This document shows positions 1 to 33,620 of a stretch of 33,620 nt of DNA, one piece after another. Each line of letters begins with the position of its first letter. Position 1 is the first letter of the stretch. A program made the translations under genes and the position numbers. Under the pieces are notes generated by a model, which worked only from the letters and a program-made list of their open reading frames with translations, was not told the DNA's origin and made no database searches. This DNA is from a virus, in the IMG/VR virus record IMGVR_UViG_3300042305_000488, positions 1-33,620 of that record. One strand, given 5' to 3'.

Positions 1-11
1 AAGGGCTGTGC

Positions 12-140
12 ATGTCCCCGAAATACACGTCGAAGCGGCACATATTCGTGCGGCCTGACCTAGCGTCTTTGCCTAAAGCTAAGCTGCGCGAGATGGTCGA
101 ACCGGAGGCGAGGAACAATGTCGTCGCACTTAAAAGTTGA
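12..140 (+). CDS. Small basic hypothetical protein, possibly cut by window edge
   Basis: A 42-codon frame runs from ATG at 12 to TGA at 138-140. AAGGG lies about six bases before the ATG, which would serve as a ribosome binding site. The frame is also open back to the first base of the window, so this could be the 3' end of a longer gene. The product is basic and has no motif I recognise. Its end overlaps the start of the next rightward gene (118) by 23 bp, a spacing typical of coupled phage genes. Function unknown. Confidence 0.4.
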   Translation: MSPKYTSKRHIFVRPDLASLPKAKLREMVEPEARNNVVALKS

Positions 141-312
141 TATCCTGAACGTCTTGGCGAATCTGACCGATCAGCTTGATCTTTACCTTGACTGGGCGGC
201 GACTCCGGGGGACGATGAGTGTTCGCCGGAGATCGTCGAGGGGCTATGCGCAGCTCATGAGACGGCCCGCGAGTTGCTGGAGGGCCTAGGCTATGGTCAG
301 TCTCGTTCGTGA
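118..312 (+). CDS. Small acidic hypothetical protein
   Basis: A 64-residue acidic protein starting at ATG 118, preceded by GCGAGGAACA, which gives a good GAGG ribosome binding site about six bases upstream. The sequence is predominantly helical-looking (leucine-rich N-terminal half, DQLDLYLDWAA) with no transmembrane segment or catalytic motif. It overlaps the preceding small gene by 23 bp and its last 16 bp converge on the leftward frame at 297-542. I do not recognise the family. It is probably one of the many small accessory proteins found in phage early regions. Confidence 0.55.
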   Translation: MSSHLKVDILNVLANLTDQLDLYLDWAATPGDDECSPEIVEGLCAAHETARELLEGLGYGQSRS

Positions 313-542
313 TTGGTTGGTCGCTGTCTGTGCATTGCACTTAAGATTCTTACTCGGAGAGACTCGTCCCGCACCTCGTCTAGCGCCCATTCGAGCGCGT
401 TGCGCAGGCGAATGCTCTCATCGACGGCCGCCGCTATAGTCCATTGGGCGCGTTGCCGGGCCTCATTATATCCTTTAAGATAGGACTCAGACACTTCTTG
501 CTGGAGCGCCTTCAGGCGGCGTTCAAACTCGGACTCGGTCAT
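297..542 (-). CDS. Small helical hypothetical protein
   Basis: An 81-residue, charged, apparently all-helical protein on the minus strand. Its ATG at 542 is preceded by GAGG nine bases upstream. Its start codon and that of the rightward gene at 541 share the bases CATG, so the two genes would diverge head to head with no space between them. It lies downstream of the strong leftward terminator at 902-926, so it would need its own promoter or read-through. Codon choice looks natural and the protein is amphipathic, which argues for a real gene, but the position is awkward. Function unknown. Confidence 0.45.
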   Translation of the reverse strand: MTESEFERRLKALQQEVSESYLKGYNEARQRAQWTIAAAVDESIRLRNALEWALDEVRDESLRVRILSAMHRQRPTNHERD

Positions 543-903
543 GCCCTATAGCCTCGATTTTTATGCGCCCTTGCCGCCTCGCCGCCCGGACTTCAATGAA
601 TATGACCGGAATGCTTTAGCGCAAATGCTTGCGCCGCGCCAGATGACGCCGGAGGAGGGGCTGGCGCAGCGTCAGGCCATGCTAGAGCGTTTTCGTCAGT
701 CCATGCGGTTTCAACAGCCAGGGTCGATGCTCGGCATACGGGAGCGCCAGCGCATAGAGGACACGCCGATTCCCGAATCGACGTTTATTGACGGCCGCCA
801 GTATGGCCACGAGATAGGGCCGCCGATCACGGCCAGCAGCAATCTTAACGCCATGCGGGCGTCGTTATATCCTTATTTGCAAATGCTTGGCCTAGCCATG
901 TAA
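541..903 (+). CDS. Proline/glutamine-rich hypothetical phage protein
   Basis: A 120-residue protein rich in Pro, Arg, Gln and Met (N-terminal MPYSLDFYAPLPPRRP, then a helical Gln/Glu-rich stretch around residues 35-60). Composition resembles small virion-associated or ejected phage proteins, but no family is recognised. The start at ATG 541 has no convincing Shine-Dalgarno sequence. The gene ends immediately before a hairpin whose run of A bases (902-908) includes its stop codon, and it converges on the leftward operon. It shares two bases with the start of the minus-strand frame at 297-542; both could be real. Confidence 0.55.
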   Translation: MPYSLDFYAPLPPRRPDFNEYDRNALAQMLAPRQMTPEEGLAQRQAMLERFRQSMRFQQPGSMLGIRERQRIEDTPIPESTFIDGRQYGHEIGPPITASSNLNAMRASLYPYLQMLGLAM

Positions 904-926
904 AAAAAGGCCGGCTTGCGCCGGCC
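902..926 (-). terminator. Rho-independent terminator of the leftward small-gene operon
   Basis: GGCCGGC (909-915), loop TTGC, GCCGGCC (920-926) form a perfect 7-bp GC-rich stem. Read on the minus strand the stem is followed by seven T residues (A run 902-908 on the plus strand). It lies 28 bp after the last gene of the leftward operon (954-1157). There is no T run in the rightward direction, so it acts mainly on leftward transcription. Confidence 0.85.
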
Positions 927-953
927 AGTCACCATAGGGAGGAAAACGGGCGT

Positions 954-1157
954 CTAGCAGACGCCATGGCCCATATACATCAGATCAAGCCGCCGCACAA
1001 TCTCCTGTTCGGTTAGCACTGGGTTAGGCTCCGCCATAGGCTTCACGGCCTTCCAGAACGCCCATAAGGGCGGATTCACCTCATAGACCGGCATATCCCT
1101 AGGCAGGTCTGGTATCACGGCCTGTATGGCCTCGTATTGCTCCTCGAACGTCATCAC
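954..1157 (-). CDS. Small hypothetical protein, last gene of leftward operon
   Basis: A 67-residue protein beginning MMTFEEQYEAIQ, acidic at the N-terminus, with a Pro/Trp-containing centre and a short C-terminal helix. No motif is recognised. GGGGAT lies eight bases or so before ATG 1157. The start overlaps the stop of a 22-codon hydrophobic frame as ATGA, which suggests translational coupling. It is the last gene before the terminator at 902-926. Function unknown. Confidence 0.6.
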   Translation of the reverse strand: MMTFEEQYEAIQAVIPDLPRDMPVYEVNPPLWAFWKAVKPMAEPNPVLTEQEIVRRLDLMYMGHGVC

Positions 1158-1222
1158 TTGATCCCCAAAATCAACTCGATCATCACCGCCAGTAAGATTG
1201 CCATTGCTTCACCGATTTTCAT
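1154..1222 (-). CDS. 22-residue hydrophobic microprotein
   Basis: Minus-strand ATG at 1222 to TGA at 1156-1154. The peptide has a short charged N-terminus, then a hydrophobic core (AMAILLAVMIELILGIK), long enough for one membrane span. Its start lies inside the last codons of the DnaA-domain gene (14-bp overlap) and its stop overlaps the next start as ATGA, as in other junctions of this operon. The ribosome binding site (GGGAT) is only moderate. The coupling pattern is the main support; a chance frame cannot be excluded. Confidence 0.4.
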   Translation of the reverse strand: MKIGEAMAILLAVMIELILGIK

Positions 1223-1466
1223 AGCGTTTGATCCCGTGCATAATGGTCGTATGGTCGCGCCCGCCTAGCACTTGGCCGATTAGCTGGAGCGGCGCGTTAA
1301 GCTCGTTACGTGCGCGCCACATGATCTCGAACCGGGGCCAGATGACCCCCTTGCGCCGATTGTGGCCGGTGAGGGCCTCGGTTGATAGGTTATGATTCCG
1401 GGCTGTTTCCTCGATCAGCTCCCGAATCTCGTCGATTAATGCGTTCTGCTGACGGGTGAGAGCCAT
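1209..1466 (-). CDS. Stand-alone DnaA domain IV (DnaA-box-binding) protein
   Basis: The 85-residue product matches the C-terminal DNA-binding domain of the bacterial initiator DnaA. It has a leading helix (residues 1-25), then LSTEALTGHNRRKG with the basic-loop arginines, the WPRFEIMWRAR helix, and the signature GGRDHTT at residues 68-74 in the recognition helix. The AAA+ ATPase and DnaB-contact domains are absent. Full-length DnaA is about 450 residues. In DnaA this domain contacts the box TTATNCACA. The start at 1466 is strongly supported by AGGAG eight bases upstream. Since it lacks the ATPase, I infer a repressor, origin-marking protein or competitor of host DnaA rather than a complete initiator. 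DnaA-box-like elements lie in the promoters of the same operon (3,148-3,156 and 3,509-3,517). Confidence 0.88.
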   Translation of the reverse strand: MALTRQQNALIDEIRELIEETARNHNLSTEALTGHNRRKGVIWPRFEIMWRARNELNAPLQLIGQVLGGRDHTTIMHGIKRYENR

Positions 1467-1656
1467 TTTTACTCCTAAGCATGAAATTGAGCGCGTGCGC
1501 TGCGGTTACGATTGAGCGTTCATCGGCGTAGGGCGCATGAATTTTAAGGATCAATGTCCCGTCGCGGCGATGGAAGGATAGAAAACTTTCATCGTCTTTT
1601 TTGCGCCAGTTGACGCGGACGCCTCCGGCTTCCGTTTGCATGTCAATTTTGAGCAT
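1390..1656 (-). CDS. Hypothetical protein overlapping the DnaA-domain gene
   Basis: An 88-residue frame starting at ATG 1656 with GGAG about ten bases upstream. The start lies 14 bp inside the end of the preceding 50-residue gene. The first 60 residues alternate beta-like and charged segments and look like a real small domain. The last 25 residues are read from DNA that also codes for the DnaA-domain protein in another frame, a 77-bp overlap that is long even for phages. The C-terminal tail is therefore less certain. No family recognised. Confidence 0.5.
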   Translation of the reverse strand: MLKIDMQTEAGGVRVNWRKKDDESFLSFHRRDGTLILKIHAPYADERSIVTAAHALNFMLRSKNGSHPSAERINRRDSGADRGNSPES

Positions 1657-1795
1657 GGCCGCGCTTCTCCAGCTCGTTCATTATGATCTTGGCGCGGTAA
1701 TCGTCCTGTTCTGTCTCTAGCAGGATGTTGAGCGCCTCATCGGACAGCCAATGTAAGAGTTGCGAGAACTCAAAGTAATCCTTCATACGGCTCAT
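1643..1795 (-). CDS. 50-residue acidic hypothetical protein
   Basis: ATG at 1795, TGA ending at 1643. The peptide starts MSRMKDYFEFSQLLHWLSDE and is helical and acidic, with a basic C-terminal end. Its start codon shares one base with the stop of the upstream 31-residue gene (TAATG), and a run of six G bases lies about eight bases before it. Its 3' end overlaps the next gene by 14 bp. The tight coupling on both sides supports it. No family recognised. Confidence 0.6.
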   Translation of the reverse strand: MSRMKDYFEFSQLLHWLSDEALNILLETEQDDYRAKIIMNELEKRGHAQN

Positions 1796-1890
1796 TATAT
1801 GCCCCCCAGTAGATATGTTACAAAAAGAGCGAGCGCGGGGATTGCCAGCGCTGCGCCGATAGCAAAGGCGATTAGGTCAGTCTTGTTCAT
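1795..1890 (-). CDS. 31-residue single-span membrane microprotein
   Basis: ATG at 1890 to TAA at 1797-1795. After a short polar start (MNKTDL) nearly the whole peptide is hydrophobic (IAFAIGAALAIPALALFVTYLLGG), which predicts one transmembrane helix. AAGGAAG six bases before the ATG is one of the best ribosome binding sites in the operon. The start overlaps the preceding gene by 14 bp and the stop shares one base with the next ATG. Small early phage membrane peptides sometimes alter host membrane processes, but nothing in the sequence gives a specific role. Confidence 0.65.
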   Translation of the reverse strand: MNKTDLIAFAIGAALAIPALALFVTYLLGGI

Positions 1891-2173
1891 AATCTTCCTT
1901 ACAGGCGGCGTACACGTCACGGCTGGCGCATAGAATAGCCTCGACCTGTCTAAAGAGCGGATCGGTCTGCTCTATGCAGCGGTCGGGCTCTCTAGCCTTG
2001 TCGGCGCTTATTGTGAGGTGCTGTAGCTCTATATCGTATGGGCCGCCGTCGTCGCCTGTGTCGCGGTCACGGCCTTCCCATTTGTAGGTGAGAGTCGCAA
2101 CGCCATAGGCATAAATGGCCATGCCCGGCCAAGGCTGGAATTCATCAAGCTCATATTCGATTTGATATGACAT
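1877..2173 (-). CDS. Acidic hypothetical protein
   Basis: A 98-residue acidic protein (MSYQIEYELDEFQPWPG) with a beta-rich N-terminal half and a helical C-terminus containing two cysteines. I chose ATG 2173 rather than the upstream GTG 2188 because it has GGAG nine bases before it and forms TAATG with the stop of the upstream gene. It overlaps the following 31-residue membrane peptide gene by 14 bp. Related small proteins of this look occur in phage early regions, but I cannot name a family. Confidence 0.65.
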   Translation of the reverse strand: MSYQIEYELDEFQPWPGMAIYAYGVATLTYKWEGRDRDTGDDGGPYDIELQHLTISADKAREPDRCIEQTDPLFRQVEAILCASRDVYAACKEDYEQD

Positions 2174-2334
2174 TAGAGCCCGCTCCACTTTTCAGTCCAG
2201 TATTCCTCGGCCGCGTTTGTGTGCGCGTCCTGTAGCGTCTTAAACGCGAAGTCTAAGACGGGTGACCGCTCCACTATGGATAGGTGATCTAGCAGCGCTT
2301 CAAGCGCTTGAATCTCGATTTGTACTTCGATCAT
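2173..2334 (-). CDS. 53-residue hypothetical protein
   Basis: ATG at 2334 to TAA at 2175-2173. The peptide begins MIEVQIEIQALEALLDHL and is helical and acidic throughout. Both ends are coupled: the ATG overlaps the stop of the upstream 153-residue gene (ATGA) and the stop shares a base with the next ATG (TAATG). This explains what would otherwise be a gap in the operon. No function can be assigned. Confidence 0.65.
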   Translation of the reverse strand: MIEVQIEIQALEALLDHLSIVERSPVLDFAFKTLQDAHTNAAEEYWTEKWSGL

Positions 2335-2792
2335 AGCGTTGCCCTCAAGAATTGACGCGCGACCTGTTCGACGTTGTCTAGGCTGGCGATGGAAGCGGCG
2401 AGCGACAATGACAGGCCGAACCGGGCAAGGAACGCGGTCAACTCATGTTCCGGCACTTTGGCGATGATAGCCGCGGCCTGTTCAAGCTTAGCTTTGGGGA
2501 CGCGCTTGCGCGGTATGACGGCGACGGGTTCGGCTTTGGGTTGCGCCGGCCACCGATACACGCCGTTTGTTTTGGTTGCTTCCGCCAAAATTATTGGGCG
2601 CAGCTTCTCGTTATACATCGCCAGCCCGGCGCGGCGGCGCTTTGTCTCTTTGTCGATTGTAGGGTTGCGCGCTGATCCGCCGCGCACCTGCATGTCTTTA
2701 AGACAGGTGCCGATATACGCTACACCATGGCCGGAAAACTTCACGCCCGGCGCTTGCCATTGGGCGTCCATCCATTCTTTTAAGCTGGTCAT
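2331..2792 (-). CDS. Hypothetical protein with helical C-terminal domain
   Basis: A 153-residue basic protein. ATG 2792 is preceded by GGAG eight bases upstream. The N-terminal 80 residues contain a Gly-rich stretch (SGHGVAYIG) and many basic residues. A Pro/Lys/Arg linker around residues 82-100 leads to a C-terminal helical region from about residue 100. Long antisense frames in this stretch have no supporting signals and were set aside. It is preceded by its own promoter-like element and a terminator hairpin, so it may be a separate transcription start inside the operon. No family recognised. Confidence 0.65.
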   Translation of the reverse strand: MTSLKEWMDAQWQAPGVKFSGHGVAYIGTCLKDMQVRGGSARNPTIDKETKRRRAGLAMYNEKLRPIILAEATKTNGVYRWPAQPKAEPVAVIPRKRVPKAKLEQAAAIIAKVPEHELTAFLARFGLSLSLAASIASLDNVEQVARQFLRATL

Positions 2793-2804
2793 GTCGTCTG
2801 CTCC

Positions 2805-2841
2805 GGTGGATATGTTGCAAAAGAAAAGGCGACGCCGTGAA
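2805..2841 (-). promoter_or_regulatory. Promoter-like element with repeated AACATATCCAC motif
   Basis: On the minus strand CAACATATCCACC (2817-2805) matches the motif found before the genes at 3,127 and 3,488. A weak -35 (TTCACG, 2841-2836) lies 18 bp upstream, in the loop of the terminator hairpin. The motif ends 13 bases before ATG 2792. Compared with the other copies the -10 and -35 are poorer, so activity is uncertain. Confidence 0.45.
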
Positions 2842-2849
2842 GCGCCGCC
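2819..2849 (-). terminator. Rho-independent terminator inside the leftward operon
   Basis: On the minus strand GGCGGCGC, loop of six, GCGTCGCC forms an 8-bp stem with one G-T pair (2849-2828), followed directly by TTTTCTTTT (2827-2819). It lies six bases after the stop of the gene at 2855-3127. A promoter-like element overlaps it, so transcription would stop and restart here. Confidence 0.7.
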
Positions 2850-2854
2850 TGTGA

Positions 2855-3127
2855 TTATCGCGGTATTCTGATTCCATCGAAAAACGGTGACTCGCTTCCG
2901 TCTTTCAGGCGCACAAACCAGTCGCCTTTATGCTGGTAAACTCCAAAGCCGAGCCCGAATTGATTGGCCGCTTGGTTCATTTTGTTTTTAGTTGTCGCGG
3001 TCTGCCAGCCGCCGCTGTTTAGTGTGACCGTATTGTCATCCCATGACACGATCCGGGTTGACACATAGGTGACGCCGCTGTTGTCCCACGTCGTCCGGTA
3101 GTTTGAGAGTTTGTCCATTCTAGGCAT
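2855..3127 (-). CDS. Conserved-type small phage protein, function unknown
   Basis: A 90-residue beta-rich protein starting MPRMDKLSNYRTTWDNSG, with VTYVSTRIVSWDD, NSGGWQTATT and GVYQHKGDWFVR segments. From memory very similar small proteins occur in many tailed phages, always unassigned. The ribosome binding site GAGGAG lies eight to nine bases before ATG 3127 and is strong. A promoter with the repeated motif precedes it and a terminator follows, so it may be a single-gene unit within the larger leftward set. Confidence 0.75.
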   Translation of the reverse strand: MPRMDKLSNYRTTWDNSGVTYVSTRIVSWDDNTVTLNSGGWQTATTKNKMNQAANQFGLGFGVYQHKGDWFVRLKDGSESPFFDGIRIPR

Positions 3128-3147
3128 GTTGTCGTCTCCTCTTGTTA

Positions 3148-3182
3148 TGTGGATATGTTACGATAAAGGCCGCGCATGTCAA
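3148..3182 (-). promoter_or_regulatory. Sigma70-like promoter with DnaA-box-like element
   Basis: Minus strand: -35 TTGACA (3182-3177), 16-bp spacer, -10 TAACAT (3160-3155), then ATATCCACA (3156-3148), one base from a DnaA box. The 24 bp at 3,137-3,160 match 3,498-3,521 upstream of the next gene at 23 positions, including the ribosome binding site. The -35 sits in the loop of a perfect hairpin (3,168-3,192). The layout suggests control by a protein that binds the box, possibly the DnaA-domain protein of the same operon. Confidence 0.7.
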
Positions 3183-3192
3183 TAGCGCGGCC
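3161..3192 (-). terminator. Hairpin after the 3198-3488 gene, weak terminator
   Basis: GGCCGCGC (3168-3175), 9-base loop, GCGCGGCC (3185-3192): a perfect 8-bp stem starting a few bases after the stop at 3198. On the minus strand only TTTAT follows, so termination would be partial. Its loop holds the -35 box of the next promoter. Confidence 0.55.
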
Positions 3193-3197
3193 TCTAA

Positions 3198-3488
3198 TCA
3201 GATGGTAATGGTTATTTTGGCAAGGAAGCCGCTTTCGTCGATGGTGACGTTCGCGGGTATTTCATGCAGCTTGATATATTCTTTTACGCCCGTTTCCTTG
3301 AACGCGCGCTTGATGATAGCGCCGAACATGTCGCTGTTAGCGTATGACCCATACTTGGCGTGGCTGCGGAACGCCGCCATGTCGCAGTGACGGCGCTCTA
3401 TCGCTGGCACTTTGATCCAACGCCACGCGGGCGTTTCGTCGGCATTGTATATCGTCTTGATTTTAGCTTTGAAGGTAATATCTGGCAT
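3198..3488 (-). CDS. Hypothetical protein, first gene of leftward operon
   Basis: A 96-residue basic protein starting MPDITFKAKIKTIYNADETPAW. It ends in a beta-like segment (FLAKITITI). The middle (residues 37-70) contains HAKYGSYANSDMF and a Lys/Arg-rich helix. GAGGAA eight bases before ATG 3488 is a good ribosome binding site, and a complete promoter with a perfect DnaA box lies just upstream. It diverges from the rightward gene at 3612. No family recognised; being promoter-proximal it is probably an early gene. Confidence 0.7.
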   Translation of the reverse strand: MPDITFKAKIKTIYNADETPAWRWIKVPAIERRHCDMAAFRSHAKYGSYANSDMFGAIIKRAFKETGVKEYIKLHEIPANVTIDESGFLAKITITI

Positions 3489-3508
3489 TGTCGCGGTTCC
3501 TCTTGTTA

Positions 3509-3544
3509 TGTGGATAAGTTACGCTTGACTCGGCGCGGCGTCAA
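3509..3544 (-). promoter_or_regulatory. Leftward promoter with a perfect DnaA box
   Basis: Minus strand: -35 TTGACG (3544-3539), 17-bp spacer, -10 TAACTT (3521-3516), overlapping TTATCCACA (3517-3509), which is an exact DnaA box. The ribosome binding site and ATG 3488 follow 21 bp further on. An 8-bp inverted repeat spans the spacer and -35. This looks like a regulated early promoter. Confidence 0.72.
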
Positions 3545-3547
3545 GCG
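3522..3547. repeat. Inverted repeat between divergent promoters, putative operator
   Basis: CGCTTGAC (3522-3529) and GTCAAGCG (3540-3547) are perfect inverted arms with a 10-bp centre. They cover the leftward -35 and spacer and end seven bases before the rightward -35. The position is that of a classic operator controlling both divergent promoters. Which protein binds is unknown. Confidence 0.55.
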
Positions 3548-3553
3548 AAAAAG

Positions 3554-3581
3554 TTGCGGAGATGAAAAAAAGTGTTATATT
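3554..3581 (+). promoter_or_regulatory. Rightward promoter for the 3612 gene
   Basis: TTGCGG (3554-3559), 16-bp spacer, TATATT (3576-3581). The A-rich spacer and the position 30 bp before a good ribosome binding site and ATG 3612 support a sigma70-type promoter, divergent from the one at 3,509-3,544. Confidence 0.55.
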
Positions 3582-3611
3582 ACGATTGTGAAGAAAATCG
3601 GAGACTACGCA

Positions 3612-3881
3612 ATGCCTAAGTTAAACGACATTTTTCAGGCTAATCTAGCAGACGCAAAGACGCTGGCGCACGCATTCGAAATGCTTTGGCAGCGCGAGTT
3701 GATAACGCGCAATCAGATGCACTCAATAGTCATGGCGCTCATAGAATATCTGCCCGCACACGTCATGGTCTCGCAAAGATTACCTAAAAGCGTGACCTAT
3801 ATTAACGTGCTTGGAAAGGCGCGGTTGAGAGTTTCGAACCGTTCAGAAGTTACGGTTGAATACGATTATATTCAATCCTGA
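3612..3881 (+). CDS. Small hypothetical protein divergent from the early operon
   Basis: An 89-residue protein. I chose ATG 3612 because it has CGGAG eight bases upstream; the frame extends to 3360 but that part lies opposite the 3198-3488 gene. The N-terminal half is helical (KLNDIFQANLADAKTLAHAF) and the C-terminal half beta-rich. A clear helix-turn-helix is not visible, although its divergent position would suit a regulator. It is followed by a 13-bp perfect hairpin. Function unknown. Confidence 0.65.
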   Translation: MPKLNDIFQANLADAKTLAHAFEMLWQRELITRNQMHSIVMALIEYLPAHVMVSQRLPKSVTYINVLGKARLRVSNRSEVTVEYDYIQS

Positions 3882-3889
3882 TGATAAAC

Positions 3890-3928
3890 GTAAAGAAGCG
3901 TAGCATACGTTTTGTTACGCTTCTTTAC
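3890..3928 (+). terminator. 13-bp perfect hairpin, possible terminator
   Basis: GTAAAGAAGCGTA (3890-3902) and TACGCTTCTTTAC (3916-3928) are perfect inverted arms with a 13-base loop, starting eight bases after the stop of the 3612 gene. The T content after the stem is low (TTGTGG), so it is a weak intrinsic terminator or a protein-binding palindrome. Confidence 0.5.
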
Positions 3929-3934
3929 TTGTGG

Positions 3935-3953
3935 CGTCGTAAAGCGTCGTAAA
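3935..3953 (+). repeat. Tandem CGTCGTAAA, 10-bp period
   Basis: CGTCGTAAA occurs at 3935-3943 and 3945-3953, ten bases apart, so both copies face the same side of the helix. This spacing is usual for protein-binding iterons. It lies seven bases after the 13-bp hairpin. Confidence 0.6.
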
Positions 3954-4029
3954 TCTTGTGAATATAGTTGCGGCGTTGGTAGGAAATAGTCTTGACGGCA
4001 TGGCGCTGCAGACGAGGGATTTCCTACTA

Positions 4030-4045
4030 ATAGTCATATAGTCAT
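4030..4045 (-). repeat. ATGACTAT repeat pair 1 (inverse orientation)
   Basis: Two abutting copies of ATAGTCAT, the complement of the ATGACTAT repeated at 4141-4157 and 4253-4268. The pair faces the other two pairs across the gene-free region. Confidence 0.65.
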
Positions 4046-4090
4046 ATTGATGGTATAGGTTTGAAAATAAATTAGTGTAGTAAAGTGTAA

Positions 4091-4107
4091 TTACGGTTTG
4101 TTACGGT
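4091..4107 (+). repeat. Tandem TTACGGT, 10-bp period
   Basis: TTACGGT at 4091-4097 and 4101-4107. The first copy overlaps GGTTTG (4095-4100), which is inverted at 4120-4125 (CAAACC). Confidence 0.5.
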
Positions 4108-4140
4108 AAAACGCTGTAGCAAACCTGCATGTGCTCAAAT

Positions 4141-4157
4141 ATGACTATCATGACTAT
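4141..4157 (+). repeat. ATGACTAT repeat pair 2
   Basis: ATGACTAT at 4141-4148 and 4150-4157, separated by one base. Same motif as the pairs at 4030-4045 and 4253-4268. Confidence 0.65.
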
Positions 4158-4187
4158 ACCTCGCCTCGCACCGCTGCAATCAACCCA

Positions 4188-4229
4188 AGGTCGCCCTGTG
4201 ATGACATGCCAGGTCGCCCTGTGATGACA
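4188..4229 (+). repeat. Two copies of a 19-bp direct repeat
   Basis: AGGTCGCCCTGTGATGACA is present at 4188-4206 and again, identical, at 4211-4229 (period 23 bp). It is flanked on both sides by ATGACTAT pairs. It is GC-richer than its surroundings. Confidence 0.8.
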
Positions 4230-4252
4230 GCTCGCAGCAACCTCTGATCTCG

Positions 4253-4268
4253 ATGACTATATGACTAT
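4253..4268 (+). repeat. ATGACTAT repeat pair 3
   Basis: Two abutting copies of ATGACTAT (4253-4260, 4261-4268), followed by the inverted-repeat segment ACTTAA/TTAAGT at 4278-4298. Confidence 0.65.
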
Positions 4269-4441
4269 TGATTGTCAACTTAACGTAATGGTTTAAGTGT
4301 ACATTCAATCTGGATCTGAGCCGTCGACATATAGCTGGGGATTGTAAACAGGGAGGGGGGCTGGGCCGAGGGATCTCCTTTAAGAAATACGCAGGGTCTG
4401 CACGAACTTTTTTATTTTTTATTTTAGTGGTAAAAGACTTT

Positions 4442-4948
4442 ATGTTTGAATCCTTACCCTATGAACCGCGCAAAATCGAAGCTACCGAAGCGGTGCTTGA
4501 GCGCATCTATCTCGCCGCCCGCAAAGGGCTGAGGGGCGATACGCTCGCCTACGCCGCTGGCATGACGCCAACCGAATACCGCAGGCTCGTGCAGTTCGAC
4601 CCCATCGCGGAGTATGCTGAGCAGAAGGGCCGCGCTGAAAATGAAGCCGAACTAGCGCAGGTTATGCAGACTGCTGCGTTAGATGGAGATACTAAAGCCG
4701 CGATGGATTTACTTCGCCATGTGCATAAGTGGAGTGCGCCGCAATCGGTGCAAATACAGGTGGATCAGAAAATATCTATTACTCACGCTTTGGAACAGGC
4801 GAAAGCTAGGATTATAGATGGATTTGTGCTAGATAGTGCAGAGGCCGCCGATGGTGAGACATCAGACGGCCTCCTAACTAACCGTGAAACGGACGGCAGC
4901 TATGACACTAATTACCGCACAAGAAGTCCGGCGTCTACTGAACTATGA
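4442..4948 (+). CDS. Terminase small subunit (putative)
   Basis: The 168-residue protein lies directly before the large terminase, in the usual place for the small subunit that recognises the phage packaging site. It is helical. Residues around 32-60 (GLRGDTLAYAAGMTPTEYRRL) resemble a helix-turn-helix, followed by a helical segment rich in Ala, Glu and Gln (EQKGRAENEAELAQVM), as in phage terminase small subunits. I prefer ATG 4442; GTG 4427 would add five residues, and neither has a good ribosome binding site. The last 47 bp overlap the HNH gene in another frame, so the tail of the protein may have been altered by that insertion. Assignment rests on context plus fold impression. Confidence 0.7.
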   Translation: MFESLPYEPRKIEATEAVLERIYLAARKGLRGDTLAYAAGMTPTEYRRLVQFDPIAEYAEQKGRAENEAELAQVMQTAALDGDTKAAMDLLRHVHKWSAPQSVQIQVDQKISITHALEQAKARIIDGFVLDSAEAADGETSDGLLTNRETDGSYDTNYRTRSPASTEL

Positions 4949-5393
4949 CGCTGAAACTGGCCTATTCACTAATCGGGTATTTCGAGGTTTGAGAGCGCTA
5001 GAAGGCGCTAACGCCGGAAGTCTAACATCTGGCGGCTACATAGAAATTTCTATCCGTCGACGTAAATACGCCGCGCATCGTTTGGCTTGGCTATATGTTT
5101 ACGGTGAATGGCCTCGACATAACGTAGACCACATAAACAGAATAAAGACAGATAACCGCATTTGTAATTTGCGCGACGTGACTCAAATTGAGAACGGGCA
5201 AAATAAATCTCTTCACTGCAATAATACGTCAGGAGTCACCGGCGTAGATTGGCACCGCAAGAATAAACGCTGGCGGGTAAGAATACGCGTTAATTGGCAA
5301 AGTATTAACTTAGGCTATTATGTTAATCTATCTGACGCCATTGAAGCTCGAAAATCCGCCGAGTTAAAATACCACCCCTATAGGCCGCGATAA
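4902..5393 (+). CDS. HNH endonuclease with AP2-like DNA-binding domain
   Basis: A 163-residue protein with the layout of phage HNH homing endonucleases. An N-terminal region (LLNYDAETGLFTNRV) is followed by the nuclease core AAHRLAWLY...NVDHINRIKTDNRICNLR, which supplies the H-N-H residues, then an AP2-like segment (NTSGVTGVDWHRKNKRWRVRI). Such enzymes make a site-specific nick or break and spread into alleles lacking them; some HNH proteins next to terminases help packaging. ATG 4902 is preferred over GTG 4884 because GGA lies about eight bases upstream. The gene starts inside the small terminase and shares one base with the large terminase start (TAATG), so it sits in the middle of the packaging pair. 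Confidence 0.9.
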   Translation: MTLITAQEVRRLLNYDAETGLFTNRVFRGLRALEGANAGSLTSGGYIEISIRRRKYAAHRLAWLYVYGEWPRHNVDHINRIKTDNRICNLRDVTQIENGQNKSLHCNNTSGVTGVDWHRKNKRWRVRIRVNWQSINLGYYVNLSDAIEARKSAELKYHPYRPR

Positions 5394-6922
5394 TGCAAGA
5401 ACCGAGATATGACGCCGACGGCGAAATGCGATTGATGGCGGCCCTGTGGTCGCCTCAAGTCGCCAATGATCCTTTGGCCTTTGTGCGGATGGCTTTTCCC
5501 TGGAAACAACCGGGGACGCCATTGGAGCGTTTTGACGGGCCTAGAAAGTGGCAACGCGACATTCTCATCGACATGCGCGAACACATCAAAGCAAACGATG
5601 GGCGCATAGACTTTGAAATGTTCCGACTGGCCGTGGCGTCTGGCCGTGGTATTGGCAAGTCAGCTTTGGTGTCGTGGATTATCTTATGGTTCTTATCCAC
5701 GCGCATCGGGTCTACGACGGTCGTATCAGCCAACTCAGAGGCGCAGCTTCGGTCGGTCACTTGGTCGGAACTGACTAAATGGTCGGCCATGTCGATCAAT
5801 AGCCATTGGTTTGAAACAAGCGCCACCAAGCTCACGCCGGCTAAATGGCTGGCGGAATCGGTCGAGCGAGATTTGAATAAAGGCACTCGATACTGGTATT
5901 GCGAGGGCCGTCTTTGGAGCGAAGAGCGGCCGGATAGTTTCGCCGGTATCCATAACCATGACGGCGTGCTGTTGATATTTGATGAGGCAAGCGGCATACC
6001 AGACGCCATCTGGTCGGTCAGCAACGGATTTTTCACAGAAAACACGCCTAATCGGTTCTGGTGCGCGTTTTCTAACCCTCGCCGTAATAGCGGGACGTTT
6101 TATGAATGCTTCAATAGCAAGCGCGAGTTCTGGTCTACCCGCATAATTGATGCCCGCACGGTCGAAGGGACGGATAAAAACCTTTATGACCAGATCATCG
6201 CGGAATATGGTGAAGACAGCTATCAAGCCGCCGTCGAAGTACGCGGCGCGTTTCCGAACGCGTCTGACGATCAGTTCATAGGGTCGGCGCTTGTAGACGC
6301 GGCTATGGAGCGCGAACGCTGGAATGACCCGACCGCGCCCATCATCATCGGCGTTGACCCGGCTCGTTTTGGGGCTGACTCGACGGTCATAGCCGTCCGG
6401 CAGGGCCGCGACATTATAGCCATTAAACGGCATAAGGGAGCCGATACGATGGAGGTGGTGGGCCATGTCATCACCGCCATCGAAAACTATCAGCCGGCGC
6501 TGGTGGTGGTGGACGAAGGCGGTTTAGGAGCCGGCGTCGTGGATCGGCTAAAAGAGCAGCGTTATAAGATCAAGCCGGTTAACTTTGGCGCGGGGTCTAA
6601 GAACCGGGCGGCCTTTGGCAATAAGCGGTCGGAAATGTGGAATGATATGCGGCTATGGCTTCAAACCGCGTCTATTCCTAAGGATAAATTCCTAAAGTCT
6701 GATTTAACCGGCCCTATGGCTAAACCGGATTCTTCCGGCCGGATCTTTTTGGAATCGAAAAAAGACATGAAGGCGCGTGGCCTTGCGAGCCCCGACGCCG
6801 CCGACGCTATCGCCGTGACGTTCGCGTATCCGGTCGCGCACAGGGAAGCAAGACCAATGGACAATAGACCGCGCGTAACGTATGGTGGTAACGCAGCCTC
6901 TTCAGGATGGATGGGACACTAA
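5393..6922 (+). CDS. Terminase large subunit
   Basis: The 509-residue motor that pumps DNA into the prohead and cuts it. The ATPase half has a Walker A motif SGRGIGKS (residues 83-90) and Walker B LLIFDEAS (D197, E198). The nuclease half has [12 protein letters not shown] (D322), VVVDEGG (D374, E375) and SPDAADAIA (D468, D471), the acidic metal-binding set of the RNase H-like fold. Length is normal for the family. It follows the HNH gene with a TAATG overlap and ends with TAATG into the next small gene, so packaging and portal genes are probably translated together. The short Gly/Arg-rich C-terminus is where portal contact is expected. Confidence 0.96.
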
Positions 6923-7086
6923 TGCCCCTAGTCAAGTCAGCGTCCAAGAACGCCTTTCGCAAAAATGTTGCGGCCGAAATCAAAGCGGGCAAGCCGCCGA
7001 AGCAGGCCGTCGCAATCGCGTATTCGACGAAGCGCAGCGCTGCGGCCAAGAAGGGCGGCATGAGCAAGGGCAAGTCGTGTAAATAA
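6922..7086 (+). CDS. Small basic phage protein ([12 protein letters not shown] type)
   Basis: ATG 6922 to TAA 7084-7086 encodes 54 residues, strongly basic, with the segment [25 protein letters not shown] and a Lys/Gly/Ser-rich tail. From memory, short proteins with this KxGKPxKQAVAIA pattern are common beside terminase or portal genes in tailed phages; their role is unknown and nucleic-acid binding is a fair guess. Both ends form TAATG overlaps with the neighbours, which makes the gene very likely real. Confidence 0.85.
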
Positions 7087-8237
7087 TGCCTGTCAACGCG
7101 CTCGCTCCTGACCCGCGTAACGCCATGCTACGGCCATATGAGCCGACGTGGAAGGAGCAGATCGCGGCCTATCTGATGGGTAACACGCGCCCGTCACCGG
7201 AGCGTCGTCAGTTTGCAACAGGTATTGCGGACATTCTTGGCTACCTGCCCGGCACCGGTAATATCTTACAGGGCCAAGAGGCCGCCCGCGCCGGCGACAC
7301 CAAGGGTGCGATCATGGCCATGCTGCCGCTGCCCGGCGCTAATGTCGCGGCTAGGGCCGAGCAAGCCATCGCGCAGGACGTGGCCAAGGGCATACGGGCG
7401 TATCATGGCTCGCCGCACAGTTTTGAGCGGTTCGACATAAGCAAGATAGGTTCGGGCGAAGGCGCGCAATCGTTCGGGCATGGGCTGTATTTTGCTGAAG
7501 CTGAAAACCTAGCTAAATATTACCGTGATAAATTAACGCACCCATTATACAAGGGAAAACCAATAGGTGAGATAGATATACCCCACGCTGAAATGGATGT
7601 GGCCGAAATTATTTCTAACGATATAAAACAAGGTATGCCACCAAGCGAAGCTATTGCACTTGCGCAAAAAGATCACCTAAGATACGCGCAGCATGCAGTT
7701 AAAGAATTTAAGGAATCGCCCCCTGAATTGAAAGCTATCCGCGAAGATTATGCACGGAAAGCTATTGAACAAGCTAAAATCGCGCGGACAATTAAACCCG
7801 AAGATTTTACGGGCAACACAGGGCATATGTACGAAGTTAGTATCAACGCGCGGCCCGAAGAATTATTGGATTGGGATAAGACATTAAGCGCGCAGAGTCC
7901 TGAAGTTTTAGCGGCTTTTATGAAATTACCTAACGCCGAACGTAAGTTGAAAGAATACGGTAATGTGCCGGTCGGGCAGCTTATGGAATCTGGGCTTATG
8001 CCACATTCTTTTGATATATCCGACCCGGCATTTTCTAAGACATACAGCGAAGCCGGCATAAAAGGGGTCAGATATTTAGATGCAAAATCCCGCGCCGCCG
8101 GCGAGGGCTCGCGCAATTATGTCGTGTTTGACGACAAATTGGTTGAAATTATGCGTAAATACGGTCTAATGGGGCCAATAGGCGCTGGAATAGCGGCTAA
8201 GATATTGGCCCGCCAAGAACAGCGGCAGGATATGTAA
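7086..8237 (+). CDS. Putative ADP-ribosyltransferase (ART-PolyVal type)
   Basis: A 383-residue protein. The first 100 residues are a hydrophobic/Gly linker region. From residue 104 it carries AYHGSPHSFERFD, IGSGEGAQSFGHGLYFAE and, near the end, GIKGVRYLDAKSR and NYVVFDDKLVEI. These are the hallmarks of the ART-PolyVal family of ADP-ribosyltransferases found in phage polyvalent proteins. H107 and Y135 match the His and Tyr of the H-Y-E NAD-binding site; the usual Glu before YVVF is Asn (N344), so activity or specificity may differ. ARTs of this kind transfer ADP-ribose to host proteins. The centre (about 7,490-8,060) is visibly AT-richer than the flanking terminase and portal genes, a sign of separate origin. 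It ends in a TAATG overlap with the portal gene. Whether it is packaged or expressed inside the cell is unknown. Confidence 0.8.
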   Translation: MPVNALAPDPRNAMLRPYEPTWKEQIAAYLMGNTRPSPERRQFATGIADILGYLPGTGNILQGQEAARAGDTKGAIMAMLPLPGANVAARAEQAIAQDVAKGIRAYHGSPHSFERFDISKIGSGEGAQSFGHGLYFAEAENLAKYYRDKLTHPLYKGKPIGEIDIPHAEMDVAEIISNDIKQGMPPSEAIALAQKDHLRYAQHAVKEFKESPPELKAIREDYARKAIEQAKIARTIKPEDFTGNTGHMYEVSINARPEELLDWDKTLSAQSPEVLAAFMKLPNAERKLKEYGNVPVGQLMESGLMPHSFDISDPAFSKTYSEAGIKGVRYLDAKSRAAGEGSRNYVVFDDKLVEIMRKYGLMGPIGAGIAAKILARQEQRQDM

Positions 8238-10363
8238 TGGCTTCTGATGACGTCGTAGCTGCTGGCAAGGTCAGCGATAACCCGGACGATGACCGTCTGG
8301 CCACCATGCGTCACCGCTTTACGGTGGCGCAAGCGGCTTATTCAGACTCACGCGAAGATGAGCTGGACGACCTGCGCTTCATGGCGGGCTCGCCGGACAA
8401 CGCCTGGCAGTGGCCGGCGGACGTGCTGGCGACACGCGGCGCGGTGCAGGGCCAGACGATCAACGCGCGCCCGTGCCTGACGATCAACAAGCTGCCGCAG
8501 CACGTGCGGCTCGTGACCAACGAGCAGCGCCAGAACCGGCCGACCGCCCGCGTCATCCCCGCCGACGACAACGCCGACCCGGAAGTCGCGGAGATCTTCG
8601 ACGGTATCGTGCGTCACATTGAGTATATGTCCGACGCTGACGTTGCCTATGACACGGCCTGTGACAACCAGGTCACATACGGTGAAGGCTATATCCGCAT
8701 CTTGACGGAATACTGCAAAGAAGATTCGTTCGAGCAGGATATTCGTATTGCGCGCGTTCGTAGCTCGTTCTCGGTCTACATGGATCCGATGATCCAAGAC
8801 CCGTGCGGTCAGGACGCGAATTGGTGCTTTATTACGGAAGACATTCCGAAGGCCGAATACGAGCGCATGTATCCTGACGCGACGCCTGTGACCGGCATGA
8901 TGTCGCAGGGCGTGGGCGACCAGACGCTTGCCATGTGGGTCAGCCAGGAAACGGTGCGTATTGCCGAGTATTTTTACATCGATACGCGCAAGGCCAAATT
9001 GAATCTTTATCCCGACAACATCACGGCGTTCGAAGGAACGCCGGAAGATCGTCGGCTGAAGACCGCTTACGGCAAGCCGTTGCGCAGCCGCGAGAGCGAC
9101 CGACGCAAGGTCATGTGGATCAAAACTAACGGCTATGAGGTGCTGGAAGAGCGCGAATGGGCGGGTAAATATATTCCCGTGATCCGCGTTGTCGGCAACG
9201 AGTTCGAGGTCGACGGTCAGATCTACATTAGCGGTCTGGTGCGCAACGCTAAAGACGCGCAGCGTATGTATAACTATTGGGTCAGCCAAGAAGCGGAAAT
9301 GCTGGCGCTGGCTCCTAAAGCGCCGTTCATTGGCTATGGCGGCCAGTTTGAAGGCTATGAAACCAACTGGAAAACGGCCAATACGAACAACTGGCCGTAT
9401 CTTGAGGTCAACCCGGACGTTACCGATGGCGCTGGAAACCCGTTACCGCTACCTGAACGCGCCCAGCCTCCGATGGCTCAAACGGGCCTTATTCAAGCCA
9501 AGATGGGGGCTGGCGAAGACATCAAGTCGACCACTGGCCAATACGATAGTAGCATTGGGGCGACTTCCAACGAGCGGACGGGTCGTGCGATCCTCGCTCG
9601 GGAGCGGCAAGGCGACACGAGTACTTATCATTATGTCGACAACCTCGCGCGGGCGGTAAAGTATGTCGCCCGTCAGCTCGTCGACCTGATCCCGAAGATC
9701 TACGATACACAGCGCGTGGCCCGCATCATCGGCGTTGACGGCGACGTTGGCATGGCGCGCATCAATCCGGCCCAGCCGGAGGCGGTGCGGTCCATCATCA
9801 ACGAAGAAGGAATTGAGATCGCCAAGATCTACAATCCGAATGTCGGCACTTACGATGTTCAAGTGTCCTCTGGCCCCAGCTACATGACTCGTAAGCAGGA
9901 GGCGATGGACACGATGGGCCAGATTCTCCAGACCAATCCGGCGCTCTGGAGCGTCGCGGGCGACTTGTTCGTTAAGAACATGGACTGGCCAGGCGCGGAA
10001 ACGATGGCCAAGCGGTTCGAAAAGATGCTCGACCCGAAAGTGCTTCAGGATACGGATGAATCGCCCGAAGCGCAGGCTATGCGTCAGCAAATGGAGCAAA
10101 TGGCGCAGGAAATGGAGCGGACAACGGCCCAGATCCAAGCGCTTATGCAGTCCTATGAGATGCAAAAGCTGGCTATTGACGAGCAGAACAGCCAGATTAA
10201 GGCTTATGAAGCCGAAACTAAGCGTATTTCGGCGGTGCAGGCCGGCCTGACACCTGAACAGGTGCAGGATATAGTGCAGGGCACGATAGCGGCCGCGCTG
10301 GATACGGGCGATTTAGTGCCCGGCAGCGCGCCGATGCGAGAATTACCGGAGATGGGTCAATGA
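8237..10363 (+). CDS. Portal protein, P22 type
   Basis: A 708-residue protein close in length to P22 gp1 (725). The region around residues 80-102 (LTINKLPQHVRLVTNEQRQ) is characteristic of the P22-like portal family, as is the following acidic stretch and the QVTYGEGYIRI segment. The C-terminal 100 residues are Gln/Met/Glu-rich and coiled-coil-like (about 610-660), comparable to the barrel region of P22 portal. The protein forms the dodecameric ring at one capsid vertex through which DNA enters and leaves, binds the terminase and later gp4-like tail accessory protein. Translation is coupled to the ART gene upstream and to the next gene (ATGA). Confidence 0.93.
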   Translation: MASDDVVAAGKVSDNPDDDRLATMRHRFTVAQAAYSDSREDELDDLRFMAGSPDNAWQWPADVLATRGAVQGQTINARPCLTINKLPQHVRLVTNEQRQNRPTARVIPADDNADPEVAEIFDGIVRHIEYMSDADVAYDTACDNQVTYGEGYIRILTEYCKEDSFEQDIRIARVRSSFSVYMDPMIQDPCGQDANWCFITEDIPKAEYERMYPDATPVTGMMSQGVGDQTLAMWVSQETVRIAEYFYIDTRKAKLNLYPDNITAFEGTPEDRRLKTAYGKPLRSRESDRRKVMWIKTNGYEVLEEREWAGKYIPVIRVVGNEFEVDGQIYISGLVRNAKDAQRMYNYWVSQEAEMLALAPKAPFIGYGGQFEGYETNWKTANTNNWPYLEVNPDVTDGAGNPLPLPERAQPPMAQTGLIQAKMGAGEDIKSTTGQYDSSIGATSNERTGRAILARERQGDTSTYHYVDNLARAVKYVARQLVDLIPKIYDTQRVARIIGVDGDVGMARINPAQPEAVRSIINEEGIEIAKIYNPNVGTYDVQVSSGPSYMTRKQEAMDTMGQILQTNPALWSVAGDLFVKNMDWPGAETMAKRFEKMLDPKVLQDTDESPEAQAMRQQMEQMAQEMERTTAQIQALMQSYEMQKLAIDEQNSQIKAYEAETKRISAVQAGLTPEQVQDIVQGTIAAALDTGDLVPGSAPMRELPEMGQ

Positions 10364-10713
10364 GCTGCGCAGATCTGATCGGTCATTTGTTTTTGGCCCG
10401 GGACGTAACGCATTCCGTGCATCTAAACACACGGTCTTATGCTAAACACAAGGCGCTTGGCGGTTTTTACGAAGACGTGATCGAATTGGCGGATGATTTG
10501 GCGGAAGCCTATCAGGGTCGGTATGGCCTAATCGGGCCGATTACGCTGCATTCGGCTGAAAAAACCAATAATGTCGTCGAATTCTTGGAAGATTCGCTGA
10601 AAAAAGTCGAAAAAGAGCGCGAAGAATACGACGATACGGCGGTTCAGAACATTGTCGACGAGATAGTTGGCTTGTATCTGAAAACGCTGTATAAACTCAA
10701 ATTCTTGGCGTGA
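10360..10713 (+). CDS. Small ferritin-like phage protein (DUF5856-like)
   Basis: A 117-residue helical protein beginning MSCADLIGHLFLARDVTHSVHLNT, with SYAKHKALGGFYEDVIELADDLAEAYQG. This His/Glu pattern is reminiscent of Dps/ferritin-like four-helix proteins and of an uncharacterised phage family I recall as DUF5856. A metal-binding or protective role is possible but unproven. It overlaps the portal stop as ATGA and is followed eight bases later by an adhesin-like gene. Confidence 0.65.
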   Translation: MSCADLIGHLFLARDVTHSVHLNTRSYAKHKALGGFYEDVIELADDLAEAYQGRYGLIGPITLHSAEKTNNVVEFLEDSLKKVEKEREEYDDTAVQNIVDEIVGLYLKTLYKLKFLA

Positions 10714-10720
10714 GGCACAA

Positions 10721-12181
10721 ATGGCGTCTAGATTTTGGGTAAACGGCACCGGTAACTGGAACGATACCGCTAAATGGTCCGCCACTTCTGGAGGCGCGAG
10801 CGGTGCGAGCGTGCCAACGTCGGCGGATGCGGTTACTATCGACGCTAATTCGGGAGCAAGCGCGTTTACCATAACGGTCAATGTTGCGGCGAACTGCGCC
10901 ACGGCCAACATTAACAACACCAATTGCACGCTGCTGCTGAACAATACTTTCACGGCCGCGTCGTCGATAACGCTGACGATTGGAGTGATTGACCTTAACA
11001 ATCAGACCATGACGACGCCTATCTTCGCGTCGAACAACTCGAATACGCGCTCAATCGCCTTCGGGACGACCGGCAAGCTGTCCCTGACGGGGCTCAATAC
11101 TTCGCCGCTGTCGATGGGCACCGTGACCGGGTTTACCTACACGGGAACAAGCAACATCAGCGTCGACGGCTTTGGAACCGCCGGCCAGACTCGGATTGTT
11201 TTGTTTGGCTCGACGGGCGGAACGGAAGTCAACGCCGTAAATATAACCGTTACGGCGGGGTCAGATACGATTGATGTATACAGAACCATAAAAAATCTTA
11301 CTTTTATGAACGGATTTACCGGCACAATCAAAAATACGCTCACAAGAAATATTTACGGGAATTTAGTTTTAAACAGCGGTCAGTCTTGGAACGCCGCGTC
11401 TGCGGCGAATAGTTTTTTTGCTACTTCCGGCGTACAAACCGTAACTACCAATGGTGTAACCATAACATCATCTTTTACTGATAGCGGAACAGCAGGACTA
11501 CAGCTACAGGATAATTTTACATCAACATCTTCTTTTGGAACCGGGCAAGGCACTCTTGACCTTAACGCAAAGACGCTTACGGTTGATAATTTTATAGTAT
11601 CCGGAACTTCTACGCGTCAAATATCATTTAATAACGGCACTATTGATGTAACAGGTAGCGGAGCTACGGCATGGAACGCATCTGGGTCTAATTTTACGTC
11701 AACCGGCGCGGGCACTATTACGATGTCTTCGGCTAGCGCAAAAACTTTTGTCGGCGGCGGGTTTTCTTATTCTGCAACGCTTAATCAAGGTGGCGCGGGG
11801 GCGCTGACCATTACAAATAGCAACACATTCTCAAATATTACCGCAACGACGCTCCCCTCTACGATTACATTTACGGCGGGGACGACGCAGACTGTAAGCC
11901 AGTTTACATGCTCAGGAACGTCTGGAAATCTTCTTACTTTAAATAGCGCGACGCCTGGGTCTACATTTACGTTAATTGATTCTAGCGGCACAAATAACGT
12001 AAGTTACTGTTCCATAACGGACTCTATTGGCACCGGCGGCGCTTTGTGGCAATCTTTGACGTCTAATGGTAATGTGAACGGCGGCAATAACTTTGGCTGG
12101 GTTTTTTCAGCGTTTCCCGGCCTTTATGCACAAACTTACGGCATGAAATTGCGCTCGATGGCTCAGCGCGGGAGATTTTAA
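10721..12181 (+). CDS. Beta-helical adhesin-like tail/virion protein
   Basis: A 486-residue Thr/Ser/Asn/Gly-rich protein with a start typical of phage adhesins (RFWVNGTGNWNDTAKWSATSGG and SVPTSADAVTIDA). Short repeating beta strands (ITVNVAANC, TLTVDNFIV, GTITMSSASAK) run through the whole length and suggest a right-handed beta-helix or stacked beta structure. The last 30 residues are basic and not repetitive. The DNA from about 11,270 to 12,060 is AT-richer than the portal gene. It probably lies on the virion surface and binds host envelope polysaccharide. Its position between portal and scaffold is unusual for a P22-type genome. Confidence 0.7.
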   Translation: MASRFWVNGTGNWNDTAKWSATSGGASGASVPTSADAVTIDANSGASAFTITVNVAANCATANINNTNCTLLLNNTFTAASSITLTIGVIDLNNQTMTTPIFASNNSNTRSIAFGTTGKLSLTGLNTSPLSMGTVTGFTYTGTSNISVDGFGTAGQTRIVLFGSTGGTEVNAVNITVTAGSDTIDVYRTIKNLTFMNGFTGTIKNTLTRNIYGNLVLNSGQSWNAASAANSFFATSGVQTVTTNGVTITSSFTDSGTAGLQLQDNFTSTSSFGTGQGTLDLNAKTLTVDNFIVSGTSTRQISFNNGTIDVTGSGATAWNASGSNFTSTGAGTITMSSASAKTFVGGGFSYSATLNQGGAGALTITNSNTFSNITATTLPSTITFTAGTTQTVSQFTCSGTSGNLLTLNSATPGSTFTLIDSSGTNNVSYCSITDSIGTGGALWQSLTSNGNVNGGNNFGWVFSAFPGLYAQTYGMKLRSMAQRGRF

Positions 12182-12182
12182 A

Positions 12183-12488
12183 ATGACGATGAATGTAAAA
12201 GGTATTACGACCTGCATGGGCTATCAGCAGCTTGCTACAGTGTCCTCTGCTACTGGGCTGACAGTTCCGGTAAGGACGCCAGACGGAATGACGGCAAAAG
12301 CCAATTTTGCACTTATTGTCGCAGAAACGCAGAACGTGCGCTGGCGTGACGACGGCGTAGATCCTACCGCTACTGTTGGTATGCTATTAATCGCGGGCAT
12401 CCCGTTTCAATATGATGGCGATCTATCCAATATTAAATTTATCGAAACTACGGCCAGCGCAAAAGTCAACGTTAGCTATTACGTTTGA
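12183..12488 (+). CDS. Small virion-associated protein, beta-rich
   Basis: A 101-residue protein with GYQQLATVSSATGLTVP, RWRDDGVDPTATVGMLL and GDLSNIKFIETTASAKVNVSYY. I recall close relatives of this pattern in many tailed phages next to tail-fibre genes; they look like a small beta-sandwich, with role unassigned. It begins one base after the previous stop and lies 14 bp before the tailspike gene, so it is likely co-expressed with those surface proteins. Confidence 0.65.
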   Translation: MTMNVKGITTCMGYQQLATVSSATGLTVPVRTPDGMTAKANFALIVAETQNVRWRDDGVDPTATVGMLLIAGIPFQYDGDLSNIKFIETTASAKVNVSYYV

Positions 12489-12502
12489 CAAGGAATACCT
12501 GA

Positions 12503-14161
12503 ATGCCGAATCTCAAAATTTCTCAGCTTCCTGATGCTTCGATACCTTTAACCGGGGCGGAGCTTATACCGTTGGTTCAATCGGGGGTGAATAAAAAAAC
12601 AACTCTGGATAGTCTTCTGCCAGACATACTAAGCGCCAAGACCTTCGGCGTTGTTGGAGATGGTGTGACAGACGATACCGTTGCCATGCAGGCGGCGCTC
12701 AATTATGCTTCGTCGACGGGCCAAACGCTATATGTGCCATCCGGCAAATATCGGATGACTGCCCAATTGAATTTCTCATCTGGGGTGGCTATCACTGGCG
12801 ACGCCCCCAACATCACTAATGCGGTGCCCACCCCGATTGTCTGCCCGCCAACGACCGGCACTTGGTTTTATTTTGACCATACGGGCATTGGTTTTTTCTG
12901 CCGCGACAATGGCGCGGTGGGACTAGCGAAGCGGTTTGTAAATATCTCTGATATTGGAACCTATCGGCCTAATCAGCCAACTCCCGGCCCTGGCTGGACT
13001 CCGCTTGTCTGTTCCGAAGACATCCGCGTTGAGTATGATGTCCAGCTATATAATGTTGTGCTGTTAAATCCTTATGTAGGGGTTTATGTGCGGTCAGCCG
13101 GCACCCTTAACGTGCAGCACCTTATGGGGCAGCCGCTTTATACGGGCATTAATTGTGAGCGGTCTACGGATGTCCAGTATTGGAACGAGGTCCAATGGTG
13201 GCCTTTCTGGTCAACGAATTCCAATGTGTATAATTACACAGTTAACAACGCCGTTGGCTTTAGAATAACACGCGCTGATGGGCTGTATATTAACAATAGT
13301 TTTTCTATATACTACAATAGGTTTCTTTTGGCGCGCGATGTTGCCGGAGCGGGGTCGGGCTACGCTAGTTTTGGAATAGTAAACTGTTATTCAGATGGCG
13401 GCGGCGGCGGGGTAGAAATAATTTCAGATTACTATACTGCTTACGGCAATATCACAAATTTTACGTCAAACTCAAACGCAACTATTTTTGTCCCCGGCGA
13501 CTCGATTTCGCTCAGCGGCGCTGTTGCATCTCAGCTCGAAATTTCCGGTCTTTCGGTTACGCGCTCTAATGATGCTGCGGTGCGCGCTGCGGGCGCAGCG
13601 CATACGGTAGACGTATCTGCGCTCAGAGTGCAAAATTGGGATAGAAACGCGATTGGCTCCGTCGGCGCTTTCATAGCTGACGGCTCCGCAAGCATAAATA
13701 TAAGCCAAAACCCTACTTTTAGTTCTTTACCCGCTACAAAATATCAGACTATTGGCGCGGGGATTATATCTTTTCCGGTACGTTACACCACTAGCACCGC
13801 CGCTAATGTTCCTACCGGCGTTTATACCCGACGATTTTCGCTAAATGACAACACAGCGGCGTCTATCGTAGCTCCAAGCGCAGATAAAACAGTCATTCTG
13901 ACGCTTATACCAGTAGCATTTCCGTCGGCGGAGGTTCCTGCGGGGGATGTCTGGCTTCGTTGCACATCTTCACCTTCTGCGACGATTGTCGCTATCACTC
14001 CATCGCCAGCGGCTAATTTTACGGTGACTACGGGCGTTCTTACGGGCACTACTGGCATCGCCGGTAATTTTACTGTAAGCGCAGCCGATGATGGAAGTAT
14101 CTACTTTGAGAACAGGACCGGTTCTTCGCGCGCATTTAACATTCTTTTAACAGGTAATTGA
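12503..14161 (+). CDS. Tailspike with pectate-lyase-like beta-helix
   Basis: A 552-residue protein. Residues 1-40 (LKISQLPDASIPLTGAELIP) form a particle-binding module common in phage fibres. Residues 44-65 (AKTFGVVGDGVTDDTVAMQ) are the signature start of the pectate-lyase superfamily beta-helix, which continues to about residue 400. A beta-rich C-terminal domain follows. Such spikes bind and often cleave surface polysaccharide. AAGGA lies eight to nine bases before ATG 12503. It is one of several receptor-binding candidates in this genome and sits in the head-gene cluster, which is atypical. Confidence 0.85.
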   Translation: MPNLKISQLPDASIPLTGAELIPLVQSGVNKKTTLDSLLPDILSAKTFGVVGDGVTDDTVAMQAALNYASSTGQTLYVPSGKYRMTAQLNFSSGVAITGDAPNITNAVPTPIVCPPTTGTWFYFDHTGIGFFCRDNGAVGLAKRFVNISDIGTYRPNQPTPGPGWTPLVCSEDIRVEYDVQLYNVVLLNPYVGVYVRSAGTLNVQHLMGQPLYTGINCERSTDVQYWNEVQWWPFWSTNSNVYNYTVNNAVGFRITRADGLYINNSFSIYYNRFLLARDVAGAGSGYASFGIVNCYSDGGGGGVEIISDYYTAYGNITNFTSNSNATIFVPGDSISLSGAVASQLEISGLSVTRSNDAAVRAAGAAHTVDVSALRVQNWDRNAIGSVGAFIADGSASINISQNPTFSSLPATKYQTIGAGIISFPVRYTTSTAANVPTGVYTRRFSLNDNTAASIVAPSADKTVILTLIPVAFPSAEVPAGDVWLRCTSSPSATIVAITPSPAANFTVTTGVLTGTTGIAGNFTVSAADDGSIYFENRTGSSRAFNILLTGN

Positions 14162-14181
14162 CTTTTTGCAATGAAGTCAAT
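14157..14181 (+). terminator. Hairpin across the tailspike stop, possible weak terminator
   Basis: ATTGACTT (14157-14164) and AAGTCAAT (14174-14181) are perfect inverted arms with a 9-base loop; the stop codon is in the first arm. ACTGTTTTAC follows, a poor T run. It separates the adhesin block from the scaffold gene. Confidence 0.4.
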
Positions 14182-14228
14182 ACTGTTTTACAGACCGACT
14201 AGCCGGATAGCTAGGTACAGGAGACGTA

Positions 14229-15008
14229 ATGTCTGATGAAGAACAGGCTGTAGCGGAGATCAGCCCCGCGCCGGAACCGGAAGCTACGGCAGCCCCGGAA
14301 TCTGCTGATACGACGCCGGAGGAACAAACCCAACAAAAAGTGTTTACCGAACAAGAGGTAGACGCTCTAGTCGGGAAACGCCTTGCAAGACAACAGCGCA
14401 AACTGGAAAGAGAGTTTGCTGAAAGGATTGCGGAGCAGCAGGCTAGACAGCCCGTCGCACCTCCACCTGCGCCAGACGATTTTGAGTCAGCTCAGCAATA
14501 CGCGGAAGCGTTAGCAGAGCAGAAAGCTCGGGATCTTATAGCTCAGCGCGAGGCCGCAGCTCAACAAGCGGCTATCTTAGAGTCTTATAAGGACCGTGAA
14601 GAAGAGGCTAGGGACCGATACGAGGACTTCGAACAAGTCGCGTATAACCCCAATCTTCCCGTCACGGACGTTATGGCTCAGGCTATTCAGGCTTCCGATA
14701 TTGGGCCGGAGGTAATTTATTACCTTGGTTCCAACCCAAAAGAAGCCAGTCGTATATCCCGTTTGTCGCCAGTTTTGCAGGCAAAAGAGATCGGAAAAAT
14801 CGAGGTCAATCTGACCACGAATCCGCCGGTTAAGAAAACCTCAACCGCGCCCGCACCTCTTGCCCCTGTCACAGCTACCCGGTCAAACTCAGGCCCGCGT
14901 TTTGATACGACTGACCCTAGATCGCTAAAGTCAATGTCAACGTCGGAGTGGATAGAAGCGGAACGGCAGCGACAGGTTAGAAAGTGGGAAGCGCAGAATC
15001 GGAGATAA
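14229..15008 (+). CDS. Scaffolding protein
   Basis: A 259-residue, highly charged, helical protein directly before the coat gene, the position of P22 gp8. It has an acidic Pro/Ala/Glu-rich N-terminus (residues 1-35), a coiled-coil Gln/Glu/Arg/Ala segment (about 40-140), a conserved-looking block (YEDFEQVAYNPNLPVTDVM, SDIGPEVIYYLGSNP), and a basic C-terminal helix (IEAERQRQVRKWEAQNRR). In P22 the basic C-terminal helix-loop-helix binds coat protein. It directs prohead assembly and leaves before DNA packaging. The ribosome binding site is GGAG seven bases before ATG 14229. Confidence 0.88.
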   Translation: MSDEEQAVAEISPAPEPEATAAPESADTTPEEQTQQKVFTEQEVDALVGKRLARQQRKLEREFAERIAEQQARQPVAPPPAPDDFESAQQYAEALAEQKARDLIAQREAAAQQAAILESYKDREEEARDRYEDFEQVAYNPNLPVTDVMAQAIQASDIGPEVIYYLGSNPKEASRISRLSPVLQAKEIGKIEVNLTTNPPVKKTSTAPAPLAPVTATRSNSGPRFDTTDPRSLKSMSTSEWIEAERQRQVRKWEAQNRR

Positions 15009-15011
15009 AGA

Positions 15012-16208
15012 ATGTCTAACTCACTTCTTACTATTGATATGATTACTCGCAAGGCTCTTGAGATCCTTGAGAATAATCTTGTTCTGACCCGCACCGTCAA
15101 CCGCCAGTATGACGACAGTTTTGCCGTTGAAGGTGCAAAGATCGGCTCGACCCTGCGTATCCGCCTGCCCGACCGCGCTCTGGTCACGGACGGCGCTGCG
15201 CTTCAGGTGCAGGACGACAACGAGCAGTACACGACCCTGACCGTTTCGTCGCAGAAGCACATCGGCGTGAACTTCACGACCGCCGAACTGACAATGCAGT
15301 TGGACGACTTCGCGGAACGCGTGCTGAAGCCGCGTATTTCGCAGCTTGCTTCGTCCATCGACGCCGACGTTGCGAACTCGTTCAAGTACATCGGCAATTC
15401 GGTCGGCACGCCCGGCACGACCCCGGCCACCTCGCTCGTTCTGTTGCAGGCGCAGCAGAAGCTGAACGAGAACGCTGCGGTCATGTCGCCCCGCTATGCG
15501 ACGGTCAATCCGGCTGCGAACGCCGCGTTAATCGAAGGCATGAAGGGTCTCTTCAACCCGGTCTCGGCGATTTCGAAGCAGTTCAAAAACGGCATGTTCG
15601 GCGAAGGCATCCTCGGCTATGATGAGCTGAATATGTCGCAGTCGATCAAGCAGTTCACGACCGGCTCCCGCACCGGCACCGTGACGGTCAACGCCTCGGT
15701 CACGACCGAAGGCTCGACCACGGTAGTCCTGACGGGTCTCGGCTCGACGATCATTAAGGCTGGCGACGTGTTCACGATTGCTGACTGCTACGCCGTCAAC
15801 CCGCAGACCCGTGAGTCGACCGGCTCGCTGTATCAGTTCGTCGCTCTGGCTGACGTTACGGCGTCGACTACTGCTTCGGTCACTGTCCCGGCGATGTATT
15901 CTGCTGGTCAGGCTCTCGCCACGATGGATGCTCTGCCGCAGTCCGGCAAGGCTGTCACGTTCTTCGGCGCTGCCTCCACGCAGTATCCGCAGAACCTGAT
16001 CTACCACAAGGACGCCATCGCGTTCGCCACGGCCGACCTTCTGCTTCCGCAGGGCGTCGACATGGCTTCGCGCCAGGTTCACAATGGTATCTCGCTCCGC
16101 GTTGTCCGTCAGTATGACATCAACAACGACCGACTGCCCTGCCGTATTGACGTTCTGTATGGCTACAGCGTCATTCGTCCGCAGATGGCGGTTCGCCTTT
16201 GGGGCTAA
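15012..16208 (+). CDS. Major capsid (coat) protein, P22 gp5 type
   Basis: A 398-residue protein after the scaffold gene. The start SNSLLTIDMITRKALEILENNLVLTRTVNRQYDD and the IGSTLRIRLP segment match the P22-type coat family (HK97 fold). Residues about 225-285 (Thr/Ser/Val-rich) would be an inserted beta domain, comparable to the I-domain of P22 coat, which is 430 residues. Codon use is more biased to C-ending codons than in the neighbours, as expected for the most abundant virion protein. GGAGATAAAG precedes the ATG. A strong hairpin with UUCG loop follows. Confidence 0.92.
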   Translation: MSNSLLTIDMITRKALEILENNLVLTRTVNRQYDDSFAVEGAKIGSTLRIRLPDRALVTDGAALQVQDDNEQYTTLTVSSQKHIGVNFTTAELTMQLDDFAERVLKPRISQLASSIDADVANSFKYIGNSVGTPGTTPATSLVLLQAQQKLNENAAVMSPRYATVNPAANAALIEGMKGLFNPVSAISKQFKNGMFGEGILGYDELNMSQSIKQFTTGSRTGTVTVNASVTTEGSTTVVLTGLGSTIIKAGDVFTIADCYAVNPQTRESTGSLYQFVALADVTASTTASVTVPAMYSAGQALATMDALPQSGKAVTFFGAASTQYPQNLIYHKDAIAFATADLLLPQGVDMASRQVHNGISLRVVRQYDINNDRLPCRIDVLYGYSVIRPQMAVRLWG

Positions 16209-16210
16209 CA

Positions 16211-16234
16211 GAGGGGGCTTCGGCCCCTTCTTTC
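16211..16234 (+). terminator. UUCG-tetraloop terminator after the coat gene
   Basis: GAGGGGGC (16211-16218), loop TTCG, GCCCCTTC (16223-16230) form an 8-bp stem closed by the very stable C(UUCG)G loop. TTTCTCTCT follows. It lies directly after the coat stop, so it should reduce read-through from coat into the genes behind it, or protect the coat mRNA 3' end. Confidence 0.8.
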
Positions 16235-16258
16235 TCTCTAATCTAGGAGCAATTTATC

Positions 16259-16741
16259 ATGGCTATCACTACTCAGGGCGCTTCCTACCCGCTTGAATCG
16301 TTCGGTCCCACGCCGCCGATCTCTCAGGGCACGGGCGGTTATCAGTATTCGGCGGGCAACCGCACCGAACCGTTGATGCTTGCGCAGGGCGCTCCGGCTG
16401 CTCTGACGGGCGCGACCGTTACGGTTACGGCGGCCAATCTGGCGTCCGGTATCATCACGGTCGACTCCGGCGGCACGGATGCTGGCACCTACACGTTCCC
16501 GACGGGCGCGCTTATCGACGCCGCTTTCCCCAGCGTTGCGGTCAACACGGCGTTTGACGTTGTTGTCATCAACCTTGGCGACAACGCTGCGAACGATGTG
16601 ACGTTTGGTGCGGGCTCCGGCAACACGATTGTCGGCAACGCGGTCGTCGCTGACAGCGCTACGGCTACGTTCCCGGCTTCGGCTACGTTCCGTTTCCGCA
16701 AGACGGGCACGGCGGCGTATTCGATCTACCGCATCGGTTAA
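16259..16741 (+). CDS. Putative head decoration protein
   Basis: A 160-residue beta-rich, Thr/Ala/Gly-rich protein. The N-terminal 45 residues are extended (ASYPLESFGPTPPISQGTGG) and the rest looks like a beta sandwich (TVTVTAANLASGIITVDSGG, DVVVINLGDNAANDVTFG). It follows the coat gene, shares its biased codon use and has a strong AGGAG ribosome binding site, so it is probably an abundant capsid protein. No exact family is recognised; a decoration or head-fibre role is inferred from position. Confidence 0.6.
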   Translation: MAITTQGASYPLESFGPTPPISQGTGGYQYSAGNRTEPLMLAQGAPAALTGATVTVTAANLASGIITVDSGGTDAGTYTFPTGALIDAAFPSVAVNTAFDVVVINLGDNAANDVTFGAGSGNTIVGNAVVADSATATFPASATFRFRKTGTAAYSIYRIG

Positions 16742-16756
16742 TTATAGGAGAAGGTA

Positions 16757-17074
16757 ATGCCTAACACTAAACCTGTTGGCGTCGCCTTCTCTGATCCCGA
16801 ACTCGTGAGTGGCACAACCATCACGGGCGCGACGATCAGCGGAAGCACGCTCACCTCTGCCACTGTCTCTGGCACGTTCACGTCAACGGCCACTACAGCC
16901 GCGGTTGTCGCTAACGCGACGGCTGGTCTGTATTTCCTGACCACGGCCATTACGGCAGGGTCGACGACCACGACCGCTCCGGCGGGTTCGCTGGCCACGA
17001 CGACCAACGCCACGGGCGCTGGCAAGCTGTTCACCTCGGTGGGCGGCAAATGGGAATTTCCGGTTCTCACCTAA
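16757..17074 (+). CDS. Putative head fibre or shaft-like structural protein
   Basis: A 105-residue protein. Residues 13-45 (SDPELVSGTTITGATISGS and on) show short repeats of about five residues alternating Thr/Ser/Gly with Ile/Val/Leu, like the stacked shafts of phage fibres. The C-terminal half is beta-rich and ends GGKWEFPVLT. GGAGAAGG precedes the ATG. It lies between the decoration-like protein and a hairpin at 17,087, with coat-like codon use. The antisense frame here has no support. Family not recognised. Confidence 0.6.
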   Translation: MPNTKPVGVAFSDPELVSGTTITGATISGSTLTSATVSGTFTSTATTAAVVANATAGLYFLTTAITAGSTTTTAPAGSLATTTNATGAGKLFTSVGGKWEFPVLT

Positions 17075-17086
17075 TTTAATCCTACG

Positions 17087-17104
17087 GGCGGGCTACGGCC
17101 CGCC
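17087..17104 (+). terminator. GC-rich hairpin after head genes
   Basis: GGCGGGC (17087-17093), loop TACG, GCCCGCC (17098-17104) give a perfect 7-bp stem with a stable UACG-type loop. TGGCCCTTACC follows with no T run, so it is a pausing or processing structure or a poor terminator. Confidence 0.5.
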
Positions 17105-17126
17105 TGGCCCTTACCATAGGTGTAAA

Positions 17127-17342
17127 ATGGCCGTTATCTATTTGCGTCATCCCGTTCACGGGGCTAAAGTTGCTTGCATGGATTTAGAAGCTGAAGCTGA
17201 CCGTGAAAACGGATGGTATGACTACAACCCGTATGAGATGACGCCACCAGAAAATAATGCTATAGTTCGCCGTCGCGGACGAAGACTGAAGGTTGAAAAT
17301 GAAGAAGCTGCTGACCCTGATTCTAGCCCTTATTTCGACTAG
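17127..17342 (+). CDS. Small conserved-type phage protein (RHPVHG motif)
   Basis: A 71-residue acidic protein starting MAVIYLRHPVHGAKVACMDLEAEADRENGW. I recall short phage proteins with the pattern RHPxHG...EAExDxxNGW near capsid genes, always of unknown function. ATAGGTGTAAA before ATG 17127 is a fair ribosome binding site. Its last 44 bp overlap the start of the signal-peptide tailspike gene in another frame. Confidence 0.7.
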   Translation: MAVIYLRHPVHGAKVACMDLEAEADRENGWYDYNPYEMTPPENNAIVRRRGRRLKVENEEAADPDSSPYFD

Positions 17343-19176
17343 TCTTCATGCGCAAACCTATACGCAGCTTCAATGGGGCATAAATAGGACGGTAAGCCCG
17401 TATAATTTTGGCGCAAATATAAATAACACTTGGTATAACTTGGGGACCATCAGCAGTTCTGGGGTTTGGACTCTTAGCGATCAATCGCAGTTAAAAATTT
17501 TACGCTCCACTATCTCCACCACAAATATCCCTTTATCGGTAACAAGTTTTGTTACCACTGGGTATTATTCCGTAGGCGATAAAGGTAATAATTGCCGCTA
17601 TACTGTTGGGACAAGCACAGGCGCTAACGCTGCTCAATCACTTGACGGAAGATACTGGAATCTAATCGACGACGGCAAGGGGCTGTCAATCGGCTGTTTT
17701 GGCGCAAAATCAGACGGTGTTACGGATGATACCGCCGCTACGCAAGCCGCTATAACTGCGGGCATTTCTAAAGTCATAATTCCTAACGGTGTCACCGTCT
17801 TAGATACCGTAAATCTCCGCGAAAACTCGACGGTTCAATGTGAATCGTATAACGGCGCAGCAATAAAAAACAAAAGCTATTCTTCCGTTCCTATGAACGC
17901 TAGCAGTGCTTCATCTATTAGAAACGTAACAATTAAAGATTGCGCGTTTTATAGCTTAGCCGGCGTGTCAGCGGCATCTTTTGTCGTATTTAATAACTGT
18001 ATAAGTTGCACTCTGGACCATTGGCTGGCAAATACAGGCACTAATTCTGTTTTTGTCAACGGCGCTAATTCAACGAATATTACCATTAGTAACGGCATAA
18101 GTTATGACGCGAAAAACGACCATATACTCATTCAGACAGGCAATGGCTCCGTTGTCTTATACAATAATATTCTTTTATCATCTGATAATTCACAACCTAC
18201 TCTTTCTGGGTTACATGTTCTCAGCGCACGCGGATTATATGTATCTAACACTCAAATAATAAACACAAATGTAGGTTTGCTGATTACCCCCGGCAATGGG
18301 CAAGTCGTTGAATGGACGACATATATAAATTCGTCCGTCGATAGCAATCTTTACGATGGTATCCGCGTGAGTCCTACCGGCACAGGTCAAGTTAATGGCT
18401 TGCGATTCACGTCGCAATGGGCGTCTAGCAATACTCTTAATGGCGCTTTTTTCACTTGTGCGGGTGGCGGGACTATCTCAAACATAGTGTTTGACGGGTT
18501 GCAAGCCCTTGTAAACAGACAACATGGCGTTTATTTAGGCTGCGGAAATGGGTATATAATTAATGGGGCGCAGATACAGAGCAATAGCATTCTCGCTCCT
18601 GGAACATACGATGGTGTTAATGTCTCGGCGAACGTTAATAATTGGCAGATAAACAACACTAATTTTGGCCCTGTAACGGGTTATACTGGCACACAACGAT
18701 ATGGCATTAATATCGCTGCGGGCGTGAATCACTACAAAATCATAAGCAATGATTTTACGTCTGGATACGTTACGGCTGCCATAAATGATTTATCCAATGG
18801 CGCGGATAGGAGCTTACTAGGAAATAGCCCAAATACTTTTGATGTTATGACGGGCCTTAATTTAGCAGGGGCGCTTACTATAAAGGGCACCGCACCTACG
18901 GCGACGGGTAGCGGAGGCACTTGCGCGGCGGGCGCTGTCGCTGGCGGCGCTACCGCTGGTACGGTGACTTTGACGGCGGTTTGCGCCAGCACAAACACTC
19001 TAACTCTGACTGGAATGCCCGCAGTAACGACGGGGTATGTTTGCGACGCGGTTGATCGCACAACAGGCGTTGTTAATCTTGCTCAGACGGCAACGACCAC
19101 TACTGGGGCGACTTTTACATTTAACGCATCTACGGGTGCAACAGATGTCATCCAATACAAGTGCACAGGCTACTGA
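17299..19176 (+). CDS. Tailspike-like beta-helix protein with N-terminal signal peptide
   Basis: A 625-residue protein. ATG 17299 is preferred over TTG 17293 because AAGG lies about seven bases upstream. Residues 1-18 (MKKLLTLILALISTSLHA) form a textbook Sec signal peptide with a likely cut before Q19. A particle-type domain with YYSVGDKGNNCRY and GRYWNLIDDG follows, then CFGAKSDGVTDDTAATQAA, the start of a pectate-lyase beta-helix running to about residue 520. The Thr/Gly-rich C-terminal module contains cysteines (GGTCAAGAVAGG, VCDAVD). DNA is AT-richer than the capsid genes. A signal peptide is unexpected for a protein assembled in the cytoplasm; the hydrophobic start may instead anchor it, or be an inherited bacterial start. 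Confidence 0.82.
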   Translation: MKKLLTLILALISTSLHAQTYTQLQWGINRTVSPYNFGANINNTWYNLGTISSSGVWTLSDQSQLKILRSTISTTNIPLSVTSFVTTGYYSVGDKGNNCRYTVGTSTGANAAQSLDGRYWNLIDDGKGLSIGCFGAKSDGVTDDTAATQAAITAGISKVIIPNGVTVLDTVNLRENSTVQCESYNGAAIKNKSYSSVPMNASSASSIRNVTIKDCAFYSLAGVSAASFVVFNNCISCTLDHWLANTGTNSVFVNGANSTNITISNGISYDAKNDHILIQTGNGSVVLYNNILLSSDNSQPTLSGLHVLSARGLYVSNTQIINTNVGLLITPGNGQVVEWTTYINSSVDSNLYDGIRVSPTGTGQVNGLRFTSQWASSNTLNGAFFTCAGGGTISNIVFDGLQALVNRQHGVYLGCGNGYIINGAQIQSNSILAPGTYDGVNVSANVNNWQINNTNFGPVTGYTGTQRYGINIAAGVNHYKIISNDFTSGYVTAAINDLSNGADRSLLGNSPNTFDVMTGLNLAGALTIKGTAPTATGSGGTCAAGAVAGGATAGTVTLTAVCASTNTLTLTGMPAVTTGYVCDAVDRTTGVVNLAQTATTTTGATFTFNASTGATDVIQYKCTGY

Positions 19177-19177
19177 T

Positions 19178-19492
19178 ATGATTACGACTGTGCCACGCCA
19201 GCAATTTTTTGACGCTCTGGCCTATGTGTCTGGATTGGATGACACATTTTGGCGCGTGTCGGCTGACGCAAATTATCCAGATTGGATAGAGTTCAACTCA
19301 GCTAAACTGGTGCAAGTTGGCGATCCATTATATGTTGTGACACAACTGGCGTTAGGATACACACCCGAAAACATGCGCGCTCTTTTTGACCTCGCTGTGT
19401 ACCCACAGTTTGTGGTAGATGACGGTTTTGTGCTAGAGACTGCGCCTTTTTTTTTGGTTTTGGAAGACGGCGGCTATCTAATCCAGGAATGA
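19178..19492 (+). CDS. Stand-alone paralogue of the next protein's N-terminal domain
   Basis: ATG 19178, one base after the tailspike stop, to TGA 19490-19492, 104 residues. It shares with the first 75 residues of the next protein the pattern TTVxRQQxFxALA, ADANxxDWIEF, GDPxxVxTQ and GxTxxMxALF, so the two arose by duplication. The C-terminal 25 residues (VVDDGFVLETAPFF and on) differ. A run of nine T bases lies at 19,447-19,455, but a frameshift there leads to a stop. It probably belongs to the head-tail connector or tail; its exact role is unknown. Confidence 0.75.
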   Translation: MITTVPRQQFFDALAYVSGLDDTFWRVSADANYPDWIEFNSAKLVQVGDPLYVVTQLALGYTPENMRALFDLAVYPQFVVDDGFVLETAPFFLVLEDGGYLIQE

Positions 19493-19493
19493 C

Positions 19494-20462
19494 ATGACAA
19501 CCGTAACACGACAGCAGTATTTTACCGCGCTCGCCCAACTGGGCAATATGAACCTGCTGTTTCAGGCCGTGCCAGCGGACGCCAACACGGACGACTGGAT
19601 TGAGTTCTGGGCCGCCGAATACATCACTTCGGGCGATCCTATTGCTGTTTTGACGCAGTCATCGCAGGGTTGGACAGACGGTCAAATGATCGCGCTGTTT
19701 AACGCAGCGTTAAATGTGCCTGTCGTCGTCCCATCTACATCTAATACCAATACATCCTCCGTCGCCCATCTCATAAATGGCTCACTTCGACTTCTTGGCG
19801 TTCTGGCGGAGGGCGAAACACCGTCCGCTGAGACTGCGAATGATGCACTTATCGCATTTCAGCAGATGGTCGATAGCTGGAATACCGAGCGTCTGGCGGT
19901 GTTTTCGACGCAAGATCAGGTGTTTAACTGGCCGTCGGGGGAGTTGTTCCGCACGCTCGGGCCGTCGGGAAATTTCGTCGGCAACCGTCCTGTCCTGCTG
20001 GATGACTCGACCTATTTTCGCGACCCGCAGACCAATGTGTCCTACGGCATAAAGTTCATCAACCAGCAGCAGTATAATGGTATCGCCGTCAAGACCGTGA
20101 CCAGCACCTACCCGCAGGTCATCTTTGTCAATAATACTTACCCTGATATAGAAATGTATATCTACCCGAAGCCGTTGCGGCTTTTGGAATGGCATTTCAT
20201 CTCAATCAGCGAACTTACGAAACCGGCGAATCTCGGCACGACGCTCGCGTTTCCGCCGGGTTATCTCAGAGCGATGCGCTACAATCTGGCTTGTGAGCTT
20301 GCCCCAGAGTTTGGCGTCGAGCCGTCCGCACAGGTGCAGCGGATTGCCATGTATAGCAAGCGCAATCTGAAGCGTATCAACAACCCTGATGATATTATGG
20401 CGTTGCCGTACAGCATTGTAGGAACCAGACAGCGCTATAACATTTACGCGGGTAATTTCTGA
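19494..20462 (+). CDS. Tail accessory factor, P22 gp4-like, with extra N-terminal domain
   Basis: A 322-residue protein of two parts. Residues 1-75 are the domain duplicated in the preceding gene. A Thr/Ser/Asn linker (VPSTSNTNTSS) leads to a domain starting VAHLINGSLRLLGVLAEGETPSAE and including ALIAFQQMVDSWNTERL. This matches the P22 gp4 family, which plugs the portal and carries the tail. P22 gp4 is only 166 residues, so the domain is extended at both ends. AGGAA lies five bases before the ATG. Its stop and the next start overlap (TGATG). Confidence 0.82.
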   Translation: MTTVTRQQYFTALAQLGNMNLLFQAVPADANTDDWIEFWAAEYITSGDPIAVLTQSSQGWTDGQMIALFNAALNVPVVVPSTSNTNTSSVAHLINGSLRLLGVLAEGETPSAETANDALIAFQQMVDSWNTERLAVFSTQDQVFNWPSGELFRTLGPSGNFVGNRPVLLDDSTYFRDPQTNVSYGIKFINQQQYNGIAVKTVTSTYPQVIFVNNTYPDIEMYIYPKPLRLLEWHFISISELTKPANLGTTLAFPPGYLRAMRYNLACELAPEFGVEPSAQVQRIAMYSKRNLKRINNPDDIMALPYSIVGTRQRYNIYAGNF

Positions 20463-21892
20463 TGCAGACGCCCATCCTTGGCTCCAGTTATGTCGCGCGC
20501 AGCGTCAACGCCGCGGACAACAGGATGGTCAATCTTTTTCCCGAAATTGTACCAGATGGCGGCAAACAGCCGGCATACCTTCAGCGCGCGCCGGGGCTTC
20601 GAGAACTTCTGAAATTTCCGACTGGTCCTGTTCGGGGGCTGTGGACATTTGGCGACTACGCTTATGCAGTAGCCGGGACGCGTTTTTATCAGATCGACTC
20701 TAACTGGAACTTCGTGGATAAGGGCGGCGTCCCCGGTACGAATCCGGTCAATATGGTCGATAACGGCACGCAGTTGTTCATCGCCGATAATCTGACGGGT
20801 TATATTTATAACGCCAGCACAGACGTATTCGCCCAGATCACAGACCCGGATTTTGCCGGCGCTGTCGGCGTAGGGTTCATTGACGGGTATTTTGTGTTCA
20901 ACGAGCCTAACAGCCAAAAATTTTGGGTTACGGCTCTTTATGACGGCTCGTCCGTAGAGCCGTTAGATTTTGCCAGCGCCGAGGGCTCTCCTGACAATCT
21001 TGTCACGCTGATCGTCGATCACCGCGAAGTCTGGCTATTCGGTCAGACTTCAGTCGAAGTCTGGTATAATGCGGGGCTCCCTGACTTTCCACTTGCGCGT
21101 ATTCAGGGCGCGTTTAACGAGATTGGCTGTCAAGCCCCCTATTCTGTCGCCAAGCTAGATAACGCTCTGTTCTGGCTAGGAAAAGACGCTCGCGGTAATG
21201 GTATTGTCTACCGCTCCAAAGGTTATACCGGCGAGCGCGTATCGACCCACGCCGTCGAATGGCAGATCCAGCAATATACGACGCTGGAAGACGCGGTAGC
21301 ATATACATATCAGCAGGACGGCCATGCCTTCTATGTGCTGAACTTCCCGACGGCCAACACGACATGGGTATTTGACGTGGCGACCGGCGTTTGGCATGAG
21401 CGCGCCGGATGGGAGAACAATCAATTTACGCGTCACCGTGGCCAGTGCCAGATGAATTTTAACAACGAGATCGTCATCGGCGATTATGTCGCGGGCGTTC
21501 TCTACGCTTACGATATGAACGTTTACGTCGAGGCTAACACGAGTCAAAAATGGCTTCGTTCGTGGCGGGCGCTTCCGACCGGACAAAATGATTTGAAGCG
21601 CACGGCGCAGCATAGTCTTCAGCTAGACTGTGAGTCGGGTGTCGGACTTGCGGTTGGACAGGGGTCAGATCCGCAGGTTATGTTGCGTTGGTCCGATGAT
21701 GGTGGCCATACATGGTCGAATGAACACTGGAAGTCGATGGGCCAAGCTGGCCAATACGGCAAGCGCGTTATCTGGCGGCGGTTGGGCATGACCCAAAAGA
21801 TACGCGATCGCGTTTATGAGATCTCCGGCACCGCCCCGGTCAAAATCGCCATTATGGGCGCTGAATTAATCTTGAGCCCGACCAATGCCTGA
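20462..21892 (+). CDS. Tail hub / packaged-DNA stabilisation protein, P22 gp10 type
   Basis: The 476-residue length nearly equals P22 gp10 (472). The start (SSYVARSVNAADNRMVNLFPE, then YLQRAPGLREL) and the aromatic/Gly-rich propeller-like repeats fit the phage-stabilise family. In P22 six copies of gp10 join the gp4 ring to the spikes and help keep the packaged DNA inside. Order gp4-like then gp10-like is conserved here. It is coupled to the gp4-like gene and overlaps the following gene by eight bases. Confidence 0.9.
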   Translation: MQTPILGSSYVARSVNAADNRMVNLFPEIVPDGGKQPAYLQRAPGLRELLKFPTGPVRGLWTFGDYAYAVAGTRFYQIDSNWNFVDKGGVPGTNPVNMVDNGTQLFIADNLTGYIYNASTDVFAQITDPDFAGAVGVGFIDGYFVFNEPNSQKFWVTALYDGSSVEPLDFASAEGSPDNLVTLIVDHREVWLFGQTSVEVWYNAGLPDFPLARIQGAFNEIGCQAPYSVAKLDNALFWLGKDARGNGIVYRSKGYTGERVSTHAVEWQIQQYTTLEDAVAYTYQQDGHAFYVLNFPTANTTWVFDVATGVWHERAGWENNQFTRHRGQCQMNFNNEIVIGDYVAGVLYAYDMNVYVEANTSQKWLRSWRALPTGQNDLKRTAQHSLQLDCESGVGLAVGQGSDPQVMLRWSDDGGHTWSNEHWKSMGQAGQYGKRVIWRRLGMTQKIRDRVYEISGTAPVKIAIMGAELILSPTNA

Positions 21893-22463
21893 GAATGTAT
21901 CCCAGATCCCCGCAGCGCGCGTCCCGATTACAGGGGATCTGATTTCGCGCGAGTGGTATCGGTTTTTTTACAATCTGTTTGCCATTCTTGGCAGCGGATC
22001 GCTTCGGTATGGGACATTTTTCGATACGACCGACCAGAACGCCGCCGCGCCAAATACAGCCTATGCCATCACTTTCAACAATACGGATCTGTCTGCTGGT
22101 GTTTACCGTGGAACGCCCACGTCCCGTATATATGTAGACAGACCGGGAGCGTATAATTTTCAGTTTTCGCTTCAGTTGCTTGGCACTGGCGGGGGCGGCG
22201 GGGCAAACCGCGATGTCTACATATGGCCTAGAGTCAATGGCGTGGATGTCCCTAACTCGGCGACCAAGATCCACATAAAAGGCGTGAACGAAGGCTATGT
22301 CGCCGCGTGGAATTTTGTGCTACGTATGAATACAGGCGATTATTTTGAGCTAATGTGGGCGACCAGCAATATCAATATGGAGATCCACGCCGACCCGGCT
22401 ACTGCTTTTTGCCCGGCTATTCCATCGGTCATCCTGACCGTCTCGTGCAACATAGGTGAATAA
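21885..22463 (+). CDS. Jelly-roll tail protein (needle or fibre associated)
   Basis: A 192-residue protein. It starts PENVSQIPAARVPITGDLISREWYRFFYNLF, an N-terminal helix module that I recall from many podovirus and other phage tail proteins. From residue 50 on it is a C1q/TNF-like jelly-roll (AITFNNTDLSAGVYR, GAYNFQFSLQLLGTGGGGG, GDYFELMWATS). It takes the place of the P22 needle gene (gp26) but shows no long coiled coil, so it is more likely a tail tip or fibre component. It ends with TAATG into the fibre gene. Confidence 0.72.
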   Translation: MPENVSQIPAARVPITGDLISREWYRFFYNLFAILGSGSLRYGTFFDTTDQNAAAPNTAYAITFNNTDLSAGVYRGTPTSRIYVDRPGAYNFQFSLQLLGTGGGGGANRDVYIWPRVNGVDVPNSATKIHIKGVNEGYVAAWNFVLRMNTGDYFELMWATSNINMEIHADPATAFCPAIPSVILTVSCNIGE

Positions 22464-23746
22464 TGGCGGTTCTCACCCCTGCCCCCAAGATGCAGTTCTT
22501 CGACATCAATGGCGATCCGTTGGTGGGCGGAAAAGTCTATACCTATGAGGCCGGCACGACAACGCCGCTGACGACTTACACGGACAATACTGGGTCGTCG
22601 GCAAACCCTAATCCGGTCATTTTAAATGCTCGGGGCGAAGCCTCTATATGGCTCGGCGCGGGCATTTATAAGTTCAGGCTGACTGACGCAAATGACGTTG
22701 AGTTATGGACTGTCGATTACATAGCCGCGCCTATTTCCGGCGTCTCTCCAGCTCTGTCTGGCAACGTCGTCATTGATACAAATTCGTCCAATCCTGCGCT
22801 AAAAATCACGCAAACCGGATTCGGTCTTGCGTTGCGCGTTCAGGACGAAGCAGACCCGGATTCAACGCCGACTGTTATTGACAACGCCGGCCAATTAGGC
22901 GTCGGCACGGCATCACCGTCTCAAAAAGTCGACATTTCTGGCGGCAATCTCGCATTTACCTCAACGGCCGGGACGCTCTATGCCACAGTAACGCCCGGCG
23001 CATCTCTTACCGATGTGGCCGCCAATGGCGCACGCGCGCTGACGCTTTCAACCAACGGGTCCGAACGCATCCACATTACAGACGCTGGACTTGTCGGCAT
23101 TGGCAAAACGCCGTCAGCGGGCGTCGAGCTAGATGTGGTGGGGGAAATTGTTACCTCGACCTCTCTTACGGCAACTACTTCGGTAATAACTGATACAATC
23201 AGCGAGCGCACAGCAGCGGCAGGCGTTACTATTGACGGCGTTCTTTGCAAGGACAGTCAAGTCGCGGCGGCTAATCGTGTGATCACGGCTGCTACAGCAC
23301 AAGCGTCGACCAGCGGCACGTCTATTGATTTTACCAACCTTCCGGCATGGGTAAAACGCATTACGGTGATGTTTAATGGCGTGTCTACTAATGGTGCTTC
23401 AGACATTATCGTTCAATTATTTGCGTCTACTATAGTAACGTCGGGGTATAATTCGCTTGCCACTGACACCGCCGGCGCGGCTTCAGCGACAACCACGTCA
23501 TCAGCTGGCTTTCTTGTCGCCCTCCCCGGCGCAGCAAGCGAACTAAACTCTGGGTCAGCTATTATCTCGAATGTCACTGGCAACACTTGGGTTTACCAAG
23601 CCTGCACATCCGCCTCTGGGGCTAATCGGGGCGCTACTGGCAGCGGCAACGTTGCATTAGGCGCGTCTTTGACAGGTGTGCGCGTCACTACTGTTAGCGG
23701 CGCGGATACTTTCGATGCCGGCAGCATAAACATCTTATATGAATGA
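22463..23746 (+). CDS. Tail fibre protein
   Basis: A 427-residue protein. Residues 1-95 (KMQFFDINGDPLVGGKVYTYEAGT and VILNARGEASIWL) are the common virion-attachment domain of phage tailspikes and fibres. Residues 110-240 carry the LGVGTASPSQKVDISGG type of repeat found in fibre shafts, and the C-terminal part is a beta-rich receptor-type domain. It lies immediately after the jelly-roll tail gene and ends with ATGA into the next gene. No chaperone-type or autoproteolytic signature was visible. Confidence 0.8.
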   Translation: MAVLTPAPKMQFFDINGDPLVGGKVYTYEAGTTTPLTTYTDNTGSSANPNPVILNARGEASIWLGAGIYKFRLTDANDVELWTVDYIAAPISGVSPALSGNVVIDTNSSNPALKITQTGFGLALRVQDEADPDSTPTVIDNAGQLGVGTASPSQKVDISGGNLAFTSTAGTLYATVTPGASLTDVAANGARALTLSTNGSERIHITDAGLVGIGKTPSAGVELDVVGEIVTSTSLTATTSVITDTISERTAAAGVTIDGVLCKDSQVAAANRVITAATAQASTSGTSIDFTNLPAWVKRITVMFNGVSTNGASDIIVQLFASTIVTSGYNSLATDTAGAASATTTSSAGFLVALPGAASELNSGSAIISNVTGNTWVYQACTSASGANRGATGSGNVALGASLTGVRVTTVSGADTFDAGSINILYE

Positions 23747-24099
23747 CGACACGAATAGTGAAAGACAGAGACTTGGCGTTGAAGATTGGCTACGTCGCGA
23801 CGGACTGGAATTATCCGATCTCGTTCGAAGAACACGTCGAACGGGCAAAAGACTGGAATGTAGACCTTATTGAGCGCGACGGGCAACCGATCGGCGCTAT
23901 GTTTGAAAAAGACGGCGAAGTCCACTGTTCCATACTGCCAGAATGGCGGCGTAAATGGCTGACAAAAGGGCTATTAAAGCAAATTATTGACCGCCCAGAA
24001 TTTCATACGCGAGTGGACGATGGCCATGACTATATGTATGGTATTCTGGCGCGACTTGGCATGGTAAGCCGCCCTGACGGCACGGTAGGAAGGATCTAA
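23743..24099 (+). CDS. GNAT-like small protein, possibly internal virion
   Basis: A 118-residue protein. The segment IGAMFEKDGEVHCSILPEWRRKWLTKGLLKQII resembles a shortened GNAT acetyltransferase fold of a kind seen in podophage internal virion proteins (for example near T7 gp13). A complete acetyl-CoA-binding R/Q-x-x-G-x-G/A motif is missing, so catalysis is doubtful. Its place between the fibre gene and the ejection genes suits a minor internal protein. ATG 23743 overlaps the previous stop. Confidence 0.55.
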   Translation: MTTRIVKDRDLALKIGYVATDWNYPISFEEHVERAKDWNVDLIERDGQPIGAMFEKDGEVHCSILPEWRRKWLTKGLLKQIIDRPEFHTRVDDGHDYMYGILARLGMVSRPDGTVGRI

Positions 24100-24101
24100 C
24101 T

Positions 24102-24803
24102 ATGGGTTGGGGTAAGGCCGCAGCGGCTCAAAATCAAGCGACGCAGATGTCTATGATGCTACAGGCGCAACAGGCCGCACAGGCTCAAGAAGCGCTTCAG
24201 CGGGGGCAGCAACAGGCAACGGCTGCCTATCAGCCCTATCAACAGTTTGGCACTGAATCGACCAATCGACTGGCCGTCCTTATGGGTCTGCGCCCCGGCG
24301 AAGGCTACGGCAGTATTATGGAGCAGCCGACGATCAACCAGCTCCAGATGGACCCTGGCTATGCGTTCCGCGAACAGCAAGGAATGCAGGCGGTCAATCG
24401 TTCGGCGGCGGCGCAGGCGGGGCTTCAGTCTGGCGCGGCGCTGAAAGCGGCGCAGCGATTTGGGCAAGATCTGGCCAGCCAAGAATACGGCAACGCCTAC
24501 AATCGCTTTATGCAGAACCGTCAGAATCAGATCGGACTCTTGCAAGGTGGCCAGCAGACCGGCTTCGGCGCGGCGCAGGGTATCGGCAATGCGGCCATCG
24601 GCACTGGCACCAACCTAGCACAGAACTATCAGAATCTTGGCCAAGCGCTTGGGCAAGGCTACGCTAACATCGGCGCAGCCAATGCGTCCTCTTACATGGC
24701 ACCAACTAATTTATTGGCTTCGGCGTTAGGTCAAGGCGCGCAACTTGGCGCGTATATGTGGGGCCAACGTAAACCATTTGGCTCTTATGGCCCGCAGCAG
24801 TAA
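24102..24803 (+). CDS. DNA ejection protein, gp7/p32 type
   Basis: A 233-residue Gln/Ala/Gly-rich protein. Residues 1-45 are a Gln-rich helix. The core QMDPGYAFREQQGMQAVNRSAAA, then GLQSGAALKAAQRFGQDLAS and NAYNRFMQNRQNQIGLL, is a pattern I know from phage DNA-ejection or DNA-transfer proteins. Such proteins lie in the capsid and leave with the DNA to form a channel across the envelope. In P22 this is the position of gp7. AGGA lies before ATG 24102. Confidence 0.78.
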   Translation: MGWGKAAAAQNQATQMSMMLQAQQAAQAQEALQRGQQQATAAYQPYQQFGTESTNRLAVLMGLRPGEGYGSIMEQPTINQLQMDPGYAFREQQGMQAVNRSAAAQAGLQSGAALKAAQRFGQDLASQEYGNAYNRFMQNRQNQIGLLQGGQQTGFGAAQGIGNAAIGTGTNLAQNYQNLGQALGQGYANIGAANASSYMAPTNLLASALGQGAQLGAYMWGQRKPFGSYGPQQ

Positions 24804-24813
24804 TAGGTGAAAT

Positions 24814-26556
24814 ATGCCCATTCAATACCAGCCTATTCCTGAATTTCAGCCGCCGAACGTCAACTTCCTCGGCGCTCTTCAGCAGGGCGAAGCCGCGCGG
24901 CTGGCTGAGTTGCAGGCGGCCAAAACCGCTCAGGCGATGGAGCTGCAAGGCCGTGCGGCGCAACGGCAGGAAGAGGAATCGGCGCTTAACGCCAAGGCCA
25001 AGTTACAAGAGCTTAATGAAAAGATCCGTAAACTGGCCTTGTCTCGATTAGCCATGATCCCTGAAGGTGACCAAGAAAATTATCTTAAAACGATTGGCGA
25101 ATTTAAGGACATTTTTCCGCCCGAATACGAAATTATGTCTAAGCAAAAATGGGACGCCGATACGCGGCGTCGGACATTATTGACAGGTGAACAGCAGTAT
25201 AAACAAGAGACTAAAGATGTAGTAGGCCCGACCGGCCAAACGCAGATTTATGGCTATAGCCCATATCTTGGTGGCGCTTCAGCTAAACCGATTGGCGGCC
25301 TTGTTAGCGCGCCGCAGTATGAGCCGGTCGAAGACAAGAACAAGAATATAATCGGCTATCGCGTTAAAGGAACTACACAAGTCATATCGCCGGAAGCGGC
25401 TGCTGCGCCGGCATCCGACATGACGATGGATCTTATTAAAGATCGTGAAAGATTTAGGGCCACGCCGTATTACGATGTAAACGCTTTTCGCACCGGGTTT
25501 GGCAGTGACACCGTAACCCGCGAAGACGGCACGGTTGAAAAAGTCCGTAAAGGCATGGCGCCTATTACGGAACGCGACGCGGAGCGCGATCTTAAACGCC
25601 GTATTCAGACTGAGTTTGTGCCGAAAGCGGCGGCTAAAGTTGGTGAAGAAAACTGGTCGCGCCTGCCGGAAAACGTGCGGGCATCGCTCACATCCATCGC
25701 GTATAACTACGGCACAATCCCCAGCCGCATCGTTCCGGCTGTGCAGTCCGGCAATCCTGAAACGATTGCGCGTGCGATTGAGAGCCTTGCTGGCGATAAC
25801 AAGGGCGTCAATGCCGGACGCCGTATGCAGGAAGCCAATATTGCGCGCGGCACGGCGTTCCCCGGCACTCGTGCTGTCCCGGCTTTCGCGGCTGCTGGCT
25901 CACCTGAATTTATGGGTGGTCCGCAGATCCAGCCGCCGATCAATATGATGGCCCCCGCGCCAGTGCCAGCGATGAATGCATTGGCTGCGCCCGCGCCTAT
26001 TCCCGCACCTGCGCCGTTGCCGCCGGTTCCTTCCATGGAAATCAAGCCGAAGCGCACGTTTGCTATTGGCACCGAAAAAGCCGCGCAACAGAAAGCGGCG
26101 CTAGAGACGCTTCAAGATCTGGAAATTGACCCCGCAACCGGCGATGACCGCGTGGCGAAGCTGATTCGTCAGTCTACCAGCGGCGGCCTCGAAACTGGTT
26201 TGGCTAAAACGGCTGAATATCTTACAGGCGAAGCTACGCCGGGTATGGTCGCCATAGCCGACCTTAAAGGTATTATTAACGACGCCGTTCTATCTCGGTT
26301 AGGCGGCAATCTAGGCGCGCAAATATCCGATGAAGACGTTAAGTTCATCGAAAAGGCTATGGGCGACATCGCCAATCCTGAGATTGGCTCGAACGCCCGA
26401 CTGAGCGCTTGGAAAGAAGTCAAACGCCGCTTGGCGAGATACGCCGACGTTGATTTGCCGTCGCCACCTTCGCGCGGTAAAGCTGGCGAGATGAATGCAC
26501 CTGCCGAAAAGCCGGCGGAGCGCAAACGTATCAAGTTCATGGAACTGGGTGACTGA
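24814..26556 (+). CDS. Ejection protein with GH24 lysozyme domain
   Basis: A 580-residue protein in the gp20 position. Residues 1-80 are a Gln/Ala/Glu-rich helix. Residues about 203-350 form a T4-type lysozyme domain: E212, D221 and T227 (KDRERFR, YYDVNAFRTGFG) have exactly the spacing of T4 lysozyme E11-D20-T26, and ENVRASLTSIAYNYG matches the second conserved helix. A Pro/Ala-rich linker (about 365-410) and a helical C-terminal domain follow. It should be packaged in the capsid and open the cell-wall layer during DNA entry. It ends with TGATG into the next ejection gene. Confidence 0.85.
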   Translation: MPIQYQPIPEFQPPNVNFLGALQQGEAARLAELQAAKTAQAMELQGRAAQRQEEESALNAKAKLQELNEKIRKLALSRLAMIPEGDQENYLKTIGEFKDIFPPEYEIMSKQKWDADTRRRTLLTGEQQYKQETKDVVGPTGQTQIYGYSPYLGGASAKPIGGLVSAPQYEPVEDKNKNIIGYRVKGTTQVISPEAAAAPASDMTMDLIKDRERFRATPYYDVNAFRTGFGSDTVTREDGTVEKVRKGMAPITERDAERDLKRRIQTEFVPKAAAKVGEENWSRLPENVRASLTSIAYNYGTIPSRIVPAVQSGNPETIARAIESLAGDNKGVNAGRRMQEANIARGTAFPGTRAVPAFAAAGSPEFMGGPQIQPPINMMAPAPVPAMNALAAPAPIPAPAPLPPVPSMEIKPKRTFAIGTEKAAQQKAALETLQDLEIDPATGDDRVAKLIRQSTSGGLETGLAKTAEYLTGEATPGMVAIADLKGIINDAVLSRLGGNLGAQISDEDVKFIEKAMGDIANPEIGSNARLSAWKEVKRRLARYADVDLPSPPSRGKAGEMNAPAEKPAERKRIKFMELGD

Positions 26557-28400
26557 TGGACGTTGAACTGCCGGACGGCACTGTCATCGAGGGCGTTCCT
26601 GAAGGGACGACTAAATCGCAGCTTATGGCAAAGCTGCGCGCCAGCGGCTATGACGTTAGTAAGTTTGCGCCAACTCCAGATGCGGAAAAGTTTCGATTTG
26701 CATCGCCTGAGACTGAACAGGCCGGCGTTGAATTTATCGGCGGCTTAGCCAAAGCTGCCGAAGATTATTTTGCCAAACGCCCGATGCCCGAATATGTCGA
26801 ACGTGTCGCCGGGAATATCCCGCAAGACGTTATGGCTATCTCGCAGGGTTTTACGCCCGAAGCGCTAGGCGCTACGGCGCAAGCGTTGCGCGAACGTCCG
26901 GTTCAGACCCTGTCAACTGTCGGCAGTGAGATGCTTCGCGGCGCTGGCCGCTTCGTTCGCAACCCTGCCGAAACATTTGCGGAAGCGCCTATCTCTACGT
27001 TAATGGGGCTCCAAGGCGCGCAGCTTCTTCGCGCGCCCAGTCGCTTTGCCGTCAATACTCTAGCTGAAGTGGCTGCGCCGCCAGTGCGCCGCGCGCTGTC
27101 TCCGGCTAATCGAATGATTTCTGACGTGTTTGGCGCGCCAGAAATTCAGCCGGCGCTTCAAGCCGCTGCGCCCGGCACGTCAGTCTCACAGGCGTTGGCC
27201 GATATTAATGCGCCACGCGCTCAGGCCGTCGCTAGACAGGCGGCTGAGATTGTGCCGGAAGCGACTTACGGCGCTCGTCAGGCGCAAGAAGCCTCGCGTG
27301 CGCAGCGCATGGCGCAAGTAGCGGGCACGCCGGAAGAATTGGCGGCGCTTGAAGAAGCGCGGTCAGCGGAAGCGGCTGCTAATTATGGCCGCGCGTTCAA
27401 GCAAATAATGCCCGAAACGCCCGAACTTACATCCTTGATGGGTAAACCATCTATTAAACGCGCATTTAGCCGCGCTGCGCAAATTGCCAGCGAACGTGGG
27501 CGGCCATTTAAAATTGGCGAAACCACGCCCGAAACTGTCACGCCGTCTACGATACTAGATGAGTTTGGACGCCCCGTTCAAAAAGTTACGCCGGCGCAGA
27601 CCGCAGAATTTCCAGTGGAAAGTCTGCACTATGTGAAGATGGCCTTGGACGATATGATCCGAGACCCAGAAACCTTCGGTATTGGCGCGACCGAAGTTTC
27701 CGCCATACGAAACACGCGGCGTAAGTTTATTTCGCAGCTCGAAAATAATGAAGCGTACGCAACCGCGCGGCAGAATTACGCTGAACAAAGCGCGCCGATT
27801 AATCGTATGCAAGTGGCTCAGCAACTTCAAAAAGCCCTTATAGCGCCATTGACCGGCGAAGCTACGCGGGCGGGCGTATTTGCAACGGCGGCCGAAGAAG
27901 CTCCGCGCACAATTAAAAAGGCCACAGGGCAGCAGTTTTTTAGCAAGCTAGAAGACGTGCTTGACCCCGAAGACATGAAAGTAGTCAATGACATCCGCGA
28001 CGAGTTTCGCCGCACTAAGCTGGCCGACGAACAAGCTAAACTAGGTCGCGCCGCCGCACCAGAAGTGGATGAATTGGCTTCCGCCAAGATTGCTTCGGCT
28101 ATGAACATACCGTTCCTTAACCGGGCGTGGACGATTGCTAATACGGTTGCCAAACGGTCGCTTGGTAAGATTGACGAAAAGCTGGCGACCGAAATCGGCA
28201 TGATGATGCAAGACCCGGCCGAACTTAGCAAAGCCATAACTAAAGCTAAAGAGTATGAAGCTAAGACGGCTGGTATGGTCGAAAAGGCAAAAGGCCGTCG
28301 CCAAGGTGTCGTCAAAGCCGCGCCGCGTCAGGCTATAGCCGGATCAGTTAGCTTTCAGAATGTTATGGCCCCCGAAAACCGTAACGCGATGGCGAGATGA
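26556..28400 (+). CDS. Large internal ejection protein, gp16-like position
   Basis: A 614-residue, mainly helical, Ala/Glu/Arg-rich protein. The N-terminus VELPDGTVIEGVPEGTTKSQL with RASGYD is a short module I recall at the start of many phage internal proteins. The rest (including QAARQAAE-like helices around residues 225-280) has no enzymatic motif that I see. It follows the lysozyme-bearing ejection gene, as P22 gp16 follows gp20 and gp7. It probably forms part of the channel for DNA into the host cell. It overlaps both neighbours by a few bases (TGATG, ATGA). Confidence 0.75.
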   Translation: MDVELPDGTVIEGVPEGTTKSQLMAKLRASGYDVSKFAPTPDAEKFRFASPETEQAGVEFIGGLAKAAEDYFAKRPMPEYVERVAGNIPQDVMAISQGFTPEALGATAQALRERPVQTLSTVGSEMLRGAGRFVRNPAETFAEAPISTLMGLQGAQLLRAPSRFAVNTLAEVAAPPVRRALSPANRMISDVFGAPEIQPALQAAAPGTSVSQALADINAPRAQAVARQAAEIVPEATYGARQAQEASRAQRMAQVAGTPEELAALEEARSAEAAANYGRAFKQIMPETPELTSLMGKPSIKRAFSRAAQIASERGRPFKIGETTPETVTPSTILDEFGRPVQKVTPAQTAEFPVESLHYVKMALDDMIRDPETFGIGATEVSAIRNTRRKFISQLENNEAYATARQNYAEQSAPINRMQVAQQLQKALIAPLTGEATRAGVFATAAEEAPRTIKKATGQQFFSKLEDVLDPEDMKVVNDIRDEFRRTKLADEQAKLGRAAAPEVDELASAKIASAMNIPFLNRAWTIANTVAKRSLGKIDEKLATEIGMMMQDPAELSKAITKAKEYEAKTAGMVEKAKGRRQGVVKAAPRQAIAGSVSFQNVMAPENRNAMAR

Positions 28401-28660
28401 TTATGGTCGAGTATCAAGTTCTTTTTGATGTAGCCATTGGCGTGATCGGCGTGCTGGGCGGCTGGACGCTCAACACCGTCTGGGCAGCGGTAAAGGATCT
28501 ACAAGAAGCCGATAAAGAGCTGGCGGAGAAGGTCGGCAACATCGAAGTGCTAGTCGCTGGGCGTTATATCACCCGCGAAGAGTTTAACTCGACGTTAAAC
28601 CAAGTATTTGAACGGCTCGACCGCATACGGGATCTTCTCAGCACAAAGGCTGACCGATGA
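28397..28660 (+). CDS. Single-span membrane protein with coiled coil, lysis cassette
   Basis: An 87-residue protein. A hydrophobic segment (residues 9-30, FDVAIGVIGVLGGWTLNTVWAA) is followed by a charged coiled coil (DLQEADKELAEKVGNIEVLV, LNQVFERLDRIRDLL). The layout (one span near the N-terminus, the rest soluble and helical) resembles inner-membrane spanin subunits or small holin-like proteins. It lies directly before the endolysin and overlaps its start as ATGA, so a lysis function is likely. A choice between holin and i-spanin cannot be made from sequence alone. Confidence 0.65.
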   Translation: MIMVEYQVLFDVAIGVIGVLGGWTLNTVWAAVKDLQEADKELAEKVGNIEVLVAGRYITREEFNSTLNQVFERLDRIRDLLSTKADR

Positions 28661-29163
28661 AAGAAAACTACGACGCCGCGCTGAAGGCGACGCTGCGCTA
28701 CGAAGGCGGCAAGGTCGACGATCCGCGTGATCCTGGCGGCCGGACTGCCTACGGCGTCACGCAAAATACCTACAATGCGTGGCGCGCTAAACACGGACTT
28801 AACCAGAAAGACGTGTTTCAGATTGCTGACTCAGAAGTCGCGGCGATTTACAAACAAGAGTATTGGGACAAGATCCGGGGCGATGATCTGCCGGATGGTG
28901 TCGACTTCGCCGTGTTTGATTTCGCCGTTAACAGCGGCGTCAGCCGCGCGGCTAAGTATCTTCAGTCAATGGTCGGCGTCACGCAGGACGGCGTGATCGG
29001 GCCTAAGACTATCGCCGCCGCTAAAACCTATCTCGGCAACCGCCTGACGGACATGCGACTTGGCTTCTTAAAAGGATTGCCAACATGGAACACATTTGGA
29101 CGTGGTTGGTCAAATCGAATAAACGACGTTTATGCTGTTGTGCGGGACTTATGCTCGCGCTGA
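28657..29163 (+). CDS. Endolysin, GH108 family
   Basis: A 168-residue lysis enzyme. ATLRYEGGKVDDPRDPGGRTAYGVTQ is the GH108 signature; E16 in YEGG is the expected catalytic Glu. IYKQEYWDKIRGDDLPDGVDFAVFDFAVNSG completes the catalytic domain. The C-terminal GVTQDGVIGPKTI is the PG-binding-type module. It would cleave the glycan chains of peptidoglycan as an N-acetylmuramidase. No signal peptide is visible, so it needs a holin. It overlaps the membrane protein gene by ATGA, and a lipoprotein gene starts inside its 3' end. Confidence 0.93.
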   Translation: MKENYDAALKATLRYEGGKVDDPRDPGGRTAYGVTQNTYNAWRAKHGLNQKDVFQIADSEVAAIYKQEYWDKIRGDDLPDGVDFAVFDFAVNSGVSRAAKYLQSMVGVTQDGVIGPKTIAAAKTYLGNRLTDMRLGFLKGLPTWNTFGRGWSNRINDVYAVVRDLCSR

Positions 29164-29231
29164 CAGGTTGCGCCGACCTTAAGTATTACGAATGTATCGC
29201 GCGCGATAGCACATCGCGGCCGTGTAACTAA
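29085..29231 (+). CDS. Small lipoprotein nested in the endolysin 3' end
   Basis: ATG 29085 to TAA 29229-29231, 48 residues, in a different frame from the endolysin (79-bp overlap). After a basic N-terminus (VKSNKRRLCCCAGL) comes a hydrophobic stretch and a lipobox LALTGC, so C29 should be lipidated. The mature part would be only 20 residues (ADLKYYECIARDSTSRPCN) with two more Cys. AAAGGA eight bases before the ATG is a strong ribosome binding site inside the endolysin gene. Nested lipoprotein genes are the pattern of phage o-spanins (Rz1), although this one is very short. Alternatively it is a small outer-membrane lipoprotein of unknown role. Confidence 0.65.
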   Translation: MEHIWTWLVKSNKRRLCCCAGLMLALTGCADLKYYECIARDSTSRPCN

Positions 29232-29242
29232 AAGAGGCTAAA

Positions 29243-29419
29243 ATGTTAGTTAACTGGATGACCACGATTCCCGGCATTCTGACGCTGCTGTCCGTGCTGT
29301 TCCATGCTTGGCAGACCAAAGATGTAAACTGGTCGGATCTTCAGAACGCGCTTGTCGCGCTAGGTCTTGTCGCGGCTAAAGACTGGAACGTAACCGGCGG
29401 CAGCAAGCCGAATGATTGA
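29243..29419 (+). CDS. 58-residue small hydrophobic protein in lysis cassette
   Basis: ATG 29243 to TGA 29417-29419. The peptide begins MLVNWMTTIPGILTLLSVLFHAW and continues DLQNALVALGLVAAKDWNVTGG. It has one clear hydrophobic segment (residues 7-23) and a second weaker one (33-45). Short proteins with the KDWNVTGG ending are common in phages, usually unassigned. A holin or holin-helper role is possible by position. AAAGAGG lies five to six bases before the ATG. Its end overlaps the start of the next lipoprotein by eight bases. Confidence 0.7.
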   Translation: MLVNWMTTIPGILTLLSVLFHAWQTKDVNWSDLQNALVALGLVAAKDWNVTGGSKPND

Positions 29420-29645
29420 AAGGGTCAGGTCGCAGCGCCAAAGACTCTTGAAGAGACTGCCGCTGATCTTGATGCTGGCAAGTTTTAGTGGTTGTGCGTC
29501 GACCAGCAGGTGCCCCCCGCTGGTCGACTATTCGGCCGAACTCCAAACCAAAGCGGCCAAAGAGTTACGCGCTCTCCCCAAGGACAGCGCTGTTGCTCGT
29601 CTTATCGTCGACTACGGCCAGCTTCGCAGAACGTGCCGCCTTTAA
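29412..29645 (+). CDS. Rz1-like o-spanin lipoprotein
   Basis: A 77-residue protein. A basic N-terminus (RVRSQRQRLLKRL), hydrophobic core PLILMLASF and lipobox FSGC (C28) predict an exported lipoprotein of 50 mature residues. The mature part (CPPLVDYSAELQTKAAKELRALP) is of a type I recall among phage lysis-associated lipoproteins. It would sit on the inner face of the outer membrane and pair with an inner-membrane spanin, for which the coiled-coil protein at 28,397 is a candidate. Its last 81 bp overlap, in antisense, the end of the leftward gene at 29,565-29,954. Confidence 0.72.
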   Translation: MIERVRSQRQRLLKRLPLILMLASFSGCASTSRCPPLVDYSAELQTKAAKELRALPKDSAVARLIVDYGQLRRTCRL

Positions 29646-29954
29646 GTCTTTTTTGGCTTTATAAACCACATCCTGAAGCCCGCGCGCTTGCGCATAATCT
29701 TCAGCAAACGTCGCCGCGAACAGCTCATAGTTTACCGCGTCAACATGGCTGTCCATGTGGGTAGGCGACGCAAACGCGCGCGCATTCTTAACGCAAGCCA
29801 GAATAATCGCAATTTCGTAGGGGTGAAACTCGCGCCCTAGACGCAGCGTGGCCAGATCGGCCGCAAGCTGGAAATTGTTCTCGATTCCGCCATATCCCTG
29901 ACCGCGTTGGTCAATGATCTTTGCAGCTTCATACAGTAGTTCTTGAGGGTTCAT
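29565..29954 (-). CDS. DUF6378-like phage protein
   Basis: A 129-residue protein, last gene of a leftward operon. The pattern YGGIENNFQLAADLATLRLG, IAIILACVKNARAFASPTHMDSHVDAVNYELF resembles the small phage family I recall as DUF6378: a helical domain with conserved Asp/His/Arg residues, function unknown, found near nucleotide and replication genes. The C-terminal 27 residues are read from DNA antisense to the Rz1-like gene and may be a non-conserved extension. Its start overlaps the preceding gene by 26 bp. Confidence 0.75.
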   Translation of the reverse strand: MNPQELLYEAAKIIDQRGQGYGGIENNFQLAADLATLRLGREFHPYEIAIILACVKNARAFASPTHMDSHVDAVNYELFAATFAEDYAQARGLQDVVYKAKKDLKAARSAKLAVVDDKTSNSAVLGESA

Positions 29955-30138
29955 TTATGATCTCCATAATGGCCGCCCTTTCTCGCAACATTCTCAGCAC
30001 CGTAAAGCGCTGATGCAGTCGCACTAGGATCGTAGAGCGCCGGGCGTGACGCATCTCTTCCTCCAGAAGCTCTTTCACTTCTGTCTCGGTAAGATCAGCA
30101 AGCTGATCGTTAAGGGTTTTCCACGTTAAGTTCTGCAA
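29929..30138 (-). CDS. Small helical phage protein, TTG start
   Basis: A 69-residue protein with LTWKTLNDQLADLTETEVKELLEEEM and then RHARRSTILVRLHQRFTVLR: an acidic helix followed by a basic one. The frame has no ATG near its start. TTG at 30138 gives the best fit, with GGA about eight bases before it, and its start lies in the end of the helicase gene. I recall similar small proteins in phage replication modules. Function unknown. Confidence 0.65.
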   Translation of the reverse strand: MQNLTWKTLNDQLADLTETEVKELLEEEMRHARRSTILVRLHQRFTVLRMLRERAAIMEIINEPSRTTV

Positions 30139-31396
30139 GGGCGATTTCCGCTAAAGATTTCTTGTCTTGTAAACTAGACAGGATGCGTTCGTCAATAGTT
30201 TTATTACACATGATGACGTAGCACCACACATCGCGTGTTTGACCGCTGCGATGCAATCGGCCTACGGTCTGTTCGAACAGCTCTAACGACCACGGTAATG
30301 ACAGAAAGATGATCTTATTACCACCGAACTGTAGGTTCAAGCCGTGACCGGCGCTCTTGGGATGAATCGCCAGCAGTTCGATCTTGCCGGCGTTCCAGCG
30401 CTCGACAGCGTTTGGCGCGTCAATCGTCGTGACATTAAAACTGCGCTGAAGCTCGGCTAATTCTTCTTTGTAATTGTAGACGATGATGGTGTTGTCTCGT
30501 TGGTTTTCGTCGAGGATGTCTCGGAGAGATTCAAACTTTTGGCGTCCAAACCACTTAGCAATGCCTTGGCTATCATAAGCGAAGCCGGAGGTAAGCTGCT
30601 GAAGTTTGTTTGTGACAGCAGCCGCTGTTGGAGCCGTGATCTCTTCATGCACATATTCCTTCTTCATGTTTTCATAAGGTTCGCGGTCGTCGAGATCGCA
30701 TCGAATTTGCACGACATGCAGCTCTGGCAATTTGTCTTTGTATTCGCCAGGCTCCAGCACATAGGTCGCCGGCTTGATCGCCTCCATGACCTTCGGCAGC
30801 GCTTGCGGCAACGGCTCCCACTGGCCATAGTCGCGGTTCACGCAGTAAAAATACTGTTGCAAGAACGCGCCCTTGCTGCGACCTAGCAACGTTTGATCGA
30901 CGACCTTGCACTGACCGAACACGTCTTCCAAACCGTTCGACGTAAATGATCCGGTAAGCCCCCAGCGGATCTTGAACTGATCCAATATCTTCATAAGAAA
31001 CTTGAAGCGTTTGCGGGACGGGTCTTTTAGCCGCGTTAACTCGTCAAATACAATGCCGTCGAAGTCTTTAGGGTCAATCGTCGGTATGTTGTCGTAGTTG
31101 GTGACGACTATATCAACGTCTGCCGCGAACGCTTTCTTGCGTTGCGCTGGCGTGCCGACCGCAACAGTCATGCTCATGTGGTCGGCCCATTTCGGTCGCT
31201 CAACGGGCCACACATCAGTGCAAACACGCTTCGGCGCAAGCACAAGCCAACGGTCGCAATGACCTTTGGCCGTCATATCTGACATTGCTGTCAGAGTTAT
31301 CGCTGTTTTGCCCGCGCCGACCGGCGCGAGAATCATCGCCCGATCATGGGCGAAGAGGAAATCGGCGGCTTCGTGCTGGTATGGGCGCAAATCCAT
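30110..31396 (-). CDS. SNF2-type DEAD-like helicase/ATPase
   Basis: A 428-residue superfamily 2 enzyme. Motif I is APVGAGKT (residues 24-31), motif II FDELT (D118, E119; a DE-L-T variant of DEAH), motif III LTGSFTSNG, and motif VI QTVGRLHRSGQ (376-386), the arginine-finger region. The HRSGQ pattern is typical of SNF2 family proteins. Such phage enzymes translocate on DNA and serve replication or recombination. AGAGGA nine bases before ATG 31396 is a good ribosome binding site, and the start lies inside the VRR-NUC gene. It is part of the leftward operon 31,650 to 29,565. Confidence 0.92.
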   Translation of the reverse strand: MDLRPYQHEAADFLFAHDRAMILAPVGAGKTAITLTAMSDMTAKGHCDRWLVLAPKRVCTDVWPVERPKWADHMSMTVAVGTPAQRKKAFAADVDIVVTNYDNIPTIDPKDFDGIVFDELTRLKDPSRKRFKFLMKILDQFKIRWGLTGSFTSNGLEDVFGQCKVVDQTLLGRSKGAFLQQYFYCVNRDYGQWEPLPQALPKVMEAIKPATYVLEPGEYKDKLPELHVVQIRCDLDDREPYENMKKEYVHEEITAPTAAAVTNKLQQLTSGFAYDSQGIAKWFGRQKFESLRDILDENQRDNTIIVYNYKEELAELQRSFNVTTIDAPNAVERWNAGKIELLAIHPKSAGHGLNLQFGGNKIIFLSLPWSLELFEQTVGRLHRSGQTRDVWCYVIMCNKTIDERILSSLQDKKSLAEIALAELNVENP

Positions 31397-31650
31397 TCGT
31401 CAACGTCCTCTTTAGACCATAGGCAAGCATAATTTTGGTTTAGCGCACGCATGTCAGACGCAAACATTTGTTGCAAAGGCGATAATTTACCGCCAAGACG
31501 TTTTAATTCGACAAAATGTGTGGACCCATCAGCAAAGCAAACAACGCGATCACTGACGCCGCGATTAGATGGTGAGACAAATTTATATGCTTTGCCACCA
31601 ACAGCTTGCACACATTTCACAAAATATTTTTCGATTTCACGTTCGAGCAT
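31333..31650 (-). CDS. VRR-NUC domain nuclease
   Basis: A 105-residue protein. E5, GVSDR (D34), HFVELK (E48, K50) and LSPLQ (Q60) match the VRR-NUC variant of the PD-(D/E)XK nuclease fold. Stand-alone phage VRR-NUC proteins are thought to be structure-specific nucleases, for example resolving branched DNA. The pair VRR-NUC and SNF2 helicase is a common phage replication unit. The ribosome binding site (AAGAGA) before ATG 31650 is moderate. The C-terminal tail overlaps the helicase start by 64 bp. Confidence 0.88.
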   Translation of the reverse strand: MLEREIEKYFVKCVQAVGGKAYKFVSPSNRGVSDRVVCFADGSTHFVELKRLGGKLSPLQQMFASDMRALNQNYACLWSKEDVDEWICAHTSTKPPISSSPMIGR

Positions 31651-31660
31651 AAAAAGTCTC

Positions 31661-31690
31661 TTGACACACCCGTAAAGAAAAGTCTAGTGT
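31661..31690 (+). promoter_or_regulatory. Sigma70-like promoter for the rightward replication genes
   Basis: TTGACA (31661-31666) is a perfect -35, followed by an 18-bp spacer and TAGTGT (31685-31690) as a weak -10. It lies 22 bp before ATG 31713 and its ribosome binding site AAGGTAAGG. The 62-bp gap also has to hold any promoter for the leftward VRR-NUC gene, which I could not identify. Confidence 0.6.
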
Positions 31691-31712
31691 CGAATCACTG
31701 AAAGGTAAGGTA

Positions 31713-32807
31713 ATGGCACACAGCAATATCGTCGGCGGGTCGACCGCTAAACGTCTTATCAAATGCCCTGGCTCGCGTAAGCTGGTGGCGGAAGTTCCAG
31801 AAAAGCCCACGAGCAAATACGCCGAAGAAGGCTCGCGTCTGCATGACGCTATGCACATGATCTTGTCGCATGGCGCAAGCGTCGAAGATTATCCTGACAA
31901 TGAGAAGTTAATCCTAGCTCTTGACTCACTTAATCAGATTGATCCTAATAGTGAGCTTGAGTTCGCCACGGAGGTGAATGTCCATTTTAACGACTTTCTT
32001 GCCGGAGTTTACGGTTCTTGCGATCTCGCTGGCCGTATTCGCAATCGTGCGGTAGTCCTTGACTGGAAGTTCGGGGACGGCGTCGCGGTAGACGCTGAAG
32101 AAAATGAACAGCTTATGTTCTACGCCGCCGCAGGAATGCGGACGGAAGCATTGCGCTGGGTCTTTGAAGGCGTTGATGAGATCGAACTTATCATTGTGCA
32201 ACCGCCGTATGTGAAGCGCTGGGTGACGACGCCCGGTCGCATCAAAGCGTTTGAGCGCACGCTGTATGACGCCGTGCAGCAATCTTTCAAGCCCGACGCG
32301 CCGTATGCGGCTGGCGATCATTGCCGTTGGTGTTCGGCTAAGCCTGTCTGCCCATTGCTTACAGGTAAACTTGAGCGCGCTGTTGCGACTAGAGTGAAAG
32401 CGATAGACCCGGAGAAGATGCAACATGCTTTGGCGATGGCGATACTTGCGGAAGAATGGGCTAAAGGCGTTCGTGAACTGGCCCAGACGATGCTGGAAAA
32501 CAACGCGCCAATCGACGGCTGGAAACTTGTCCCGAAACGCGCCACTCGCCAATGGGTTAATGCTGAAGGAGCGCGCGAGGCTCTTGAGCAAATGGGACTT
32601 GATTCCGAAGAATTGATTGTGACCGAACTGAAATCACCGGCGCAGGTCGAGAAGGTGCTGAAGAAGCATCAGCTTGAACTGCCAAAGGATCTCGTCGTCG
32701 CAGTCTCAACAGGTAACACGATAGCGCCGGAGAGCGATCCCCGTCCTGCCGTGCTTACAATAGGCAAGGACATTCGTTCTGCCTTCTCTAAACTAGAGGT
32801 AAAGTAA
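31713..32807 (+). CDS. DUF2800 family Cas4/RecB-like nuclease
   Basis: A 364-residue protein. H44, D104, VLDWKFG (D117, K119) and QLMFY (Q133, Y137) form the H-D-DxK-QxxxY set of RecB/Cas4 type PD-(D/E)XK nucleases. Four cysteines, C18 (KCPGS) and C204, C207, C213 (GDHCRWCSAKPVCP), are placed as in enzymes with a 4Fe-4S cluster. The start WxxCP-like motif and length fit DUF2800, a phage family usually near VRR-NUC, SNF2 and DNA polymerase genes. It probably acts as a DNA exonuclease in recombination or in host DNA processing. A good ribosome binding site and promoter precede it. Confidence 0.9.
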   Translation: MAHSNIVGGSTAKRLIKCPGSRKLVAEVPEKPTSKYAEEGSRLHDAMHMILSHGASVEDYPDNEKLILALDSLNQIDPNSELEFATEVNVHFNDFLAGVYGSCDLAGRIRNRAVVLDWKFGDGVAVDAEENEQLMFYAAAGMRTEALRWVFEGVDEIELIIVQPPYVKRWVTTPGRIKAFERTLYDAVQQSFKPDAPYAAGDHCRWCSAKPVCPLLTGKLERAVATRVKAIDPEKMQHALAMAILAEEWAKGVRELAQTMLENNAPIDGWKLVPKRATRQWVNAEGAREALEQMGLDSEELIVTELKSPAQVEKVLKKHQLELPKDLVVAVSTGNTIAPESDPRPAVLTIGKDIRSAFSKLEVK

Positions 32808-32808
32808 A

Positions 32809-33435
32809 ATGAGCAATTTAGTAAAGTTCGGCAACGCCAATCTCCCCACCGCTGCGTCTCTGGCTGAGTCGCTGCGTAAACTCGACACTGAGGCTTCAGT
32901 CGGTTCGGTCATTCTGAAAATGGATAAGACCGGCCATTGGGTTTACGGCGCGGATCAGACTGAGATTGACAAAGACGGACGCTGGGCGGTCAATCCGTTC
33001 TCGTTCGTCCACGGTTTCATCGCGTGGGGCGAAGGCGAAGTGCTTGGCGAGAAGATGGTGTCCATTACGGAGCCGCTTCCCGAACTGGACGTGCCCCCGC
33101 CTGGCGCTAAGCGTGGATGGGAGCCGCAGGTCGGCATGAGCGTCAAGTGCCTCGACGGTGAGGATGCTGGCACGGAAGCCCGCTATACGGTCACGTCCGT
33201 TGGCGGTAAGCGCGCTATGCATCAGCTTGCCATGAAGGTTGCCGATCAGGTCGAGAAAGATCAGGACGCGCCGGTGGCCGTCGTAAAGCTCGGCTCGGAA
33301 TATTATCAGCACAAATCCTATGGCCGCGTCTACACTCCGGTGTTTGACGTGATCGAATGGATTTCGCTCGACGGTGCGCCGGCCGAATCGGTCGATGGCT
33401 CTACCGCAGACACTGGCCGTCGTCGTCGCGGCTGA
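32809..33435 (+). CDS. Conserved phage protein, candidate ssDNA-binding partner
   Basis: A 208-residue protein starting one base after the nuclease gene. It contains VYGADQTEIDKDGRWAVNP, SFVHGFIAWGEGEVLGE, WEPQVGMSVKCLDGEDAG and SYGRVYTPVFDVIEW. I recall this pattern in many tailed-phage genomes without an assigned role. In related modules the gene after DUF2800 codes for a DUF2815 ssDNA-binding protein; position and beta-rich character make a similar role plausible here, but the sequence does not match DUF2815 that I can see. The tail ends with a basic RRRRG. A strong terminator follows. Confidence 0.68.
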   Translation: MSNLVKFGNANLPTAASLAESLRKLDTEASVGSVILKMDKTGHWVYGADQTEIDKDGRWAVNPFSFVHGFIAWGEGEVLGEKMVSITEPLPELDVPPPGAKRGWEPQVGMSVKCLDGEDAGTEARYTVTSVGGKRAMHQLAMKVADQVEKDQDAPVAVVKLGSEYYQHKSYGRVYTPVFDVIEWISLDGAPAESVDGSTADTGRRRRG

Positions 33436-33442
33436 TAATAGG

Positions 33443-33474
33443 AAGGGGGCGTAGTAGGGCTGCGCCCCCTTTTT
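33443..33474 (+). terminator. Rho-independent terminator
   Basis: AAGGGGGCG (33443-33451), 11-base loop, CGCCCCCTT (33463-33471) give a 9-bp GC-rich stem running into a five-T run (33470-33474). It closes the two-gene unit 31,713-33,435. Confidence 0.88.
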
Positions 33475-33488
33475 CTGGGGGAGAAACA

Positions 33489-33620
33489 ATGACTGACGAC
33501 CTAATCGCACAGCTGCGCGACGAACTTGCGGAAATGGCGTCAACCGCTTCCGTCGATATGGAATTGTGGAACAGGTTTTCAAACCGCGTTCTTAAAGCCG
33601 CAAACGTCATTGAAGAACAA
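33489..33620 (+). CDS. Start of a hypothetical protein, cut by window end
   Basis: ATG 33489 has GGGAGA about five bases upstream and the frame stays open to the last base (44 codons seen). The visible part (MTDDLIAQLRDELAEMASTA) is acidic and helical with no recognisable motif. The gene continues beyond the window, after the terminator at 33,443-33,474, so it needs its own promoter or read-through. Confidence 0.65.
   Translation, partial: MTDDLIAQLRDELAEMASTASVDMELWNRFSNRVLKAANVIEEQ

Follow-up and report, generated by a model that had tools for sequence, protein, structure and literature searches.

Transcription regulators related to DnaA domain IV are known from phage-like genes: GafY (also called HdaB, CCNA_01111) of Caulobacter and the N-terminus of GafA of Rhodobacter are both of this kind, GafY binding the gafYZ promoter and GafA regulating its own expression (PMC9632790, PMC11150451, PMC6363796, PMC9638019). 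Both are activators; GafY works with IHF and RpoD from a site far upstream, GafA autoregulation uses the GafA C-terminus, and a sigma-like partner (GafZ or the GafA C-terminus) is adjacent. Among full-length initiators, Escherichia coli DnaA represses its own promoter via a TTATCCACA box (PMC8203912). Asymmetric 13-bp sites are found in two groups of mycobacteriophages. The operators and stoperators of cluster A phage L5 are bound by one monomeric phage protein (PMC9283540), and the SAS/ESAS of cluster K is a 13-bp asymmetric repeat that precedes, in one orientation, the start codons of small non-structural genes (PMC3203893). The initial annotation of the locus considered here, which proposed that a DnaA-like protein regulates its own operon, regarded this as a case of a kind not described before; GafY/HdaB, GafA and DnaA autorepression contradict that statement.

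The window, the whole stretch of DNA analysed, is a 33.6-kb virus record (33,620 nt, IMGVR_UViG_3300042305_000488) from a podovirus-like phage whose family consists of uncultured tailed phages. It contains an early-type operon of small genes on the minus strand (1209–3488), which runs leftward, divergent from the terminase gene (5393–6922), in a layout shared by relatives. In order, the genes are 3198–3488, 2855–3127, 2331–2792, 2173–2334, 1877–2188, 1643–1795, 1390–1656 and 1209–1466, the last encoding the DnaA-like protein. One of the terminase relatives, MW202483, is a complete circular record of 38.8 kb with no integrase among its annotated genes. No Rfam family matched the window. The noncoding stretch beside the operon (3882–4426) is repeat-rich, and a search for a DnaA-box cluster within it found none.

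The 85-residue product of gene 1209–1466 (minus strand), the proposed regulator, is a stand-alone DnaA domain IV. It matches Pfam PF08299 with 58.3 bits (cut-off 31.5; E 7.7e-16) and aligns without gaps to E. coli DnaA domain IV (PDB 1J1V; E 2.6e-6), on which its predicted model (pLDDT 91) superposes at 0.8 Å over 71 residues. The E. coli DnaA residues R399 (minor groove), R432, D433, H434, T435 and T436 are kept, and two others are altered, P423 to Q and R405 to W. A replacement of R399 by Trp was considered and dropped, since the ungapped 1J1V alignment keeps R399 and puts the Trp at position 405. R37, G68, G69, R70 and H72, together with others, are invariant among 12 divergent family members. 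The protein has no AAA+ ATPase domain, and its match to TIGR00362 covers the C-terminal part alone (53 bits versus a cut-off of 343.9); it is not a full-length DnaA initiator. Like GafY and GafA, it is a small DnaA domain IV-like DNA-binding protein and, here, a candidate transcription regulator of phage genes. Unlike them, it has no adjacent or fused sigma-like partner: the scanned operon proteins gave no sigma-like match, and the window contains a single PF08299-type gene and no second DnaA-IV protein. The genome contigs searched contained no close cellular relative, the best match (46% identity) being in Anaerolineae/Chloroflexi genomes.

A repeated element had been noted before four of the operon genes, of which those starting at 3488, 3127 and 2792 have correctly placed starts. 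Before the first two, the element stands as exact copies of TAAC(T/A)TATCCACA, namely TAACTTATCCACA at 3509–3521 (minus strand, before gene 3198–3488), which has orthologs in relatives, and TAACATATCCACA at 3148–3160 (minus strand, before gene 2855–3127). The near-identity noted for their first 24 bases is confirmed, 23 of the 24 being the same in both. None of 5000 dinucleotide-preserving shuffles produced the two exact 13-mers that the 2.5-kb operon contains (mean 0.0002). When mismatches were allowed and the entire window was searched, the counts were unremarkable, with 9 occurrences of TTATCCACA at one mismatch versus 5.3 expected and 14 of the 13-mer at three mismatches versus 9.3 expected. 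The third copy, CAACATATCCACC at 2805–2817 (minus strand, before gene 2331–2792), has two mismatches and is weak when judged alone; read against relatives, which carry TAACRTATCCACA or CAACATATCCACA at this position before the same gene, it is a decayed ortholog. The fourth, TAACATATCTACT at 1808–1820, was rejected as coding sequence inside ORF 1795–1920 (codons for ..FVTYLLGG..), with two mismatches in the box core and no counterpart in relatives. No copy lies directly before the DnaA-like gene, and box-like codons inside this gene are not separable from shared ancestry. The full 24-mer TAACNTATCCACATAACAAGAGGA had zero matches in the viral contigs scanned, so that conservation of the leader past the 13-mer is limited to the nearest phages.

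The first copy includes a perfect DnaA box (TTWTNCACA) at 3509–3517. The initial annotation located this box across and just after the −10, and the sigma70-like promoter read from the sequence, TTGACG (3539–3544), 17 bp, TAACTT (3516–3521), on the minus strand (3516–3544), agrees: the box takes in the 3′ half of the −10 and reaches just beyond it. The same arrangement, TTGACG-17-TAACTTATNCACA, is present in relatives L193 and L221. In the second copy, ATATCCACA (3148–3156) departs from TTWTNCACA at position 1. Its promoter-like sequence, TTGACA (3177–3182), 16 bp, TAACAT (3155–3160), on the minus strand (3155–3182), has the −35 inside the loop of a hairpin, AGGCCGCGC-TATTGACAT-GCGCGGCCT with a T-rich tail (3167–3193, minus strand; dG −23.8 with flanks; −11 kcal/mol and z −2.15 for the inner 6 pairs alone), which is likely the terminator of gene 3198–3488. 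The third copy is directly preceded by an intrinsic terminator, AGGCGGCGCTTCACGGCGTCGCCT plus TTTCTTTTG (2827–2850, minus strand; z −5.05).

Relatives were gathered with four queries (the DnaA-like protein, the 2331–2792 protein, the element itself and the terminase), the terminase-collected set being independent of the finding. After removal of near-duplicates, TAACATATCCACA is represented by 73 non-redundant gene-start copies with the pattern TAAC-A/G-TATCCACA, all on the operon strand and before the ribosome site and start codon. Positions 3, 6, 11 and 12 are invariant and the rest nearly so; TATCCACA occupies the nearly invariant positions 6–13, and the preceding base is mostly A, versus the T of the classical box. 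Variation at element position 5 falls at the N of TTATNCACA (L061, L221), and in this respect the element behaves like a DnaA box. The idea that a T436 to G change (L061) explains the replacement of TATCCACA by TATACACA was dropped, as L221 combines T436 with TATACACA. A search of 15 whole records located the exact pattern (TAACRTATNCACA, zero mismatches) in this region alone, and a mirrored control pattern nowhere.

The copies occur in promoters of two layouts. In 21 non-redundant first promoters, TTGAC(A/G) is followed by one base, TATCCACA, 13–14 bases and TAACATATCCACA. The distance from TTGAC to TAAC is thus 22–23 bases, and the −10, which is poorly conserved (TATAAA, TATAAC, TAATGT and others), therefore probably lies just before TAAC, with one box probably behind the −35 and another at the start. 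In the second layout (the window, L005, L193 and L221), TTGACG is 16–17 bases from TAACTT or TAAGTT; therefore TAACTT itself would be the −10, with the box beginning within it. The second TATCCACA, behind TTGACR and upstream of the start, argues for a DNA-level operator and not an RNA signal, and as this upstream box lies outside the transcript, a role in translation is unlikely. Most downstream copies come after a strong hairpin and T-tract of the preceding gene. Among 34 non-redundant copies of this kind, 18 have a hexamer matching TTGACA at 4 or more of 6 positions, 16–18 bases before TAACAT and usually within the loop of the hairpin; at most other spacings the profile has no such hexamer. 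The window holds both forms, terminator 2827–2850 and hairpin 3167–3193 with TTGACA in its loop.

The initial annotation had proposed a motif search of relatives, and we ran it on 64 distinct terminase relatives whose records extend 3.2 kb or more upstream. The element is present in 28/28 relatives with a GGRDH-type DnaA-domain-IV gene and lacking in 34/36 in which the gene is absent or of another type. The two exceptions are L047, whose contig ends before the gene position, and L187, with a single, weak one-mismatch match. In L060 and L189 a homologue of the 2331–2792 gene is present, but both the element and the DnaA-like gene are missing. The association spans about three evolutionary changes on the terminase tree, where a paired test is powerless, so ancestry could explain much of it; placement of the window on this tree is unreliable, as it joins the long branch L060 yet is 75% identical to L019. 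Relatives that keep boxes but lack the gene had been named as grounds against self-regulation, and these were found, if marginally: L224, L241 and L247 have a single TTATCCACA, which is not over a promoter but some 100 bases or more before it. No PF08299 gene was found in the records of L224 and L241, and L247 belongs to the same gene-less clade. As judged from these comparisons, a link between the element and the phage protein is supported.

In sister clades whose DnaA-IV proteins have diverged (KRDHST type), TAACATATCCACA is absent, yet DnaA boxes lie over the early promoters. In L065, L197 and L304–L310, two boxes stand head to head over the −10, TTGACA-N6-TTrTsCACA then TGTGTATAAC. The left arm is TTATCCACA, TTGTGCACA, TTGTCCACA or TTTTAAACA, followed by TGTGTATAAC; the right arm, the reverse of TTATACACA, forms the −10 at 17 bp. 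In short form the head-to-head pair reads TTrTsCACA|TGTGTATAA. The L187-type clade has TGTGNAAAA (= TTTTNCACA), with TTGACA...TGTG(G/A/T)AAAAGTC being the reverse of TTTTNCACA, and reversed perfect DnaA boxes occur in sister clades. The box core is present in 18/34, 9/16 and 3/15 non-redundant TTGAC promoter candidates of the three clades with a DnaA-IV gene, where many box-less candidates are chance TTGAC in coding sequence. The corresponding count in phages without the gene is 1/50, and a mirrored control pattern gave 0 of 126. These recurrences make it difficult to put the DnaA-box reading down to chance.

Together, the box-like motif over core promoters, its occurrence with the gene in relatives and the sister-clade boxes uphold the part of the self-regulation claim that concerns the sites and their link to the protein. 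The reading we favour, with confidence slightly above even, is that the operon is repressed by its own DnaA-IV protein through DnaA-box operators in a negative feedback. The leftward operon next to the terminase gene would be controlled through these boxes: the 85-residue protein from the last gene would bind TAACATATCCACA, whose box spans the −10/start region, and most relatives would offer it a further box immediately after the −35. Bound protein would keep RNA polymerase off, and the early operon would be shut down as the protein accumulates. Indeed, boxes over −35, −10 and start favour polymerase occlusion, and the position of the gene at the operon end would suit negative feedback. Each later gene, with its own element copy just behind the preceding gene's terminator, may form a separately controlled cassette. 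Several observations point the other way: GafY and GafA, the closest DnaA-IV regulators to have been studied, activate transcription; P423 is changed to Q and R405 to W; TATCCACA mostly follows an A; the sequence is also one that host DnaA recognises; and the gene-less clade keeps one TTATCCACA upstream of a promoter.

Host DnaA could instead be the main binder, tying the promoters to host DnaA levels, with the phage protein competing at the boxes or acting elsewhere. The core is the universal DnaA box, the gene-less clade retains TTATCCACA in the same intergenic region, and host DnaA regulates promoters including those of lambda replication genes (PMC8203912). Nevertheless, we consider this arrangement unlikely, given that the early promoters of gene-less relatives are without boxes over the core promoter (the single case in 50 above), that box arrangement varies with the type of phage protein, and that conservation extends past the host consensus, to TAAC and the base before TATCCACA.

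The main alternative for the sign of regulation is that the phage protein activates these promoters, as the DnaA-IV-like GafY and GafA do at their own promoters and for phage-like genes in gene transfer agents. In favour of activation, many of the −10s are weak (TAACAT) and that of the first promoter is poorly conserved. However, the sites here overlap the core promoter, over −35, −10 and start and not upstream, whereas GafY binds around −120, at a promoter that has an IHF site and a degenerate −35 (PMC11150451); here the −35s are good (TTGACA/G). Activation is thus quite improbable in our judgement.

There is a small chance that the 13-mer is a phage-specific promoter or start-associated repeat, a −10 plus leader spread with cassettes, whose likeness to a DnaA box is coincidental. 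TAACAT does serve as the −10 in many copies, and start-associated 13-mers without a known binder exist in cluster K mycobacteriophages (PMC3203893). On the other hand, 21 promoters repeat the core, without TAAC, behind the −35, the position that varies is the N of TTATNCACA, and two other DnaA-IV clades have unrelated promoter sequences, again with DnaA boxes. Finally, boxes belonging to a phage replication origin, with the DnaA-IV protein as replication factor, would fit the replication-initiator domain and the repeat-rich stretch 3882–4426, but are highly improbable, as copies are tied to gene starts and single-gene terminators over ~1–1.5 kb in one orientation, 3882–4426 has no box cluster and the protein has no AAA+ domain.

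Compared with described systems, the proposed self-repression has in common with bacterial DnaA autoregulation (E. coli and others) that the promoter region contains a DnaA box; there, full-length, ATP-controlled DnaA acts on a host promoter, whereas here domain IV alone would act at many operators in one operon. A DnaA-box operator repeated over core promoters is not reported in the accessible parts of the GafY/GafA literature. Like L5 stoperators, the element is an asymmetric 13-mer in promoters and short intergenic gaps, with orientation tied to transcription. However, the protein that binds stoperators is an immunity repressor of temperate phages with a different fold, and stoperators stop elongating polymerase (PMC9283540). 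The sites here lie between terminator and ribosome site; no integrase is annotated in the complete relative MW202483. The cluster K SAS is likewise asymmetric, 13 bp long and uniformly oriented, and some copies have inverted repeats upstream (PMC3203893); it contains the Shine-Dalgarno sequence and has no known binder, whereas the element here stands 5′ of the Shine-Dalgarno sequence and overlaps promoters, and the DnaA-IV protein is its candidate binder.

What seems new is that a phage protein consisting of just domain IV is matched with DnaA-box operators across an entire set of early promoters, and that this pairing seems to have been kept while operator layout changed between clades; we found no description of such a phage system in the open-access literature, which omits most subscription papers. 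More tentatively, the DnaA-box/domain-IV pair may constitute a dedicated early-gene switch, in which the pair is kept and layouts are re-invented (tandem at −35 and start; head-to-head as the −10; reversed TTTTNCACA at the −10). Cassettes would consist of element, ribosome site, gene, terminator and the next −35 in the terminator loop, and a single small protein might block initiation at every cassette, and perhaps also elongation in a stoperator-like manner, in competition with host DnaA. Stand-alone genes for DnaA domain IV occur in many phages, where their annotation is that of replication initiators, and this family gives one of them a testable function and target, that of an early-promoter regulator with defined operators. 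If true, this would show a replication-origin recognition domain turned phage repressor and would hint at a direct link to, or conflict with, host DnaA; the natural operator variants offer material for studying DnaA-box recognition. Relatives also encode, far away, a separate protein combining DnaA-IV with a sigma-r4-like part.

A −35-like hexamer (TTGACA or TTTACA) lies in the loop of a terminator hairpin in the window (3155-3193), as well as in the related phage contigs L010 (3016), L053 (3203) and L064 (4518), and this loop hexamer is 16-18 bp from a −10 element placed behind the T-tract. The same DNA is common to the terminator and the next promoter. In the window, the gene under this second promoter (2855-3127, minus strand) matches Pfam Kyano_Gp96 (4.5e-12) and phrog_554, of unknown function. 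At the first promoter, an inverted repeat, CGCTTGAC...GTCAAGCG (3522-3545, minus strand), overlaps the −35 element and spacer; none like it was seen in the first promoters of relatives.

A box-like sequence also occurs within the DnaA-like gene itself (window 1380-1392, minus strand; L023 4579, L040 6060, L031 6060 and L041 4969), where it forms the codons for H-N-(I/L/V)-S-T, for example CAT AAC ATA TCC ACC. These codons could possibly act as an intragenic operator, and all Leu cases use the rare codon CTA; shared ancestry is also a possible source of the resemblance. Elsewhere, TTATCCACAGATTTATTT is conserved in noncoding DNA of L224 (7985, flanked by repeated GACGTC), L241 (7541) and L247 (2754, minus strand), members of a clade that yielded no DnaA-IV gene.

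Between the divergent operons, window 3882-4426 is noncoding and rich in repeats, including two copies of AGGTCGCCCTGTGATGACA and several of AGTCATA/TGACTAT, and is a candidate origin or control region. A repeated palindrome, GTTTACGTAAAC, upstream of the early genes of the circular relative MW202483 (L065 10209-10600), is possibly the operator of another regulator.

An additional DnaA-domain-IV protein of ~195-238 aa, with no counterpart detected in the window, is encoded in L118, L116 and L142 and in the whole records of L034, L016, L011, L043, L061 and L058. Models of sigma-70 region 4 or of LuxR hit its C-terminal helix-turn-helix weakly in the two proteins scanned, an arrangement resembling that of GafA, the Rhodobacter gene transfer agent regulator, and the protein is a candidate late-gene regulator.
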